64,000 nucleotides of DNA from Neptunicoccus sediminis (lineage in GTDB: Bacteria; Pseudomonadota; Alphaproteobacteria; Rhodobacterales; Rhodobacteraceae), in the NCBI RefSeq assembly GCF_001719615.1, contig NZ_MDVX01000008.1, positions 62,001 through 126,000 on the forward strand, read 5' to 3'. Made by a program: the position numbers and the translations under genes. Positions 1 to 64,000 of this stretch are shown piece after piece (the stretch's first letter is position 1; each line of letters opens with the position of its first letter). The notes beneath the pieces were generated by a model. It had not been told where the DNA came from, did not search any database, and saw only the letters and a program-made list of their open reading frames with translations.

Positions 1-102
1 ACCGAGCAGATTGAAGTTGGTTGCCGAAATAAAATAAATCGGGTCTTCGTTTCTATGAAAGAAGCGCCGGATTTCAGAGATGTTTTTGAGAACTGTCGCC
101 AT
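1..102 (-). CDS. Start of a probable ATP-grasp (biotin-carboxylase-like) protein, partial
   Basis: Only the first 34 codons are inside the window; the gene reads leftwards off the edge. The start ATG lies 14 bases beyond the stop of the decarboxylase gene, so the two are probably co-transcribed. The visible N-terminus begins MATVLKNISEIRRFF and has no signal peptide. I recall that this N-terminus and position, directly after a large Orn/Lys/Arg decarboxylase, belong to a roseobacter protein annotated as biotin carboxylase or ATP-grasp ligase. The visible part contains no catalytic motif, so the family is inferred from memory and context only. The reading frame itself is well supported. Confidence 0.45.
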   Translation of the reverse strand, partial: MATVLKNISEIRRFFHRNEDPIYFISATNFNLLG

Positions 103-116
103 AGTATTGTCCTTTA

Positions 117-2858
117 TTATTCGGCTGCGGTTTGAATGGTTTTTTCTGCGGTAAGATTTGCGAGGGCTTCCTGTGTGAATACGCGCAGGCCCAGATCGGC
201 GCGGTAGCCGTGGATTTCGTTCACATCCAATGCGCGCATGAAATCAAGGATTTCACGGCTGATAACCTGTCCGGGAACAAGGATCGGAAAGCCCGGCGGA
301 TAGGGGATGATAAAGCTGGCGGAAACCAGTTCCTTGCCCGTCTCCATCGCCGCCTTCAATGATCCGTCCAATTCGAGATAATCGCAATTCTTCTCATCAT
401 AGCTAAGGTAATAGGCTTTGCGAATATCCCCTTCGGGGGTCAGGTTATCGGGCCGGAACCCGTCGTGGAAACGGCTGAAGTCCGGCAGCGGCGGGTAGTT
501 TTCCGTCAGGTTTGCCACACGGCGGTCAAAGGCCAGACGCTCCATCTTTGACGCATCATCCAGCAGGTCGTCCAATTCATTGGCGATCTCCACCAGCACT
601 TCGATCAGATAGGCCACCGAAGACCGTGTGGTGCCGATATTGGTCATGAACAACACGGTATTGCGCGAGGTTTTGTTGATCTGGATGCCGTATTTGTCCA
701 TCAACACCTGATTTTTGAACGTATCTCCGTCCCATCCGGTGCCGCCCACAGCCAATGTCACACGGGTGGCGTCCAGCACGAAATCGTCCCGCTCCCAACA
801 CTCCCACAGGTCGGTCCAGCCCTGTTCCGTGTCAACATAACTGCTCACACCGCTCTGACGATAGCTTTCGGGGATCATGTCCCCCGCTGTCAGCACCTTA
901 AAGTATTTTTGCAGCATCGGATGGCTGCTGATGGCGCGGCGCAGGGCCATTGCGGCCTCTATCTGGCGCTGGACGAACTCGAACCCTTCCAATTCCACCT
1001 GCCGCCGCCCCACATCAAGCGAGGCGATGATCTGGTAATTGGGTGAGGTGGATGTATGGGTCATATAGGCTTCGTGAAAGCTCTGCTCTACCTCTCCCTT
1101 AAAGTCCTGATCGTTGACATGGATCATCGACCCCTGCCGCAAGGATGTCAGGGTTTTATGGGTGGATTGCGTGGCATAGGCCCTGACCCGCGCCGTGGGC
1201 GGCGGGATGAGCCGCGTGTTCAGCAGCTCTTCGTCGCTGGCGTTTTCCAGTTGTTTTTGCTGGGCTTTATAGGCATCCAGATGCTGTTCCGTGCGCAGGC
1301 GCTTGCGCATGTTATTGGCCGAACGCATCGCCGTGCGCTGGCGGTAGGTGGGGCTGAAACGGGCAAATGCGAACCATGCCTCGTCCCAGAGGAACACAAG
1401 GTCCGGTTTGATCGCCAGACATTCCTCCATCACCCGCTGCACGTTGTAGACCAGCCCGTCAAAGGTACAGTTCGTCAGCAGCAGCATCCGCACCCGATCC
1501 AGCTTGCCCGCCGCCTTGAGAGCAAGAAGCTGGTGTTTGATTTCTCGCAAAGGCACGGCGCCATACATTGAATATTCGTTGAGCGGATAACTGTCGAGAT
1601 AGACCACCTCGGCCCCTGCCAGCACCATCCCGTAGTGGTGGGATTTGTGACAGTCCCGGTCCACCAGAACAATATCACCGGGGCGCACCAGCGCCTGCAC
1701 GACAATCTTGTTGCAGGTAGAGGTGCCGTTGGTGGCAAAAAACGTCTGCTTTGATCCGAATGCGCGGCTGGCCAGTTCCTGCGCCTTCTTGATCGGGCCG
1801 CTGGGTTCCAGCAAACTGTCGAGCCCGCCCGAAGTGGCCGAGGTTTCCGCCAAAAAGATGTTCGGGCCGTAAAACGCCCCCATATCCTGAATCCAGTGGG
1901 AGCGGCTGATGGATTTGCCACGGCTGATTGGCATAGCGTGGAAAACGCCGGTGGGCTGCTTGGAATACTCCACCAGCGCTGTGAAAAACGGGGATTTATT
2001 CCGTGCCTCAACCCCGCGCAGGATGTTGAGGTGAAGCTCCATAAAGTCTTCCTGATTGTAGAAGACGCGGCGGCAGATCCCCAGATCCAGCCCGGCAATT
2101 TCCTCAACCGAGCGTTCGGTGACAAGATAGGCGTCCAGTTCGGGGCGGACCTGCTGGATCAGGCGGCAAAGCTCTGCTCCGTAGTTTTCCGGCAGCAAGG
2201 TATCCAGGTTTTCACCGCTGCCCAGATGGGACAGGTATTTTTGCAAAAGTTCGTTTTCGTTTCTGGATTTCAGCGTCAGGCCGGGACGGGCGACAATGGC
2301 CTGAATATTGTGGTTGAACAGCACCGCAATCAGCGCGTCTTCCAGACTGGGAACCACCACGGCCTCATAGTGGAACGGGTCCTCGATCCGGCGCATCCGT
2401 TCCATATTGCTCTTGATCCAGCGTTCCTGCTGGTCGTTCACATTGTCAACGATAAGCACCTCGAAATAGGGCCGCGTCATGGCCCGTGCCTCGGGCGAGA
2501 GCAGCGCCTCGTCGTTGTTTTCCTCCTCGTCCATACTGTCCCGTTCCAGCGGGATCGAACGCCGCCGGTAAGACCCTGTCGTCAGGGCACGGGTTACACG
2601 GGTGATTGAAAAGGCCACGTCTTCATAATGGCCGCTGTCAAACTGGCGGCGCATATGGACAAAGGCGGGCATGCCGGGAAAGGCCCAATAGGGTTCGATC
2701 CGCGACAGGGCCTCAAACAGTTTTTGAACCTCGTCAGAATGGCTTTTGATCTTGGTCTTGGAGGTTTCCCTGCAAATCGCGGAAACAGCGGCACGCAACG
2801 CGGCCCACCTGTCAGACCGCAATTGCGTAGCCGAATAATACTCGCTGACAGAATCCAT
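117..2858 (-). CDS. Orn/Lys/Arg decarboxylase, fold-type I, large form
   Basis: A PLP-dependent basic amino-acid decarboxylase of 913 residues, making a diamine or agmatine plus CO2 in the cytoplasm. The PLP lysine is K568 in the motif STHKT, and the family's WDEAW motif is at 491-495. Residues ~130-290 resemble the flavodoxin-like wing domain, the PLP domain follows from ~310, and a C-terminal domain ends near 900. It is longer than the inducible E. coli enzymes (about 710-760 residues) because of an extra ~120-residue N-terminus and an insertion near 505-555. The start is preceded by AGGAG. It follows the nitrilase gene by 62 bases. Ornithine, lysine and arginine cannot be separated from sequence alone. 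Confidence 0.88.
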   Translation of the reverse strand: MDSVSEYYSATQLRSDRWAALRAAVSAICRETSKTKIKSHSDEVQKLFEALSRIEPYWAFPGMPAFVHMRRQFDSGHYEDVAFSITRVTRALTTGSYRRRSIPLERDSMDEEENNDEALLSPEARAMTRPYFEVLIVDNVNDQQERWIKSNMERMRRIEDPFHYEAVVVPSLEDALIAVLFNHNIQAIVARPGLTLKSRNENELLQKYLSHLGSGENLDTLLPENYGAELCRLIQQVRPELDAYLVTERSVEEIAGLDLGICRRVFYNQEDFMELHLNILRGVEARNKSPFFTALVEYSKQPTGVFHAMPISRGKSISRSHWIQDMGAFYGPNIFLAETSATSGGLDSLLEPSGPIKKAQELASRAFGSKQTFFATNGTSTCNKIVVQALVRPGDIVLVDRDCHKSHHYGMVLAGAEVVYLDSYPLNEYSMYGAVPLREIKHQLLALKAAGKLDRVRMLLLTNCTFDGLVYNVQRVMEECLAIKPDLVFLWDEAWFAFARFSPTYRQRTAMRSANNMRKRLRTEQHLDAYKAQQKQLENASDEELLNTRLIPPPTARVRAYATQSTHKTLTSLRQGSMIHVNDQDFKGEVEQSFHEAYMTHTSTSPNYQIIASLDVGRRQVELEGFEFVQRQIEAAMALRRAISSHPMLQKYFKVLTAGDMIPESYRQSGVSSYVDTEQGWTDLWECWERDDFVLDATRVTLAVGGTGWDGDTFKNQVLMDKYGIQINKTSRNTVLFMTNIGTTRSSVAYLIEVLVEIANELDDLLDDASKMERLAFDRRVANLTENYPPLPDFSRFHDGFRPDNLTPEGDIRKAYYLSYDEKNCDYLELDGSLKAAMETGKELVSASFIIPYPPGFPILVPGQVISREILDFMRALDVNEIHGYRADLGLRVFTQEALANLTAEKTIQTAAE

Positions 2859-2920
2859 CGGTTGCTCTCCTAAATGAAGGCTTCAACCGAAATCAGCGAA
2901 CGACGCTCCTGTTTTTGGTA

Positions 2921-3895
2921 TCAGCCGCTTGAATTGCCGCCCGCAAAGGGCACCTGCCCCACATCCGTGGCGGCTTTACGTTCCCGTATCTCCGCCTCCG
3001 TATCTGCTGGCACGTCTACATGAAGACCCGCGCGAGAGCCCTGTTGGGGCACCTCCAGCGGACCAAGGGTATTAAGAAAACTGTCCGTGCCGCTGGTGCG
3101 GTCATAGACAGAGAAATCGACAGAGCGGTCACGGAAGCTCTTGAGCACCTGCCCAAGCCCCTTCATGCCGGTCTCGCGCTGGCGGCGGACCATCGACAGG
3201 TCTACCTCTATCGGGAACATGTCTTCCTGACCCGCAGACTGGTGCAGGACGAGTGATGTCGGATCAACAACACAGGATTTGCCGACCCCGCCAGCGCCCA
3301 GACCGTTCACATCAAAAACATAGCACTGGAACTGCGCCGCAGTCGCCCGCGCAATCGCCAGTTCCGCATCACGGTCGGTGGTGCCGGTCAGGACCGGATG
3401 CAACAGCACCTCTACCCCCTGACTGGTCAACTGGCGGGTGGTTTCGGGGAACCACATATCATAACAGATCGACAGACCAAAACGGCCCACATCCGGCACA
3501 TCGAAAACGCAGAAATCGGTGCCAGCGGCGATTCCGGCCTCATAGGGCAGGAAGGGAAACATCTTGGCGTAGCGGCGCACCACATTGCCGTCGGGATCAA
3601 TCACCAGTGACGTATTATAGACCTGCCCGTCATGGGGCGAGGTCAGGAACATCGAGCCCGGAATAAGCCAGACCTTGTGCCGCCGCGCCGCTGCGCAGAA
3701 ACGGTCGATGATTTCATTTTCGGGGGGCAGCTTGAAGCGTTCCAGCGGGCCGAAAGGTGCCAGTTCGCTGAACAGCACCATCTGGGTCCAGGGGAAACGA
3801 GCCATCAGAATATCAAGCCGCTGCATCATGCCTTCGACATTGGACTGCAGGGCGTTTACGTGCATCTGCACGCCGGCAATTGCAAATGGGGTCAT
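2921..3895 (-). CDS. Carbon-nitrogen hydrolase (nitrilase superfamily)
   Basis: A 324-residue amidohydrolase of the nitrilase fold. The catalytic triad is visible as E44 (in FSELAPFG), K111 (in YAKMFPF) and C144 (in SICYDMWFPE). Members hydrolyse amides, carbamoyl-amines or nitriles; N-carbamoylputrescine amidase is one possibility beside a decarboxylase, but specificity is not shown. I chose the ATG at 3895 because the mature N-terminus MTPFAIAGVQ starts there and GAGAG lies about 9 bases upstream. An in-frame ATG at 3958 has AGAGGG directly abutting it, too close to act as a ribosome site. It sits between the stress-protein gene and the decarboxylase, all on the same strand. Confidence 0.85.
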   Translation of the reverse strand: MTPFAIAGVQMHVNALQSNVEGMMQRLDILMARFPWTQMVLFSELAPFGPLERFKLPPENEIIDRFCAAARRHKVWLIPGSMFLTSPHDGQVYNTSLVIDPDGNVVRRYAKMFPFLPYEAGIAAGTDFCVFDVPDVGRFGLSICYDMWFPETTRQLTSQGVEVLLHPVLTGTTDRDAELAIARATAAQFQCYVFDVNGLGAGGVGKSCVVDPTSLVLHQSAGQEDMFPIEVDLSMVRRQRETGMKGLGQVLKSFRDRSVDFSVYDRTSGTDSFLNTLGPLEVPQQGSRAGLHVDVPADTEAEIRERKAATDVGQVPFAGGNSSG

Positions 3896-3963
3896 TGAGG
3901 AATCTCTCTGTGCTTGCGCAAACGGCTCTGATCTGTTGAGTCGTTCATCGCTTTGCATCCCTC

Positions 3964-4395
3964 TTACGCCCTCACCACCAGAACGGAAACAGGGGATCTG
4001 CTTACGATCCTGTCCGCATTGGACCCCACCAGAAACTCCCGCAGGCGATCGGGTTTGTGGGACGCCATAACCACCAGATCACAATTGATTTTTTCGATGG
4101 TCTTAAGAACTTTACGGTGGATTTTACCAAACGCAAGGTGTTGCTTCACCTTTATGTCATCGGGAATTTCATTGCGCACCAGCCGGTCAAGCGCATTGCT
4201 TGCCGCCGCGACGGCTTTTTCTTCGAAGTTTTCGGGGAAAAACCCCTCTACCAGCGGGCTGCCCATATCCGGCACAACCGAAATGATATGCAGCACGCCG
4301 CCTGATTTGCTAACCAGTTCGATGGCTTGTGGCAGGGCTTTGACCCAAGAGTCCTTATCCGTGAGGTCAATTGTCAGAAGAACCGTGTTAAACAT
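3964..4395 (-). CDS. Universal stress protein, UspA family
   Basis: A single-domain Usp of 143 residues, typical length for the family. The C-terminal stretch ending VGSNADRIVSRSPVSVLVVR matches the ATP-binding end of UspA proteins, although the preceding glycine pair of the G-x2-G-x9-G(S/T) motif is degenerate (SHKPDRLREFLVGS). It starts 13 bases after the TRAP permease gene, with a strong GAGGAGG upstream. Usp genes are often found beside TRAP permease genes, and a regulatory or stability role at the transporter is the usual inference. Nothing here proves it. Confidence 0.88.
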   Translation of the reverse strand: MFNTVLLTIDLTDKDSWVKALPQAIELVSKSGGVLHIISVVPDMGSPLVEGFFPENFEEKAVAAASNALDRLVRNEIPDDIKVKQHLAFGKIHRKVLKTIEKINCDLVVMASHKPDRLREFLVGSNADRIVSRSPVSVLVVRA

Positions 4396-4408
4396 CTCTC
4401 TTTCCTCC

Positions 4409-7183
<2,775 letters not shown>

Positions 7184-7241
7184 GGATGTCCCCTGTTCCC
7201 CGCTATGGCCCGTAAAATCGGGCTTTTCTTTTCCTTCGGGT

Positions 7242-7271
7242 CAGATGCGGCAGCGCCCGCCGCCGCATCTG
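7242..7271 (-). other. Stem-loop between binding-protein and permease genes
   Basis: A perfect 10-bp inverted repeat, CAGATGCGGC and GCCGCATCTG, around a 10-base loop, lies in the 125-base gap between the TAXI binding-protein gene and the permease gene. On the minus strand it is not followed by a U run. It therefore looks more like a 3' mRNA-protecting or attenuating stem than a full terminator. Confidence 0.6.
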
Positions 7272-7308
7272 TTATCGTTCTTAAAGAAGGTCGCGAACGA
7301 CCGCCGGA

Positions 7309-8265
7309 TTACATCCAGCCTTTTTCTTTGTAGTATTTCTCGGCACCGGGGTGCAGAGGCGCGGACAGACCGGCGCTGATCATGTCTTCTTCTTTGAGGT
7401 TCTCAAACGCAGGGTGCAGACGCTTAAAACGATCAAAGTTGTCGAAAACGGCCTTAACAACCTGATACACCACTTCTTCGTCCACTTTCGCAGAAGTCAC
7501 AAAGGTCGCCTTAACGCCGAATGTGTTCACATCGGAATCCGTACCTTTATACATGCCCCCCGGAATGGTCGCGGCAGCATAGAATGGGTTTTCTTCGATC
7601 AGCTTGTCGATTTCAGGGCCTTCAACCGGCACCAGAACCGCATCTACTGTGGAAACCGCTTCCTGAATCGAACCGTTCGGGTGGCCAACAGTGTAGATAA
7701 TCGCATCCACCTTGTTGTCGCCCAGCGCAGCCGCCTGTTCCGCCGGTTTCAGTTCGGATGCCAGTGCGAAATCGTCCTTGGTCCAGCCCAAAGCCTCCAT
7801 CACAACATCCATTGTCGCACGCTGGCCGGAACCGGGGTTGCCGATGTTAACCCGTTTGCCTTTGAGATCGGCAAAAGTCTTGATGCCGGAATCAGCACGG
7901 GCAATCACGTTGAAGGGCTCACCGTGGACAGAAAAGACCGCCCGTTCGTCGGAAAACTGGTTTCCTTCAAATTTGGATGTGCCGTTATAGGCGTGATACT
8001 GCCAGTCGGATTGGGCCACGCCCATATCCATGTCGCCCGCCATGATCGCATTGATGTTGGCGATAGAACCACCTGTGGAAGGCGCGGTGCATTTCAGGTT
8101 GGTTTCAGCGGTTGTGCGGTTCACCAGACGACAGATCGACTGACCGACAACAAAGTATACGCCGGTTTGACCGCCAGTCCCGATGGTAATGAACTTCTCT
8201 TGCGCGATACCGGCTGTACCGGCCAGCAGCGCCCCTGCAAAAGCAAGATGTTTCATGAAACGCAT
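7309..8265 (-). CDS. TAXI-family TRAP transporter solute-binding protein
   Basis: A 318-residue periplasmic binding protein. The N-terminus MRFMKHLAFAGALLAGTAGIA is a Sec signal peptide with cleavage expected near AQE. The mature start KFITIGTGGQTGVYFVVGQ is the hallmark of the TAXI group (GTGGxxGxYY), followed by TGGSIANINAI and the NIGNPGSGQRAT segment typical of the family. It feeds the fused permease encoded next. The start ATG is preceded by GAGGAG. Its promoter region contains nested inverted repeats. The substrate is not known; some TAXI systems take glutamate or other acids. Confidence 0.92.
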   Translation of the reverse strand: MRFMKHLAFAGALLAGTAGIAQEKFITIGTGGQTGVYFVVGQSICRLVNRTTAETNLKCTAPSTGGSIANINAIMAGDMDMGVAQSDWQYHAYNGTSKFEGNQFSDERAVFSVHGEPFNVIARADSGIKTFADLKGKRVNIGNPGSGQRATMDVVMEALGWTKDDFALASELKPAEQAAALGDNKVDAIIYTVGHPNGSIQEAVSTVDAVLVPVEGPEIDKLIEENPFYAAATIPGGMYKGTDSDVNTFGVKATFVTSAKVDEEVVYQVVKAVFDNFDRFKRLHPAFENLKEEDMISAGLSAPLHPGAEKYYKEKGWM

Positions 8266-8291
8266 AGTGTTCTCCTCTTTTTTTGCTCACG

Positions 8292-8339
8292 TTTATGCCC
8301 CCCCTTTGACAAAGGGGACATTTGATCGGATGGCATAAA
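8292..8339 (-). promoter_or_regulatory. Nested inverted repeats upstream of the TAXI-TRAP operon
   Basis: An inner perfect dyad, CCCCTTTG-A-CAAAGGGG (8301-8317), is enclosed by an outer one, TTTATGCC (8292-8299) with GGCATAAA (8332-8339). It lies 27-74 bases upstream of the binding-protein start and could be an operator or a leader hairpin. The rest of the gap up to 8575 shows nothing clear apart from AT-rich stretches that could hold the promoter. Confidence 0.45.
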
Positions 8340-8575
8340 GCAGCAGCTTCAGTGCGAGCAGTGTCCAAAGCTGCGGCGCTTTCCTTAAAGCGAAGCGCAA
8401 ACAAGCACCAGTAGGAAAAACAAAGGCTTAAATACCTTTTTTCATCCAATTGTTAGTCTTAAGGCTAGTGAGAGTTTTCCGCTATTGTCAAGTCGCTTGT
8501 CGCTTGCGGAGGGGACAAACAGCGCTTTCTTGATCCTGTTCAGGGGTGCGCTATGTTTTTAACCTTCGCCCTGCG

Positions 8576-9565
8576 TTAGCCGTCCTTGCGCGGGTCGATC
8601 CCTTTTGGCACCGGATAGGTGCGCTGTGTCAGGGGAATGGTGCGAATCTGCTCTGACAGGCGCTCTACAAATATCCGTTCCGCACGGTTAAGCTTTTTCT
8701 TGGGGTTGCGCAGCAGGTAAATATCCACCTCCGGCGGGTCGTCATAGGGCGGCAACCGCCAGAGCAATCCGTCCCGCACATCCCGCTCCAGCACATGAAT
8801 CGGCAACGATCCGATACCAAGCCCGCACTGGATCATCCGGCGCACTTCCTCCAGTTGCGAGGAACGCCCCACAATCCGCTGCGCCATATCCCATTGCTTG
8901 CGCAGCAGCGCCACAGGCCGGAGCGCATCGTTCAGATCATCGGTATCAAACGTAACAATGTCATAGTCGCGCAAATCCTCCATCTTCAGATTCCGCCGCC
9001 CGAACAGGGGATGGGTCGGTCCGCAATAGAAACTGAAATATTCGCGGTAGAGCAGATCATAATTCAGATCCGGCAGTTTGCGATTGACCAGACAGATGCC
9101 AAAGCTCGCCTGACGGTCCAGCACCGCGCTGGTGACAACCGCGCTGGTGGCGGTTTTGATGTTGAAGCTGACTTTGGGGTAAAGGGTTTTCGTCTCGGTC
9201 AGCAGGTCGTCCAGCAAGGGCGTGATCACATGGCTGGCCAGATGGATGGTAATTTCGCCCGAAATCTCCGAGCTGGAGGCAATGGTGATTTCCTTCAACC
9301 CCGACACGCTGCGGAAAATATCCATACATTCATCATAAAGCCGCTGACCCGCCCGCGTCAGACGGAAACTACCCTTGGAGCGTTCGATCAACTGGCAGTT
9401 CAGTTCCTGTTCCAGCCGCTGCAACGCCAGACTGACCGAAGGCTGCCCCCGCCACAAACGATGGGCGGCGCGGGTGATGCTGCCTTCCTCGACGATCACC
9501 ACGAAGGTGCGCAGCAGGTTCCAGTCCAGCCCGATCACAAATTTCTCGTCGCCGCGGTCTGTCAT
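8576..9565 (-). CDS. LysR-family transcriptional regulator
   Basis: A 329-residue LysR-type protein. The N-terminal winged helix-turn-helix is at residues ~13-72 (LRTFVVIVEEGSITRAAHRL, then QPSVSLALQRLEQEL). A periplasmic-binding-fold effector domain runs from ~105 to 300. It is divergent from the polyamine-type ABC operon, and a 15-bp dyad with T-N11-A spacing lies between them, so that operon is the likely target along with its own gene. It is 310 bases from the start of the TAXI operon, which is less likely to be its target. Confidence 0.9.
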   Translation of the reverse strand: MTDRGDEKFVIGLDWNLLRTFVVIVEEGSITRAAHRLWRGQPSVSLALQRLEQELNCQLIERSKGSFRLTRAGQRLYDECMDIFRSVSGLKEITIASSSEISGEITIHLASHVITPLLDDLLTETKTLYPKVSFNIKTATSAVVTSAVLDRQASFGICLVNRKLPDLNYDLLYREYFSFYCGPTHPLFGRRNLKMEDLRDYDIVTFDTDDLNDALRPVALLRKQWDMAQRIVGRSSQLEEVRRMIQCGLGIGSLPIHVLERDVRDGLLWRLPPYDDPPEVDIYLLRNPKKKLNRAERIFVERLSEQIRTIPLTQRTYPVPKGIDPRKDG

Positions 9566-9606
9566 TCCTGTCCGTCCGATCCTGATCTGCCCGCCACACA
9601 GCCGAC

Positions 9607-9621
9607 ATTAACCACATTAAT
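9607..9621. promoter_or_regulatory. Likely LysR-type operator (ATTAA-N5-TTAAT)
   Basis: A perfect 15-bp dyad that satisfies the T-N11-A rule of LysR binding sites. It lies 42 bases before the LysR start and 82 bases before the first permease gene. The location fits autoregulation plus control of the divergent operon. AT-rich sequence at 9628-9645 next to it could contain the promoter elements. Confidence 0.5.
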
Positions 9622-9702
9622 GCCATCTATGTTTTATATCAATTTGCCCAATTCAAAGGCCCCGTGCAATAGTTAACATGACTTAAGGGAACAGGGGCCG
9701 GG

Positions 9703-10575
9703 ATGTCGTCAAGCGATCAAAGTATAGACAAGCGGCCGTGGTTGCTGCTGTCCCCTTCCCTTATGGCCATCACCTTGCTGGTGGTCATTCCGATGGCGTT
9801 TATTCTGGTCTATTCCTTTTACGAAAACATCGATCTTGCCGTGGATAAGGTCGCCTTTCAGTTCGGCAACTGGTCCGAGGTGATGACGGACGGTTATTAC
9901 CGCACTGCGATCTGGAAAACCCTGCGGCTGTCGGTGATTGTTACGGTGCTGGCCGCCGTGCTCGGCTATATCCCTGCCTATTTCATCGCCATGACCAAAT
10001 TCCGCGACAAGTGGCTTTTGCTGCTGCTTTTGATCCTGCCCTTCTGGATCAGCTTCATCATCCGCACGCTGAGCTGGATTCACATATTTGGCAATCAGGG
10101 CGCGCTGAACGGGCTGTTCCAACTGCTTGGCCTGACGGATGCGCCGCTGTCGCTAATGTATAACGAGTTCACCGTCATCGTCGGCTTTATCCATGTGTTC
10201 CTGCCCTACATGATCCTGAACATCTACGTCAGTCTGGAAGGCATAGACGAAAATCTGGAACCCGCCGCCCGCACGCTTGGCGCGACCCCGTGGCAGGCCT
10301 TCCGCGAAGTGACCCTGCCCCTGTCCATGCCGGGTCTGGCCGCCGGTTGCCTGCTGGTTTTTGTATTAACGGGGGGCAGTTACGTCACGCCGCTCATCCT
10401 TGGCGGGCCGAGCGATTTCCTGTTCGGCAACCTGATCTATGACGCCATCGTGACAGAGCTGAACTGGCCGATGGGCGCGACCCTGTCCTTCACGCTCTTG
10501 TTGCTGCTGGGGCTGGTCGTGGTGCTGTACAGCCGCTTGATGGGGCTGAACCAACTGTCAAAGGCGTTCAAATAA
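9703..10575 (+). CDS. ABC transporter permease, spermidine/putrescine type (PotB-like)
   Basis: A 290-residue inner-membrane subunit with about six hydrophobic segments. The binding-protein-dependent permease loop is EPAARTLGATPWQAFREVTLP (around residues 185-206), the EAA motif that contacts the ATPase. It is the first gene of the operon, with GGGGCCGGG upstream of the ATG. The second permease starts two bases after its stop. Sequence type and partners point to import of a polyamine or similar cationic compound. Confidence 0.9.
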   Translation: MSSSDQSIDKRPWLLLSPSLMAITLLVVIPMAFILVYSFYENIDLAVDKVAFQFGNWSEVMTDGYYRTAIWKTLRLSVIVTVLAAVLGYIPAYFIAMTKFRDKWLLLLLLILPFWISFIIRTLSWIHIFGNQGALNGLFQLLGLTDAPLSLMYNEFTVIVGFIHVFLPYMILNIYVSLEGIDENLEPAARTLGATPWQAFREVTLPLSMPGLAAGCLLVFVLTGGSYVTPLILGGPSDFLFGNLIYDAIVTELNWPMGATLSFTLLLLLGLVVVLYSRLMGLNQLSKAFK

Positions 10576-10576
10576 C

Positions 10577-11368
10577 ATGAAACTGCGCGTCTGGACCCTG
10601 CTTAAAACCTACACCATTCTGGTTTACATCTTCATGTTCGCCCCCATTGTTGTGGTGCTGGTGCTGGCGTTTAATTCCTCCCAGTTCGGCGGCTTCCCGA
10701 TTGAGGGTTTCAGCTTTCGCTGGTTCGTCAAACTGTCCGAGAATGAAGCGATCATCCGCGCCCTGCGCACGTCGGTTATCTTGGGGGCCTGTACAGCCGT
10801 TATTGCAACGACGCTGGGGATTCTGGCGGCACTGGCGCTGGTTCGCTATACGTTTCGCGGCAAGGATCTGATCACAACGGTTCTGATTGCCCCTGTGCTG
10901 GTGCCCGAAACCGTGCTGGCGGTGGGCTTGTTGATTTTCATGCGCTGGTTGCATGTGCCCCGCTCTTTCGGATTGCTTCTGCTGGGGCATTCCATCATCG
11001 CCCTGCCCTTTGTGGTGCTGGTGGTGCAGGCGCGGCTGACAGGTATCCGGCGCGATTACGAAGAAGCGGCCCGCAGTCTCGGGGCCAATCCGCTGCAAAC
11101 CTTCTTTGCCGTGACCTTCCCCCTGATGCTGCCCGCCGTTTTTGCGGGGGCGCTGTTTGCCTTCACCATTTCTTTTGACAACATCACCGCCACTATTTTC
11201 TGGCGTCCGTCAGGGATGGAGACTGTCCCCACCCAGATTTTCGGCATGTTACGCAATTCCGTCAGCCCCGAGATCAACGCGCTTGGCTTTGTGATGATCT
11301 GCATCACCGTCGGCGTGCCGCTGATGGCGGGGGCGCTGGCGCGCTATTACATGCGCAACACGAAATAG
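10577..11368 (+). CDS. ABC transporter permease, spermidine/putrescine type (PotC-like)
   Basis: The second permease, 263 residues, with about six hydrophobic segments and the EAA loop EEAARSLGANPLQTFFAVTFP around residues 160-180. Its start follows the previous stop in the sequence TAACATG, so translation is probably coupled. It should form a heterodimer with the PotB-like subunit. Order and sequence fit polyamine, opine or phosphonate ABC importers, and the PotC resemblance is strongest. Confidence 0.9.
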   Translation: MKLRVWTLLKTYTILVYIFMFAPIVVVLVLAFNSSQFGGFPIEGFSFRWFVKLSENEAIIRALRTSVILGACTAVIATTLGILAALALVRYTFRGKDLITTVLIAPVLVPETVLAVGLLIFMRWLHVPRSFGLLLLGHSIIALPFVVLVVQARLTGIRRDYEEAARSLGANPLQTFFAVTFPLMLPAVFAGALFAFTISFDNITATIFWRPSGMETVPTQIFGMLRNSVSPEINALGFVMICITVGVPLMAGALARYYMRNTK

Positions 11369-11406
11369 ACCGAAGCGATAAAAACCAACCAACAAGGAGA
11401 GAACAG

Positions 11407-12573
11407 ATGAAAAAGATAGACAGTACAAAACGCTACGAGATGCTGAAAGAGCGGATGGGCAATGGCGATATGGACCGCCGCTCTTTCTTTGGCCTGCTTG
11501 GGGCAGCGGGGATCTATGCCGGTGTCTCCGGCGGAATCATGACGACCATGGCGCAACAGGCCCGTGCCGCGGGGACAGAATTATACTTTGAAGGCTGGGG
11601 CGGTGTCGTGTCCGAAGCCCTGCGCAAACATGCGTTCAATCCTTATGAAGAGGCCACCGGCAACAAGGTTGTGGATTCCACTTTCGGGGGCGAGGCCGAA
11701 GTACTGACCAAGATCAAGGCTGCGGGCAACACCAATGGTCACAACATCCTGCATTCCTCCGGTGTAAGCTGGTACAAACGTTGGGTGGATGCGGGTTACG
11801 GTTCCGAACTGAACCTTGCCAATATACCGAATGTGGAAAACGTGATGGAGGCGATTATCGCGCCTTTCAGGGCGATCACGCCGAACAGCCTGTCCGCCAT
11901 TCCCTATGACTACGGCACAACCGGCATCGCCTATAACACAAAGCATGTATCGGAAGAAAAAGCAAAAGAACTGGGCGCGAACCTGCTGCTCGACAAGGAG
12001 TTGAAGGGCAAGATCGGCGCGTGGGGTGGCGACTGGGCCAATCGTGCTTGGTACGGGGCGCTGCAATCCGATCAGGATCCCAATAACATTCAGGACTGGG
12101 ATGCGGTTTGGGACAAGGCCCGCGAAAACCGTGATCTTGTGCTGAAATACTGGTCCTCCGGCGCGGAACTGATGGACCTGCTGGCGAAAGAGGAAATCTA
12201 CGTCACCGAAGCATGGTCGGGCCGCGTTGCAGCGCTTCAGGCCCAAGGCCACCCGATCGCCTATATGGACCCGCCAAACGGTCTGGCGTGGATGGAAAGC
12301 ATGTTCGTGCTTAAAGGCTCTCCGATGGCCGAGGCAGAGGAACTGCTGAACTTCATGCTCGACCCCGCGACTGCGATTGCCGTGGCCGAAGGGCAGAAAT
12401 ACCCGACCTCGCTCGACCCGAACAAGGTAGAGATGACCGAGACCATCAAGGCTCTGCCCGCCTATGATCCGACAGGCAAGCTGGACAAACTGGTGTTCCG
12501 TGATCCGGTGGTCTGGAACGAGGTCGAAAAAGAGCAGTCCAAAAAATGGAACCGTGTGTCCAAAGGCGGCTAG
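11407..12573 (+). CDS. Periplasmic polyamine-type binding protein (PotD-like), Tat-type signal
   Basis: A 388-residue extracellular solute-binding protein of the spermidine/putrescine group. The N-terminus has a 20-residue lead, then a twin-arginine motif at R24-R25 (DRRSFFGLLG), a hydrophobic stretch and an AQQARAAG cleavage region. This indicates Tat export, unlike classical Sec-exported PotD. The ATG is preceded by AAGGAGAG. A strong stem-loop follows the stop. The binding-pocket residues were not assigned, so the exact ligand is open. Confidence 0.88.
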   Translation: MKKIDSTKRYEMLKERMGNGDMDRRSFFGLLGAAGIYAGVSGGIMTTMAQQARAAGTELYFEGWGGVVSEALRKHAFNPYEEATGNKVVDSTFGGEAEVLTKIKAAGNTNGHNILHSSGVSWYKRWVDAGYGSELNLANIPNVENVMEAIIAPFRAITPNSLSAIPYDYGTTGIAYNTKHVSEEKAKELGANLLLDKELKGKIGAWGGDWANRAWYGALQSDQDPNNIQDWDAVWDKARENRDLVLKYWSSGAELMDLLAKEEIYVTEAWSGRVAALQAQGHPIAYMDPPNGLAWMESMFVLKGSPMAEAEELLNFMLDPATAIAVAEGQKYPTSLDPNKVEMTETIKALPAYDPTGKLDKLVFRDPVVWNEVEKEQSKKWNRVSKGG

Positions 12574-12600
12574 GGCCAACGATTTGGTCGTCAGACACAG

Positions 12601-12628
12601 CGCGGGCCGCACGGATTGCCGGCCCGCG
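12601..12628 (+). other. Stem-loop after the binding-protein gene
   Basis: CGCGGGCC and GGCCCGCG form a perfect 8-bp GC stem around a 12-base loop, 28 bases past the binding-protein stop and 35 bases before the ATPase start. There is no U tail, so read-through into the ATPase gene is expected with stabilisation of the upstream mRNA. Confidence 0.6.
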
Positions 12629-12662
12629 TATCCTCTTAGAATAACAGCGGGAACCCCTGCCT

Positions 12663-13739
12663 ATGGCGCGTGTTGAACTTGTCGATATCCAGAAATCCTT
12701 TGGCGCGGTCAAAGCCGTTCGCAATGCCAATATCGTGTTCGAGGATGCGTCCTTTACGACCCTGCTCGGGCCGTCGGGCTGTGGCAAAACCACAATCCTG
12801 CGGATGATTTCCGGTCTGGCCGACCCCAGCAGCGGTGATATTCTGATCGGCGGCAATCGGGTGAACGACGTGCCGATCCACAAACGCAATCTGGGGCTGG
12901 TGTTTCAGAACTACGCGCTGTTTCCCCATAGAACCATTGCCGAGAATATTGCCTTCGGGTTGAAATACCGTGGCGTGGCGAAATCGGATGTGACGCGCAA
13001 GGTTCACAAAGCCCTTGATATTGTGCGCCTTCCCGGTGTGGAGGACCGTTACCCCCAACAGCTTTCGGGCGGCCAGCAACAACGTATCGCGCTGGCCCGC
13101 GCCATTGTGATCGAACCGGATGTGCTGTTGCTGGACGAACCTTTGTCTGCGTTGGATGCCAACCTGCGCGAAGATATGCGGGTGGAACTGAAGGCCATTC
13201 AGGATCGCATCGGCGTCACCACGATTTTTGTGACCCACGACCAGTCAGAGGCGCTGGCCATGTCCGACCGCATTGTAGTGATGAGCGCGGGACGGGTCGA
13301 ACAGATCGGAGATCCTGACGAGGTGTATAACACTCCTGCCTCCGAATTTGTCGCCTCTTTCCTTGGCGCCTCCAACCTGCTGCCCGCCCGTGTCATCGGG
13401 CGCGATGCCGACGGGGTGGTGCTGGAAACCGCAGAGTTCGGCACGACCATTGTGCCAGCCAACCGCGCTGCGACCCTTGGGGACGGGGATCGCGGACAGT
13501 TGATGGTGCGGGCGGAAAAACTGTTCTTGTCTGATGGTCCGGCCACACCCGACAGCACGCAAGCGGTGATAGAAGCGGTAGATTATCAAGGCCAGCTTGC
13601 GCGGTATTTCCTGCGGGTGGGCGACACCCAGCTACAGGCCATTAACATGATTACGGGCCGCCCTTTCGCTGCGGGCAGCACCGTGAACCTGACCCTTGCG
13701 GCGAATGAATGCAGCGCCCTGCCCTTGAAAGACACCTGA
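12663..13739 (+). CDS. ABC transporter ATPase, PotA-like
   Basis: A 358-residue cytoplasmic ATPase that drives the importer. Walker A GPSGCGKTT is at 36-44, the Q-loop is FQNYALFP, the signature LSGGQQQRIALARA begins at ~134, Walker B with the D-loop is VLLLDEPLSALD at ~154-165, and the switch histidine is in FVTHDQSEA. A C-terminal TOBE-type domain (residues ~240-350) is present, as in PotA and other CUT1/MOI-type ATPases. The aminotransferase start follows directly after its stop. Confidence 0.93.
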   Translation: MARVELVDIQKSFGAVKAVRNANIVFEDASFTTLLGPSGCGKTTILRMISGLADPSSGDILIGGNRVNDVPIHKRNLGLVFQNYALFPHRTIAENIAFGLKYRGVAKSDVTRKVHKALDIVRLPGVEDRYPQQLSGGQQQRIALARAIVIEPDVLLLDEPLSALDANLREDMRVELKAIQDRIGVTTIFVTHDQSEALAMSDRIVVMSAGRVEQIGDPDEVYNTPASEFVASFLGASNLLPARVIGRDADGVVLETAEFGTTIVPANRAATLGDGDRGQLMVRAEKLFLSDGPATPDSTQAVIEAVDYQGQLARYFLRVGDTQLQAINMITGRPFAAGSTVNLTLAANECSALPLKDT

Positions 13740-13740
13740 C

Positions 13741-15069
13741 ATGAAAAGCCACCTGTTCTATCAAAGCCGCCTGCCCCGCCCCGACCTGCAACGGGCCGAG
13801 GGCATCTATATGTGGGACACTTCCGGTAAACGCTATATCGACGGATCATCCGGCGCGATGGTCAGCAATATCGGCCATTCCAACCCCAACGTTCTGGCGG
13901 CGATGCGCGAACAGATGGATAAATCCACCTTCGGCTACCGCCTGCATTTCCAGACCGAACCGAGCGAGTCACTGGCCGCACGGATAGCGGGTCTGACACC
14001 CGCAGGGCTGGACCGCGTGTTTTTTGTCTCCGGCGGCTCGGAGGCGGTGGAATCCGCGTTGAAAATGGCTCGGCAATATGCCCTGACCCAAGGAGAAGCC
14101 CAGCGCTACAAGGTGATTTCCCGTTACCCGAGCTATCATGGCGCAACGCTTGGTGCGTTGGCGATCACCGGATATGCGCCCATGTCGGCCCCGTTTGATC
14201 CAATGATGAAATCCATGCCAAAAATTCCCGCCCCCCGCGCCTATCTCGACGGGCTGGACCCGGATGATCCGGCAACGGGGCTGCATTACGCCAATATGCT
14301 GGAGGAAAAAATCCTCGAAGAAGGCCCGTCAACCGTGCTGGCCTTTATCGTTGAACCCGTGGGCGGCGCGTCAACAGGTGCGCTGGTGCCCCCTGCCGGA
14401 TATATGCAGCGCATCCGCGAGATTTGCGACCAGTATGGTGTGCTGCTGATCCACGACGAGGTCATGACGGGGGGCGGACGCACCGGCCGTTTCTTTGGCG
14501 CGGAACATTGGGACGTCACCCCCGATCTGATCGCCCTGTCCAAAGGCTTTGGCGCGGGTTATGTGCCCCTTGGCGCAATGATTGCGCGCAACGATATGGT
14601 CGAAGCTGTTCTTGATGCCGGCGGGTTCATCCACGGCTATACATATGCCGGAAATCCGCTTGCCTGCGCGGCCGGACTGGCCGTGCTCGATGAAATCGAA
14701 AGGCAGGACCTGATCGGCAATGCCGCCATAATGGGCGATGCGCTGACGGATCGCCTGCAAGCCCTGATGCAACGCTATCCTGTGATTGGCGATGTGCGGG
14801 GCAAAGGGCTGCTGCTGGCCTTTGAACTGATGGCGGATCGCAATACCAAAGCCCCTTTACCGACAGAGCTGAACGCCCATGCCAGACTGGTGGATATTGC
14901 CTATGAGAACGGGTTGATCATCTATTCCCGCCGCACCCGTGGCGGCCTGTCCGGAGATCACTTTCTGGTCTGCCCCCCGATGAGCGTGAGCGAACCGCAA
15001 CTTGATGAAATCGCAGAGATTCTGGAGCGTTCCATGCGACAGTTCATGGCCGAATACCCGGGCCTGTGA
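13741..15069 (+). CDS. Class III PLP aminotransferase
   Basis: A 442-residue class III (omega) aminotransferase. The PLP lysine is K268 in ALSKGFGAG and the cofactor aspartate is D239 in IHDEVMTGGGRTGR. Start and stop fit the family length. Its start codon directly follows the ATPase stop, so expression is coupled to uptake. In a polyamine operon the natural role is transfer of the terminal amino group of putrescine, cadaverine or an acetylated polyamine to pyruvate or 2-oxoglutarate. Other omega-amino substrates such as taurine or beta-alanine cannot be excluded. Confidence 0.88.
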   Translation: MKSHLFYQSRLPRPDLQRAEGIYMWDTSGKRYIDGSSGAMVSNIGHSNPNVLAAMREQMDKSTFGYRLHFQTEPSESLAARIAGLTPAGLDRVFFVSGGSEAVESALKMARQYALTQGEAQRYKVISRYPSYHGATLGALAITGYAPMSAPFDPMMKSMPKIPAPRAYLDGLDPDDPATGLHYANMLEEKILEEGPSTVLAFIVEPVGGASTGALVPPAGYMQRIREICDQYGVLLIHDEVMTGGGRTGRFFGAEHWDVTPDLIALSKGFGAGYVPLGAMIARNDMVEAVLDAGGFIHGYTYAGNPLACAAGLAVLDEIERQDLIGNAAIMGDALTDRLQALMQRYPVIGDVRGKGLLLAFELMADRNTKAPLPTELNAHARLVDIAYENGLIIYSRRTRGGLSGDHFLVCPPMSVSEPQLDEIAEILERSMRQFMAEYPGL

Positions 15070-15113
15070 TACAGGCGACAAACCTGCGTAAATACCCGCA
15101 ACAGGACTTTAAT

Positions 15114-15605
15114 ATGCTATCAATCCCCCCCACCATCCGAGCAGCGGAGAAATCCGACCTGCCCCTGCTGAATACCGCGCTCGCCGCGCTGTCTGCGGAA
15201 CTGGGCGACCCCCATCCCGCCACGCCGGAGTTTCTGGAACAGGCCGGTTTTGGTCCGGTGCCGATCATCTACGCATTAATCGCGCAAGGGGGCGACGACA
15301 GACTACACGGGGCGGTGATGTTTTCCCCAGTGGCCTCTACTTCTATGGCAAGAACCGGAACTTATGTGTCCGATCTCTGGGTCGCGGAAACGGCACGGGG
15401 CACGGGACTTGGACGGCGGTTGCTCGGGGCTACGGCCGACTGGACTGCTGCGAAATGGGGCGCGAGCTACCTTAAACTGGCGGTTTATGACCATTCAACC
15501 CAGTCGCGGCTATTCTATGACCGGCTGGGTTTTGCGGCAAAAGACAATGAAACCACCATGTTTCTGGACAACAACGGGTTCGAGACCCTGAAAGGATGCA
15601 AATGA
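15114..15605 (+). CDS. GNAT-family N-acetyltransferase
   Basis: A 163-residue acetyl-CoA-dependent acetyltransferase. The acetyl-CoA loop is in VAETARGTGLGRRLLGA, and the C-terminal YDHSTQSRLFYDRLGF is the usual GNAT beta-6/alpha-4 end. I chose the ATG at 15114 (AGGA eight bases upstream; protein begins MLSIPPTIRAAEKSDLP). A GTG at 15066 lies inside the preceding stop region with no ribosome site. The next gene starts in the ATGA overlap at its stop. Spermidine/diamine acetylation is suggested by context, not shown by sequence. Confidence 0.85.
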   Translation: MLSIPPTIRAAEKSDLPLLNTALAALSAELGDPHPATPEFLEQAGFGPVPIIYALIAQGGDDRLHGAVMFSPVASTSMARTGTYVSDLWVAETARGTGLGRRLLGATADWTAAKWGASYLKLAVYDHSTQSRLFYDRLGFAAKDNETTMFLDNNGFETLKGCK

Positions 15606-16624
15606 AAGCGTTTTTTGATGATCGGCAGTGGCACCACGACCCCAAGCATTTCATGTCGAACGGCGTGGTGCAGCCAAATCCCGAACAGCCCGCAAGGATC
15701 GAAATGCTCCACTCTGGCGCGGTGTCGGCAGGCTGCCGCTTTGAGGCGCCACAGGATGCAGGGCTTGGCCCGATTGCCGCGATCCATTCGCCCGAGTACC
15801 TGACGTTTCTGCAAAACATCTACAAACGCTGGCAATATATCGACGGCGGCGGTGAAGAGGTCATCCCCAACATCCACCCCGCCAACCGCAGTGACAGCTA
15901 CCCCCGCTCTGCTGTCGGACAGGCCGGCTACCATCAGGCCGATACCGCCTGCCCCATCGCAGAAGGCACATGGGAGGCGGCCTACTGGTCCGCACAATCC
16001 GCAATTTCCGGAGCGGACAGTCTAATCGACGGCGGGCAATCGGCCTATGTGCTGTCCCGCCCGCCCGGTCATCACGCTTTCGGGGATCTGGCGGGGGGCT
16101 TTTGCTTTCTGAACAACTCTGCCATCGCCGCTGAACGCCTGCGGGCCAAAGGGCTGCGGCCTGCTATTCTGGACGTGGATGTGCACCACGGCAACGGCAC
16201 GCAGGGCATCTTTTACAATCGCGACGATGTGCTGACAGTCTCGCTTCACGCTGATCCGGAGCGGTTTTATCCGTTCTTCTGGGGCCACGCCCATGAACGG
16301 GGCGCAGGTGCAGGGCTTGGGTATAACCTCAACCTGCCGCTGGCGCGGGGGACGAAGGATGCGGATTTCCTTAAAACCCTCGACAGCGCCCTTGCCCGTG
16401 TTCAGGCTTTTGGCGCGGATGCGGTTGTCATCGCCCTTGGCCTTGATACCTATATCGACGATCCCTTCAAAGGGCTTGCTGTTACCACCGAAGGGTTCGG
16501 GCGGATCGGGGCGGCTGTTGCAGGGCTGGGAGTGCCGACCCTGCTGGTGCAGGAAGGCGGGTATCTTTGCGATGAACTGGGGGAAAACCTGACCAGTGTG
16601 CTGAGCGGGTTTCAGGGGGCATGA
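15602..16624 (+). CDS. Acetylpolyamine-amidohydrolase-like (histone-deacetylase family) enzyme
   Basis: A 340-residue zinc deacetylase of the class II HDAC/APAH type; the characterised Mycoplana enzyme is about the same length. Visible active-site residues are the His pair H157-H158 (RPPGHHAF), metal ligands D193 and H195 (DVDVHHGNGT), D282 (ALGLDTYIDDP) and Y321 (QEGGYL). The reaction expected is removal of acetyl from N-acetylputrescine, N-acetylcadaverine or N-acetylspermidine. I chose the ATG at 15602, which overlaps the acetyltransferase stop (ATGA) and has AAAGG upstream. Pairing an acetyltransferase with a deacetylase in one coupled operon is notable. Confidence 0.88.
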   Translation: MKAFFDDRQWHHDPKHFMSNGVVQPNPEQPARIEMLHSGAVSAGCRFEAPQDAGLGPIAAIHSPEYLTFLQNIYKRWQYIDGGGEEVIPNIHPANRSDSYPRSAVGQAGYHQADTACPIAEGTWEAAYWSAQSAISGADSLIDGGQSAYVLSRPPGHHAFGDLAGGFCFLNNSAIAAERLRAKGLRPAILDVDVHHGNGTQGIFYNRDDVLTVSLHADPERFYPFFWGHAHERGAGAGLGYNLNLPLARGTKDADFLKTLDSALARVQAFGADAVVIALGLDTYIDDPFKGLAVTTEGFGRIGAAVAGLGVPTLLVQEGGYLCDELGENLTSVLSGFQGA

Positions 16625-17724
16625 CACAGCCGGACATCATTGTGATCGGCGGCGGCATTGCAGGCACCAGCGCCGCCGCGCAACTGGCAGAACATGCCGA
16701 TGTCCTGTTGTTAGAGGCCGAGCCGCAATTTGGTTATCACGCCACCGGCCGTTCAGCCGCGATCTTCATCCGCAACTACGGCAATGCCGTACTGCGCGCC
16801 CTGAACGCGGCCTCCGCTCCGGTGTTGCAAAGCGGCGCAGGCATTAGCGACACCGGACTATTGTCGCCGCGCGGTGAATTGCTGATCGCCGGCGAAGAGG
16901 ACATAACGGACCTGGAAAACTATGCACGCGAGGCCACCGGACTGGAGCATTTGCGTCCCGATCAGGCGGTTGAACTGGTCCCGATTCTGCGCAAAGAGCG
17001 GATCGCAGCCGCCATTCTGGAACCCGATGCGCAGGATATTGATGTGGACCGTCTGCTACAGGGCTATCTGAGGCTGCTGCGGGGGCGGGGCGGAAAGACG
17101 GTTACGAACAGTCCCGTCTGTAATCTGACCCGCGACAACGGTCTGTGGCGGGTTACAACGAAAGAAACAGAATATTCCGCCCCTGTCATCGTGAACGCAG
17201 GCGGCGCTTGGGCGGACCAGATCGCGCAGATAGCAGGCGCAGCCCCCGTCGGATTGACCCCCATGCGCCGCTCTGCGGTGCTGCTGGATGCGCCGCAGGG
17301 GTATGACATAGATCGCTGGCCGCTTTTTGCCTCTGTCACCGAGAGCTGGTACGCCAAGCCCGATGCAGGAAAATTGCTGATTTCACCTGCGGATGAAGAC
17401 CCGACCCACCCCCATGACGCATGGCCCGATGATATGGTGCTGGCCGAAGGGTTGCACCGATATGAACAGGCTGTCATCGTGCCAGTCACCCGCCCCACCC
17501 ACAGCTGGGCCGGATTGCGCAGCTTTACCCCTGATCGCACGCCGGTTGTCGGGTTCGATCCCGAGCAAGAAGGATTTTTCTGGCTGGCCGGTCAAGGTGG
17601 CTACGGTGTGCAGACGTCCCCCGCGCTCGCCGCGCTTTGCGCTGCCCTATGCACGGACAAAACGCCGGATTTGAGCGCAGAAATTGTGGCAGAGCTGTCG
17701 CCCGCCCGCTTTGCGCGGGAATGA
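16621..17724 (+). CDS. FAD-dependent amino-acid dehydrogenase (DAO superfamily, DauA-like)
   Basis: A 367-residue flavoprotein. The N-terminal dinucleotide-binding motif is VIGGGIAGTSAAAQLA (residues ~8-23), followed by FGYHATGRSAAIF, which resembles the GYHSTGRSAA block of D-arginine dehydrogenase. The C-terminal half carries the second FAD segment, WLAGQGGYGVQTSPALA. The start ATG overlaps the deacetylase stop by four bases. Oxidative deamination of a D-amino acid, or of another amine, to a keto product is likely. A guanidino or polyamine-derived substrate would suit the operon but is inferred. Confidence 0.82.
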   Translation: MTQPDIIVIGGGIAGTSAAAQLAEHADVLLLEAEPQFGYHATGRSAAIFIRNYGNAVLRALNAASAPVLQSGAGISDTGLLSPRGELLIAGEEDITDLENYAREATGLEHLRPDQAVELVPILRKERIAAAILEPDAQDIDVDRLLQGYLRLLRGRGGKTVTNSPVCNLTRDNGLWRVTTKETEYSAPVIVNAGGAWADQIAQIAGAAPVGLTPMRRSAVLLDAPQGYDIDRWPLFASVTESWYAKPDAGKLLISPADEDPTHPHDAWPDDMVLAEGLHRYEQAVIVPVTRPTHSWAGLRSFTPDRTPVVGFDPEQEGFFWLAGQGGYGVQTSPALAALCAALCTDKTPDLSAEIVAELSPARFARE

Positions 17725-17731
17725 TGCGGTC

Positions 17732-18499
17732 CTACGATCCGCCGACATTGCGCTCCATCAGCTTTTGATAGTGCCGCGGCGCGATACGGTTCAGCCACCA
17801 CGCCAATCGCGCCACCCGCCCTACGGGGATCATCTCTTGCCCTTTGGAAAGTCCGCGCAGAATTTCCACGCTGGCCTGTTCCGGCGTCATAACATCCACC
17901 GCATCCGTAGCCGACCCCGGTCGGGCCAGTCCACCGGATTGCGGTTCTGCACGACCGATATTGGTGCCAACAAAGGAAGGCGCGGCAATCTGGACCCTGA
18001 CGCCGTGGGGCCGCTCTTCGGAGCGTAATGATTTAAAGAACCCTTCCAGCGCATGCTTGCTGGCGGCATAAGCGGTGCGTTGCGTCAGGGGCGAAAATCC
18101 GGCGACCGACGACATGGCCAGATGGGTGCCTTTGGCCTGCCGTACCGCGTGCAAAAACAGCGCAGCACAAGACACAGCAGCAAAGTAATTCACCTCGAAC
18201 AATTTGCGGTGGGCCACCATATCCTGTGTTTCAAACGGTCCGATCTGGGTCAGCCCTGCATTATAGACCAACAGATCAATGGCGGGGCTTTGTGCCAGAA
18301 TTTGCGCCGCCGCTGCGTTCAGTGCCGCACTGTCGCACAAATCACAGGCCAGCGCTGTCACGCCGGTTGTCCGGCCCATTTTGTCCAGTTGATCGCTAGG
18401 CAAATCCAGCAGATAGACCTGCCACCCTTGCTGCAACAGATCGACTGTCATCGCTTGTCCCAAGCCGCCGGCGCCGCCGGTTATCACTGCTGTTTTCAC
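17732..18499 (-). CDS. Short-chain dehydrogenase/reductase
   Basis: A classical SDR of 255 residues. The NAD(P) motif TGGAGGLGQA is at the N-terminus, NAG appears in VYNAGLTQIG, and the catalytic S-x12-Y-x3-K is seen in MSSVAG...YAASKHALE. I chose the GTG at 18499, which overlaps the preceding gene's stop (GTGA). Upstream in-frame codons would extend into that gene. It is the last of four overlapping genes led by the flavin monooxygenase. It converges with the polyamine operon, separated by only seven bases. Confidence 0.86.
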   Translation of the reverse strand: MKTAVITGGAGGLGQAMTVDLLQQGWQVYLLDLPSDQLDKMGRTTGVTALACDLCDSAALNAAAAQILAQSPAIDLLVYNAGLTQIGPFETQDMVAHRKLFEVNYFAAVSCAALFLHAVRQAKGTHLAMSSVAGFSPLTQRTAYAASKHALEGFFKSLRSEERPHGVRVQIAAPSFVGTNIGRAEPQSGGLARPGSATDAVDVMTPEQASVEILRGLSKGQEMIPVGRVARLAWWLNRIAPRHYQKLMERNVGGS

Positions 18500-19431
18500 A
18501 GGTTTGCCGCCTTTCTCCATAGCTCGAACACCTCCCGACTGGTCAGTTCCGGCGTGTAGCCGAACCTCTGTTTCAACGCGGTGTTGTCCAATACAGGGCG
18601 GAACTGCAAAAACCGCACCTGTTCCGGTCCGTAGCGCGAAAGGCCAAGCGGTTTGGCCACCGCCAGTGCCGCCTGCACTAGCCCTGCCGGAATTGTGCGC
18701 ACAGGTTTGCCCAGCAGATTTGCGAGTTCCGGAATGCCAAGCGCCCCGTCCCCTGCCACGTTGAAAATACCCGAAGGCCCATCGGTTGCAGCCCGCCGCA
18801 AAATGCGGGCCAGATCCTGCGTCCAGATAAACACAAACGGGCTGTTATATCCCCGCAGCATCAACAGTTTCGGCTTGTGAAACAGGGCGGTAATCTGGTT
18901 TTCCAGACCCGCGCCAAGTACGGTACCGACCCGCAGGATGACCTGTTCCAGCGCGGGATGATCCTGCCGTGCCTGTGCCAGCATCTCTTCGACCAACCGC
19001 TTGTGGTGGGCATAAGGAAAGGCTTCATTGCCGCGCAGGGAATCGCTTTCGCGCAAGGGAACAGGGTTGTCCGCGTGATAACCATAGGCCGCGCCGGAGG
19101 ATGTCACCACAATCCGCCGTACATCGTGTTTGATACAGGCCGCCAGCACAGCACGGGTGCCATTCACGTCGACATCATATTCAAATGTCCGCGTAGACCC
19201 TTTAGGCGGGGAAACGATAGAGGCAAGATGCACCACCGTATCGGGCCTGTGCGCGCCGATTACGCGGTCTGGATCGTCCCCGGTTACATCAAGCCGTTCA
19301 AACGTAACATCTCCCGGCAGGTCGGGCTGGTGCAGGTCCGTGGCAATCACCTGATGCTGCACTGCGTCCAGTTCTGCCAGCAGAGCCTGCCCCACTGCAC
19401 CTGCCGCCCCTGTGATCAGAATGCGGCTCAT
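18496..19431 (-). CDS. NAD-dependent epimerase/dehydratase (extended SDR)
   Basis: A 311-residue extended SDR. The Rossmann motif TGAAGAVGQALLAEL starts at residue 7, and YGYH...YAHHK carries the Tyr-x3-Lys pair. The ATG at 19431 overlaps the stop of the upstream transporter gene (ATGA) and places the Rossmann motif at the usual distance from the start. A longer frame upstream would only extend into the transporter gene. The substrate could be a sugar nucleotide, a sterol-like ketone or another carbonyl. Neighbours (a monooxygenase and a BASS permease) suggest a small hydrophobic acid or ketone. Confidence 0.84.
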   Translation of the reverse strand: MSRILITGAAGAVGQALLAELDAVQHQVIATDLHQPDLPGDVTFERLDVTGDDPDRVIGAHRPDTVVHLASIVSPPKGSTRTFEYDVDVNGTRAVLAACIKHDVRRIVVTSSGAAYGYHADNPVPLRESDSLRGNEAFPYAHHKRLVEEMLAQARQDHPALEQVILRVGTVLGAGLENQITALFHKPKLLMLRGYNSPFVFIWTQDLARILRRAATDGPSGIFNVAGDGALGIPELANLLGKPVRTIPAGLVQAALAVAKPLGLSRYGPEQVRFLQFRPVLDNTALKQRFGYTPELTSREVFELWRKAANL

Positions 19432-20330
19432 CTTTGGGCCTCTGTCCGGTTTAACAGGCTGGCGAGCGCAATGCCTGAAATCGCGTGCCAGATACCCCAA
19501 AAGGCCGCGACAACAGCCATGCCGCCCAAGCCTCCGAAAAAGCCGAAGATCAGCACAAGTCCAAGTCCCGAATTCTGGATGCCGGTCTCAATCGTGATGG
19601 CGCGGCGATCAAACGGGCTGAGCCGCGCAAGACTGGCAAGGGTAAACCCGCCGCCTAGCGCCAGTGCATTGTGAAGCACAACCAAACCGGCGACGAGCCA
19701 TGCATATTGCAAAAAGAACCCCCAGTTTGCCGCCAGTGCCAGCACGATAAAAGCGACGAAAATACCCATAGAGGCCAGTTGCATCGGCCTGCGCAACCGC
19801 CCCGCCAGCGCGGGCTTTCGAGCGTTCAACGCAATGCCCAACGCCAGCGGCAGCAGCAGCATCAACGTCACCGTAATCGCAACCTGCACCGGATCAATGG
19901 CCGTGGCCTGCAGTACCGCGCGGGTTGGGGCGTAAAGCCCGCCCCAAAATGCGATGTTCAGCGGCGTCAACAGCACTGCCCCCACCGTGGCAAAAGCCGT
20001 CATGGACACAGACAGGGCCGCATTTCCCCCTGCACGATGGGTGATAAAGTTTGAAATATTCCCCCCCGGACATGCCGCCACAAGGATCAGTCCCAAGGCA
20101 ATCGACGGGCGCGGCGTTGCCACCAGCACCAGCAGAAAGGTCAGCGCTGGCAGCAGCAAAAACTGCGAGACCAGTCCGACAAACAAGGCTTTGGGCGCCA
20201 CCAGCACACGGCGGAAATCATCCAACCGCAGGTCAAGCGCGATAGAGAACATCACAACAGCAAGAATGGCATTCAGCGCCATCAGGCTGGCCGGACTGAA
20301 GTTCAGCATGATTGCGTCAATATCCTGCAT
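19428..20330 (-). CDS. Bile acid:sodium symporter (BASS) family transporter
   Basis: A 300-residue membrane protein with about ten hydrophobic segments. The conserved BASS core ACPGGNISNFITHRAGGNAALSV (residues ~85-107) holds the sodium-binding loop, and ETGIQNSGLG near 245-255 is the second crossover motif. It is expected to import a carboxylate with sodium. The stop of the monooxygenase and the start of this gene overlap (GTGATG); either the GTG at 20333 or the ATG at 20330 could be used. It is the second gene of the monooxygenase cluster. Confidence 0.86.
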   Translation of the reverse strand: MQDIDAIMLNFSPASLMALNAILAVVMFSIALDLRLDDFRRVLVAPKALFVGLVSQFLLLPALTFLLVLVATPRPSIALGLILVAACPGGNISNFITHRAGGNAALSVSMTAFATVGAVLLTPLNIAFWGGLYAPTRAVLQATAIDPVQVAITVTLMLLLPLALGIALNARKPALAGRLRRPMQLASMGIFVAFIVLALAANWGFFLQYAWLVAGLVVLHNALALGGGFTLASLARLSPFDRRAITIETGIQNSGLGLVLIFGFFGGLGGMAVVAAFWGIWHAISGIALASLLNRTEAQR

Positions 20331-21667
20331 CACGCGCTCGCTTTCAGGGCTTTGATGTGCTTGTTGACGGCCCCGCGATAGGTGGCTTTATCCACGTAAT
20401 AAGCCATGCGCGGCAGGTCGATGTAGTTCATCCCGCCGGTGGCCCGCTCAAACCCTTTGGCTTTCTTCTGCTGAAGGGCTTTGGCCTCGGTGCTGCCCTT
20501 TGCCAGCCCTGCGATGTAGCGGGCGATCATTTCGGCCTGCTCATGGCGGCCCTGCCAGCCCAACCCCGAGGCTTCGACCATGCCAAGCACGAACAGGTCA
20601 TCCCGCTCCGGATGCATCGCGTTGAGGTAAAGATGGGGTGCAGACCCGCGCCAGTTCAGCAAAGCGTGGTCGATAAACGGATAGTGCAGCTTATACCCGG
20701 TCGCGGCGAGGATCATGTCGTATTCGCCCTGCGTGTTGTCCTTGAAATGCACGGTCTTGCCGTCCATCCGGTCTATATCCGCGCGGATTTTGATGTCGCC
20801 GTGGCCTGCGTGGAACAGGATCAGGGAATTGACGATGGGGTGGCTTTCGTAAAGCGCGTAATCGGGTTTGGGAAAGCCGTATTTCTGCGGATCGCCAACG
20901 AACCATTTCAGGATCGCCCCGTCCACCTTGCGTTTCAACCACATGGGCAGTTTGATCATGCCGCCCATCGTGTCTGCCGGTTTGCCAAAGACGTATTTCG
21001 GCACGAAATAATAGCCCCGCCGCATGGACAGTTCGCAGGATTTGCCGTGATGGATCGCATCCACCGCAATATCACAGCCCGAATTGCCTGCCCCCACAAT
21101 CAGCACCCGCTTGCCGGTAAATTGCGTCGGGGCGCGATAGGAGCTGGAGTGGATCATCTCTCCGTCAAAACTCCCGTTAAATTCCGGCATATTGGGTTCG
21201 GACAGGGTTCCGTTTGCGATAAGGACACCGGCAAATTCGCCAGAGTATTCTTCGCCGCCCAGCTCCCAAGTGACGCGCCAGCCCTCCCCGCTGCCGCCGA
21301 GCGGTTCGGCTGCTGTCACGCGGGCGCCAAAGGTGTAGTGGTCGTACAGCCCGAAATGCTGCGCAAAACCGCGAAAATAGTCGCGCAAATCCCGGTGGGA
21401 GGGGTATTCGGCAACCTCCTCTGCCATCGGGTAGTCGACAAATTCCGTCATTGTCTTGGAGGAAATCAGATGCGCCGTGTCATACATGGTCGATAGAGGC
21501 GCATCTATATCCCACAGCCCGCCGACATCCTTGTGTAACTCGAACCCGTGAAAGGCGATGCCCTGTTCCTTCAGGGTTTTCGCCATCGCCAGACCCATTG
21601 GCCCTGCACCAATCAGCGCATAGCTGTCTTTAGTCCCTCTTTGCGCCTCTGGCTTAATACTTAGCAT
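20330..21667 (-). CDS. Flavin-containing monooxygenase (FMO/BVMO type)
   Basis: A 445-residue flavoprotein monooxygenase. The FAD motif is GAGPMGLAMA near residue 18 and the NADPH motif is VGAGNSGCDIA. Between them lies a form of the FMO fingerprint F-x-G-x3-H-x3-(F/Y), seen in FDGEMIHSSSYR. Of two close ATGs, 21667 has GGGGAG nine bases upstream; 21676 has it abutting and is poorer. It leads a four-gene minus-strand operon and diverges from a TetR regulator only 78 bases away. The substrate may be a ketone, amine or sulfide; it does not look like the trimethylamine enzyme Tmm, from memory. Confidence 0.85.
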   Translation of the reverse strand: MLSIKPEAQRGTKDSYALIGAGPMGLAMAKTLKEQGIAFHGFELHKDVGGLWDIDAPLSTMYDTAHLISSKTMTEFVDYPMAEEVAEYPSHRDLRDYFRGFAQHFGLYDHYTFGARVTAAEPLGGSGEGWRVTWELGGEEYSGEFAGVLIANGTLSEPNMPEFNGSFDGEMIHSSSYRAPTQFTGKRVLIVGAGNSGCDIAVDAIHHGKSCELSMRRGYYFVPKYVFGKPADTMGGMIKLPMWLKRKVDGAILKWFVGDPQKYGFPKPDYALYESHPIVNSLILFHAGHGDIKIRADIDRMDGKTVHFKDNTQGEYDMILAATGYKLHYPFIDHALLNWRGSAPHLYLNAMHPERDDLFVLGMVEASGLGWQGRHEQAEMIARYIAGLAKGSTEAKALQQKKAKGFERATGGMNYIDLPRMAYYVDKATYRGAVNKHIKALKASA

Positions 21668-21745
21668 CAAACACATCTCCCCGATCCCGAATAACATTGA
21701 ACAATCGTTCAAAATAAGGCAAGGTAATTCTTGAGAGGTATCGAA

Positions 21746-22414
21746 GTGGATGAAACCAAACGAAAAAGAGCGCCGTCGAAACGGTCGCTGCAAACCCGCC
21801 AGCGGATATTTGACAGTGCAGAGCGCCTGTTCGCAGAGCGAGGATTCGACGGGGCGTCCATTCGCGACATCGCAGCAGAGGCCGGTGTACAGACGGCACT
21901 TGTGAACCATCACGGCGGCGCCAAGGCGGATTTCTTTGCCGCAATCGTCGCCCGCCGTGCAGAGCCTTTGGCGCAGAAACGGCTGGCGGAACTGACCCGC
22001 ATCCGGCCAGACTTGCCCGACTTGCCCCCGCGCGATGCGGTGCTGGCGGTTCTGAACGCCTTTATTGATCCGTTTCTGGACCTAGCCCGCGGGGATGAGG
22101 GGTGGCGTAATTACGCCCGTCTTGTGGCGCAAGTGTCATCGGATCAACGCTGGGCGGCACTGGCAGCGCAGTACTTCGACCCGACAGCACAGCAGTTCCT
22201 TGCCGTCTTAACCCGCCGGTTCCCCGCAGCCCCGCCCGAAGCACTGGCGCAGGGGTTTGTATTTACCATTTCTGCGGTGTTGGGTCTTGTGACCTCGCGC
22301 TGGCGGATTTCTGCGCTGGCAGACACCGGCCCGACCCAAGAGGATCAGGCACTGACCGACGGGTTATACGATTTCGCCACTGCAGGGTTCATTGCCCTTC
22401 TCGAACAGAAATAA
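21746..22414 (+). CDS. TetR-family transcriptional regulator
   Basis: A 222-residue TetR-type repressor. The helix-turn-helix region is RIFDSAERLFAERGFDGASI, then RDIAAEAGVQTALVNHHGGA (residues ~20-60). The C-terminal ligand domain has the aromatic and hydrophobic pattern of the family. I chose the GTG at 21746, with AGAGG seven bases upstream; a TTG at 21731 has no such site. It is divergent from the monooxygenase operon, which it probably represses. In the helix-turn-helix, NHHGGAKADFF replaces the usual YYHFGSKEGLF, so DNA recognition may be slightly unusual. Confidence 0.88.
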   Translation: MDETKRKRAPSKRSLQTRQRIFDSAERLFAERGFDGASIRDIAAEAGVQTALVNHHGGAKADFFAAIVARRAEPLAQKRLAELTRIRPDLPDLPPRDAVLAVLNAFIDPFLDLARGDEGWRNYARLVAQVSSDQRWAALAAQYFDPTAQQFLAVLTRRFPAAPPEALAQGFVFTISAVLGLVTSRWRISALADTGPTQEDQALTDGLYDFATAGFIALLEQK

Positions 22415-22429
22415 CCCGTGCCTGTCGCG

Positions 22430-23320
22430 CTATCTTTTTTGATCCATGATCCGTTGCAACAACTCTGTTGCCTCCTGCCCTTTCAGGCTTTGCTGCCAGA
22501 TCCGCTCTGCCACCGACTGATGCAGTTTCACCGCTTCCTCGGCTGCGGTGATCGTCGCCACCCCGATGCGCACATTGGCCGAAGCGCCCAGCCGGAACGG
22601 GCTCGTCGCTACTTGTGCGCTGGTGCCTTTGCGCAGGATCTGGAAGATCGTGCTGGGCATGGAATCCTGAACAATACCGATCTGCATTCCGATGGGCTGT
22701 TCTTCGATCAGGGACTGGATATTTGCGATTTCCGCACGGGCCAGCCCATAGCGTTCGGCGGGCACCGGCGCCGCGCCGTGAAGATTCCCGACAAAGCCCG
22801 ACGCAAGGAACTGCTCCAGTTCCGAGGCTGACAGCAACGCGATCAGGTTCGGTTTGCGTTCGCGGAACTGTTTTTTGCGCTGCAGCAAAGTCTCGGTCAG
22901 TTGCGCGATAGAGGATTCCAGTCCGTCGCGGTTTGCAGCATTCTCCGGCACGCTTTCGCGCAGGACCTGTGGCAGCATGTCGTCATAGGCATCCGTGGTC
23001 AGCAAATAGGGTACCGGCCCGAACAGCACGGTAATCTGGTCCGCCTCGGATTCAATCTGGCGCAACCGTTCAAAGAACGTCACGGCAGAGGGGATATTCT
23101 CGGACCCGACCCCGAAAAGAGAGGCAAGCGAAACATCCAGCAGATCGGCAATCTTGCCCAGCGCATCGACGCGGATCGGCTGGCCGGATTCATACCTGTA
23201 AATCGCCGCACGAGAGATACCAGTGGCGCTCGCAACCTCCTCTGGCGTAAGTCCGGCACCCAGTCTATAGGACTTCAACCGTCTGCCAATGTCAGAAATC
23301 ATTTGGTATTGAGATGTCAT
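22430..23320 (-). CDS. XRE-family transcriptional regulator with large C-terminal domain
   Basis: A 296-residue regulator. A Cro/CI-type helix-turn-helix at residues ~10-65 includes LTPEEVASATGISRAAIYRYE. The remaining ~230 residues form an uncharacterised sensor-like region with no recognised catalytic motif. It is divergent from the DctPQM-pyr operon, and the shared gap carries an 18-bp perfect palindrome that suits a dimeric XRE protein. Control of the transporter and pyrimidine genes, perhaps in response to an imported pyrimidine, is the best inference. Confidence 0.87.
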   Translation of the reverse strand: MTSQYQMISDIGRRLKSYRLGAGLTPEEVASATGISRAAIYRYESGQPIRVDALGKIADLLDVSLASLFGVGSENIPSAVTFFERLRQIESEADQITVLFGPVPYLLTTDAYDDMLPQVLRESVPENAANRDGLESSIAQLTETLLQRKKQFRERKPNLIALLSASELEQFLASGFVGNLHGAAPVPAERYGLARAEIANIQSLIEEQPIGMQIGIVQDSMPSTIFQILRKGTSAQVATSPFRLGASANVRIGVATITAAEEAVKLHQSVAERIWQQSLKGQEATELLQRIMDQKR

Positions 23321-23394
23321 GTTCTGGGCTTTTCCACGCTAGGTTCATCGGGTTTAGTCCAGATTTTACCATCTGTGTAGACAAATCTTAGATT

Positions 23395-23412
23395 ATTCTC
23401 AAATTTGAGAAT
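23395..23412. promoter_or_regulatory. 18-bp perfect palindrome, likely XRE operator
   Basis: ATTCTCAAATTTGAGAAT lies midway between the XRE start (23320) and the dctP start (23472). Flanking GACAA and TTGTC add outer symmetry. TTGACT at 23417-23422 could serve as a -35 element for dctP, which would place the operator directly upstream of, or overlapping, the promoter. Confidence 0.6.
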
Positions 23413-23471
23413 TGTCTTGACTTTGATACATTGCTGCGGTCCTTTAGCAACGATTAACAGTGGAGAACACA

Positions 23472-24485
23472 ATGACGTTGAAACCGAATTTCACCCGCCG
23501 CGCTTTGGGGGCGCTTGCACTGGGGGCGCTGGCGCTCTCTGCCGCGCCTGTCGCTGCGCAAGATTTCACCGCACGGATCGGCCATCTGGAATCAACCCAG
23601 CAAAGCCGCCATGTGCATCTGGAAAAAGTTGCTGAACTGGTTAAGGAACGCACCAACGGTGCCGTTGAATTCCAGATTTTCCCGCAGGCCCAACTGGGCA
23701 ACCAGCGCCAGATGACCGAAGGCGTGCAGCTTGGCACGCTGGAAGCAACCGTGGCGCCCGCTGCGTTTCTTGGCGGGTTTAACCCTGCCGTTTCCGTTCT
23801 GGACATCCCCTATCTGATGCCCGCTGATCCGGCCGCAGCCCAAGCCCTGCGCGAAGGCCCGTTCGGGGATGCGCTGCTTGCGTCTTTTGACAAACGGGGT
23901 GTTGTGGGTGTGGCCTGGTGGCCCAACGGCATGAAGAACTTTACCTCCAACGCGCCTCTGGATGACATCGCGGCCTTTGCCGACCAGAAATTCCGCGTCA
24001 TGGACTCCAACATCCTGATCGAACAGTTCAACGCCCTTGGCGCCTCTGCCATCGCGCTACCCTTTGGAGAGCTGTACACATCCTTGCAAACCGGCGTTGT
24101 GGACGGGCAGGAAAACCCGCTCGACACCATCCAGCGCATGAAATTCTTTGAGGTTCAGGACTACCTTGTCGTGTCCGAACACGGCGCGATGGAAGACATG
24201 GTACTGTTCAACCCGATGTGGTGGAACAGCCTGCCGGATGAATACAAAACCGTCATCAAGGACACGTTCAACGAAGTCGTCCCTGCCCTGACCGAACACA
24301 AAGCCGCCGCTGTTGCCGACGCGCTGAAAGTGATCGGTGAAAGCGACATCAACATCCGCGAAGCCTCGGCTGAAGAGCGCACAGCCTTTGCCGAAAAAAT
24401 GACACCGCCGGCCACTGCCGCCTATATCAAGCGCGCAGGCGATGAGGGCGAAGCCCTGATCGAAATCTACAACGCCAACAAGTAA
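23472..24485 (+). CDS. TRAP transporter binding protein, DctP family
   Basis: A 337-residue periplasmic binding protein. The signal peptide MTLKPNFTRRALGALALGA has an arginine pair before the hydrophobic core and a cleavage site near VAAQD. The mature part shows the DctP pattern FPQAQLGNQRQMTEGVQLGT, and the arginine of KFRVMDS is the family's carboxylate-contacting arginine region. I chose the ATG at 23472, with GGAG six bases upstream; a GTG at 23460 is in frame but less well placed. It is the first gene of an eight-gene operon ending in pyrE and a small unknown, so the ligand is probably an acidic pyrimidine or ureido acid. Confidence 0.9.
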   Translation: MTLKPNFTRRALGALALGALALSAAPVAAQDFTARIGHLESTQQSRHVHLEKVAELVKERTNGAVEFQIFPQAQLGNQRQMTEGVQLGTLEATVAPAAFLGGFNPAVSVLDIPYLMPADPAAAQALREGPFGDALLASFDKRGVVGVAWWPNGMKNFTSNAPLDDIAAFADQKFRVMDSNILIEQFNALGASAIALPFGELYTSLQTGVVDGQENPLDTIQRMKFFEVQDYLVVSEHGAMEDMVLFNPMWWNSLPDEYKTVIKDTFNEVVPALTEHKAAAVADALKVIGESDINIREASAEERTAFAEKMTPPATAAYIKRAGDEGEALIEIYNANK

Positions 24486-24506
24486 GCGTTGATACAACAC
24501 TGCTGG

Positions 24507-24525
24507 GGCCCGTTTTTGGCGGGCC
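24507..24525 (+). other. Stem-loop between dctP and dctQ
   Basis: GGCCCG and CGGGCC form a 6-bp stem around the loop TTTTTGG in the 96-base gap after the binding-protein gene. It is a probable mRNA-stabilising or attenuating stem, like those after the other two binding-protein genes in the window. Confidence 0.5.
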
Positions 24526-24581
24526 TCACCACGGCGCAACGCCCCTGATCCGCCTTGCCGGTTGCAGCCAGAGGACCGAAT

Positions 24582-25094
24582 TTGAAAATCCTAAACCTAC
24601 TCAGACTTGTCGAAAGAACGTTCCTTGTCAGTGTCTTTCTCGCCATGGTCATTCTGTTTTTCGGCAATGTCATCGCGCGGGAGATCGGCGGCACCTTTGC
24701 CAGCCGCTTTGCATGGATCGAAGAGGCCGTGCGTTTCATGAATGTCTTTCTGGTCTTTATCGCCCTTGGCCTGACCCTTGAAAAAGGCCGCCACGTGGGA
24801 ATCGATATCCTGCGCAACAAACTGTCCGGCAAGCCCCGCTATCTTCTGTTGAAACTGATCGACGGAGTCGGGTTCTTCTTTGCCATTTACCTTGCATGGC
24901 TTGGCATGAGCCTTGTGGAATTTGTCCTGATGACCGGCCAGCGCAGCCCGACGCTGAACATCCCCATCGGCTGGATCTATATGGCGCCGGTGACGGGGTT
25001 CGGCCTGTTGGCCTTGCGCTTTGCCCTGTCCTTTTTCGGCGTCATCGACCGCTTTTCCGAAAACCAGCATGTAATCGAAGGAGATGACGCATGA
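24582..25094 (+). CDS. TRAP transporter small permease, DctQ family
   Basis: A four-helix membrane protein of 170 residues. Motifs typical of DctQ include FGNVIAREIGG, FAWIEEAVRFMNVFLVFIALG and KGRHVGIDIL. The start is taken as TTG at 24582, with GAGG seven bases upstream; no suitable ATG exists before the first helix. A TTG at 24555 would extend it without a ribosome site. The stop overlaps the start of the large permease, as is standard in TRAP operons. Confidence 0.87.
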   Translation: MKILNLLRLVERTFLVSVFLAMVILFFGNVIAREIGGTFASRFAWIEEAVRFMNVFLVFIALGLTLEKGRHVGIDILRNKLSGKPRYLLLKLIDGVGFFFAIYLAWLGMSLVEFVLMTGQRSPTLNIPIGWIYMAPVTGFGLLALRFALSFFGVIDRFSENQHVIEGDDA

Positions 25095-26371
25095 TCCTGA
25101 TTGTTGTCGCGCTCGCCGTTGTTCTTCTGGTGCTTGGCTTTGAGATGTTTCTGGTGCTGGGCGTTCCTGCCCTTGCCACCAAGGAACTGTTCTATGGCAA
25201 CCTGCCTGATCCCGCAGTTGTGCAGAAAATATTCGGCGGCGTGGACCATTCTACCCTGCTGGCGATCCCCTTCTTTATCTTTGCCGCACATCTGATGGGA
25301 TCGGGCCAGATTGCCCGCAACCTGACCGGATTTGTGCGCGCCATGATCGGCCATACCCGTGGCGGCATGGGGCACACGGTGATCGGCGGGTCTATGGCTT
25401 TCGGATCGGTCTCCGGCTCTGCCCCTGCGACGGTGGCGGCTATGGGCAAGATGGTCTACCCCGAAATGCGCAAGAACGGGTTTTCCGAAAAATTCAGCCT
25501 TGGCCTTTTAGTGGCCAGTGCGGAAACCGCCCTGCTGATCCCGCCCTCCATCACCTTTATCATTTACGGCTGGATGACCGGCACCTCTATTGCGCGGCTG
25601 TTCGCGGGTGGTCTGGCTGTGGGTATTTTTCTGGGACTGGCCTTTGCTGTCATGGTCTGGATCGAGGCCAAACGCAAAGGGATTGAGGCCGATGCAAAAT
25701 CCTCTTGGGGGCAACGGTATCAGGCGCTGAAGGATTCAGCCTGGGCACTGGGGATGCCGGTGATAATCCTTGGCGGCATCTATTCCGGCACGATCACCCC
25801 GACCGAGGCCGCTGCCGTCAGCGTGGTCTACGCGATCTTTGTGGAAATGGTCATCTACCGGAATTTCGGCTTCAAAGACCTGTTCCGCATTACCGAACAA
25901 AGCGCGATTTCCACCTGCGTGATCTTTATCCTTCTGGCGATGGGCGGGCTGATCTCCTTTTACGTAACACTGGCGCAGGTGCCGACCCAGATCACCGATT
26001 TCCTGACCGCGATTGATGCAGGACCGATCCAATTCCTGCTGGCCGTTAATATCTGTTTCCTGATTGCGGGGATGTTCATCGACCCGAACTCTGCCCTGTT
26101 GATCCTTGTGCCACCGCTGTTTCCGGTGGCCACGGCGCTTGGGGTTGATCCGGTGCATTTCGGAATGATCGTCACGCTGAACATCAGTCTGGGCATGATC
26201 ACCCCGCCCTTTGGTCTGGATATATTTGTGGCCTCCTCCACCCTGCAAAAACCGGTACTCAACATCATCAAAGGGGTCTGGCCGTTCGTCTTTGTCAACA
26301 TCCTCGTGCTGCTGGTGATCACCTACGTACCGCAAATCTCACTTTTCATCCCGAAGCTGCTCTTCGGCTAA
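25091..26371 (+). CDS. TRAP transporter large permease, DctM family
   Basis: A 426-residue permease with about 12 hydrophobic segments. Conserved blocks are SGSAPATVAAMGKMVYPEM (residues ~100-120), LLIPPSITFIIYG and IDPNSALLILVPPLFPVATALGVDPVHFG near 335-360, then ITPPFGLDIFVAS. It forms the ion-coupled transport unit with DctQ and is fed by DctP. The ATG overlaps the dctQ stop. PyrK starts 12 bases downstream. Confidence 0.92.
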   Translation: MILIVVALAVVLLVLGFEMFLVLGVPALATKELFYGNLPDPAVVQKIFGGVDHSTLLAIPFFIFAAHLMGSGQIARNLTGFVRAMIGHTRGGMGHTVIGGSMAFGSVSGSAPATVAAMGKMVYPEMRKNGFSEKFSLGLLVASAETALLIPPSITFIIYGWMTGTSIARLFAGGLAVGIFLGLAFAVMVWIEAKRKGIEADAKSSWGQRYQALKDSAWALGMPVIILGGIYSGTITPTEAAAVSVVYAIFVEMVIYRNFGFKDLFRITEQSAISTCVIFILLAMGGLISFYVTLAQVPTQITDFLTAIDAGPIQFLLAVNICFLIAGMFIDPNSALLILVPPLFPVATALGVDPVHFGMIVTLNISLGMITPPFGLDIFVASSTLQKPVLNIIKGVWPFVFVNILVLLVITYVPQISLFIPKLLFG

Positions 26372-26383
26372 GAAAGGCAAAAC

Positions 26384-27229
26384 ATGTCACTGATACAAAG
26401 GCATACCGCCGGAGAGGTTTCTCCGGCGAACGGGACAACTCACGAAGTTGAAACCACTGTAAAGTCGAACACACCCGTGAATGGTGAGTACCGTTTGCTG
26501 ACGCTTGACGCGCCGCAGTCCGTGCTGGATTGCCAGCCGGGGCAGTTCTTTCACATCCTCTGCCCTGTCACCACAACCGAGCAACCCTACCTGCGCCGCC
26601 CGATGAGCATTTACGGCTATTCCGCTGAAAAGGGCGAATTGCAGTTCCTTTATAAAGTCACCGGCGAAGGCACGCGGGCGCTGGCAACACTGGCAAAGGG
26701 CGACAGGCTGAACGTGCTTGGCCCGCTGGGTGTTGGGTTTACCATTCAGGACGACTGGCAGAACCTTTTGCTGCTGGCGCGGGGTGTCGGTCTGGCCACG
26801 CTTGCGCCGCTGGCACAAGAGGCGCAACGCCTGAACCGCAAGCTGGTGGCGATCTGTTCGGCCCGTAACGCCGATGTTCTGATGTCTATCGACCATTTCA
26901 AAAGCCTCGGCGCCGAGGTGATTACTGTCACCGATGCGGACGGCACCTCTGATCTGGAAAACCTGCGCGCGATCATCGAAGGCCGCATTGCGGATCAGGG
27001 CGTGGATGCCATGTACACTTGCGGATCAAACCGGATGCTGAAGTTGCTGCAAGAGATCGGTGCGACCCACAACATCCCCGGTGAAATCGCATTAGAACAG
27101 CAAATGGCCTGCGGGCTTGGCATGTGCCAATGCTGCGTGCGTTCGTTTAACCGCGAGGGCACCATAACACAGGAACGGGTCTGTCGCGAAGGCCCCGTCT
27201 TTGGCATAGAGGAGGCGATGGCATGGTAA
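26384..27229 (+). CDS. pyrK: Dihydroorotate dehydrogenase electron-transfer subunit (PyrK-like)
   Basis: A 281-residue ferredoxin-reductase-like flavoprotein. The FAD-binding RRPMSIYGY block lies near residue 72, the NAD-domain segment LLARGVGLATLAPLA follows, and the C-terminal cysteine cluster CGLGMCQCC...C is the [2Fe-2S] site of class 1B PyrK. In class 1B enzymes it passes electrons between NAD(H) and PyrD. It overlaps the pyrD start by seven bases. In this lineage pyrimidine synthesis normally uses a quinone-linked class 2 PyrD (family knowledge), so this pair looks like an accessory system. Confidence 0.85.
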   Translation: MSLIQRHTAGEVSPANGTTHEVETTVKSNTPVNGEYRLLTLDAPQSVLDCQPGQFFHILCPVTTTEQPYLRRPMSIYGYSAEKGELQFLYKVTGEGTRALATLAKGDRLNVLGPLGVGFTIQDDWQNLLLLARGVGLATLAPLAQEAQRLNRKLVAICSARNADVLMSIDHFKSLGAEVITVTDADGTSDLENLRAIIEGRIADQGVDAMYTCGSNRMLKLLQEIGATHNIPGEIALEQQMACGLGMCQCCVRSFNREGTITQERVCREGPVFGIEEAMAW

Positions 27230-28167
27230 ACCTTAGCACCAAAATCGGCAGCCTGACGCTGGCCAATCCGATCATGCCTGCCTCTGGCACGTTTTCCGAA
27301 GACCTGTCCGAAGTGCTGGACCTGCACCAGTTGGGCGCCCATGTGACCAAGACGATCACCGCGGAAAAGCGGGGCGGCAATCCCACGCCCCGTGTTTGCG
27401 AAGTGCGCGGCTCCATGCTGAATTCCATCGGCATTCCATCCAAAGGCGTGCAGCATTTCATCGACAATACGATCCCGTTTTACAACGCCTATGACGTGCC
27501 ACTGGTCGTCAGTATTTCGGCCAATTCTGCCGATGAATTTGCCCGCATCTGCGAGCAGGTTTCTGTACCCGGTGTCGCCGCGATTGAAGTAAATATCTCC
27601 TGCCCCAACATCGAAGAGGACGGCAAGGCCTTTGCCATGCGCCCCTCGACCACCACTGCCGTGATGGAAAAGCTGCGCAGCGCCTCTGACCTGCCGCTTT
27701 GGGCCAAGCTTAGCCCCAACACAGGCGAAACCATAGAGGTCGCCCTTGCCGCAGAAGAGGCAGGCGCCGACGCGCTGGTGGTGGCCAATACACTGCTGTC
27801 TATGGCGATTGACATTCATACCCGCAAACCGAAACTCGGCAATCTGATGGGCGGTCTGTCCGGCCCGTCCCTGAAACCGATTGCCCTGCGCATGGCCTAT
27901 CAATGTGCCAAATCGGTCCAGATTCCAGTGATCGGCTGCGGTGGCATTTCCACGGTCGAAGACATCGTGGAATACCTGATTGCAGGGGCCACGGCGGTTC
28001 AGGTCGGAACCGCAACCTTTATCAATCCCAACATTATGGTGACTCTGCTCGGGCAGTTGGAAACCTATCTGGAAACCCGGAATATCGCCAACCTCAGCGA
28101 TCTGGTCGGCTCGGTTCGCGATGAAGATGCCGCCGATGCTGTCGTCTTCATGGAGACCGCCCCATGA
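27223..28167 (+). CDS. pyrD: Dihydroorotate dehydrogenase, class 1B catalytic subunit
   Basis: A 314-residue FMN TIM-barrel enzyme. The class 1 catalytic cysteine is C127 in VNISCPNIEE; class 2 enzymes use serine here. Other family blocks are NPIMPASGTFSEDL, KLSPNTGET and GLSGPSLKPIALRM. It starts inside the end of pyrK, so the two are expected at 1:1. It interconverts dihydroorotate and orotate with NAD through PyrK. Coupling to a transporter and an amidohydrolase raises the possibility that it runs in the reductive, catabolic direction, as in orotate-fermenting clostridia; this is inference. Confidence 0.88.
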   Translation: MVNLSTKIGSLTLANPIMPASGTFSEDLSEVLDLHQLGAHVTKTITAEKRGGNPTPRVCEVRGSMLNSIGIPSKGVQHFIDNTIPFYNAYDVPLVVSISANSADEFARICEQVSVPGVAAIEVNISCPNIEEDGKAFAMRPSTTTAVMEKLRSASDLPLWAKLSPNTGETIEVALAAEEAGADALVVANTLLSMAIDIHTRKPKLGNLMGGLSGPSLKPIALRMAYQCAKSVQIPVIGCGGISTVEDIVEYLIAGATAVQVGTATFINPNIMVTLLGQLETYLETRNIANLSDLVGSVRDEDAADAVVFMETAP

Positions 28168-29444
28168 CCACCGCTCCGTTCACTGTTGACCCGCAGGAGT
28201 TGCGTCTTGCCACGCAATGGTTCAACGACATCTACAACATGAGCCGCGACCGCCTTGGCGTATCCCGTCCGGCCTATTCCGCCAAAGAGACCGAGGTTCT
28301 GGAATTTCTGGCGGATCTCTGCCGCGCAGAAGGGCTGTTTGTGGAAACCGATGCGGGGCAGAACCTGCTGATTTCCCTACCGGAAGACGCAGATGCGGAA
28401 CGGTTTGTGATTGTCGGCTCCCATGTGGACTCTGTGCCGATGGGCGGCAATTACGACGGGATGGCGGGCGTTCTGGCTGGTCTGATGTGCCTGTTCCGCG
28501 CCCGCAAAACCGGCACCCGTTTTGCCCGCCCTGTAAAGGTTCTGGCCATGCGGGGTGAGGAAAGCGCGTGGTTCGGCCCCTGCTACATCGCCTCCAAAGC
28601 GCTGATGGGCACCTTGAACGGCGACGAACTGGCCTCCGCCCACAAAGGCGACGGGCGCAGCCTGTCGGACCATATGGCGGATGTCGGAATTGACATGACG
28701 CGGGTTGCAGCGGGACAACCGCTCATGGATAAATCCGACATTCTCGAATACATCGAACTGCACATTGAACAGGGCCCGCTGCTGATCGGCAAGGACCAAC
28801 CTGCGGCGGTTGTATCGGGCATTCGCGGTAATTTCCGGCACAAACAGGTGCGCTGTATCGGGGAGGCAGGCCATTCCGGCGCCGTGCCTCGCGCCTTTCG
28901 CAAAGACCCTGTGCTGGCGATGGCCGACCTGCTGCACCGACTGGATGAAAGCTGGCTGACCATCGTGCAAAAGGGCGACGATCTGGTGCTGACCTCTGGC
29001 GTGGTCGGGACCGATCCCGAACGTCACGCCATGTCGCGCATTGCCGATGAAATCCGCTTCTCGCTCGACATTCGCAGCCAGAACAGCGAAGTGCTTGAAG
29101 CGATGGCAATGCTGCTGCGCGAGGAAATGGACAAGATCGCGGCTGAGCGGGGCGTGACTTTTGACCTTGGGGATGTGAACAACACGCCCCCTGCCCTGAT
29201 GACGCCGGAACTGGTGGCGCAACTGGAACAGGCCATGGGCCGCCTTGGCATGGAACCCACCACGATGGCGTCGGGCGGTGGTCATGATGCGGCGGTGTTT
29301 TCCAACGCCGGTGTTCCGGCCGCGATGGTTTTTGTGCGCAACCAGAACGGTTCTCATAATCCGGACGAAGCGATGGAAATCGAGGATTTTCTCGCTGGTG
29401 TCTCGATCATTTATGAGTATCTGGTTAGAACTGCGCCATGTTGA
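28164..29444 (+). CDS. M20-family Zn amidohydrolase (N-carbamoyl-amino-acid hydrolase / allantoate amidohydrolase type)
   Basis: A 426-residue enzyme of the hydantoinase/carbamoylase group. Metal residues are visible as H88 ([11 protein letters not shown]), D98 (NYDG), E132-E133 (MRGEES) and H200 ([10 protein letters not shown]), with a further His in GGGHDAAVF. Members hydrolyse N-carbamoyl-amino acids or ureido compounds to ammonia, CO2 and the amine. Beside pyrK-pyrD the attractive substrate is N-carbamoyl-aspartate (ureidosuccinate). It overlaps the pyrD stop by four bases. A role on allantoate or beta-ureidopropionate is the alternative. Confidence 0.86.
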
Positions 29445-29487
29445 AACCGTCTTTCGTCACAGCGCAGACATTTGCAAAGGATCACAG

Positions 29488-30180
29488 ATGAGCAGCCATT
29501 TCCCACCCCGCGAGGTGATGAGCGAAACAACCGCGAATATGCTGCTGGAAATCGACGCAGTGCATTTCAACGCGGAGAAACCCTTTACTTTCACTTCGGG
29601 CATTGCCAGCCCGGTTTATATCGACTGCCGCAAGATCATCGCCTACCCGCGCCTGCGCGATATGGTGACGGCGTTTTCCGTGTCCCTGATCCTGCGGGAT
29701 GTGGGGTTTGAACAGTTCGACGCGGTTGCAGGCGGTGAAACTGCTGGCATACCCTTTGCCGCATGGATCGCCAAGGACATGGGTCTGCCGATGCATTACG
29801 TGCGCAAAAAGCCCAAAGGCTTTGGGCGTGACGCACAGATCGAAGGCGATATTCAGGAAGAACAACGGGTGCTTCTGGTGGAAGACCTGACAACTGATGG
29901 CGGCAGCAAGATCAACTTTTGCAACGCCCTGCGCCGTGCCGGAGCCAAAGCCGATCACGCCATTGTGGTCTTTTATTATGACATCTTCCAGCAAACCCGC
30001 GACAGGCTGGAGGCGGACGGCATCACCCTTCATTCCCTTGCCACATGGTGGGATGTTCTGGCTGCTAGCAAAGCACAAAATCGCTTTGACACAAAAACAC
30101 TAACCGAAGTCGAGGGCTTTTTGAACGCGCCTCTCGACTGGTCCGCCCGACACGGCGGCATATCCCATCTGACCCTTTAA
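29488..30180 (+). CDS. pyrE: Orotate phosphoribosyltransferase
   Basis: A 230-residue type I phosphoribosyltransferase that makes OMP from orotate and PRPP. The PRPP motif is [14 protein letters not shown], and the orotate-specific [17 protein letters not shown] lies near residue 30. I chose the ATG at 29488 (AAGG upstream); an ATG at 29518 has a ribosome site only three bases away. It lies 43 bases after the amidohydrolase gene in the same direction. It can either be the cell's housekeeping pyrE captured in this operon or a dedicated salvage copy. Confidence 0.92.
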
Positions 30181-30191
30181 GGAGCACGCTT

Positions 30192-30524
30192 ATGATGTTC
30201 GATCAAATTCTTGAAACCCTGCGCAGCAACGGCAAAAGCGGGGCGGCCTATACCAAAACCATCGCGCTAGCAGATAAGGCCATGCGGGAGGATGCCGACC
30301 GCGCAGCGGCCTACGGGTTGCTGTGCGAACTGGGGGAACGGTTTCTGGATACCACGGGCCGTCTGCCTGTTACTTCGGTGCAGATCGACAAAGCCTTTGA
30401 GGAATTTTCCAAAGCCGCTAACGATCTGAAAGCGGCTTATGAGACAGGCGATGCGGCGGAAACCCTTGCAACGCTGAACGCGATTGCCACGCTCAGCCGC
30501 ACACCGCTGAACCTGTCAAAGTAA
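30192..30524 (+). CDS. Small protein of unknown function after pyrE
   Basis: A 110-residue, mostly helical, soluble protein rich in Ala and Lys, without signal peptide, membrane segment or known catalytic motif. The ATG follows AAGGAG by seven bases, a strong site, and it begins 11 bases after pyrE, so it belongs to the operon. The repeated pattern of A-x2-K/E heptads suggests a helical bundle. I do not recognise the family. Confidence 0.75.
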   Translation: MMFDQILETLRSNGKSGAAYTKTIALADKAMREDADRAAAYGLLCELGERFLDTTGRLPVTSVQIDKAFEEFSKAANDLKAAYETGDAAETLATLNAIATLSRTPLNLSK

Positions 30525-30554
30525 TGGTTTACGCCTGCGTCGCAGGTGAAAAAG

Positions 30555-30590
30555 AAAGGCGGCGGGTGGATCAACCGCCCCGCCGCCTGA
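30555..30590 (-). terminator. Terminator in the convergent gap
   Basis: GGCGGCGGG (30558-30566) and CCCGCCGCC (30579-30587) form a strong stem. On the minus strand it is followed by TTTCTTTTTC, so it ends the gene at 30610-31230. It may also stall transcription from the pyr operon. A smaller CCTGCG/CGCAGG stem lies at 30535-30547. Confidence 0.65.
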
Positions 30591-30609
30591 TATTCTGCAG
30601 AATGCCGGT

Positions 30610-31230
30610 TTAGAACAATTGCTGGTTCGTGGACTGCATGTTCAGTTCTTTACCCACGAGAGTATCGCTGTCGACGGCTTCGGCCAGCACATGGGCCACA
30701 TCCGCGCGGGAAGCATTGGCGCTGGCATCTACGTCAGAGCCTAGCACGATTTTCGCACTCCGTCCGTCGTCGGTCAGCGCGACAGGGCGCAGAATCGAAT
30801 AGTTCAGACCGGACTGTTTCAAATGCTCGTCCGCAGCGTGTTTCGCCTTAAGGTAATGGGCCATCTCGCCTTGCGGGTTTTCCTGATCCGCACCGATAGA
30901 GCTGAGCATGACAAAGCGTTCAACCCCTTCCTTACGGGCTTGATCCATCAGGTTTTGCGCTCCTTCACGGTCCACCTTATCGGTCATCTCCGCACTGGAC
31001 CCGCTGCCTGCACCCGCGGCGAAAACCACTGCATCCATACCGGAACAGCAGTCCGATTGCAGATTGGTCAAATCCCCCTGACGCAGTTCTGCGCCTTCGG
31101 GCAATACGCTGGTGTCAGAACTCTCGCGCACCAATGCGGTGGGTTTATATCCCCGCTCGATCAGATTGCGCACAACCTGCCGGCCGGTTTTACCGGTTGC
31201 ACCGGCCACGAGTACATTTTTGTTAGCCAT
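30610..31230 (-). CDS. NAD(P)-binding atypical SDR (NmrA/YwnB-like)
   Basis: A 206-residue single-domain protein with the Rossmann motif VAGATGKTGRQVVRNL at residues 8-23 and FVMLSSIGAD in the middle. It lacks the Tyr-x3-Lys pair of classical SDRs, so it is probably an NAD(P)-sensing or atypical reductase rather than a standard dehydrogenase. It begins 82 bases after the aldehyde dehydrogenase gene on the same strand and may be co-transcribed with it. Confidence 0.8.
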   Translation of the reverse strand: MANKNVLVAGATGKTGRQVVRNLIERGYKPTALVRESSDTSVLPEGAELRQGDLTNLQSDCCSGMDAVVFAAGAGSGSSAEMTDKVDREGAQNLMDQARKEGVERFVMLSSIGADQENPQGEMAHYLKAKHAADEHLKQSGLNYSILRPVALTDDGRSAKIVLGSDVDASANASRADVAHVLAEAVDSDTLVGKELNMQSTNQQLF

Positions 31231-31311
31231 TGTAACTACTCCTTTTTCTTTGTTTGGGCGGGTCGCCCGGTTCGGTGCCGCCCGTGCAGGGCATCGGGCG
31301 GATCGCGCTGA

Positions 31312-32685
31312 TCAAGGCAGGTAAACGGCCTTGGCGTTAACAAATTCCTTCATCCCAAAGCCACCATGTTCACGGCCATAGCCGGAGTTCTTGACCCCGC
31401 CAAAGGGCATATTCGGATCGGCAGCGCCAAAGGAGTTGATCCGTACCATGCCAGTGTCGAAATGCTCTCGGGCGAGCCGGAGGGCGTGATCCTCATCCTT
31501 GCAGAAAATGCCCCCGCCCAGACCGTAACGGCTGTCATTGGCAAGCTTCATGGCGTGCTCGTCGTCTTTGGCGCGGATGATCGACGCAACGGGTCCGAAA
31601 ATCTCGTCGTCAAAGGCAGGCATGCCTTCTTTCAGATCCGCCAGAACCGTAGCGGGATAATAAGCACCAGTACGGTCGGGAACCTCGCCCCCGCAAAGGA
31701 CGGATGCGCCTTGGGAGACACTTTCTTCCACCTGTTCTTTTACGGTGGTGAACTGATCTTCGCTGGAGAGTGGGCCAAGCTGCACGTCCTTATCCATAGG
31801 ATCGCCCATTTTGATCGCCTTCATCTGCTCTACAAAGGCATCGACGAAAGCGTCATACACTTTGTCCGTCACGATAAAGCGTTTGGCCGACACGCAGGTT
31901 TCCCCGTTGTTATAAAGCCGCCCCATGACCGAGAATTTCACCGCGGTTTCAATGTCAGCGTCTTCCAGCACGAGGTAGGCATCGTTCGACCCCAACTCCA
32001 GAACGGTTTTCTTAAGGTGTTTTGCCGCGAGAGAGCCGATATGACGGCCTGCACTGTCGCTGCCTGTCATCGTCACACCGCGCACTTTGGGGTGTTCGAT
32101 CAATTTGTCAGATGTATCGTGATCAATCACTACGACCTGAAACAGATCTTCCGGCAGGCCGGCTTCAATGCAGAGTTCGCGCAGTCGCAGGCCGGAGCCG
32201 GTACAGATGCTGGCGTGTTTTAGCACACAGCCATTGCCCACCATCAGGTTCGCCGCCAGAACGCGCACTGGTTGGTACAGCGGAAAGTTCCAAGGTTGGA
32301 TGGAATAGATCACCCCGATCGGCTGATAGGTGACGATGCCTTTTTTACCGTCGCCATAGGTACGATCCTCATCGGCCAGCGCGTCGGGGCCGTTTTTCGC
32401 GGTATACTCAAAAATGGCCGCGCAGATGTCGATTTCCGTATGACCGTCTTTCAACAGCTTGCCGGTCTCTTTGGTCATCAGCTCTGCCAGCTCGTCCGCG
32501 TTGTCCCGCAGTTTTTGCGCTATTTTTTCCAGATAAGGCGCACGCTCTTTATGAGACAGCTCGCGCCATTTCAAAAAGGCGTCATGAGAGGCTTCCAACC
32601 GCTCCACCGCCTCGGCCTCGCTCATCACGTCATAAGATTGGATGTCTTCGTATGTTGCCGGATTTTGTGTGGTGATTTTCGTCAT
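31312..32685 (-). CDS. NAD(P)-dependent aldehyde dehydrogenase (succinate-semialdehyde type)
   Basis: A 457-residue ALDH. The catalytic glutamate is E230 (VLELGSNDA) and the nucleophile is C264 (NNGETCVSAKRF). It belongs to the short branch often annotated as succinate-semialdehyde or aldehyde dehydrogenase, with PWNFP at 131-135. In most ALDHs the glutamate motif is ELGGK; here it is ELGSND, as in that branch. It could oxidise semialdehydes formed from diamines or polyamines, but it is 15 kb from that operon and the link is only chemical. Confidence 0.88.
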   Translation of the reverse strand: MTKITTQNPATYEDIQSYDVMSEAEAVERLEASHDAFLKWRELSHKERAPYLEKIAQKLRDNADELAELMTKETGKLLKDGHTEIDICAAIFEYTAKNGPDALADEDRTYGDGKKGIVTYQPIGVIYSIQPWNFPLYQPVRVLAANLMVGNGCVLKHASICTGSGLRLRELCIEAGLPEDLFQVVVIDHDTSDKLIEHPKVRGVTMTGSDSAGRHIGSLAAKHLKKTVLELGSNDAYLVLEDADIETAVKFSVMGRLYNNGETCVSAKRFIVTDKVYDAFVDAFVEQMKAIKMGDPMDKDVQLGPLSSEDQFTTVKEQVEESVSQGASVLCGGEVPDRTGAYYPATVLADLKEGMPAFDDEIFGPVASIIRAKDDEHAMKLANDSRYGLGGGIFCKDEDHALRLAREHFDTGMVRINSFGAADPNMPFGGVKNSGYGREHGGFGMKEFVNAKAVYLP

Positions 32686-32768
32686 GGAAAGTTCCTTTCG
32701 ATTTGCAAACCCAACAGGTGGGACGCTCGAAAGTTCCAGTCACAGGAAGAAAAGTTATCACAAAGATG

Positions 32769-33191
32769 TTAGCTCAGTCCGGCATGCTGGCTGGAAACCG
32801 CCACGTGCGGCTGTGCTTTTTCCCAACATCCGTCAATCATATCGGCCAGATCGTTGGTCTCAAACGGTTTGGTTATAACCGCCTCTGCCCCTGCCGCCAT
32901 TAGACGATCGGTGTTGCTCCGCTCCGCTTTGGCGGTCATGAAAATCGCCGGAATACCATTCATCCCGTCCAGTGCCGCGATCCCCTTCCAGGTCTCTTCC
33001 CCGTCCAGTTCCGGCATCATGAAATCAAGCAGCAGCAACTGGGGTTTGAAACTGCGGGCGACCTCTATGGCTTCCCGGCCTGTGGCGCAGGATTTGATTT
33101 CATATCCGCGCGCAATTTCAAGCGTGATCTGGACGATGAAGCGGATGTCTTCTTCGTCATCTACATGCAGAATTCTCTTTAGCTCGGTCAT
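32769..33191 (-). CDS. Single-domain response regulator
   Basis: A CheY-like receiver of 140 residues with no output domain. The acidic pair is in VDDEED, the phosphorylation site is D56 (LLLDFMMPELDG), the Thr/Ser switch is in FMTAKA, and the lysine is in VITKPF. It follows the histidine kinase gene by 29 bases on the same strand and is probably its partner, or a phosphate carrier to the Hpt proteins nearby. Confidence 0.9.
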   Translation of the reverse strand: MTELKRILHVDDEEDIRFIVQITLEIARGYEIKSCATGREAIEVARSFKPQLLLLDFMMPELDGEETWKGIAALDGMNGIPAIFMTAKAERSNTDRLMAAGAEAVITKPFETNDLADMIDGCWEKAQPHVAVSSQHAGLS

Positions 33192-33220
33192 TTTACGTCC
33201 TCGGAAAGCAGCGTGTCCCC

Positions 33221-34615
33221 CTAAACATCAGCGGTTGCAGGTGTCTTCTGAATTGAATGGATCTTGTCGAATGCGACAGTGAAGGTGGTGCCGGACCCCA
33301 AAACGCTGTCATAGCGAATGGACCCGTCCATTTCTTTCAGTATCGCGCGGGCAAGGAACAGGCCCAACCCATTGCCTCCGGCCTTGCGCACATCGGTCCC
33401 GTCAAGCTGGGTAAAGCTGGAAAAGACCGCGTCCTCTTGACCTTCGGGGATACCCTCCCCTTCGTCGGCCACAGTCAGTTCAACCTGACCGTCGCGGTCA
33501 ATCAGTCCCAGTGTGATGGTGGTGCCGGGGGCGGAGAATTTAACGGCGTTCGAGATAAGCCCCGAAAGGATCCGGTGCAGCCGTTTTTTGTCAGCCCTGA
33601 TGGAAACAGCGGGCAGAGCGTCCTGAATTTGCAACTTGCGGCCCTGACTTTCGACGGCCGCCACATGGGTATCGAAGGTTGTTTTCAGCAGGGTCGGACA
33701 GTCTACAGTGTCCATGTTAAGCAGCAGTTCATCCGCCTCAAGGCTCTGCACATCCAGCACGTCACCGACCATTTCCGTAAGGTTCGCCGCATTTTTCCGC
33801 GCAATGGCAAGGGTGCGTTTCTGATGGTCCGAAAGCTCTCCCATTGCGCCGCTGTCCAGCAAGGCAATCGCCCCGCTAACCGAGGTCAACGGAGTGCGCA
33901 GCTCATGGCTGATGGTTGAGAGGAACCGCGATTTGGCGATCAGCGCCGAAGTCGCTTTTTCCTTCTCTTCTTTCAACGTCTCCATCTGCTCAAGATTGCG
34001 TCGATAGAGTTTTATGTAAACCACAGAGCTATCGACGATGAAAAACAGAACGAAGATGACCGTGAACATCTGCAACCAGATCGGTGACATCATTTCGGCA
34101 TCGGTTTGGATAATGTCGATGACGGGGATTGCCAGAAAGGTGATGGTATAAATTGCCAGTCGCACGCCGATAAAAGCAAGAACCTGATGGTTGTTCATAG
34201 CCGCAAATAGTGCCGCAGCGAACAGGAAGAACATCGGCGTGAAATGTGTCGTGCTCCCTTCCTGTCTGGCGATGATAAAGATGAAAAAGCAAATGGCCGA
34301 GGCGTTCAGAACCGTGTTCACCAGCAGGCCGTAATAATGGGGGATAACCCTGTTCAGCGCACCGGAACGCGCATCCGCCTGCACCCGCCGCGCAAGGAAG
34401 ATGTCAATCACTTCGGTGATTTGGATCAGGGTCATGCAGTAGACGGCAATCCAGAAATCAAAGTAAACAGCCGCCAGAATAGCAGTGGCCATAAAAATGG
34501 TCTGCCGCTGGACAAGTAGACCCGAAATACGACCGACGTAATCCGCCAAACGCGTCTGAATATCCTTCAGAGAGGCGGGATCGGTCGAGATCAGGATATT
34601 TGCTTGATGTGTCAA
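33221..34615 (-). CDS. Membrane sensor histidine kinase
   Basis: A 464-residue kinase. The N-terminal half has five or six hydrophobic helices (residues ~38-60, 60-75, 95-116, 127-148, 150-170, 180-200) and no periplasmic sensor domain. A short coiled coil leads to HisKA with H237 in STISHELRTPLTS. The ATPase domain shows N, G1 and G2 boxes (LISNAVKFS, VADEGEGIPEG, GGNGLGLFLA). The start is probably TTG at 34615 with AGGTAA upstream; a later ATG would remove the first helix. It sits beside a receiver gene and divergent from the AHL synthase. Confidence 0.87.
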   Translation of the reverse strand: MTHQANILISTDPASLKDIQTRLADYVGRISGLLVQRQTIFMATAILAAVYFDFWIAVYCMTLIQITEVIDIFLARRVQADARSGALNRVIPHYYGLLVNTVLNASAICFFIFIIARQEGSTTHFTPMFFLFAAALFAAMNNHQVLAFIGVRLAIYTITFLAIPVIDIIQTDAEMMSPIWLQMFTVIFVLFFIVDSSVVYIKLYRRNLEQMETLKEEKEKATSALIAKSRFLSTISHELRTPLTSVSGAIALLDSGAMGELSDHQKRTLAIARKNAANLTEMVGDVLDVQSLEADELLLNMDTVDCPTLLKTTFDTHVAAVESQGRKLQIQDALPAVSIRADKKRLHRILSGLISNAVKFSAPGTTITLGLIDRDGQVELTVADEGEGIPEGQEDAVFSSFTQLDGTDVRKAGGNGLGLFLARAILKEMDGSIRYDSVLGSGTTFTVAFDKIHSIQKTPATADV

Positions 34616-34681
34616 CGTAGAACGTTACCTGCTTTAGATGAGAGACGCAGCCGTTTCACCGGCCATTAGGTTCAGGTCATC

Positions 34682-34696
34682 TTAACCCGTTATTAG
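34682..34696. promoter_or_regulatory. CtrA-like site (TTAA-N7-TTAG)
   Basis: It matches seven of eight positions of the alphaproteobacterial CtrA box TTAA-N7-TTAA, 67 bases upstream of the kinase start. In Rhodobacteraceae CtrA often controls signalling and motility genes, so the context is suitable, but the match alone is weak evidence. Confidence 0.35.
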
Positions 34697-34767
34697 TATA
34701 CATGGACTTTCCGAACTCCATAAAAATGCGGATACAACGGCACCCGTCCAACCATGCGTGACAAAAA

Positions 34768-34789
34768 AACACTACACATGCCCAGTGTT
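34768..34789. promoter_or_regulatory. 22-bp dyad AACACT-N10-AGTGTT
   Basis: Perfect 6-bp arms with a 10-base spacer, about the size of a LuxR or other dimeric-regulator site. It lies 153 bases from the kinase start and 273 bases from the AHL synthase start. The sequence differs from the known lux box, so the binding protein is unknown. Confidence 0.35.
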
Positions 34790-35061
34790 ATGGAATCTTC
34801 GGAAAATGTGGTTTCAATATGTCAGGAATTTGAAACAACTGCAGCAGATTGGTAAGCTTATGTTTTTCCTGAACTTATTAATTGAATTAAAAAGTTCTTT
34901 TCCAAATTTCTACAAGTATTTGCAATGTTTTCCTGACTTTGCCCATTTTTTAGCCAGTAAAAACTTCCAGATTCTTTCCTTTTTGCAAGTTAACCCCTGC
35001 GTTGTGATTCAATCTGTGGTATTCATTGCGTTAAACGACACCGCGTTTAAGAGAGAACATT

Positions 35062-35817
35062 GTGAAATCGCTTCGCCATCCATTTTCGATCAACTCACAA
35101 TCGGTAGAACAGCCGGGCCTGTCCCCGCTGAACGCAATGACGGTCAGGGAAGAGCCTCAGGCGATGCCCATGCCCGCCCCATCCCCTGCGGTTCCGGCAC
35201 GCAGGTCCAGCCGGGGGACCATCCGGGTGAGCACGCTTTCTATGGGAAACATGCACAAATACGGTGAAATGTTCCACGATCTGCTTCAGATCCGGCGGCG
35301 GGTGTTTATTGAAAAACGCGGCTGGGAATTGCCCAGTGTCGATGGGTACGAGTTCGATCAATACGATAATCCCTTCAGCAGATGGCTGGTTTTACACCGC
35401 TACGGCGAGATATTGGCGGGCGTGCGCCTGACCCCGACAACCGCGCAATGCGGGATTTACACCTATATGATTCGCGACGCCCAACGCGGCCTGCTGGAGG
35501 ATATTCCGTCGGACCTGCTGATATGCGAGGCTCCGGTCAGCCCGAGGGTCTGGGAAGCCTCGCGAATTTTTGTGTCTGACGATGTGCCCTCCCGCGACCG
35601 TTTGCTCGTGCGCACCCAGTTGCTGCAGGCAATCACCGACACCGCCCACAGGGAGGGAGCAAAATTCGTCATCGGTATCGTGCCCTACCTGTGGAAACGC
35701 TGGAGCAGCCGTCTGGACCTTGATTCCGGCGCCTTTGGTCCCAAACGGGAAATCGCCGGAGAAGTGTGTCAGGTTGCCTTGCTCAAGACCAAGCTGGACA
35801 TTTCCAAAGGCAACTAG
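35062..35817 (+). CDS. Acyl-homoserine-lactone synthase (LuxI family) with N-terminal extension
   Basis: A 251-residue autoinducer synthase making an AHL from SAM and acyl-ACP. The LuxI core begins near residue 64. Conserved residues appear as R78, F82, W88, D99, D102 and R122, followed by the EASRIFV block (Glu and Arg of the active site). The first ~63 residues are a Pro/Ser/Ala/Met-rich extension not seen in typical LuxI proteins of ~200 residues. The GTG at 35062 has GAGAG six bases upstream and no later start has a ribosome site, so the extension is probably translated. No luxR receptor gene is adjacent. It converges with a hybrid kinase gene 30 bases away. Confidence 0.85.
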   Translation: MKSLRHPFSINSQSVEQPGLSPLNAMTVREEPQAMPMPAPSPAVPARRSSRGTIRVSTLSMGNMHKYGEMFHDLLQIRRRVFIEKRGWELPSVDGYEFDQYDNPFSRWLVLHRYGEILAGVRLTPTTAQCGIYTYMIRDAQRGLLEDIPSDLLICEAPVSPRVWEASRIFVSDDVPSRDRLLVRTQLLQAITDTAHREGAKFVIGIVPYLWKRWSSRLDLDSGAFGPKREIAGEVCQVALLKTKLDISKGN

Positions 35818-35847
35818 CGCGTCCGGCGTGATTTGCCGGCGCAAGGA

Positions 35848-38472
35848 TCAGCCCTGCGTGTAAATCGCGTCGAGCGCGGTTCTGGTGCGTTTCCATTCTT
35901 CCCGCGCCTTTTCTTGCAACGCCGCCGCAGCCTCTTCGTTGCCTTCCTTGCAGGCTGTTTCAAGCGCGGTCAGGGTCTGCCGCAGCAGGGTCGCGCCGAA
36001 CATCGCGCAAGAGCCGCTTAACTTGTGGGTGGAGGATTGCAAGGTTTCGCGGTCCTGCCCGAGCGTGTTGTTCAGGATCGCGCCAATCAGCAGATCGCCT
36101 TCCTTCAGGAAAGCCTGCACTTTGTCGATCATGGCTTCTGGGCCGAAAACCTCTCTCATTTTTCTAAGCTGATCGGGGCTAAGAAGCGGCGCAATGTCCG
36201 TTGCACCGGTCGGATTGGGAGGTGCCATCGGGGGTTCAGAAGGCGCATCCGCGGGGTCATCCTGTGAAATCTCACTCAGGATCGCGCGAAGTTTCTCCAC
36301 GCGGATCGGTTTGAGCAGACACCCTTCCATACCGGCCTTTTCAAACTCTGCGATTTCCGCGGGCATGGCGTGGGCCGTTACCGCATAAATCGGCGTGTTG
36401 CGGGACAGTCCTTGCGAACTTTTGATCGTTGTCGTCGCCTTGATCCCGTTCATATTCGGCATGCTGATGTCCATCAGGATCACGTCAAAGACGTTCTTGC
36501 TGGCCACATGAACGCCCTCAAAACCGTCCGTTGCAAAGGACACAACATGCCCGTCCCGTTCCAGCATCGCGCCAAGCAGTTCGCGGTTGATCGGGTTGTC
36601 CTCAACCACGAGGATTTTCAAACCTGTCGGCGCAGACGGTCCGTCCTCCGCTGCGGCCTGATCCCGTGGCTGCGCAACTTCGTCCTTTATCGGCAGCGTG
36701 ATCGAGAAACCGAAAATGCTGCCCTCTCCCAGAATGCTGTCAAAGTGCAGTTCGCCCCCCATAGACTCCACCAGCCGCCGCACAATCCCCAGCCCGAGTC
36801 CCGTTCCCTTGGCGGTACGCTCGTAAGGGGATTCAGCGGTCACAAAATCGTCGAATACGGTTTGCAGATCTTCCTCGGAGATCCCGATACCCGTATCGCT
36901 GATCGAAAAATCGAGCTTGAGTTCGTTCAGGTTCACCCGCTCCGATGTGATGCCAAGCGTGACCTCTCCGCTGGCGGTGAACTTGATCGCATTACTCAGC
37001 AGATTGGTCAAAACCTGCTCTATCTGGCGCTGTTCGCCCAGCACAAAGGCTTCCTCGCCCTCGATGTCTAGTAACAGGCTGGTGTTCTGTTCATCCGCGA
37101 GAGGGCGCATCACCTCGATCAGGCCCTGCGCGATGTCACGCGCCAGAAACACCTGTTTGGCCGATTTTGTTTCGCCGGAATCCAGACGCTCGATCGTCAG
37201 AACGTCGTTGATGTGGTTCAGCAGGACGTTGCTGGAGTGATCCGCCAAATTGACAAACCGCTCCTGCCGTTCGCTGAGCGGATCATCCCGCAGCAGGTGC
37301 AGGGAAGAGATTATCCCGTTGAGCGGCGTGCGCATCTCATGGCTCATCACGGCGAGGAAACGGGACTTCTCGCGATAGGCGTCCAACGCCTGATCCCGCG
37401 CAGCTTGCAGGTCTTCCTTGTTCTGCTTTTCTTGCGTGATGTCGCGAATATAGGACACAAAGATACGACCATCGTCGCTATGGGCTTCGGAGATTGAGAC
37501 CTCGACCGGGAACTCATGCCCGTCTGCGTGGACTGCAACCAGTTCCAGTCGCCCCTCATCTACGATGTTTGACTCCTCCGCACTGGTGTAATGGGCCATC
37601 CCTGATTCATGGGCGCTGCGAAAGCGTTCGGGCAGTATAGTCTGCGACAGGGAATTTCCGATCACATCTGCGCGGTTCAATCCGAAGACCTTTTCGGCAG
37701 ACCCGTTAAAATCTGTGATCTTGCCGCTGCCGTCCACAACGACAATCGCATCCAGCGAGGCCCGCAGGATCGTTTCATGGAATTTGCCAGCCTTGCGGAT
37801 TTCGGCGGATTGCATGTTCAGCCGCCGCCGCTGCAACCAGACGAACACAAAAGCGGCAATCAGGCTGACCATCACCAACGTGGATACCAGCGCGATGGTT
37901 TGCAGGATCTTGACGATCTCATTACGCTTGGCGTCAGAGCGTGCGGATTTCAGTTCCACTCCCCCGACGGATAACTCCCGCGGTGCGAAGGCAAGCTGCT
38001 GCATATCCGCAATAAAATCTGGCATATTTGCAAGAAGCAGGTTGTCCGGACCATCCACAAGCACGACCTTTTCACGGTTAAACTTGCGGAGCAGTTCGTG
38101 CAGGTGATGCAACTGCGGGTTCTGATGGATTTCCATCGCATCCGCACTGGTGCTGACCAGTTCGATACGGCTGTAATGGATGTCAAACCACTTGCGGAAC
38201 TCCGGCAGGGCGGATTCTCCTTGCAAAAGAACGTTATCCGCCGCGATCCGCAGCTTCAGAAAAGCCACCTCGATCTGGGAGAGGTTCCACTGCGCGTTAT
38301 CCTCCGGAACCTCGCGCATCTCCTCTATTTTGGAAGAAAGCTGCGCACTAAGCAGGACGACGAGTCCAATCCCCCCGACAAGAACGAGCGTCCACACCAG
38401 ACGAAAAACGATCTGTGATCTCTTTCTTGCCCGGCGGGATCTTGCACCGTCAGCCCTGCTAAAATACGTCAT
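35848..38472 (-). CDS. Hybrid sensor histidine kinase (TM-PAS-HisKA-HATPase-REC-Hpt)
   Basis: An 874-residue membrane kinase. TM1 is at ~24-43, a periplasmic helical domain runs ~45-185, TM2 is at ~191-213, PAS spans ~230-345, HisKA has H378 (VMSHEMRTPLNG), and the ATPase boxes are LLSNAIKFT, DTGIGISEE and GTGLGLGI. The receiver has D668 (VILMDISMPNMNG), and the C-terminal Hpt has H816 (STHKLSGSCAMFGA). All parts of an internal phosphorelay are present. It follows the periplasmic-protein gene by eight bases, so the two are expected together. The Hpt can pass phosphate to the nearby LuxR-type regulator or the single receiver. Confidence 0.92.
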   Translation of the reverse strand: MTYFSRADGARSRRARKRSQIVFRLVWTLVLVGGIGLVVLLSAQLSSKIEEMREVPEDNAQWNLSQIEVAFLKLRIAADNVLLQGESALPEFRKWFDIHYSRIELVSTSADAMEIHQNPQLHHLHELLRKFNREKVVLVDGPDNLLLANMPDFIADMQQLAFAPRELSVGGVELKSARSDAKRNEIVKILQTIALVSTLVMVSLIAAFVFVWLQRRRLNMQSAEIRKAGKFHETILRASLDAIVVVDGSGKITDFNGSAEKVFGLNRADVIGNSLSQTILPERFRSAHESGMAHYTSAEESNIVDEGRLELVAVHADGHEFPVEVSISEAHSDDGRIFVSYIRDITQEKQNKEDLQAARDQALDAYREKSRFLAVMSHEMRTPLNGIISSLHLLRDDPLSERQERFVNLADHSSNVLLNHINDVLTIERLDSGETKSAKQVFLARDIAQGLIEVMRPLADEQNTSLLLDIEGEEAFVLGEQRQIEQVLTNLLSNAIKFTASGEVTLGITSERVNLNELKLDFSISDTGIGISEEDLQTVFDDFVTAESPYERTAKGTGLGLGIVRRLVESMGGELHFDSILGEGSIFGFSITLPIKDEVAQPRDQAAAEDGPSAPTGLKILVVEDNPINRELLGAMLERDGHVVSFATDGFEGVHVASKNVFDVILMDISMPNMNGIKATTTIKSSQGLSRNTPIYAVTAHAMPAEIAEFEKAGMEGCLLKPIRVEKLRAILSEISQDDPADAPSEPPMAPPNPTGATDIAPLLSPDQLRKMREVFGPEAMIDKVQAFLKEGDLLIGAILNNTLGQDRETLQSSTHKLSGSCAMFGATLLRQTLTALETACKEGNEEAAAALQEKAREEWKRTRTALDAIYTQG

Positions 38473-38480
38473 ATGGTTTT

Positions 38481-39005
38481 CTACTTCACTGTGATGCGGT
38501 CAAGTTGCCAGATGCTGCGGCTGTAGACGGTTTCAGACCGGTATTTCTCGTCAGAATCGTAAGGGTACACGATCCAGAGCGGCCCTTTCTCGCGGCGCGA
38601 CATCTTTTTTCCGTTCAACTCATAAGCGACAAGCGCCCCTTCAAAGGTTTCATCATCGATCGGGATGGACACCAGATAGTCGTTGGCCGCAATCGCGCTG
38701 ATCACACTGCCATCGCTGCCCAGCGCGTCCAGCAGGGTGCTAAGCAGTACGCCTTTGAAAACCTGCTCCCCTTCGGTCCAGATGGTTTTGGTTTTATATT
38801 CCGTCGCCTCTAGTGCCTCTATCATGCTTAGATCGAACGCGGCTGCGTCAGCGGCATTGGTGTTTTCGATCCCACCCTTTACCGTCAGAACCACGTCTCC
38901 GCCGGGGGCGGCCAGAGGCGCCTGTGCGACAGCGGTTGAAGCGAAAGAGAGCTGGGCGCACAACAGGGCGGCACATGCAGTCGTTAGAATGCTAGGTTTT
39001 TTCAT
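38481..39005 (-). CDS. Exported protein related to molybdopterin-binding oxidoreductase domains, kinase partner
   Basis: A 174-residue periplasmic protein. Residues 1-28 are a Sec signal peptide ending AVAQA. The rest (GGIENTN, DLSMIEALEATEYKT, FKGVLLSTLLDALG, LWIVYPYD) resembles the small stand-alone version of the sulfite-oxidase molybdopterin-binding fold. There is no obvious molybdenum-ligating cysteine in the mature part, so catalysis is doubtful. It is encoded directly upstream of the hybrid kinase and probably supplies ligand sensing to that kinase's periplasmic domain. GAGGA lies nine bases before the ATG. Confidence 0.75.
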   Translation of the reverse strand: MKKPSILTTACAALLCAQLSFASTAVAQAPLAAPGGDVVLTVKGGIENTNAADAAAFDLSMIEALEATEYKTKTIWTEGEQVFKGVLLSTLLDALGSDGSVISAIAANDYLVSIPIDDETFEGALVAYELNGKKMSRREKGPLWIVYPYDSDEKYRSETVYSRSIWQLDRITVK

Positions 39006-39096
39006 CGTATCAAATCCTCATCGCTTGTTGATATTGTCTCAGGCTTTGGTCTAACCCAAGGCATTTGATGTTACTTGTGCAATAGTGGATAGGACG

Positions 39097-39114
39097 ACTA
39101 TGCTAAAGTATAGT
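39097..39114. promoter_or_regulatory. Dyad ACTAT-N8-ATAGT with an 11-mer shared with 40051-40061
   Basis: On the minus strand this site contains CTATACTTTAG, which recurs exactly on the plus strand at 40051-40061 just ahead of the structured RNA segment. It lies 92 bases upstream of the exported-protein gene. It may be a common promoter or regulator site. The rest of the 298-base gap 39006-39303 shows only the CtrA-like site listed next. Confidence 0.4.
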
Positions 39115-39174
39115 TGTCTTGTAGCATTGGTATCGGACGGCTTTAAGATCGTTGATTTCGGAATTCTCGAAAGG

Positions 39175-39189
39175 TTAAAGGCACATTAC
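39175..39189. promoter_or_regulatory. CtrA-like site (TTAA-N7-TTAC)
   Basis: A seven-of-eight match to the CtrA box, 115 bases before the LuxR-type regulator start. It is the second such match within this signalling island. Confidence 0.35.
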
Positions 39190-39303
39190 GAAGCGTCTTT
39201 CCGACCCTACAGAAGCACAATATAGTAACCGGACAGAGGCAATAGAAAAGCCGGGACAGCGGGCCTATGATCCCAAAGACCGGCGCAAAACGGAATGATG
39301 CCA

Positions 39304-39915
39304 ATGAGAATTTTAATAGCAGACGACCATGATTTGGTCCGCGATACAATCGCAGCCTATATCCAGTCCGATCCGGAAAACACCGTCGCGCCCGCGTCCA
39401 ACCTGCAAGAGGCGCTTGATCACATCGACAAGGACGGGCCGTTCGATCTGGTGCTGCTGGATTTTGAAATGCCCGGTATGAACGGTCTCTCGGGCCTTGC
39501 CAAAGCACTGGAAGCCAATGAGCGAAAACCTGTCGGAATCATCTCGGGCACGGCGCCTGTTTCTGTCGCAGAAGCTGCGCTTGAGGCGGGGGCGGCGGGG
39601 TTTCTGCCCAAAACAATGGCTGCCAAATCCTTGTTGAACGCCGTGCGTTTCATGGCGGCAGGGGAAACCTTTGCGCCGGTCAGCTTCATGGCGCAGCGCA
39701 CGGAAGAGGCCCATGAATTTGACACGCTCCTGTCGACCCGTGAAAAAGAAGTGCTAAAGGGGCTGTCCGATGGCAAGGCCAATAAGGAAATCGCCCGCGA
39801 TCTGGATCTGCGCGAAGTCACGGTGAAACTGCACGTTAAAACCCTGAGCAAGAAACTGAACGCGCGCAACCGCACCCATGCCGCGATGATCGCAAAAGAA
39901 GCCGGGTATCTCTGA
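39304..39915 (+). CDS. LuxR/FixJ-type response regulator
   Basis: A 203-residue regulator of the NarL family. The receiver domain begins MRILIADDHD with phosphorylation site D53 (LVLLDFEMPGMNG). The C-terminal LuxR-type helix-turn-helix starts at LSTREKEVLKGLSDGKANKE, followed by VTVKLHVKTLSKKL. ATGs at 39295 and 39298 are also in or near frame but have no spacing to a ribosome site, so 39304 is preferred. It is divergent from the exported protein/hybrid-kinase operon, likely its phosphorelay partner. It is not an AHL receptor, because the N-terminus is a receiver domain. Confidence 0.9.
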   Translation: MRILIADDHDLVRDTIAAYIQSDPENTVAPASNLQEALDHIDKDGPFDLVLLDFEMPGMNGLSGLAKALEANERKPVGIISGTAPVSVAEAALEAGAAGFLPKTMAAKSLLNAVRFMAAGETFAPVSFMAQRTEEAHEFDTLLSTREKEVLKGLSDGKANKEIARDLDLREVTVKLHVKTLSKKLNARNRTHAAMIAKEAGYL

Positions 39916-39940
39916 ACACCCTTTAACACTCTGCTCTCTC

Positions 39941-39985
39941 AAAAGCCGTTAAGCGCAGCCTGCGCCTGACGGCTTTGCCATTTTC
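39941..39985 (+). terminator. Terminator after the LuxR-type regulator
   Basis: AAAGCCGT (39942-39949) pairs with ACGGCTTT (39969-39976), with an inner GCGCA/TGCGC stem, followed by GCCATTTTC. It is a moderately strong Rho-independent terminator, 30 bases past the stop. Confidence 0.6.
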
Positions 39986-40101
39986 AGGGGCGTTTCCGGC
40001 GGCATTTGCGGCGGCGTTTTCGCCAATTCGTATACCTTTGTAATCAAATCCTATACTTTAGAGAGCACCCGCTCGCCCCGGAGATTTAGTATAAAAGACC
40101 T

Positions 40102-40266
40102 ACGCCAGCCACGTGGGGGGCTGTTGTTCCGACTGTAAGGCTCCCCACAAAGCGGTTGGCGTACCGAACGGGTAAAGAAAAAGCGACGGTGTTCTGCACC
40201 AAAGCTCGCACAGTGGCACAGCGCGCTTCCCTCCGGCGCGGCTGACCGGAACACTGTTGCTTTTTC
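40102..40266 (+). ncRNA. Candidate structured non-coding RNA with anti-Shine-Dalgarno loop
   Basis: Two long stems are visible. Stem A pairs 40102-40110 with 40154-40162 and 40113-40122 with 40139-40148 (19 pairs in total, three of them G-U). Stem B pairs 40177-40195 with 40248-40266 (19 continuous pairs, three of them G-U). Stem B encloses a hairpin, CAGCGCGC (40219-40226) with GCGC-G-GCTG (40236-40244), whose loop TTCCCTCCG could pair with GGAGGGAA-type ribosome sites. C-rich sequence and then a terminator-like stem (40331-40370) follow. No convincing codon use on either strand. I do not recognise an RNA family, and the transcribed strand is uncertain because G-U pairs could favour either. 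Confidence 0.5.
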
Positions 40267-40330
40267 TGCCCCCCTCCCCTTTTCAGGACAATCAGCTTTG
40301 CAACCGGCTCTCGCTCTGCTGCAGGCAGAC

Positions 40331-40370
40331 AAAAAAAACGCGCCTCAAACGGATTGAGCGCGTGTTTTTG
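40331..40370 (-). terminator. Bidirectional terminator
   Basis: ACGCG-C-CTCAA with TTGAG-CGCGT forms a 10-bp stem with one bulge, flanked by an A8 run on the left and GTTTTTG on the right. It serves the Hpt gene on the minus strand and could end a plus-strand transcript from the structured segment. Confidence 0.7.
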
Positions 40371-40390
40371 ATCGGGCTGTGTGGGGGGCC

Positions 40391-40744
40391 TTAGAAGAAG
40401 CTGATTTTGGTCAATCTGTTCAACTCACTCTCGGTGCTGGCGGCAAGCTGGAACACTAGGCGGGATTTTTTCGGAATATCCTGAAGGCGGTTGTTGCGAA
40501 GCTCTTCCTCCAGTTCCCGCATCGCGTCGGTCAGGGCCGCGGCGCCAAATACCGCGCAAGGACCACAGGCGAGATGCACGCGATTGGCCCAGAAACCGGC
40601 ATTCGCCGTTGCACCCAGCGTGCTGAGTTGTTCGAGATCCTGTTTCAGACAGCGAAATCCTTTCCGGATGGACCGTCGCAAGCGGCGATTGCCCAACACG
40701 TCCATAGCTTCGTTCAAAACAGTTAGATCCACCAGTCCGTTCAT
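40391..40744 (-). CDS. Stand-alone Hpt-like phosphotransfer protein
   Basis: A 117-residue helical protein. The segment VHLACGPCAVFGAAALTDAM resembles the Hpt motif of the nearby hybrid kinase (HKLSGSCAMFGATLL), with H57 as the candidate phospho-accepting histidine. The usual Leu and Lys after the histidine are replaced by A and C, so the motif is degenerate and function needs care. GAGGA lies six bases before the ATG. It is the natural shuttle between the receivers and kinases in this island. The 364 bases beyond its neighbouring structured segment contain no other gene. Confidence 0.65.
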   Translation of the reverse strand: MNGLVDLTVLNEAMDVLGNRRLRRSIRKGFRCLKQDLEQLSTLGATANAGFWANRVHLACGPCAVFGAAALTDAMRELEEELRNNRLQDIPKKSRLVFQLAASTESELNRLTKISFF

Positions 40745-41217
40745 GCGTGTCCTCGCCGTGTTGGGGTACTCGTCCGACCGCTGTGCGCGGACGAGACTTT
40801 CGATGGACCACAGCTAGCGAGAACGGGGCATCCATTCAAAAGTGCAAAAGGGTAGGAAACCGGCGCGAAAGGATAAGTCGCGTGTTTCCCAAGTTACCGG
40901 ATGAAAAGCGCCAGATTCGCAACCTTAGCGAGAAATGAATGGGGCGATTCTGTGACGGGTTGCCGATTCGGAAACAATACGGCCTGCGATTGTTTCCTGA
41001 TACGTGACGTAATCGCCTTATTTTTACCTAAAGTTGAACATTCGTAGACTTTTGGGTAGGTCGCGCCTCAATACGGACACATTTTGCCTCAATTTTGTAT
41101 ACATCGCACTATGCGGTATTGGGCCTGTTTAGCCCTTTGTTGAGTAACCTTTCGCAAACGCCCCTGCTAGCTTTCTAAGGGATTTAGACACCTTACACGG
41201 CTACACGGGGAACCAAG
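40745..41217. other. 473-base intergenic region
   Basis: It contains two clear dyads (40970-40997 and 41001-41011, listed below) and otherwise no recognisable gene. GGGGAA lies six bases before the start of the 604-residue protein at 41218. Promoter elements were not identified with confidence. Confidence 0.4.
40970..41011. promoter_or_regulatory. Two adjacent dyads upstream of the 604-aa protein
   Basis: GGAAACAAT (40970-40978) and ATTGTTTCC (40989-40997) form perfect 9-bp arms with a 10-base spacer. Four bases further is TACGT-G-ACGTA (41001-41011). They lie about 210-250 bases from the 604-residue gene and 225-270 bases from the Hpt gene, suiting a regulator site for either. Confidence 0.45.
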
Positions 41218-43032
41218 ATGACGAATACAATGTATGATTACCAAATTGCAGGCGCACCAAATGCAGAATCTGTCCCGGAATTGGACCTTCTCGTTCAGGT
41301 TGAGCCCTACAAAAATGCAACAGATTTTGAAGTTACTGAAAAACACTTTGGTGACATATACACCACCTACACAACGCTTTCGAATTTTGAGAAATCCCAC
41401 GACGTAGCAGGCTATCAGGGCAACTTTATACGCTGGCCGGATGGTGCGCGGGCAGAGTCCGACGACTTTCGCCTCACGAACCCCGATCTGTTCTTCGTGG
41501 ACGGCTCTGACGAGGGCAAGGGCCTGACCGATATGCTGGCGCATGCCAACAGTCTGGGCCAGTCGTTTTCAATGATCCTCCCCACCCGCCGCTATGCAAA
41601 TGATCTGGAAACCGCAGAGGCGGATCTTAAAGGGTTTCTGATCAAACTCTTCGCCGGTGAATTTGGTGAACTGCCCGCAGATATGACTCTGGAAATCGGC
41701 AATGAAACCTTTGCAATGGGGTGGGAAGGCGCGACCTATTCTTCCCAAGGCAGCTACGGTCAGATCGCAAATACCATGCTTGCGACCATCAACGAAATCG
41801 CCTCAAGCAGCCGCTACAATCCCGACGGGTTGGAGATTTCCGTCGCAATTCAGTCCGGCACCAACAGCCCGCGCACCATCCTGCGCGAAATTGACCCGCA
41901 AAACCTTGACCGCATTGACCAGATCGTTTCGCACCATCTGGAAAGCACGGTAGAGAAATTCGGCTTTTCCGACATCGAAAATGCCTATGACATCTGGAGC
42001 GCAGCACTGGGGCGGGATGTGGAGCAAAACCTCTCCGCGTGGAATGTAGGCAAACCTGTTCACACCTATGATCCCAAAGACCCGTTCAACGTCTCCAACA
42101 TCGACACCGCGGAACTGACAGACAACAGCATCGGTGCCCGTCAAGCCGGCGAAACCATCGAGGCTTTCACCTCTTTCATCGCATTGGGCGCGGACGCCCT
42201 ATCACTTTGGGGAACGGTAAGACATGAGAACAGCTATTTCTGGCACACCGACCACGGCGCGCTGGAAACCACCAGCCACGGCGGGGAAGCGTTAAGCCTG
42301 CTGTCCGACAGTCTGGTTGGAAAAAAACTGCTGGGCGGTACATTTGAAGACGGATCCTGGTCCGAAAACCACAATGCAAAAACCCATCAGTCCTTCACCT
42401 TTGCGGATGAAACCGAACAGGTGGTGTTCCTGACCGCTGGCGACATCAAGAAATCCGGTCTGACCGTGTCTGTCTCGCTGCAAGAGGACACAACCGCAGA
42501 CTATGTTTGGGCCGATGTAATCCGCACCGAAATCCCCGAGAAGTTCCTGGAATTCAAAGGCACGGTTTACGAACGCCTGTTTGAAGTCCCCGTGGTGTCG
42601 CGGATCGAGCTGGCCGTGAGCGACGGTGAAATCAGCTACCATTTCGAGCAGGATTTCGAGGTAGCGCGGATCATTATCCCGACTGCAGGTGATCGGACCA
42701 CCAAACCCGAAACAACCACCCCCGAGAGCGAGACAGACACCGTTGAGGACATCCCCGTTGCACAGGCTACGCGCAGCACCTGTGATGACGCCGGCTTTTT
42801 CGGCAACGCCGCAATCGCCGCTTCTGTCGCAGCACTGGCCGATACATTCAGCTTTATCGAACCAGCCAAAGCAGAGCCTGCCCTCTCTGACGTGGCCCTG
42901 ACGCCGGCGCAACCGGAAGAGAACCCGTTCTCCGCCGCCGTCGGCAGCTTTGGCGCAGCGCAAGGCGGTATCGCAGCAGACATCCCCGCCATCGTAGCCT
43001 GCCCCCCCGCCGAGGACTTCGCCTTTTGCTAA
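41218..43032 (+). CDS. Glycoside-hydrolase-like (clan GH-A TIM-barrel) protein of unknown function
   Basis: A 604-residue protein. Residues ~25-330 look like a TIM barrel of clan GH-A: LEIGNETF around 160-168 gives the Asn-Glu pair that carries the acid/base in that clan. The expected strand-7 nucleophile is not obvious; LSAWNVGKP near 275 resembles (S/T)EWNV but with Ala for Glu, so the protein may be inactive or use another residue. A beta-rich domain (~350-490) follows, then a Pro/Thr/Glu-rich linker and an Ala-rich tail ending in Phe-Cys. No signal peptide is seen. It resembles the enzymatic part of roseobacter RTX-type secreted proteins but lacks glycine-aspartate repeats. Confidence 0.6.
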   Translation: MTNTMYDYQIAGAPNAESVPELDLLVQVEPYKNATDFEVTEKHFGDIYTTYTTLSNFEKSHDVAGYQGNFIRWPDGARAESDDFRLTNPDLFFVDGSDEGKGLTDMLAHANSLGQSFSMILPTRRYANDLETAEADLKGFLIKLFAGEFGELPADMTLEIGNETFAMGWEGATYSSQGSYGQIANTMLATINEIASSSRYNPDGLEISVAIQSGTNSPRTILREIDPQNLDRIDQIVSHHLESTVEKFGFSDIENAYDIWSAALGRDVEQNLSAWNVGKPVHTYDPKDPFNVSNIDTAELTDNSIGARQAGETIEAFTSFIALGADALSLWGTVRHENSYFWHTDHGALETTSHGGEALSLLSDSLVGKKLLGGTFEDGSWSENHNAKTHQSFTFADETEQVVFLTAGDIKKSGLTVSVSLQEDTTADYVWADVIRTEIPEKFLEFKGTVYERLFEVPVVSRIELAVSDGEISYHFEQDFEVARIIIPTAGDRTTKPETTTPESETDTVEDIPVAQATRSTCDDAGFFGNAAIAASVAALADTFSFIEPAKAEPALSDVALTPAQPEENPFSAAVGSFGAAQGGIAADIPAIVACPPAEDFAFC

Positions 43033-43054
43033 GCAAAGGGCGGGTCACACCGCG

Positions 43055-43426
43055 TTACAACGGGGCACGTCCCAACAGGCGCAACGTGATCGCACGCCCC
43101 GTTTTTAGCACCGGATACAGCAGTCTGGACAGGGTCGGAGACCGGAATACCGCCGCATTTAGGCGGTTGAACACCCCCGAAGGCGTGCTCATCAGTGCAA
43201 GGCGGTGAATACATTCATCCCCGAAATAGATCCGGTCCCCGTCGATAAGTGCCATACCGTCGTTCAGATCTACTCCGCTCGCCCGCACCCGCTCTACTGC
43301 CGGATCTTCCGAACGGGCATCGACCAAATCGACCTCACCGACGGTATCTTTTAACCGGATGAACCGCACATAGCGCGCACAAAACGGGCAGTCCCCGTCA
43401 TACACTATCTTCAGGTTCTGGTTCAT
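43055..43426 (-). CDS. DCC-family (DUF393) thiol-disulfide-like protein
   Basis: A 123-residue protein with the family motif YDGDCPFCARYVRF at residues ~9-22, and DxxCPxC as its core. It is predicted to act as a thiol oxidoreductase; the substrate is not known. The ATG at 43426 gives the usual DCC N-terminus; an upstream in-frame start at 43447 lacks support. It converges with the glycoside-hydrolase-like gene, 22 bases apart. Confidence 0.82.
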   Translation of the reverse strand: MNQNLKIVYDGDCPFCARYVRFIRLKDTVGEVDLVDARSEDPAVERVRASGVDLNDGMALIDGDRIYFGDECIHRLALMSTPSGVFNRLNAAVFRSPTLSRLLYPVLKTGRAITLRLLGRAPL

Positions 43427-43610
43427 CGCTTTGAAATTTCCAATCACGCTGGCGCTGGTCTGCTGGTTATCTAGCCTGAAATTCCGGTTTGTGTAAGGTC
43501 ATTGCGACAAAACGCAGACCACACAGCCCCACGCAACACAAAAAGCGCGTTGCAAAAGCCATGTACCAGCCAGCGGCGGCGGTTTGGTTTTTTGGGGAAA
43601 CTGGGGTGGG

Positions 43611-43700
43611 TGGCGGACAGACAGGGATTCGAACCCTGGAGACGGTTCCCCGCCTACACACTTTCCAGGCGTGCGCCTTCGACCACTCGGCCACCTGTCC
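43611..43700 (-). tRNA. tRNA-Ser(GGA)
   Basis: On the minus strand the cloverleaf is complete. The acceptor GGACAGG pairs with TCTGTCC (one G-U), the D-arm begins TGGCCGAGTGG, and the anticodon stem CACGC/GTGTG (one C-A style mismatch/wobble region) surrounds loop CTGGAAA with anticodon GGA. A long variable arm, as in all serine tRNAs, is followed by T-arm CAGGG-TTCGAAT-CCCTG. The discriminator is G and CCA is encoded at 43611-43613. Total length is 90 bases. Confidence 0.95.
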
Positions 43701-43881
43701 GTAAGGCGGGGTATTACCGATCTCGGCAGGGGCATGCAAGCCCTAAGGCGCGAAAAAATTCAGGAAATCCGGATTGTTCTGCAACTTGGGAAATTTGCCC
43801 TGTTTCAGACCGTATCAGAGGCGCTGATGCCAGCGCCCCTTTCCCGTGTCAGCGGCCCCGCCCCGTCAGCGCCCCCGCCCG

Positions 43882-45543
43882 TCAGCGTTGGCTGTTCTGC
43901 CAGTCGGGGTGTATCCACGGCTGTTGGTTGGAAGCCGGCAGCGGCGTGCGGCCGAGGATGTGATCGCTTGCCTTTTCACCGACCATGATAGAGGGCGCAT
44001 TCAGATTGCCGTTCGGGATGCTCGGGAAGATGGAACTGTCAGCCACGCGCAAGCCCTCTACCCCGATCACACGGCATTCGGGGTCAACAACTGCCATCGG
44101 ATCGTCTGCCGCACCCATTTTGCAGGTGCCACAGGGATGATAGGCGCTTTCTACGTGTTCCCTGATAAACCCGTTCAGTTCGTCATCCGATTGCACTGCT
44201 GCACCGGGTTGGATTTCGCCGCCGTTAAAGGGCTTGAAGGCGTCCTGCGCGAAAATCTCGCGGGTCAGGCGGATGCAGGTGCGAAAATCTTCCCAGTCCT
44301 GATCCTTGCTCATGTAATTGAACAGGATTTTCGGCGGTTTCGCGGGATCAGCACTGCCAAGCGTCACCGCCCCGCGCGAGGTAGAGCGCATCGGCCCCAC
44401 ATGGGCCTGAAAGCCGTGGCCTTCCGCAGCGGCTTTGCCGTCATAGCGCACAGCCATCGGCAGGAAGTGATACTGGATGTCGGGATATTCGATCCCCGCC
44501 CGTGAACGGATAAAGGCCGCGGATTCAAACTGGTTGGACGCCCCCGGCCCCTTGCCGGTCAGCAACCATTTCGCCCCGACATAGCCCTTGCCGATCAGGT
44601 TCCAGTATTTGAACAGGGTGACAGGTTGCAGACTTTTGACCTGAATATATAGTTCCAGATGGTCCATCAGGTTCTGCCCCACACCGGCGCGGTCGGCCAC
44701 AACGTCAATTCCGTGTTCCCGCAGATGGGCCGCCGGCCCGATCCCCGAGCGCAGCAATAGCGCGGGCGAATTAAAGGCCGAAGCCGCAATGATAACTTCG
44801 CGGTTGGCCCGCAGGGTGACAACCTTGCCGCCTTGGGTGATTTCCACCCCGACCGCGCGACCCTGTTCTATCACCACGCGGTTGGCGTGCCCGTTGACCA
44901 GTTCAACGTTAGGACGCTTCAAGGCCGGTTTCAGATAGGCATTGGCCGCAGACCAGCGTTGCCCCTTGTGGACGGTCTGGTCCATCGGGCCAAAGCCTTC
45001 TTGCTGGATGCCGTTGTAATCCTCTGTCACCGGATAACCGGCCTGCCGCCCCGCCTCGACAAAGGCGCGGTTCAAAGGGTTTTCGCGACTGCCCCGCTGG
45101 ACGTGTAACGGGCCGTTTGTGCCGCGCACTTCGGGATCGCCGCCGTGGCCAGAAGGATCCCAGTTTTCCTGACGCTTGAAATAGGGCATGACATCCGCGC
45201 CCGACCAGCCCTGCGCGCCCTGTTCCGCCCATGTGTCATAGTCCCGTGCGTGCCCCCGCACATAAACCATACCGTTGATAGAGGACGAGCCCCCGATCAC
45301 CTTCCCCCGAGGGGCCGCCAGCCTGCGCCCGCCAAGATGGGGTTCGGGTTCGGACTGATAGCCCCAGTCGTAGCGGGACATATTCATCGGATAGCTGAGC
45401 GCTCCGGGCATCTGGATAAACGGCCCCCAGTCGGTGCCGCCGTATTCCACCACCAGAACCTTGTGTTTTCCATCTTCGGACAGGCGATAGGCCATTGCGC
45501 AACCGGCAGAACCGGCCCCGATGATGATATAATCTGCGTTCAT
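43882..45543 (-). CDS. betA: Choline dehydrogenase (GMC oxidoreductase)
   Basis: A 553-residue FAD enzyme that oxidises choline to betaine aldehyde. The FAD motif is [20 protein letters not shown] at the N-terminus. The GMC signatures are [19 protein letters not shown] (PS00623-like) and [16 protein letters not shown] (PS00624-like). The C-terminal catalytic region has [10 protein letters not shown] and [14 protein letters not shown]. The ATG at 45543 gives [11 protein letters not shown]; a longer frame from 45573 would add ten residues without support. It is the third gene of betI-betC-betA; betB is not in this window. Confidence 0.94.
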
Positions 45544-45606
45544 AGCTTTCGCCTTTTGCTTGGACAGTGCCACGGGCGGTTGCGGACCTGCCCTGCGGTA
45601 CTGGTG

Positions 45607-47115
45607 TTATTCGCCCCGCGGGTAGCGGGCGATGTCTTCGACCGTGTTCAGGTCCATATGGTTGCGCATGTAGCGTTCAGAGGCTTTTTGCAGCGGTTGG
45701 TAATCCCACGGGTAATAGTCCCCATTGCGCAGCGCCTCATACACGACCCAGCGGCGCGCCTGACTTTCGCGGATCTGCGCATCAAAGGCCGCCAGATCCC
45801 AGCGGGCCTCGCTTTTGGCCCGAAGCGAGTTCAGCGTGCCCTGATGCGCGGCATCCCCTGCCAGATTGGTCAGCTCGTGGGGATCGTTTTCCAGATCGAA
45901 CAACTGTTCGGGATCAAGGGCGCAGCGGTTGTATTTCCACTTGCCATAACGCAGGGAGACCAGCGGCGCATAGGACGCCTCTGCGGCGTATTCCATCGCG
46001 ACAGGGGCGGTGCGTTCCCCGCCCTGCCCCAGATACACAAGGCTCTCTCCTTCGGTCCAGGGTGCGACCTCTTCCATGGACACGCCAGCCAGTTCCGCCA
46101 GTGTGGGGGCCACGTCGATATTACTGACAGGATCGCTGACAAGCCCCGGCTCCATCTGCGGTGCGCTGATCATCAGGGGCACGCGGGACGCGCCTTCAAA
46201 GAAGCTCATCTTGAACCACAGACCCCGCTCCCCCAGCATATCACCGTGGTCGGAGACAAACAGGATGATCGCGTCCTGACGGGTGGACTCCAGCGCCTCC
46301 ATCACTTCACCGATTTTATCGTCGAGATAGGAAATATTGGCGAAATAGGCGCGGCGAGAGCGTTTGATGTCTTCTTCCTGAATATCAAAACTGCGCCAGT
46401 CGTTCGCGTCGAATATCCGCTTTGAATGGTTGTCGTGCTCCGCGTAATCCATCGCCGGAACTGTGGGCAGCAGATGGTCGCAATCCTCATACAAATCCCA
46501 GTATTTTTTGCGCGCGACATAGGGATCGTGGGGGTGGGTAAAGCTGACGGTCAGACACCACGGCCGTTCGTCCTTGCCCCGTGCCAGATCGTAGACCTTG
46601 CGGGTGGCGTTATAGGCGACCTCATCGTCGTATTCCATCTGGTTGGAAATCTCGGCCACGCCCGCCCCTGTGACCGATCCCATGTTGTGATACCACCAGT
46701 CGATCCGTTCTCCGGGTTTGCGATAATCCGGGGTCCAGCCAAAATCCGCAGGGTAAATATCTGTGGTCAGACGCTCCTCAAACCCGTGCATCTGGTCAGG
46801 CCCGACAAAGTGCATTTTGCCCGACAGACAGGTCTGATAGCCCGCGCGGCGCAGATGGTGGGCATAGGTTGGAATGTCAGAGGCAAATTCGGCCGCATTG
46901 TCATAGACCCGTGTGCGGCTGGGCAGTTGGCCGGACATGAAAGACGCCCGCCCCGGTGCACAAAGCGGCGATGCGGTATAGGCATTTTTAAACCGTGTGG
47001 AGCGTGCTGCCAATTTCTTGAGGTTCGGTGCGTGCAGCCAGTCCGCAGGACCATCGGGAAACAAGGTGCCGTTAAGCTGATCCACCATAAAGATAAGAAT
47101 GTTCGGTTTGTTCAT
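45607..47115 (-). CDS. betC: Choline-sulfatase
   Basis: A 502-residue type I sulfatase. The formylglycine-forming cysteine is C52 in LCAPGRASF (C-x-P-x-R). Metal-binding DQ residues are in FMVDQLNG, and VSDHGDMLGERGLW is the sulfatase DHG block. It hydrolyses choline-O-sulfate to choline, which then feeds BetA. Its start overlaps the betI stop (TCATGA), and it is 63 bases upstream of betA. The length fits rhizobial BetC. Confidence 0.94.
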   Translation of the reverse strand: MNKPNILIFMVDQLNGTLFPDGPADWLHAPNLKKLAARSTRFKNAYTASPLCAPGRASFMSGQLPSRTRVYDNAAEFASDIPTYAHHLRRAGYQTCLSGKMHFVGPDQMHGFEERLTTDIYPADFGWTPDYRKPGERIDWWYHNMGSVTGAGVAEISNQMEYDDEVAYNATRKVYDLARGKDERPWCLTVSFTHPHDPYVARKKYWDLYEDCDHLLPTVPAMDYAEHDNHSKRIFDANDWRSFDIQEEDIKRSRRAYFANISYLDDKIGEVMEALESTRQDAIILFVSDHGDMLGERGLWFKMSFFEGASRVPLMISAPQMEPGLVSDPVSNIDVAPTLAELAGVSMEEVAPWTEGESLVYLGQGGERTAPVAMEYAAEASYAPLVSLRYGKWKYNRCALDPEQLFDLENDPHELTNLAGDAAHQGTLNSLRAKSEARWDLAAFDAQIRESQARRWVVYEALRNGDYYPWDYQPLQKASERYMRNHMDLNTVEDIARYPRGE

Positions 47116-47711
47116 GATTTACCCGTATTTCCGTGAAATTGCAGTTGCTGGCGCAGGTATTCGTCAACCATTGCCATGACCTCGACACGGGCTGGCGCGT
47201 TTTCCTGCAAGGCGTGGCGGATATAAAACCCGTCAATCATTGCCGCCAACCCCTGTGCGACGTGATCCGCGCGTGACCTGTCCATTAGCTGGGACAGGTT
47301 GTAGACCAGATTGGAATGCAGCCGCCGCCCGTAAATTTCCAAGAGCCGCTTTGCCTCGGGGACGGTGCGGGCATAGACGTAGAAATTCAGCCAGGCCGAG
47401 ACCACTTCCTCGGCAAAATTCAGCGGGTGGAAGCTGACGGCGATGATCGCGTCCAGCCGCTCTTTGGGGCCTTCAACACGTCGAAGCTCGGACTGGATGT
47501 GCTCTCCGTAAGAGCGCAGGATGTGGCGCATGGCGGCGACGAAAATCTGCTCCTTGCTGCCGAAGTAATGATGGGCAAGGCCGCTCGACATGCCGGCGCG
47601 TTTTGCAATCTGACTGACCGTCACACTTAGTGAACCCGCCTGCCCGATCTCGGCAATCGTAGCATCAATCAACGCCTGACGGCGGATCGGTTCCATTCCA
47701 ACTTTGGGCAT
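47112..47711 (-). CDS. betI: BetI transcriptional repressor (TetR family)
   Basis: A 199-residue TetR-type regulator. The N-terminal sequence PIRRQALIDATIAEIGQAG, then VSQIAKRAGMSSGLAHHYFG, is the BetI helix-turn-helix. It represses the bet genes and is relieved by choline. I chose the ATG at 47711; a GTG three bases earlier is equally in frame. It is first of the operon, and a TTGAC-TG-GTCAA operator is 44 bases upstream. Confidence 0.93.
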   Translation of the reverse strand: MPKVGMEPIRRQALIDATIAEIGQAGSLSVTVSQIAKRAGMSSGLAHHYFGSKEQIFVAAMRHILRSYGEHIQSELRRVEGPKERLDAIIAVSFHPLNFAEEVVSAWLNFYVYARTVPEAKRLLEIYGRRLHSNLVYNLSQLMDRSRADHVAQGLAAMIDGFYIRHALQENAPARVEVMAMVDEYLRQQLQFHGNTGKS

Positions 47712-47753
47712 CACAGACTCAGATTTGTTCGCGGCTCAATCTGACGGTTTTAT

Positions 47754-47767
47754 ATTGACTGGTCAAT
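47754..47767. promoter_or_regulatory. BetI-like operator
   Basis: ATTGACTGGTCAAT is a near-perfect dyad (A-TTGAC-TG-GTCAA-T) just upstream of betI. On the minus strand it is directly followed by TATAAA, a likely -10, so the repressor would block the promoter. Confidence 0.6.
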
Positions 47768-47913
47768 CAACAAAAACCCGAAACCAGTGAAATACGCCCG
47801 ATCAGAGGCGCGAAAAGACGCACCCCCCGCTGAGGCATTTTGGGCGATTGGAACTTTCCGACAGGCAGGGTAAAAGCCGGTTTGCACTGATTCACTAGAA
47901 GAAAGTAAGACCC

Positions 47914-48462
47914 ATGAAACCAGGTTCGAAACTCCCCGAAGTTACTTTTCACAACCGCGTCCGGGACGAGTCCATCGGCGGCGAAAACCCCTTCCGCTGG
48001 CAGGATCAGTCCACGTCCGACCTGTTTGCGGGCAAAAACGCACTGCTGATCGGTCTGCCCGGTGCCTTCACACCCACATGCTCCACCCGTCAACTGCCGT
48101 CCTTTGACGAACTGGCCGAAGAATTTGCGAAGGCTGGCATCGACACCATTTACTGTGTGTCCGTGAACGATGCTTTCGTGATGTACCAATGGGGCAAGGC
48201 GCTTGGCCTGAAGAACATCCGCATGATTCCGGACGGCTCCGGTCATTTCACCCGTCAACTTGGCATGTTGGTGAACAAGGACAATCTGGGTTTTGGCCAC
48301 CGTTCCTGGCGCTATGCAGCCATCGTGCGGGATGGTGTGGTTGACGGCTGGTTCGAAGAGGCCGGTCGTTGCGACAACGCCGCAGACGATCCTTACGAAG
48401 TTTCCACACCAGAGACCGTTCTGGAATGGCTGCGCGATCAAACAGCCCAAAAAGCGGCCTGA
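47914..48462 (+). CDS. Peroxiredoxin, Prx5 type
   Basis: A 182-residue thiol peroxidase. The peroxidatic cysteine is C56 in LPGAFTPTCSTRQLPSF (P-x3-T-x2-C), characteristic of the Prx5 group, with the catalytic arginine later in the chain. The reductant could be glutaredoxin/glutathione, as in other alphaproteobacterial Prx5 proteins. It stands alone, with GAAAG upstream, divergent from the bet operon. Confidence 0.9.
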   Translation: MKPGSKLPEVTFHNRVRDESIGGENPFRWQDQSTSDLFAGKNALLIGLPGAFTPTCSTRQLPSFDELAEEFAKAGIDTIYCVSVNDAFVMYQWGKALGLKNIRMIPDGSGHFTRQLGMLVNKDNLGFGHRSWRYAAIVRDGVVDGWFEEAGRCDNAADDPYEVSTPETVLEWLRDQTAQKAA

Positions 48463-48481
48463 TCTGTCAGATAGATTTGCC

Positions 48482-48507
48482 ACATCCGCCCGGCAACGGG
48501 CGGATGT
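48482..48507 (+). terminator. Stem-loop after the peroxiredoxin gene
   Basis: ACATCCGCCC pairs with GGGCGGATGT around GGCAAC, 20 bases after the stop. No real U run follows (TCGC), so termination may be Rho-assisted. Confidence 0.5.
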
Positions 48508-48712
48508 TCGCAGGGACGGCCCTGCCTGCACCGGACAGCCCGTGCGCCCTTACCCCTGAAAAAACACGCCAACCGCAGCTTAAATGTCACGCAAAGTGGC
48601 AGGCGCCCCCCTGTGTGCCGCGCAAAGCAGCCTCATTCCTGACACATTTCCCCCTCAATTCTGAAGGCCCGAATGGAATTGAAAAACAACTGATTTAATC
48701 AAGGGCCGAGAC

Positions 48713-48811
48713 ATGAATTTTCTGATTGGAATGGCGATCGGCGGCATGGTCGCATGGCTTGTCATCGCCGTGCTGGAAACCACATGGGACGACATCTTCC
48801 CCGAGCAGTAG
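48713..48811 (+). CDS. Small membrane peptide, 32 residues
   Basis: A short frame, MNFLIGMAIGGMVAWLVIAV plus 12 more residues, forms one clear transmembrane helix with an acidic C-terminus (WDDIFPEQ). GGGCCGAG lies a few bases before the ATG. It sits in the 450-base gap between the peroxiredoxin and pntB genes and is followed by a terminator stem. I do not recognise it; single-helix proteins of this kind often modulate larger membrane complexes. Without comparative data it remains a candidate. Confidence 0.45.
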   Translation: MNFLIGMAIGGMVAWLVIAVLETTWDDIFPEQ

Positions 48812-48843
48812 CACGCCTGCCCCAGTACCCCTACCCCACAAAA

Positions 48844-48877
48844 AAAACGCCTGTAGATCGCAATCCACAGGCGTTTT
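48844..48877. terminator. Bidirectional Rho-independent terminator
   Basis: AAAACGCCTGT (48844-48854) and ACAGGCGTTTT (48867-48877) give an 11-bp stem with A and T runs on each side. It ends the pntB transcript on the minus strand and the small membrane-peptide transcript on the plus strand. Confidence 0.8.
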
Positions 48878-48913
48878 GAATTGTGATGGGGCGGGCGTTC
48901 ACCCGCCACCGGA

Positions 48914-50347
48914 TCAGGAAATATTCGCCAGAAGCTGGTTCACACTATCCTTGGCATCACCGTAAAGCATGCGCGTATTCTCTTTGAAGAACAGCGGGTT
49001 TTCGATGCCGGAGTAACCAGTCCCCTGCCCCCGTTTTGACACGATTACATTCTTGGCTTTCCAGACCTCCAGAACCGGCATCCCCGCGATGGGAGAGTTC
49101 GGATCTTCTTGCGCCGCAGGGTTCACGATGTCGTTGGAGCCGATGATCATAACCACATCCGTTTCGGGGAAATCGTCGTTGATCTCGTCCATCTCCAGCA
49201 CGATGTCATAGGGCACTTTGGCCTCGGCCAGCAGCACGTTCATGTGGCCCGGCAGACGCCCTGCAACAGGGTGAATACCGAAACGCACGTTCTTGCCCTT
49301 GGCCCGCAGGCGGTTGGTCAGCTCGGACACCGCTTGTTGGGCCTGCGCCACCGCCATACCGTAGCCCGGCACGATGATCACAGAGTCCGCGTCATCCAGT
49401 TGCGCCGCAACAGTTGCTGCATCGGTTGCGATTTGTTCGCCCTCGACAGCCATTTGTTCACCGGCAGGACCGCCAAAGCCCCCGAGGATCACGCTGATGA
49501 AAGAGCGGTTCATCGCCTTACACATGATGTAGGACAGGATCGCACCGGAAGAACCCACCAGCGCACCGACCACGATCAGCAGATCGTTGCCAAGGCTGAA
49601 ACCGATCGCAGCCGCCGCCCAACCGGAATAGCTGTTCAGCATGGACACAACCACAGGCATATCCGCGCCGCCGATGCCCATAATCAGGTGATAACCGATA
49701 AACAGCGCCGCCAGTGTCATGATCGCCAGCGGAAGAAATCCGCCGGTGTTAAAGTACCAGACCAGACAGATCAGCGACAGAACCGCCGCGCCTGCGTTCA
49801 GCATATGACCGCCCGGCAGTTTCGTCGCCGCACTGCCCACACGACCCGCCAGCTTGCCATAGGCAATAACCGAACCTGTGAAGGTCACAGCACCGATAAA
49901 GATGCCAAGGAACAGCTCAACCCGCAGGATGGAAATCTCCAGCGCATCTTTTTTGGCGAGAAGGGCTGCAAACCCCTCAAGGCTCTTGCGCGCGTTTTCA
50001 TCAAGCAGCAACACATTGCCCAGCTCGATATGGGCGTTAAAGCCGACAAAAACCGCGGCCAGACCCACAAGAGAGTGCATCGCGGCAACCAGCTCGGGCA
50101 TTTGCGTCATTTGCACACGATTGGCCAGTTGCCAGCCAATCACACCGCCACCGGCGATCAGCACCAGCGACAGCAGCCACAGCCCCGAACCGGGACCGAC
50201 AAGGGTTGCAAAAACCGCCAGCGCCATGCCGGCAATACCATACCAGACAGCGCGTTTCGCGCTTTCCTGACCGGACAATCCGCCCAGTGACAGAATGAAA
50301 AGAACAGCCGCAACAACGTAAGCGGCGGTGGTAAATCCGAATTCCAT
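48914..50347 (-). CDS. pntB: NAD(P) transhydrogenase beta subunit
   Basis: A 477-residue protein with about nine transmembrane helices (residues 1-270) and the NADP-binding domain III after ~290 ([60 protein letters not shown]). With PntA it couples proton movement to hydride transfer from NADH to NADP. AGGAAGG precedes the start, 15 bases after pntA. Confidence 0.95.
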
Positions 50348-50362
50348 AGTACCTTCCTCCGA

Positions 50363-51937
50363 TTACGATTTCTGGAACATGGCGAGCATCCGCCGTGTCA
50401 CCATGAAGCCGCCAAAGATGTTAATTCCGGCCATAAAGACCGAGAGTGCCGCCAGCAGGATCACAAGGAAACTCCCCGATCCGATCTGCATCAAAGCCCC
50501 CAGAATGATGATGGACGAAATCGCATTCGTCACCGCCATAAGCGGGGTGTGCAGGCTGTGCGCCACGCCCCAGATGACCTGAAAGCCGACAAAGACTGCC
50601 AGTACGAACACGATAAAGTGCTGCATAAAGCTGGCAGGCGCGACCAGACCAACCCCGAGGATCAGTGCCCCGCCAACGGCCAACAATGTGACCTGGTTGC
50701 GGGTCTCTGTGCGGAACGCAGCGGCCTCTGCAGCCTTTTTCTCTTCCGCCGTCGGTTCCTTGACCTCTGCTTTGGGTTTCTGCGCCGCAATCGCCTTCAC
50801 CTTGGGCGGTGGCGGCGGGAAGGTAATCTCTCCTTCAAAGGTCGCGGTTGCCCCGCGGATCACATCGTCTTCCATATTGTGATTGACCACACCGTCCTTT
50901 TCCGGCGTGAGGTCGGTCATCATATGGCGAATGTTGGTCGCATATAGGGTCGAGGATTGCGCCGCCATTCGCGACGGGAAATCGGTGTAACCAACGATTG
51001 TGACACCATTTTCCGATACGATTTTCTCGTCAGGAACTGTCAGGTCACAGTTGCCGCCCCGCTCTGCCGCAAGGTCGACCACAACGGAACCGGCCTTTTG
51101 CAGCGCCACCATATCGGCCGTCCACAGCTTGGGCGCATCACGACCCGGAATAAGCGCGGTAGTGATGACAATATCCATCTCCGGTGCCAGTTCGCGGAAT
51201 TTGGCAAGCTGGGCCTCGCGGAACTCGGGGCTGGAGGGGGCCGCATAACCGCCTGTCTCGGCACCGTCCTTGGCGTCTTCCTCAAACTCCAGGTACACAA
51301 ACTCGGCACCCATGGATTCAATCTGTTCAGCCACTTCGGGGCGTACGTCAAAGGCGTAGACCTGTGCGCCAAGGGATGTCGCTGCACCAATCGCCGCCAG
51401 ACCGGCCACACCGGCGCCCACAACCAGAACCTTAGCCGGCGGGACCTTACCCGCAGCAGTCACCTGTCCGGTAAAGAAACGGCCAAAGTTGTTGCCCGCT
51501 TCCATCACCGCGCGGTAGCCCGCGATATTGGCCATAGAGGACAGGGCATCCATCTTTTGCGCCCGTGAAATACGCGGCACCATGTCCATTGCAATGACAT
51601 GGGCGCCTTTCTTGTTGGCCGCCTCCATCAGGGCCGTGTTTTGCCCCGGATAGAAGAAGGAAATCAGCGTCTGGCCTTTGCGCAGACGTTTAATCTCGAT
51701 TTCTTCGGGGGGGCGGACCTTGGCGACAATATCAGCCGTTTTATACAGGGCCGCTGCGGTTTTCACCACTTCTACACCGGCAGCCTTATAGTCCTCGTCC
51801 GAGAAACGAGCCTTTTCGCCCGCCCCTGTTTCGATGACACATTCATAGCCAAGCTTTTGCAACTGGCGTGCAGAGTCCGGCGTCATTGCCACTCTGGCTT
51901 CGTTTTCGAAAATCTCTTTGGGAGTTCCGATGCGCAT
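50363..51937 (-). CDS. pntA: NAD(P) transhydrogenase alpha subunit (fused)
   Basis: A 524-residue protein of the fused type, with NAD-binding domain I ([37 protein letters not shown]) and a C-terminal part (~395-524) with about four transmembrane helices. Many alphaproteobacteria split these regions into PntAA and PntAB; here they are one chain, joined by a charged Lys/Glu/Pro-rich linker. The ATG at 51937 has AAGGAGG upstream and gives the normal N-terminus; an upstream frame to 52096 is not coding. Confidence 0.95.
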
Positions 51938-52249
51938 GACAAACCTCCTTTGTTCAAGCGTTGCGACCGGGCCTCCGCCCCGAACGGGCAAAACCGGCGC
52001 ACATTTATACATCACCGAGTTTGGATAACAGGATTCGAACCCGAGTACATGCGGCAATCTGCCCGAAAATTGCATGAATCGGTTTATTTCCTGCACAAAT
52101 TTCAGGCTTTTTGCGGACTAAAGCACAAAGTAGCGCGGCTGACGCAACGTCCCCCGTTTTCTGCGATCGTTAAAACTTATGAAAAGATAATCACCCGAAC
52201 CCGTAATTTTCTTAGCCGGAGAATCAGTCAAAATCCCGCCTTGGCTCAA
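51938..52249. other. Gap upstream of pntA
   Basis: This 312-base stretch presumably holds the pntAB promoter on the minus strand, but no convincing -35/-10 pair was found. A short GGATTCGAACCCG resembling a tRNA T-arm near 52031 has no matching acceptor stem. Confidence 0.4.
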
Positions 52250-52279
52250 AAAAGGGGCCGCAGGTTTCCCCGCGGCCCC
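52245..52279 (-). terminator. Terminator of yebC
   Basis: GGGGCCGC (52254-52261) and GCGGCCCC (52272-52279) make an 8-bp GC stem, followed on the minus strand by a run of seven T residues. It is 33 bases past the yebC stop. Confidence 0.8.
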
Positions 52280-52311
52280 GTTTCAATGTTCCGAAAAATA
52301 CTCAAAATCGC

Positions 52312-53052
52312 TTAAAGCTGCTCCATGATCTCGTCGGAAATTTCAAAGTTTGCTGTGACCGTTTGCACATCGTCGTCATCTTCCAGAGCCGCAATCAGAC
52401 GCATCAGTTTCTCTGCGCCTTCAAGGTCCAGTTCCGTCGTGGTGGTCGGCTTCCAGATCAGTTTGGAAGACTCGGATTCCCCGAGCGTTTCTTCAAGTGC
52501 GTTACTGACTTCGTTCAGATCGGTGAACTCGCAGTAGATTTCGTGCCCGTCTTCTGTGCTTTCCACGTCTTCGGCACCCGCTTCGATTGCGGCTTCGAAC
52601 ACAGTGTCCGCATCGCCAACAGACGCAGGATAGGCCACAAGTCCCTTACGCTCGAACATAAAAGACACAGCGCCGGTCTCGGCCAGATTGCCGCCGGATT
52701 TTGTGAAGGTAGAGCGCACGGTAGAGGCTGTGCGGTTCTTGTTGTCGGTCATGGCTTCGACAATTACGGCGACACCAGCGGGGCCATAGCCCTCATAGCG
52801 GATTTCCTCGTAATTCTCGCCGTCCTGCGCCGACGCCTTGTTGATGGCCCGTTCAATCACGTCCTTTGGAACGGATTTGCCTTTGGCCTCTTTTACGGCC
52901 AACCGCAGACGCGGGTTTTTCTCGGGATCGGGATCGCCCATCTTGGCGGCAACGGTGATCTCTTTTGCCAGCTTTGAAAACAGCTTGGAGCGCACAGCGT
53001 CCTGACGTCCCTTGCGGTGCTGGATGTTTGCCCATTTAGAATGGCCTGCCAT
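52312..53052 (-). CDS. YebC/PmpR-family protein
   Basis: A 246-residue cytoplasmic protein. The N-terminal [19 protein letters not shown] and [12 protein letters not shown] in the middle are family signatures. The family was annotated as transcriptional regulators, and recent work links members to translation of difficult (proline-rich) stretches. It stands alone with its own terminator and TCCGGAGGAAAAA-type ribosome site. Confidence 0.94.
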
Positions 53053-53215
53053 TTTTCCTCCGGCGTAGAATGTTCCTTAGCGCTGTCTATAAATGCTTGA
53101 CCGCAAGGGGGCAAGCGCCTCGGGGGGACGTGTGCGCTGCACAGGGCCTCGCCTTGGGGGGCAATTGCGCAAAAGCCTGTTTCCCTTACCGCCCATTCCG
53201 GCAATAAAGCGGTCT

Positions 53216-53812
53216 ATGGACTATACACTTCTTCCCGCTCTGGCCGGATTTGCTTTTGTTTCCTCGATCACACCGGGGCCGAACAACCTGATGCTGATGG
53301 CTTCGGGGGCAAATTTCGGGTTCACCCGCTCCATTCCGCATATGTTGGGGATTGGTATCGGATTTACCGTGATGATCCTTTTGGTCGGGTTGGGGCTGAT
53401 CGGGCTGTTTGACCTGTTTCCACTGTCTTACACGCTGCTGCAAATTTTTAGTATTGCGTATCTGACGTGGCTGGCGTGGAAAATCGCTAATGCCGCGCCG
53501 CCAAGTGCCGGAGAGTCCGGCGACATTCCGATGACATTCCTGCAAGCTGCGCTGTTCCAATGGGTCAATCCTAAGGCATGGTCCATGGCGCTGACCGCGA
53601 TCACCGCCTATGCGCCGGAACGTACTGTCTGGTCCATCGTGCTGGTGGGGCTGGTGTTCGGGGTTATCAATCTGCCCTGTGTCAGCACATGGACCGTTAT
53701 GGGCCAGCAGATCCGCCGTATCCTGAACCGCCCCCGCTGGTTGCGGGCGTTCAATATTGTCATGGCCTTGCTGCTGGTGCTGTCTGCATTGCCGGTGCTT
53801 TTGCTGAAGTGA
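53216..53812 (+). CDS. LysE/RhtB-family exporter
   Basis: A 198-residue membrane protein with about six hydrophobic helices. The N-terminal FVSSITPGPNNLMLMASGANFG is the LysE/RhtB signature and FQWVNPKAW is the mid-protein motif. It exports amino acids or related amines. The ATG at 53216 gives the standard N-terminus; a longer frame from 53093 covers the yebC promoter region and is not coding. Confidence 0.9.
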   Translation: MDYTLLPALAGFAFVSSITPGPNNLMLMASGANFGFTRSIPHMLGIGIGFTVMILLVGLGLIGLFDLFPLSYTLLQIFSIAYLTWLAWKIANAAPPSAGESGDIPMTFLQAALFQWVNPKAWSMALTAITAYAPERTVWSIVLVGLVFGVINLPCVSTWTVMGQQIRRILNRPRWLRAFNIVMALLLVLSALPVLLLK

Positions 53813-53897
53813 CAGGATTGCGCTCCGCGCGGGGATATTTGGGGAAAATGGAGCGTTAGAGGATGACCGGCGGGCGATCGGGGACTAAGTCTTGGGT

Positions 53898-55676
53898 ATG
53901 ACCACTGATCAGATCCTGCTGTTTGTCATCTTTGCTTGTGTCTTTGCCCTGCTCCTTTGGGGGCGTTACCGCTATGACCTCGTGGCGTTTGGTGCCTTGC
54001 TGGTAGGGGTCCTGATCGGTGTGGTTCCCGCGAATGAGGCGTTTTCCGGCTTTGGCCATCCGGCGACACTGGTGGTGGCGCTGGTGCTGATCGTGTCAGC
54101 AGGGCTGGTGAATTCCGGCGCGGTGGGGTTGATCACACGGTCACTTGTAGACAAATCCCGCGAACTTGGCGCGCATATTGCGATTATGGGTAGCGTCGGC
54201 GCAGTGCTGTCCGCATTTATGAACAATGTTGCAGCCCTTGCCCTGCTGATGCCGGTCGATCTGCAAACAGCGAAAAAGGCCAAACGGGCGGCGGGTCTGT
54301 CCCTGATGCCCCTGTCCTTTGCAACCATTCTGGGGGGCATGGTGACAATGATCGGCACGCCGCCAAACATCATTATCGCTACCATCCGCGAGGATTCCCT
54401 TGGCCAAGCCTTTCGCATGTTCGATTTCGCCCCTGTCGGACTGGTTGCGGCCATCAGCGGCTTGCTGTTTGTGTCAACCATCGGCTGGCGGTTGATCCCG
54501 CAGGTGGAGGTGGACTCCCCCGTGGAAAAACTGCTCGACAATGCCAATTACATTGCAGAACTGACAGTGCCTGCCGAAAGCGACCTGATCGGCAAAACCC
54601 CGTTTGATCTGTCCGAAGAGGCCGAAAAAGCAGACATCGCCATCATCGGTGTGATCCGCGAGGGGCGGCGCCTTTATGGCAATGCCCGCTATCGCAAACT
54701 GCTGGCTGGCGATGCGCTGGTGCTGGAGGCGCGACCCGAAGCGCTGGATGAATTTCGCAGTGCGGTGAAGCTGGATTTTGATCAGGAACGCCGGCAGGAG
54801 AAGGTCAAAGCCGCCGGTGACGGGCTGGCGCTAAGTGAGGTTGTTGTTACCGAACACAGCCGGATCGCGGGAAAGTCGTCTTTGTCGATCGGCTTGAACT
54901 GGCGGCAGAACACCATTTTGATGGGGATTTCGCGCAACGGCAAGCCGATCCGCAGTCAGGTGCGCCGCACCCTCATCCAGCCCGGTGACATCCTGTTGCT
55001 ACTGACCCCGAAAGAGACTCACAACCATGTGGTGGACTGGCTGGGCTGCCTGCCGCTGGTGGAACGTGGCCTTCAGGTGACGCAGGACGAAAAGACGTGG
55101 CTTGCCATCGGGATATTCGGCGCCGCGGTGGTGGCGGCTTCCTTCGGGCTGGTCTATCTGCCGGTTGCGCTTGGTGTGGTGGTGGCCCTGTTTACGCTGA
55201 CGCGGATCGTGCCCATCAGCGAGGTTTACACCCATATCGAATGGCCCGTGGTGGTGCTGCTCGGCTCTATGATCCCGCTGGGGGTTGCATTGGAATCCTC
55301 GGGTGGCACGGAACTGATTGCCAATTCCCTGATCGGACTGACCGAAGGCATGCCCGCCTGGGTGATCCTGACAGTTCTTATGGTGGTGACGATGACACTT
55401 TCGGATGTGCTGAACAACACGGCTACAACCATCGTTGCAGCACCCGTAGGGATCAAGATGGCCCAGAGCCTCGGGGTCAGTCCCGATCCGTTTCTGATGG
55501 CCGTGGCGGTGGCGGCCTCCTGCGCGTTTTTGACCCCGATCGGGCATAAAAACAACACGCTGATCCTCGGGCCGGGGGGATACCGTTTCGGGGATTACTG
55601 GCGCACGGGGCTGCCGCTGGAAATCCTGATTGTTGCCGTCAGCATCCCTGCAATCCTGTTCTTCTGGCCGCTTTGA
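53898..55676 (+). CDS. SLC13-type permease with two TrkA-C (RCK_C) domains
   Basis: A 592-residue membrane protein. About 11-12 helices are split by a cytoplasmic part (residues ~205-395) holding two RCK_C domains (ELTVPAESDLIGKTPFDLSE; VVVTEHSRIAGKSSLSIGLN). The permease halves show FMNNVAALALLMPV and GGMVTMIGTPPNIII, and, in the second, LSDVLNNTATTIVAAPVGIKMA and TPIGHKNNTLILGPGGY. Such proteins carry sulfate, dicarboxylates or other anions with sodium. The ATG at 53898 was chosen over a TTG at 53892. It converges with a related gene just 11 bases away. Confidence 0.85.
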   Translation: MTTDQILLFVIFACVFALLLWGRYRYDLVAFGALLVGVLIGVVPANEAFSGFGHPATLVVALVLIVSAGLVNSGAVGLITRSLVDKSRELGAHIAIMGSVGAVLSAFMNNVAALALLMPVDLQTAKKAKRAAGLSLMPLSFATILGGMVTMIGTPPNIIIATIREDSLGQAFRMFDFAPVGLVAAISGLLFVSTIGWRLIPQVEVDSPVEKLLDNANYIAELTVPAESDLIGKTPFDLSEEAEKADIAIIGVIREGRRLYGNARYRKLLAGDALVLEARPEALDEFRSAVKLDFDQERRQEKVKAAGDGLALSEVVVTEHSRIAGKSSLSIGLNWRQNTILMGISRNGKPIRSQVRRTLIQPGDILLLLTPKETHNHVVDWLGCLPLVERGLQVTQDEKTWLAIGIFGAAVVAASFGLVYLPVALGVVVALFTLTRIVPISEVYTHIEWPVVVLLGSMIPLGVALESSGGTELIANSLIGLTEGMPAWVILTVLMVVTMTLSDVLNNTATTIVAAPVGIKMAQSLGVSPDPFLMAVAVAASCAFLTPIGHKNNTLILGPGGYRFGDYWRTGLPLEILIVAVSIPAILFFWPL

Positions 55677-55687
55677 GGTTTTAGCCC

Positions 55688-57466
55688 CTACAGCTCCCAG
55701 AATAGCGGGATCAATGCGCTGGCGAGCAAGCCAACGGTGATGTTCAGCGGCACACCGATCTTAAGAAAATCAGTAAAGGCATAGCCCCCCGGACCATAGA
55801 CCAGCGTGTTGGTCTGATAGCCGATGGGCGTGGCAAAAGACGCGCTTGCCGCGACCATGACTGCAATCACCAGCGGGCGCGGATCAATCCCGAGCGCAGC
55901 AGCCAGCGCGATGGCAATGGGCGTCACCACCACCGCCACCGCATTATTGCTGACCAGTTCGGTTAATACCGAGGTAAGCAGGTAAATCGCCCAAATTACA
56001 AAGAATGGTGGCAGCCCGTGTAGCAGCGGCGCTACCCCGTTCGCCAACATTGCCACAGCGCCAGATTCCTGCAGCGCAGAGCCGATGCCGAGCATGGCAA
56101 AGATCAGCGCCAGCAAGCGCCCGTCAATAGAGCTGAAAGCCTCATCCGCATCAATGCAGCGCAGCATCAGCACAACGGCAACTGCCACAAGAGACAGCGC
56201 AAAGATCGGCGCAACCCCAAGGGCCGAGAGGATCACAACTCCGGCCAGCATCAGCACCACAATCGGGGCGTAGGCGCGGCGGAAAGGCCGCGCTTCTGGC
56301 ATGGCGAGGTCTACCAGTTCCATCTCTTGTGCAAGCCGCTGTATGTCGTTGGGCGCACCTTCCAGCAGGATGGTATCCCCGACTTCGACCACGATATTTC
56401 CCACCTCACGGCCAAGGTTCTGGTTCCGCCGGTGCACCGCCATGGGATAAACCCCGAAGCGACGCCGCAGGTTCAGTGCAGATAATCGCCGCCCGATCAT
56501 CCGGCACCCCGGTGTGATCAGCGCCTCTACGGTGGTGGTTTCGCGGTGGGACACTTTATCCGCAAGGATCACTTCCTTGTTTTCCTTCAGTCCCAAAAGC
56601 TCTGTGATGCGCGTGCGCAGCACCACGCGGTCGCCTGCCTCTAGCGTGACATCGGGAAACTGGAAGCGCAGGGTATTGTCGTTGCGCAGCACGTCGATCA
56701 CCCGACCGCCGTCCCGCTTGAACGCATCAACCTGCAAAGGGTTTTCCCCGATGATGGCGCTGTCTTCGGGGACGACCACTTCGGTGATGAACTTCATGTT
56801 GGATTTGTCGCGCAGCATTTCTGCCATTGTGTCACGTTCTGGCAGGAGACGGGGGGCCATGATCCGCAGGTAAGTCGCGCCGTAAATCGCAAGGATGATG
56901 GCCATCGGTGTGACTTCAAACAAGGAGAACGGCGCCAGCCCGTTGGCCCGTGCCACACCGTCCACAAGTAGGTTTGTCGAGGTGCCAATCAGCGTCAACA
57001 TCCCGCCAAAGATCGCCATATAGCTAAGGGGTATTAACAGCTTGGAGGCTTTCACCTGCATCATCCGCGCCATTTGCAGCGCCACGGGAATCAGCACCAC
57101 AACCACCGGCGTATTGTTCATAAACGCACTTGCCAGCACGGTGAAACCGCCGAGTCCGGCCAAGACGGTTTTCGGCCGTGTCGCCCCGACTGTCGTCACC
57201 CAGTTGGACAAGCTGTAAAGCGCGCCGGTCCGCACCAGCGCACCGGACAGAATAAACATCGCGGCGATGGTCCACGGCGCGGGGTTTGAGAAAACATCAA
57301 GCGCTGTGGCATAGGGTAGAACGCCGGTCAGCAACAAAAAGGCTACGCCGCCAATGGCAACCACTTCGGTGGGATAGGTTTCCCGCACGAAGAGGATAAA
57401 CATCACTACGACAACCCCCATCGAAAGCCATGCGTGCCAGGCTTGCGGGATGTATTCTTCTAGCAT
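55688..57466 (-). CDS. SLC13-type permease with TrkA-C domains, second member
   Basis: A 592-residue membrane protein with the same layout as its convergent neighbour: helices, two RCK_C-like domains (EVVVPEDSAIIGENPLQVDA; EALITPGCRMIGRRLSALNL), and helices. Motifs include FMNNTPVVVVLIPV, GGMLTLIGTSTNLLV, SNNAVAVVVTPIAIALAAAL and TPIGYQTNTLVYGPGGY. It is clearly homologous to the other gene but substantially diverged, so an old paralogue pair rather than a recent duplication. Substrate unknown. Confidence 0.86.
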   Translation of the reverse strand: MLEEYIPQAWHAWLSMGVVVVMFILFVRETYPTEVVAIGGVAFLLLTGVLPYATALDVFSNPAPWTIAAMFILSGALVRTGALYSLSNWVTTVGATRPKTVLAGLGGFTVLASAFMNNTPVVVVLIPVALQMARMMQVKASKLLIPLSYMAIFGGMLTLIGTSTNLLVDGVARANGLAPFSLFEVTPMAIILAIYGATYLRIMAPRLLPERDTMAEMLRDKSNMKFITEVVVPEDSAIIGENPLQVDAFKRDGGRVIDVLRNDNTLRFQFPDVTLEAGDRVVLRTRITELLGLKENKEVILADKVSHRETTTVEALITPGCRMIGRRLSALNLRRRFGVYPMAVHRRNQNLGREVGNIVVEVGDTILLEGAPNDIQRLAQEMELVDLAMPEARPFRRAYAPIVVLMLAGVVILSALGVAPIFALSLVAVAVVLMLRCIDADEAFSSIDGRLLALIFAMLGIGSALQESGAVAMLANGVAPLLHGLPPFFVIWAIYLLTSVLTELVSNNAVAVVVTPIAIALAAALGIDPRPLVIAVMVAASASFATPIGYQTNTLVYGPGGYAFTDFLKIGVPLNITVGLLASALIPLFWEL

Positions 57467-57557
57467 GTGCTACGCCTTTTAACTGCTGCGAGGCAGTGTG
57501 GCCGAAGGGGGCGGTCTGCTCAAGCCCGATCTTTGCGGCGCTGATAACCGCCGCGCA

Positions 57558-58373
57558 TCAGACCGGCACGGATTGGGACAGGGTTCCACCGACACGGATC
57601 TGACAAACTCTGGTCGCCGCACCGGTGCGGTCGTCGGTTTCCACGTAAACTCCGGACAGGGTCGCTTCGTCATTGGCGGGGGTGAACCGTTCCTTGACCA
57701 TCCCGGTCACAAAGCGGCGCAGGGGTTCGGTTTTCTCCATTCCGATCACGGAATGATAGTCACCGCACATGCCCGCATCGGATTGGAAGGCAGTGCCTTT
57801 TGGCAGGATCATCGTATCGGACGTGGGCACATGGGTATGGGTTCCCACCACAAGAGACGCGCGTCCATCAAGCCAGTGCCCCATGCCCATTTTTTCAGAG
57901 GTCGCTTCGGCATGGAAATCCACAATCACCGCATCAGCCATCCCGCCCCGCGGCGCGGCCTTCAGCGCTTGATCGAGGGCGGAAAACGGATCGGCAAAGG
58001 GCTTTTTCATAAACACCTGCCCCAGCGCCTGCGCCACAAAAACCTTGCGTCCGTTTTGTGCCGTGAACAGACGGGCACCCTTGCCGGGGGCTTGGGTTGC
58101 ATAGTTCAGGGGACGCAGGATGCGGGGTTCCTGTTCGATAAAGGACAGCATGTCCTTTTGGTCAAACGCATGATCGCCAAGGGTCAGACAATCCGCACCA
58201 GCCTCCAGCAGCGCACGGGCATGGGCGGCATTCAATCCGGCCCCACTGGTCGCATTTTCGCCGTTTACAACAACGAAATCCAGCTTCCACTCCGCCCGCA
58301 AACCGGACAGACGCTCCAGTATGGCCCGGCGTCCCGCGCGGCCCATAACATCACCTAAAAAAAGTAGTTTCAT
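57558..58373 (-). CDS. YmdB-like metallophosphoesterase
   Basis: A 271-residue protein of the calcineurin-like group. Metal ligands are visible in FLGDVMG (D8), VVNGENATSGAGL, LTLGDHAFDQKD and DFHAEATSEK, then GTHTHVPTSD. The Bacillus subtilis relative hydrolyses cyclic nucleotides such as cAMP and affects biofilm decisions (family knowledge). It lies directly downstream of the 5-formyl-THF cyclo-ligase gene on the same strand, 37 bases away. Confidence 0.9.
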   Translation of the reverse strand: MKLLFLGDVMGRAGRRAILERLSGLRAEWKLDFVVVNGENATSGAGLNAAHARALLEAGADCLTLGDHAFDQKDMLSFIEQEPRILRPLNYATQAPGKGARLFTAQNGRKVFVAQALGQVFMKKPFADPFSALDQALKAAPRGGMADAVIVDFHAEATSEKMGMGHWLDGRASLVVGTHTHVPTSDTMILPKGTAFQSDAGMCGDYHSVIGMEKTEPLRRFVTGMVKERFTPANDEATLSGVYVETDDRTGAATRVCQIRVGGTLSQSVPV

Positions 58374-58410
58374 AAGGCTATGCGATACTGCCAGTGCGCC
58401 CTAAGTGCAA

Positions 58411-58974
58411 TTAAAAACGCAGAATCTCGGACTCTGTCACAATCGCATCCAGCCGGTAATCGGTCGGCTCCACCGGCACTTCGCTGACGTGCTGGGCGCT
58501 ATAGGCAAAACCGATACCGACCACGGGTTTTTCAGCGCGCAGTGCCTCAAACGTGCGATCATAAAAACCGCCGCCGTATCCTAAACGGTAGCCTCGGGAA
58601 TCAAAGGTCAGCAAGGGCGAGATCACAAGATCGGGCTGCAAGCGCGCGCCCTTTGCCGGAACCATCGCCCCGAAAGTACCTTCGATCATTTCGGTGTCAG
58701 GGGTCCATTCCACGAAAGACAGCGGCTGGCCTTGGGCTTCGATCAGGGGCACGCAGAGCCGTTTGCCCTGCTCGTGCAGTTTTACCATCGCAGGGGTTGG
58801 ATCAATTTCAGTGCGCATCGCCATATAAGCCGAGACAATTTCCGCATCGGGATACCGCGCGATTTCTTCCAGAAGCTTCTCATTCGCCGCGCTGTCCAGC
58901 CCGGTGTTATGCACCTTGGCCCTTGCCGCAAAAGCCACTTTGCGTGCCTCTGCCTTTACCTGTGAAATATCCAT
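58411..58974 (-). CDS. 5-formyltetrahydrofolate cyclo-ligase
   Basis: A 187-residue enzyme that converts 5-formyl-THF to methenyl-THF with ATP. The family motif is RLGYGGGFYDRTF near residue 137-150. The ATG at 58974 gives a normal N-terminal helix with a basic KAEARKVAFAARAK start; an in-frame codon at 59001 is less likely. The gene (fau/ygfA) usually follows 6S RNA in proteobacteria, as it does here. Confidence 0.92.
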   Translation of the reverse strand: MDISQVKAEARKVAFAARAKVHNTGLDSAANEKLLEEIARYPDAEIVSAYMAMRTEIDPTPAMVKLHEQGKRLCVPLIEAQGQPLSFVEWTPDTEMIEGTFGAMVPAKGARLQPDLVISPLLTFDSRGYRLGYGGGFYDRTFEALRAEKPVVGIGFAYSAQHVSEVPVEPTDYRLDAIVTESEILRF

Positions 58975-59044
58975 CGAACACCTCGCTTCCATTTTCCACA
59001 AATATCCTCGCCGAAGGCGAAAATCTGCGCCAAAAGCGAAAACC

Positions 59045-59190
59045 GGTGCGGGAAAAGCGGCGGGCCCACTGAACCGCAGGGCGGCACAACCGTGGAAGTA
59101 TGGGTATTCCCGAGAGCCTGTACAAAACAGGTGGGCACCGGGTGCGATAGACCAGGGTCAGTCACAGAGCCAGCTCCCTCAAGAAACTTA
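59045..59190 (-). ncRNA. ssrS: 6S RNA
   Basis: On the minus strand, about 150 bases upstream of the 5-FTHF cyclo-ligase gene fold into a long rod. GGCTC (59167-59171) pairs with GGGCC (59063-59067), ACTGA and CC next to it pair with GGTTCAGT, and an apical stem CCTGT-TTTGT-ACAGG closes the top. This matches the overall 6S design and its conserved position before fau. 6S RNA binds the housekeeping RNA polymerase in stationary phase. Both ends are approximate, because no promoter or terminator was fixed. The rest of the 378-base gap up to 59352 shows nothing further. Confidence 0.65.
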
Positions 59191-59352
59191 TCGGCCACTG
59201 GAATAGATCTTCAGCACGAGAAGGGCAGAACCCGCCTCCACACAATCTAGGCCTTATGGTGGGGCGGGACAAGGGCTGGCGAAAAATAAACCCGCAGCCT
59301 GTAAATTCGTGCGCTCTTGACGAGATGTTCACGTATTGTTCATACTGACGCA

Positions 59353-59805
59353 ATGGAATCGCTCCCCCCTCTTCAGGCCGGTCAACTGATCGCCCGCGGC
59401 ACTGCCCGCCACCTGCGCCAGCATGATTTTCTCTGCATTGAGGAGTTCGTCCCAACCAGCGGTCTGCGGGTCGATCTGATGGCCTTGGGACCAAAATCCG
59501 AGCTTTGGGTGATCGAGTGTAAATCGGGCCGCGCCGATTTCATGGCCGATAGCAAATGGCAAGGCTATCTTGAATGGTGCGACCGGTTTTTTTGGGCGGT
59601 GCCACCGGATTTTCCGACGGAACTGCTGCCCGAAAATACCGGCCTGATCATTGCGGACGCCTATGATGCCGAGATCATCCGCCCTGCCCCCGAGACCAAA
59701 CTGGCGGCGGCGCGGCGCAAGAAGATGGTGCTGAAATTTGCCCGCAACGCTGCGGACCGCTTGCGCCGTTATGTGGACCCGAAACCGGGCCGGATTTTCA
59801 CCTGA
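59353..59805 (+). CDS. MmcB-family DNA repair protein
   Basis: A 150-residue nuclease-like protein of COG5321. The core VDLMALGPKSELWVIECKSGRADF matches the PD-(D/E)xK pattern (D, then E-x-K), followed by WQGYLEWCDRFFWAVP. Caulobacter MmcB is an SOS-linked mutagenesis/repair protein (family knowledge). The ATG at 59353 gives the usual N-terminus; a TTG at 59317 would add 12 residues. It points away from the 6S RNA and ends in a convergent gap. Confidence 0.85.
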   Translation: MESLPPLQAGQLIARGTARHLRQHDFLCIEEFVPTSGLRVDLMALGPKSELWVIECKSGRADFMADSKWQGYLEWCDRFFWAVPPDFPTELLPENTGLIIADAYDAEIIRPAPETKLAAARRKKMVLKFARNAADRLRRYVDPKPGRIFT

Positions 59806-59909
59806 AATCTTAAAACAACCGACTTGTGGCCGGGCATCCGGCTTGCCGTTGCGGTGGCCAGAGTCACGTTTGATACGCGCCGGTCCTATCCGGATCACCC
59901 TATAAATAT

Positions 59910-59965
59910 GAAGCTTCATATAAGAAGCTTGTTTAGAGAAGCTTCATTTAAGAAGCTTCATATAT
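59910..59965. repeat. Four tandem 14-bp units with palindromic GAAGCTTC core
   Basis: Units start at 59910, 59924, 59938 and 59952, exactly 14 bases apart: GAAGCTTCATATAA, GAAGCTTGTTTAGA, GAAGCTTCATTTAA, GAAGCTTCATATAT. Each contains AAGCTT. The block is very AT-rich compared with flanking DNA and lies in the 221-base convergent gap between mmcB and the FAD dehydrogenase gene. Adjacent units can pair to form small hairpins. Function unknown. Confidence 0.9.
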
Positions 59966-60026
59966 GCAGTATGTTAACCCAGTTTTCCAATTAATTTCAG
60001 AAACTTACAAACGACCACCAAACCAC

Positions 60027-61670
60027 TCAGGCATTCTCACCGGCCAGTTTTCCGGAAAAAATACAGCCCCCCAGAAACGTACCTTCCAGCGCGTTATACC
60101 CGTGATACCCGCCACCGCCAAAGCCGCAGACTTCTCCGGCGGCGTAGATTCCGTCTATCACTTGCCCCTGCTCGTCCAGAACCTGCGACTTCAGGTTTGT
60201 GTGCAGCCCGCCCAGCGACTTACGCGTCAGCACGTTCAGTCGCACAGCAATCAGCGGCCCCGCTACCGGATCGAGTATCTTGTGCGGTCGCGCCGTGCGG
60301 ATCAGTTTATCGCCCAGATACCCCCGCGCCCCGTGGATCGCCGTGATCTGCGCGTCCTTGCTGAATTTATTGTCCAACTCACGATCACGCGCCTCAACCT
60401 GGCGGCGGATGTGATCCAGTTCTAGCGGCACCTCCGGCGTCAGCCGGTTCATCCCCGCGACCAGATCTTCCAGAGTATCGCGAACCACGAAATTCGCGCC
60501 GTGCTCTTTGAATGCCTCCACCGGGCCCGTTGCGCCCTTGCCAAGACGGGATTTCAGAACCTCCCGCCACCGGCCGGAGGTAAAGTCCGGATTCTGTTCC
60601 GACCCTGACAGGGCAAACTCTTTTTCAATAATCTTCTGGGTCAGGATGAACCAGCTATGCGCATGCCCTGTGGATAGAATGCGTTTCAACGTGCCGAGCG
60701 TGTCAAACCCCGGCAGATAGGGCGCCTCCATGCGCTGCCCCAAGGCATCAAACCACATAGACGAGGGTCCGGGCAGGATGCGAATGCCGTGATTGGGCCA
60801 GATCGGATCCCAATTCTGCACGCCTTCACAGTAATGCCACATCCGGTCGCCGTTGATCAGCCCCGCGCCAGCCTCTTGCGCCAGCCGCTGCATTTGTCCG
60901 TCTACATAATCCGGCACCCCCGCGACCATCTTTTGCGGTGGCGGGCCGAGCCGGTCTTGCGGCCAGTAGCGGCGCACCGCGTCGTGATCGCCGCCGATCC
61001 CGCCGCTGGTGATGATGATGCTCTGCGCAGTGGCGGTGAACTCCCCGACTACCGTGCGAGAGGTTGAAACCCCGCGCGCGGCACCAGTGGATTCCAGTAT
61101 CTCTCCGTTCAGGACCTTGCCTTTCAGATCAATGCCGCTGACACGGTGGCGGAACCGGAACGTGATTTGTCCCGCGTCCCGCGCCTCAAGACAGGCCCGC
61201 GCGAACGGGGCCACAACGCCGGGTCCGGTGCCCCATGTCAGATGGAAGCGGGGCACGGAATTGCCATGCCCGTCCGCCTGCCCGCCACCCCGCTCGGCCC
61301 AGCCGACCACAGGGAACCAGCGCATTCCAAGGCTGTAAAGCCACGGGCGCATCTCGCCCGCTGCGAAATCCAGATAGGCTTGGGCAAAGGCTTCGGGGTT
61401 GGCATCTTCGGGCCGGTCGAATTGCGCAGAACCGTACCAGTCCTGTTCTGCCAGTTCACGGCTGTCGCGGATTTTCATCCGGCGCTGTTCTGGGGTATCC
61501 ACCATGAACAATCCGCCGAGCGACCAGAACGCCTGCCCGCCAAGGGACTGTTCGCCCTCCTGATCCAGCACCAACACCTTGCGGCCTCGCGCAGCGGCCT
61601 GTGACGCCGCCACCAGTCCGGCCAGCCCGCTGCCAATCACGATTACATCCGTCTGATAGGTTTCGCCCAT
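60027..61670 (-). CDS. FAD-binding dehydrogenase (fumarate-reductase/KstD-like)
   Basis: A 547-residue flavoprotein. The N-terminal motif VIVIGSGLAGLVAASQAAARG binds FAD, and C-terminal GEVCGFGGGGYHGYNALEGT and GGCIFSGKLAGENA close the FAD site. It belongs to the FRD/SDH flavoprotein-like superfamily, related to 3-ketosteroid delta-1-dehydrogenases, but the specific substrate is not known. It has no signal peptide and no iron-sulfur domain. It starts 88 bases beyond the decarboxylase stop on the same strand. Confidence 0.87.
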   Translation of the reverse strand: MGETYQTDVIVIGSGLAGLVAASQAAARGRKVLVLDQEGEQSLGGQAFWSLGGLFMVDTPEQRRMKIRDSRELAEQDWYGSAQFDRPEDANPEAFAQAYLDFAAGEMRPWLYSLGMRWFPVVGWAERGGGQADGHGNSVPRFHLTWGTGPGVVAPFARACLEARDAGQITFRFRHRVSGIDLKGKVLNGEILESTGAARGVSTSRTVVGEFTATAQSIIITSGGIGGDHDAVRRYWPQDRLGPPPQKMVAGVPDYVDGQMQRLAQEAGAGLINGDRMWHYCEGVQNWDPIWPNHGIRILPGPSSMWFDALGQRMEAPYLPGFDTLGTLKRILSTGHAHSWFILTQKIIEKEFALSGSEQNPDFTSGRWREVLKSRLGKGATGPVEAFKEHGANFVVRDTLEDLVAGMNRLTPEVPLELDHIRRQVEARDRELDNKFSKDAQITAIHGARGYLGDKLIRTARPHKILDPVAGPLIAVRLNVLTRKSLGGLHTNLKSQVLDEQGQVIDGIYAAGEVCGFGGGGYHGYNALEGTFLGGCIFSGKLAGENA

Positions 61671-61758
61671 AATATGCCTCCCGCTTCACAGCAGCCTACG
61701 AGCAAGCTGTCTGTGAAGAAAGAAAAACCAAAGGCGCCCTGACGTCAGTTGCGGCGGA

Positions 61759-62946
61759 TCAGATCACCACAACATCCAGCGGGGGGAATCCGTTAAAGCC
61801 GATGCTGGCATAGGTCGATGTATAGGCGCCGCAGTTGCGAATGATGAACCGGTCGCCGGATTTCAGACCCAGCGGCAGGTTCACAGGGCGTTTTTCATAC
61901 AATACGTCGGCACTGTCACAGCTTGGTCCCGCCAGAATACAGGGGCCTGTTTCCTCGCCGTCCCGGTCGGTCAGGAACTGGTAGCGGATCGCTTCGTCCA
62001 TGGTTTCTGCAAGACCGGAGAATTTCCCAATATCAAGATAGACCCAGCGGTGCATGTCGCTGTTGGATTTACGCGACACCAGCAGCACTTCGGCAGCAAT
62101 CATACCGGCAGCCGCCACCAGACCACGGCCCGGTTCGGCCATCAGACGGGGCACCGCGCCGAAACGGGCGCGGATCAGCTCCATCACACGGGCCGCATAA
62201 GGGGTCGCTGCTTCGATGTCCTCGCCGTAGAAGGCGGGAAAACCACCACCGATGTTTAGCAGGGACAGGTCGAACCCCTGCGCCTGTGCCATGTGCCAGA
62301 TGCCTGCGATCTGGTCGAGCGTGGCGGTCCACATTTTCGCACGGCGGGTTTGAGAGCCGACATGGAAAGAGAACCCAACCGGATCAAGTCCCAGTTCACG
62401 GGCATAACCCAGCAGCGCCAGCGCCTTGTCACGGGCGCAGCCGAATTTACGGGACAGGGGCCAGTCGGCCTCGGATGCGTCCACGATCAGACGGATGTAA
62501 ACCTGCACACCGGGGGCATGTTCTGCAATTTTTTCAAGCTCTTCTTCCGCATCGGCCGCAAAGAGGCTGATGCCCGCGCCATAAGCGAACGCAATGTCAG
62601 AGGCTTTCTTGACAGTGTTGCCAAAGGAAATCCGCGCAGGGTCTGCACCGTGGGACAGACACATTTCGATCTCGGCCCGCGAAGCTGCATCAAAACCGGA
62701 CCCAAGCTGCACCAGCCGCGCCAGAATAGCGTCAGCCGGATTTGCTTTGACAGCATAATGAATATGCGCATCACCAAGACCGGCGGCCAGTGCGTGATAC
62801 TGGGCTTCGACCTGATCAATGTCCAGAACAAGGGTCGGGCGTTCAAACCGGGCGGTGCGCAGGAAGGTTTCCAGACGCAACTGTCGGTGAACAGAAGGGG
62901 CAATTACAGGTTTAGCGACCGCGAAGTCGGCGACAAAAGCATTCAT
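61759..62946 (-). CDS. Ornithine/lysine decarboxylase, fold-type III
   Basis: A 395-residue PLP enzyme of the alanine-racemase-fold group. The PLP lysine is K67 (YAVKANP). Other family residues are HVGSQ, GGGFPAFY, AEPGRG and the active-site cysteine in GPSCDSADVLYE. It makes putrescine (or cadaverine) from ornithine (or lysine). It is unrelated in fold to the decarboxylase at the left end of the window, so the cell has two independent enzymes. GGAG lies eight bases before the ATG. A structured leader precedes it. Confidence 0.92.
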   Translation of the reverse strand: MNAFVADFAVAKPVIAPSVHRQLRLETFLRTARFERPTLVLDIDQVEAQYHALAAGLGDAHIHYAVKANPADAILARLVQLGSGFDAASRAEIEMCLSHGADPARISFGNTVKKASDIAFAYGAGISLFAADAEEELEKIAEHAPGVQVYIRLIVDASEADWPLSRKFGCARDKALALLGYARELGLDPVGFSFHVGSQTRRAKMWTATLDQIAGIWHMAQAQGFDLSLLNIGGGFPAFYGEDIEAATPYAARVMELIRARFGAVPRLMAEPGRGLVAAAGMIAAEVLLVSRKSNSDMHRWVYLDIGKFSGLAETMDEAIRYQFLTDRDGEETGPCILAGPSCDSADVLYEKRPVNLPLGLKSGDRFIIRNCGAYTSTYASIGFNGFPPLDVVVI

Positions 62947-63110
62947 GATGCATCTCCACTAGAACCGGCCATCCATGGCCGCTCATGTCCAAAGGAGACG
63001 TTACCGTCGCTACATAACCGTGCGGTTAGACCATCGTGCCAGAGGCGCGTGCGTTGGCGTCTTAAACGCGCATATGGGGCCAAAACCGAGTCGTGACAAG
63101 ATAAATTATC
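62947..63110 (-). promoter_or_regulatory. Structured leader of the decarboxylase gene (speF-like)
   Basis: On the minus strand the ~160 bases before the ATG contain TAACCG-CA-CGGTTA and GGCCAT-GG-ATGGCC hairpins and the block CTCCTTTGGACATGAGC. Alphaproteobacterial ornithine decarboxylase genes are known to carry the conserved speF RNA leader; I believe this is that element, from memory of the motif. A possible promoter (TTGTCA, 17 bases, CATATG) lies upstream, next to palindrome GATAATTTATC (63100-63110). A 24-codon frame from 62986 overlaps the decarboxylase start. Confidence 0.5.
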
Positions 63111-63173
63111 GCACCGCTCGCATTTTCTTTTCGACACCGGAATGACCCCGTTCCACCCCGTAAAAACGCAATT

Positions 63174-63204
63174 AAAAAAGGGCAGCCGCTGTATGCGTCT
63201 GCCC
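63174..63204 (-). terminator. Terminator of the sdh operon
   Basis: GGGCAG (63180-63185) pairs with CTGCCC (63199-63204), followed on the minus strand by TTTTTTAATT. It is 33 bases past the sdhB stop. Confidence 0.8.
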
Positions 63205-63236
63205 CTGTTCTTCACGGCGAACCGATGGTTTTCCCA

Positions 63237-64000
63237 TCACATGGTGCGTTCCACCATCAGCTTCTTGATCTCGCCAATGGCTTTCGCAGGGTTCAGACCT
63301 TTCGGACAGGTCTGCGCACAGTTCATGATGGTGTGACAACGATAAAGTTTGAACGGGTCGTGCAGATCGTCCAGACGTTCGCCCGTGGCTTCGTCACGGC
63401 TGTCAACGATCCAGCGGTAGGCGTGCAACAAAGCTGCCGGCCCGAGGTATTTATCGCCATTCCACCAGTAGCTGGGGCAGGATGCGGAACAGGAGGCGCA
63501 CATCACGCATTCATACAATCCGTCGAGCTTTTTGCGGTCCTCAATCGACTGACGCCATTCCTTTTGCGGACGGTTTGTCTTGGTTTCCAGCCACGGCATG
63601 ATGCTGGCGTGCTGGGCGTAAAAGTGGGTCAGATCAGGGATCAGGTCTTTGATCACAGGCATATGGGGCAGCGGATAGATTTTCACCTCGCCCTTCACCT
63701 CATCCAGACCGTAAATACAGGCCAGTGTGTTGATCCCGTCGATGTTCATCGCACAAGACCCGCAGATCCCTTCACGACAGGAGCGACGGAAGGTCAGGGT
63801 GGGATCGATCTCGTTCTTGATCTTGATCAGCGCGTCCAGAATCATCGGGCCGCAGGTGTCCATATCAAGGTAATAGGTATCAACGCGCGGGTTTTCCCCG
63901 GTTTCCGGATCAAAACGATAGATCTTGAACGCGCGCACATTGGTGGCGCCTTCCGGTTTTGGCCATGTTTTGCCAACAGTCATACGGGAGTTCTTGGGAA
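63237..64000 (-). CDS. sdhB: Succinate dehydrogenase iron-sulfur subunit, start beyond window
   Basis: At least 254 residues. The [2Fe-2S] cysteines are in [13 protein letters not shown], the [4Fe-4S] group in [12 protein letters not shown], and the [3Fe-4S] group in [17 protein letters not shown]. It passes electrons from the flavoprotein to quinone in complex II. The ATG at 63983 has no ribosome site, and the frame continues upstream as PKNSR, matching the longer N-terminus I recall for roseobacter SdhB. The real start is therefore probably just outside the right edge. SdhA is expected upstream, off the edge. Confidence 0.95.

Follow-up and report, generated by a model that had tools for sequence, protein, structure and literature searches.

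A cluster in which the genes of a TRAP transporter lead directly into pyrimidine genes lies within the window (the whole 64,000-nt stretch of DNA analysed here), which raises the question of what compound is imported and what becomes of it. The reading frames and family matches give eight plus-strand genes in the order dctP-dctQ-dctM-pyrK-pyrD-M20-pyrE-orf8, with an XRE gene diverging from them. The order, the close spacing and the divergent regulator described in the initial annotation are borne out, and three overlaps can be read directly (dctQ/dctM, 4 bases; pyrK/pyrD, 7; pyrD/M20, 4). Very probably, the gene set takes up orotate and then degrades it for nitrogen and carbon or converts it to nucleotides. 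We consider it likely that the locus is an inducible accessory operon for orotate, comprising import, reductive breakdown, a salvage branch through PyrE and control by the XRE protein.

The enzymes following the transporter begin with a class 1B dihydroorotate dehydrogenase. Its FAD/iron-sulfur electron transfer subunit is encoded by pyrK (26384..27229, +), which scores above the Pfam cut-off (DHODB_Fe-S_bind) but below the curated cut-offs of NCBIfam (best 135.6 of 314 bits), and its catalytic subunit by pyrD (27223..28167, +; NF005574 and TIGR01037 above cut-off). The class is indicated by the active-site cysteine of PyrD together with the Fe-S cysteine motif of PyrK: C127, K43, N67, N124 and N189 of PyrD are invariant in 55/55 sequences, and Cys 243, 248, 251 and 267 of PyrK in 53/53 aligned sequences. 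Both subunits match 1EP1-1EP3, which we take to be the class 1B PyrDK of Lactococcus lactis, and the Fe-S cysteines and the catalytic cysteine are kept here. The window PyrDK differs in that it is a paralogue coexisting with a class 2 enzyme, and in its IPSKG (IP and KG in 55/55, S in 54/55) and GCGG motifs, where the solved class 1B enzyme has other letters. In the operon, PyrDK would work in the reductive direction, using NADH to convert orotate to L-dihydroorotate. A dihydroorotase would then open the ring to give N-carbamoyl-L-aspartate. This enzyme was initially annotated as missing, which holds for the window copy: no dihydroorotase gene was found in the window's operon or in those of its two closest relatives (L004 and L005), so that the window does not carry the complete reductive pathway in one operon. 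In many relatives it is present, with a PyrC match between M20 and pyrE in 25 of the 44 alphaproteobacterial loci that have more than 2.5 kb after M20 (23 intact, L053 in two pieces and L014 a remnant), indicating that the step was lost from the window's operon. Here, one of the genome's two other dihydroorotases may serve instead of an operon PyrC.

The M20 gene (28164..29444, +) encodes an amidohydrolase of the hydantoinase/carbamoylase family, as TIGR01879 is matched above cut-off and H87, D98, E132, E133, H200 and H398, presumably the metal-site residues, are invariant in 52 sequences (51 loci plus the window; L016 and L050, broken or partial, and L047, with no M20, were left out). In addition, the clade-specific arginines R130, R221 and R225 occur in 52/52 sequences and R292 in 46/52, and all 52 have another residue in place of the NVIP motif's Asn. 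These arginines and the Asn replacement are in keeping with a substrate bearing two carboxylates. Carbamoylases of this family accept many ureido acids, and ureidosuccinase is a long-known activity. From its context and the extra arginines, the M20 enzyme is predicted to be an N-carbamoyl-L-aspartate amidohydrolase (ureidosuccinase), which would split its substrate irreversibly into L-aspartate, CO2 and ammonia and so pull the chain.

A search for the order dctPQM-pyrK-pyrD-M20-pyrE in other genomes, as proposed in the initial annotation, showed that the gene order recurs in 54 related loci found with PyrK (as the query, pyrK is present by construction). Adjacent pyrD occurs in 54/54, M20 in 53/54 and dctPQM in 51/54, with TRAP matches below 33% identity left out of the order table. 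Among more distant alphaproteobacterial PyrK loci (48-53% identity), M20 is found in only 3/11 and TRAP in 1/11; constancy of the core is therefore limited to the closer clade. All 49 alphaproteobacterial loci of the set carry M20, whereas pyrC and pyrE vary in presence. The pyrE gene of the window (29488 (ATG)..30180, +; NF001729 above cut-off) is the genome's second copy of an orotate phosphoribosyltransferase gene, and pyrE is found in 36 of those 44 alphaproteobacterial loci in which M20 is followed by more than 2.5 kb, which shows that salvage is also wanted; PyrE would direct some of the orotate into OMP and thereby UMP. This frequency and a second PyrE in 11/11 operon genomes might even mean that orotate is imported for PyrE and UMP synthesis in the first place, with PyrDK and M20 merely disposing of the excess. 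However, pyrE was not found in eight of the 44 roomy loci (L025, L029, L030, L032, L041, L048, L049 and L055), yet M20 is present throughout, and an irreversible carbamoylase is ill-suited to pure salvage. We consider salvage as the primary function unlikely, and prefer reductive breakdown with PyrE as a branch.

The transporter is encoded by dctP (23472..24485, +; the ATG at 23472 was chosen, a GTG at 23460 being likewise open), dctQ (24555..25094, +; Pfam DctQ) and dctM (25091..26371, +; TIGR00786 above cut-off). The adjacent binding protein, small permease and large permease, of three Pfam families, make up a TRAP transporter. For dctQ, an in-frame TTG at 24582 appears by eye to be the likelier start. 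In a PDB search the closest solved relative of DctP is 4NN3 (196/304 identical from residue 35 on, E 4.9e-129), a TRAP binding protein of Maridesulfovibrio salexigens that, according to the accessible part of the source, was crystallised with orotic acid bound (PMC11668362). Orotic acid is also listed among TRAP ligands in the accessible part of a second paper (PMC5812351). The initial view that no transporter for such compounds was known from an alphaproteobacterium needs revising as regards this component, since these sources show that structural work had already found orotic acid in a TRAP binding protein. The Arg, Phe and Asn positions that bind the carboxylate in 4NN3, as given in the accessible text (PMC11668362), are kept in 51/51 locus DctPs of our alignment, and together with the high identity they place the window DctP in the 4NN3 type. 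Within the same part of that text, a lysine at position 152 is found in 4NN3 alone among the structures compared, and points away from the ligand (PMC11668362). This unusual lysine aligns with K159 of the window DctP and is kept in 51/51 locus DctPs. The Asn of 4NN3 position 76, also taken from the accessible text, is poorly kept: at window position 81, if this is the right column, N occurs in 35/51 (Q 10, S 2, T 2, G 1, D 1), and the neighbouring position Q82 is Q in 47/51. DctP also occurs without adjacent pyrDK, at 71-75% identity in two genomes and at 67% on one plasmid.

Uptake combined with breakdown or salvage, as initially proposed for orotate, dihydroorotate or carbamoylaspartate, is well supported, and the three compounds can now be ranked. 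Because the relative 4NN3 was bound to orotic acid, the evidence favours orotate over the other two as the predicted ligand of DctP. K159 also occurs in three sister TRAPs (L076, L113 and L114; 51-54% identity), two of which adjoin recognisably different catabolic genes; thus, the lysine was rejected as a sole marker of orotate. W154 is a better marker, albeit imperfect, being Y in L076 and L113 and W in L114. That sister TRAPs sharing these site positions adjoin other catabolic genes would fit dihydroorotate, N-carbamoyl-L-aspartate or a substituted orotate as the actual substrate, and PyrC and PyrDK are also able to run in the synthetic direction. However, 4NN3, solved with orotic acid according to its partly accessible source, is far closer to the locus DctPs than the sister TRAPs are, and most loci carry the orotate-using PyrE. 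Such a related acid in place of orotate seems quite improbable, and orotate is retained as the predicted ligand.

The genome has, elsewhere, a class 2 (quinone-type) PyrD, another PyrE and two further dihydroorotases. The class 2 pyrD, for which a search had been suggested, excludes for this genome the initially considered case that pyrDK encodes the sole, housekeeping enzyme. Class 2 PyrD is found above cut-off in 11/11 operon genomes and two PyrE in 11/11, and only one PyrE is present in 5/5 genus mates without the operon. Meanwhile, the operon's pyrK is patchily distributed (11 of the 390 genomes of the window's order), and the full operon is located on four of the six plasmid records examined (out of eight; H3 and H4 were left out). 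The operon is accessory, not housekeeping. Although every enzyme name bar one comes from de novo pyrimidine synthesis, a relocation of housekeeping pyrimidine genes beside an unrelated TRAP transporter is excluded for this genome, and has hardly any probability left, given the second gene set, the patchy and partly plasmid-borne occurrence and the presence of a carbamoylase.

The XRE-type regulator (22430..23320, -; 296 aa) has an N-terminal HTH (Pfam HTH_31/HTH_3), and members of its family occur in 47/49 alphaproteobacterial loci, mostly divergent, else codirectional or within the operon (L017). A candidate operator, ATTCTCAAATTTGAGAAT (23395..23412, no strand), is a perfect palindrome with the core TCTCA-N4-TGAGA. 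Within one mismatch the palindrome recurs in 42/52 promoters, compared with 0.3 expected from shuffles, and within two mismatches it was found in none of 51 dctM-internal controls. The XRE protein would repress at this site until orotate or a product is sensed. The AF2 model of the regulator has a pLDDT of 87.3, and its C-terminal part shows weak fold similarity to phospholipase-D-like domains (Foldseek, TM under 0.4). Another copy of the long palindrome, also exact, lies elsewhere in the genome (C55:404717), by eye close to a BLUF-type frame, and was taken as chance.

The last gene, orf8 (30192..30524, +), encodes a small five-helix protein of no named family that nearly always accompanies the gene set; most parts of the operon are of known kinds, and orf8 is new. 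The window protein matches no Pfam family, and among 48 members two Pfam families have one member match each. Against NCBIfam it reaches 19.7 bits with TIGR04358 (cut-off 40), and the best Foldseek match to solved folds has an E value of 0.98. Within the window's order, orf8 occurs in exactly the same 11/390 genomes as the operon's pyrK, and it is fused to M20 in two related species. Joint absence of orf8 and XRE from L018, L020 and the Burkholderiales loci might point to XRE as the partner; however, L082, L086 and L088 have XRE and no orf8 match, and the M20 fusions weighed more. For these reasons, orf8 is most simply regarded as a putative helical partner of the M20 enzyme. Tentatively, the M20 enzyme may be a ureidosuccinase with orf8 as its obligate partner, a new family for this system, and the XRE protein may sense orotate or dihydroorotate via a phospholipase-D-like domain converted to ligand sensing.

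Reductive degradation of orotate via dihydroorotate and carbamoylaspartate to aspartate is known from Clostridium (Zymobacterium) oroticum. The proposed route from orotate to aspartate would be the same and would likewise use a class 1B, NAD-linked enzyme, the C. oroticum dihydroorotate dehydrogenase being of class 1B according to the accessible part of PMC10395836. The present system differs in its hosts, which are Alphaproteobacteria (many marine by name), and in having a single operon that unites a TRAP importer, an XRE gene, orf8 and a PyrE branch. 4NN3, for its part, is known as a structure with its ligand, and the accessible part of the cited text (PMC11668362) connects no enzymes with it. 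Our literature search, with most subscription journals outside its reach, gave no account of the operon among the matches listed. A pyrE mutant of Ruegeria pomeroyi was among those rescued by crossfeeding, and the operon is absent from the accessible part of that text (PMC10041152). Through the operon, a class of orotate-binding protein known from structures would be joined to a full route of uptake, breakdown and salvage, from which it would follow that these bacteria use orotate as a nutrient. The locus also supplies a candidate gene for the hydrolysis of carbamoylaspartate, a defined regulator with its putative site, and a small protein family.

In the PyrC tree, the free-standing PyrC of the genome falls, with weak support, among the operon PyrCs. 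The same genome also has uracil-type reductive genes at a separate locus (PreA-like, dihydropyrimidinase and another M20, with ABC transporter genes by eye). These follow the same chemical logic as the operon, namely reduction, ring opening and removal of the carbamoyl group, but their M20 is only 31% identical to the operon M20.

The genes dctPQM-pyrK-pyrD-M20-pyrE-orf8 are not the housekeeping pyrimidine set of the host genome. In the window sequence, all eight genes of the plus strand, and the XRE gene that diverges from them, lie where the initial annotation had put them, and the stop/start overlaps of dctQ/dctM, pyrK/pyrD and pyrD/M20 are directly visible. Matches to family models agree with the assignments made before (DctP, DctQ, DctM, PyrK, class 1B PyrD, M20 hydantoinase/carbamoylase and PyrE), and the eighth product is an unnamed protein of 110 residues (orf8). 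Searching the host genome (3.86 Mb in 72 contigs) for the dihydroorotate dehydrogenase family gave three hits: the operon PyrD, a PreA-like partial match, and a quinone-type PyrD above its cut-offs, which is the class 2 gene that the initial annotation had proposed to look for. Two full PyrE genes and two dihydroorotases, one above the pyrC_multi cut-off and one of the E. coli type, were also found. The second PyrD and the second PyrE rule out here that pyrDK is the sole or housekeeping dihydroorotate dehydrogenase. The PreA-like gene adjoins a dihydropyrimidinase gene, a second M20 gene (product 31% identical to the operon M20) and, by eye, ABC transporter genes; this cluster is a separate uracil-type pathway.

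Among 390 genomes sampled from the order Rhodobacterales, 11 carry the operon-type PyrK, and each of these has two PyrE and a class 2 PyrD that exceeds the cut-off. Two of the seven listed genomes of the same genus have the operon PyrK. The five operon-free genus mates have one PyrE each, and a class 2 PyrD is present in all five, above the cut-off in four and split across two contig ends in one. A related DctP occurs on eight plasmid records; of the six that were opened, four contain the full operon and two the TRAP genes without pyrDK.

The order dctPQM-pyrK-pyrD-M20-pyrE, for which a search had been suggested, recurs. One PyrK scan of named genomes yielded 54 loci, with pyrK and pyrD in 54/54 (pyrK, as the query, by construction), M20 in 53/54, dctPQM in 51/54, an XRE gene of the operon family in 47/54, pyrE in 42/54 and full or partial PyrC (dihydroorotase) in 27/54. 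In the alphaproteobacterial subset of 49 loci, the sequence extends for over 2.5 kb past M20 in 44, and these contain pyrE (36/44), orf8 (42/44) and a PyrC match (25/44). The claim that dihydroorotase is missing stands for the window operon, and PyrC is likewise absent from the operons of the two nearest relatives (L004 and L005), but it does not extend to the 25 loci with a match. The operon PyrC is about 350 aa long and encoded between M20 and the pyrE position, and that of locus L006 scores above the TIGR00856 cut-off. The 25 matches comprise 23 intact enough for a tree, one in two pieces (L053) and a 94-residue remnant between M20 and pyrE (L014, 7329-7613), which is a trace of the way pyrC gets lost. 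In L004 (14138-19386) and L005 (14138-19378), about 5 kb separates orf8 from an SDR gene, whereas the two genes are adjacent in the window. At the TRAP-less loci L025 and L049, a related XRE gene lies nearby, as does an ABC transporter of the NMT1/THI5 type.

Outside the close clade the gene association is looser. A more distant PyrK (48-53%) occurs in 10 further genomes out of 385 in the class, and the 11 such loci that were opened, one cut on a short contig, contain M20 in three cases and TRAP in one. By eye, loci L080 (4406-8541) and L085 (4406-8577) show a same-family XRE gene, a repeat-rich protein gene, pyrK and pyrD without M20, adjoining a large molybdoenzyme-like gene and a deacetylase-like gene, and L081 and L084 have a similar order; PyrDK perhaps has a different role at these loci, in the breakdown of N-heterocycles. 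At L088 (3633-12274), pyrK-pyrD-M20-pyrE-XRE lies, again by eye, beside NMT1-type ABC transporter-like and nucleoside hydrolase-like genes, which suggests uptake of a nucleoside form.

Clostridia are known to degrade orotate by a reductive route. Within the close clade the pyrK-pyrD-M20 core is constant (pyrK being the query) and the importer, PyrC and PyrE vary, which fits reductive orotate breakdown with optional salvage. From pathway knowledge and context, PyrDK would run in the reducing direction, M20 would end the chain, and the XRE protein would sense orotate. The four Fe-S cysteines of PyrK are present in 53/53 aligned sequences and the catalytic cysteine of PyrD in 55/55, and the nearest solved chains of both are class 1B, the class given for the Clostridium oroticum dihydroorotate dehydrogenase in PMC10395836. 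The metal-site residues of M20 are kept in 52/52 sequences, arginines 130, 221 and 225 are invariant, R292 occurs in 46/52, and the NVIP-motif Asn of the genome's other M20 is replaced by Ser, Ala or Thr. Because of these arginines and the replaced Asn, we infer a putative site for a second carboxylate, as in carbamoylaspartate. Solved M20 relatives bear the names of L-carbamoylase, allantoate and ureidoglycolate enzymes and beta-alanine synthase; a carbamoyl-glutamate hydrolase model gave 258.7 bits, far under its 520-bit cut-off. No published description of this operon was found in the literature searched, from which most subscription journals were absent.

The closest solved relative of the window DctP is 4NN3 (E 4.9e-129), a TRAP binding protein solved with orotic acid (PMC11668362), with 201/321 identities in the search alignment and 196/304 from residue 35 on. 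Orotic acid is also among the ligands from a binding-protein screen, according to a review (PMC5812351). By alignment, the unusual lysine of 4NN3 (K159 in the window) is present, together with Arg, Phe and Asn of the carboxylate site, in the window DctP, in 51/51 loci, and in nine further operon DctPs, some from genomes already counted. The column of the other 4NN3 asparagine is uncertain and its conservation poor, with N in 35/51 loci or, in the neighbouring column, Q in 47/51. The ligand assignment should not be over-read, since the same four positions occur in three sister TRAPs at 51-54% identity (L076, L113 and L114), of which those of L076 and L113 adjoin other catabolic genes, and two genomes have a DctP at 71-75% identity without pyrDK alongside. 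These sister TRAPs probably take another heteroaromatic acid; that of L076 adjoins maleate isomerase and ring-hydroxylating dioxygenase genes, and for those of L113 (~8364) and L114 (~8177), inspection by eye shows isochorismatase-like or xanthine-dehydrogenase-type genes in the vicinity.

Upstream of dctP lies a palindrome, TCTCA-N4-TGAGA, as a candidate operator. Among 52 promoters, that of the window and those of 51 loci, it is exact in 22 (0.05 expected) and within one mismatch in 42 (0.3 expected), the shuffles preserving base composition only and the counts being partly after the fact, as the pattern was derived from the window and related promoters. No match within two mismatches occurred in 51 control stretches internal to dctM. 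The best palindrome has two to four mismatches at the six loci without an XRE gene, and two or three in the scanned promoters of four XRE-bearing loci, one of which (L009) has an exact copy beyond the scanned promoter. An extended version, TTCTCA-N4-TGAGAA, is present twice in the host genome, one copy being that of this operon. Besides an HTH, the predicted XRE model (pLDDT 87.3) contains a C-terminal region with weak similarity to, among others, entries of the phospholipase D family; a sensor role for this region would be a guess. At L028 and L031 (1-5915), a second same-family XRE gene, beside ABC transporter genes, directly adjoins that of the TRAP operon. The Pseudovibrio exalbescens loci L018 and L020 are the only two of the 49 without an XRE match, and orf8 and the palindrome are also absent there.

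A profile built from eleven members found orf8 in 43/49 alphaproteobacterial loci, located behind pyrE or, when pyrE was not found, behind pyrC or M20; of the six others, four (L017, L028, L031 and L045) lie on contigs that stop close to M20 and two are those of P. exalbescens. With up to 12 candidates scored per genome, orf8 occurred in 11/390 order genomes, the same 11 that have the operon PyrK. No Pfam family was found for orf8, and its confident five-helix model (pLDDT 93.1) had no significant similarity to solved structures. At two loci, L048 (Martelella limonii) and L049 (Neorhizobium), orf8 is fused to the C-terminus of the M20 reading frame, which suggests the M20 enzyme as its putative partner. 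A potential start codon remains at the junction in both fused genes, and the fused orf8 may additionally be made as a separate protein.
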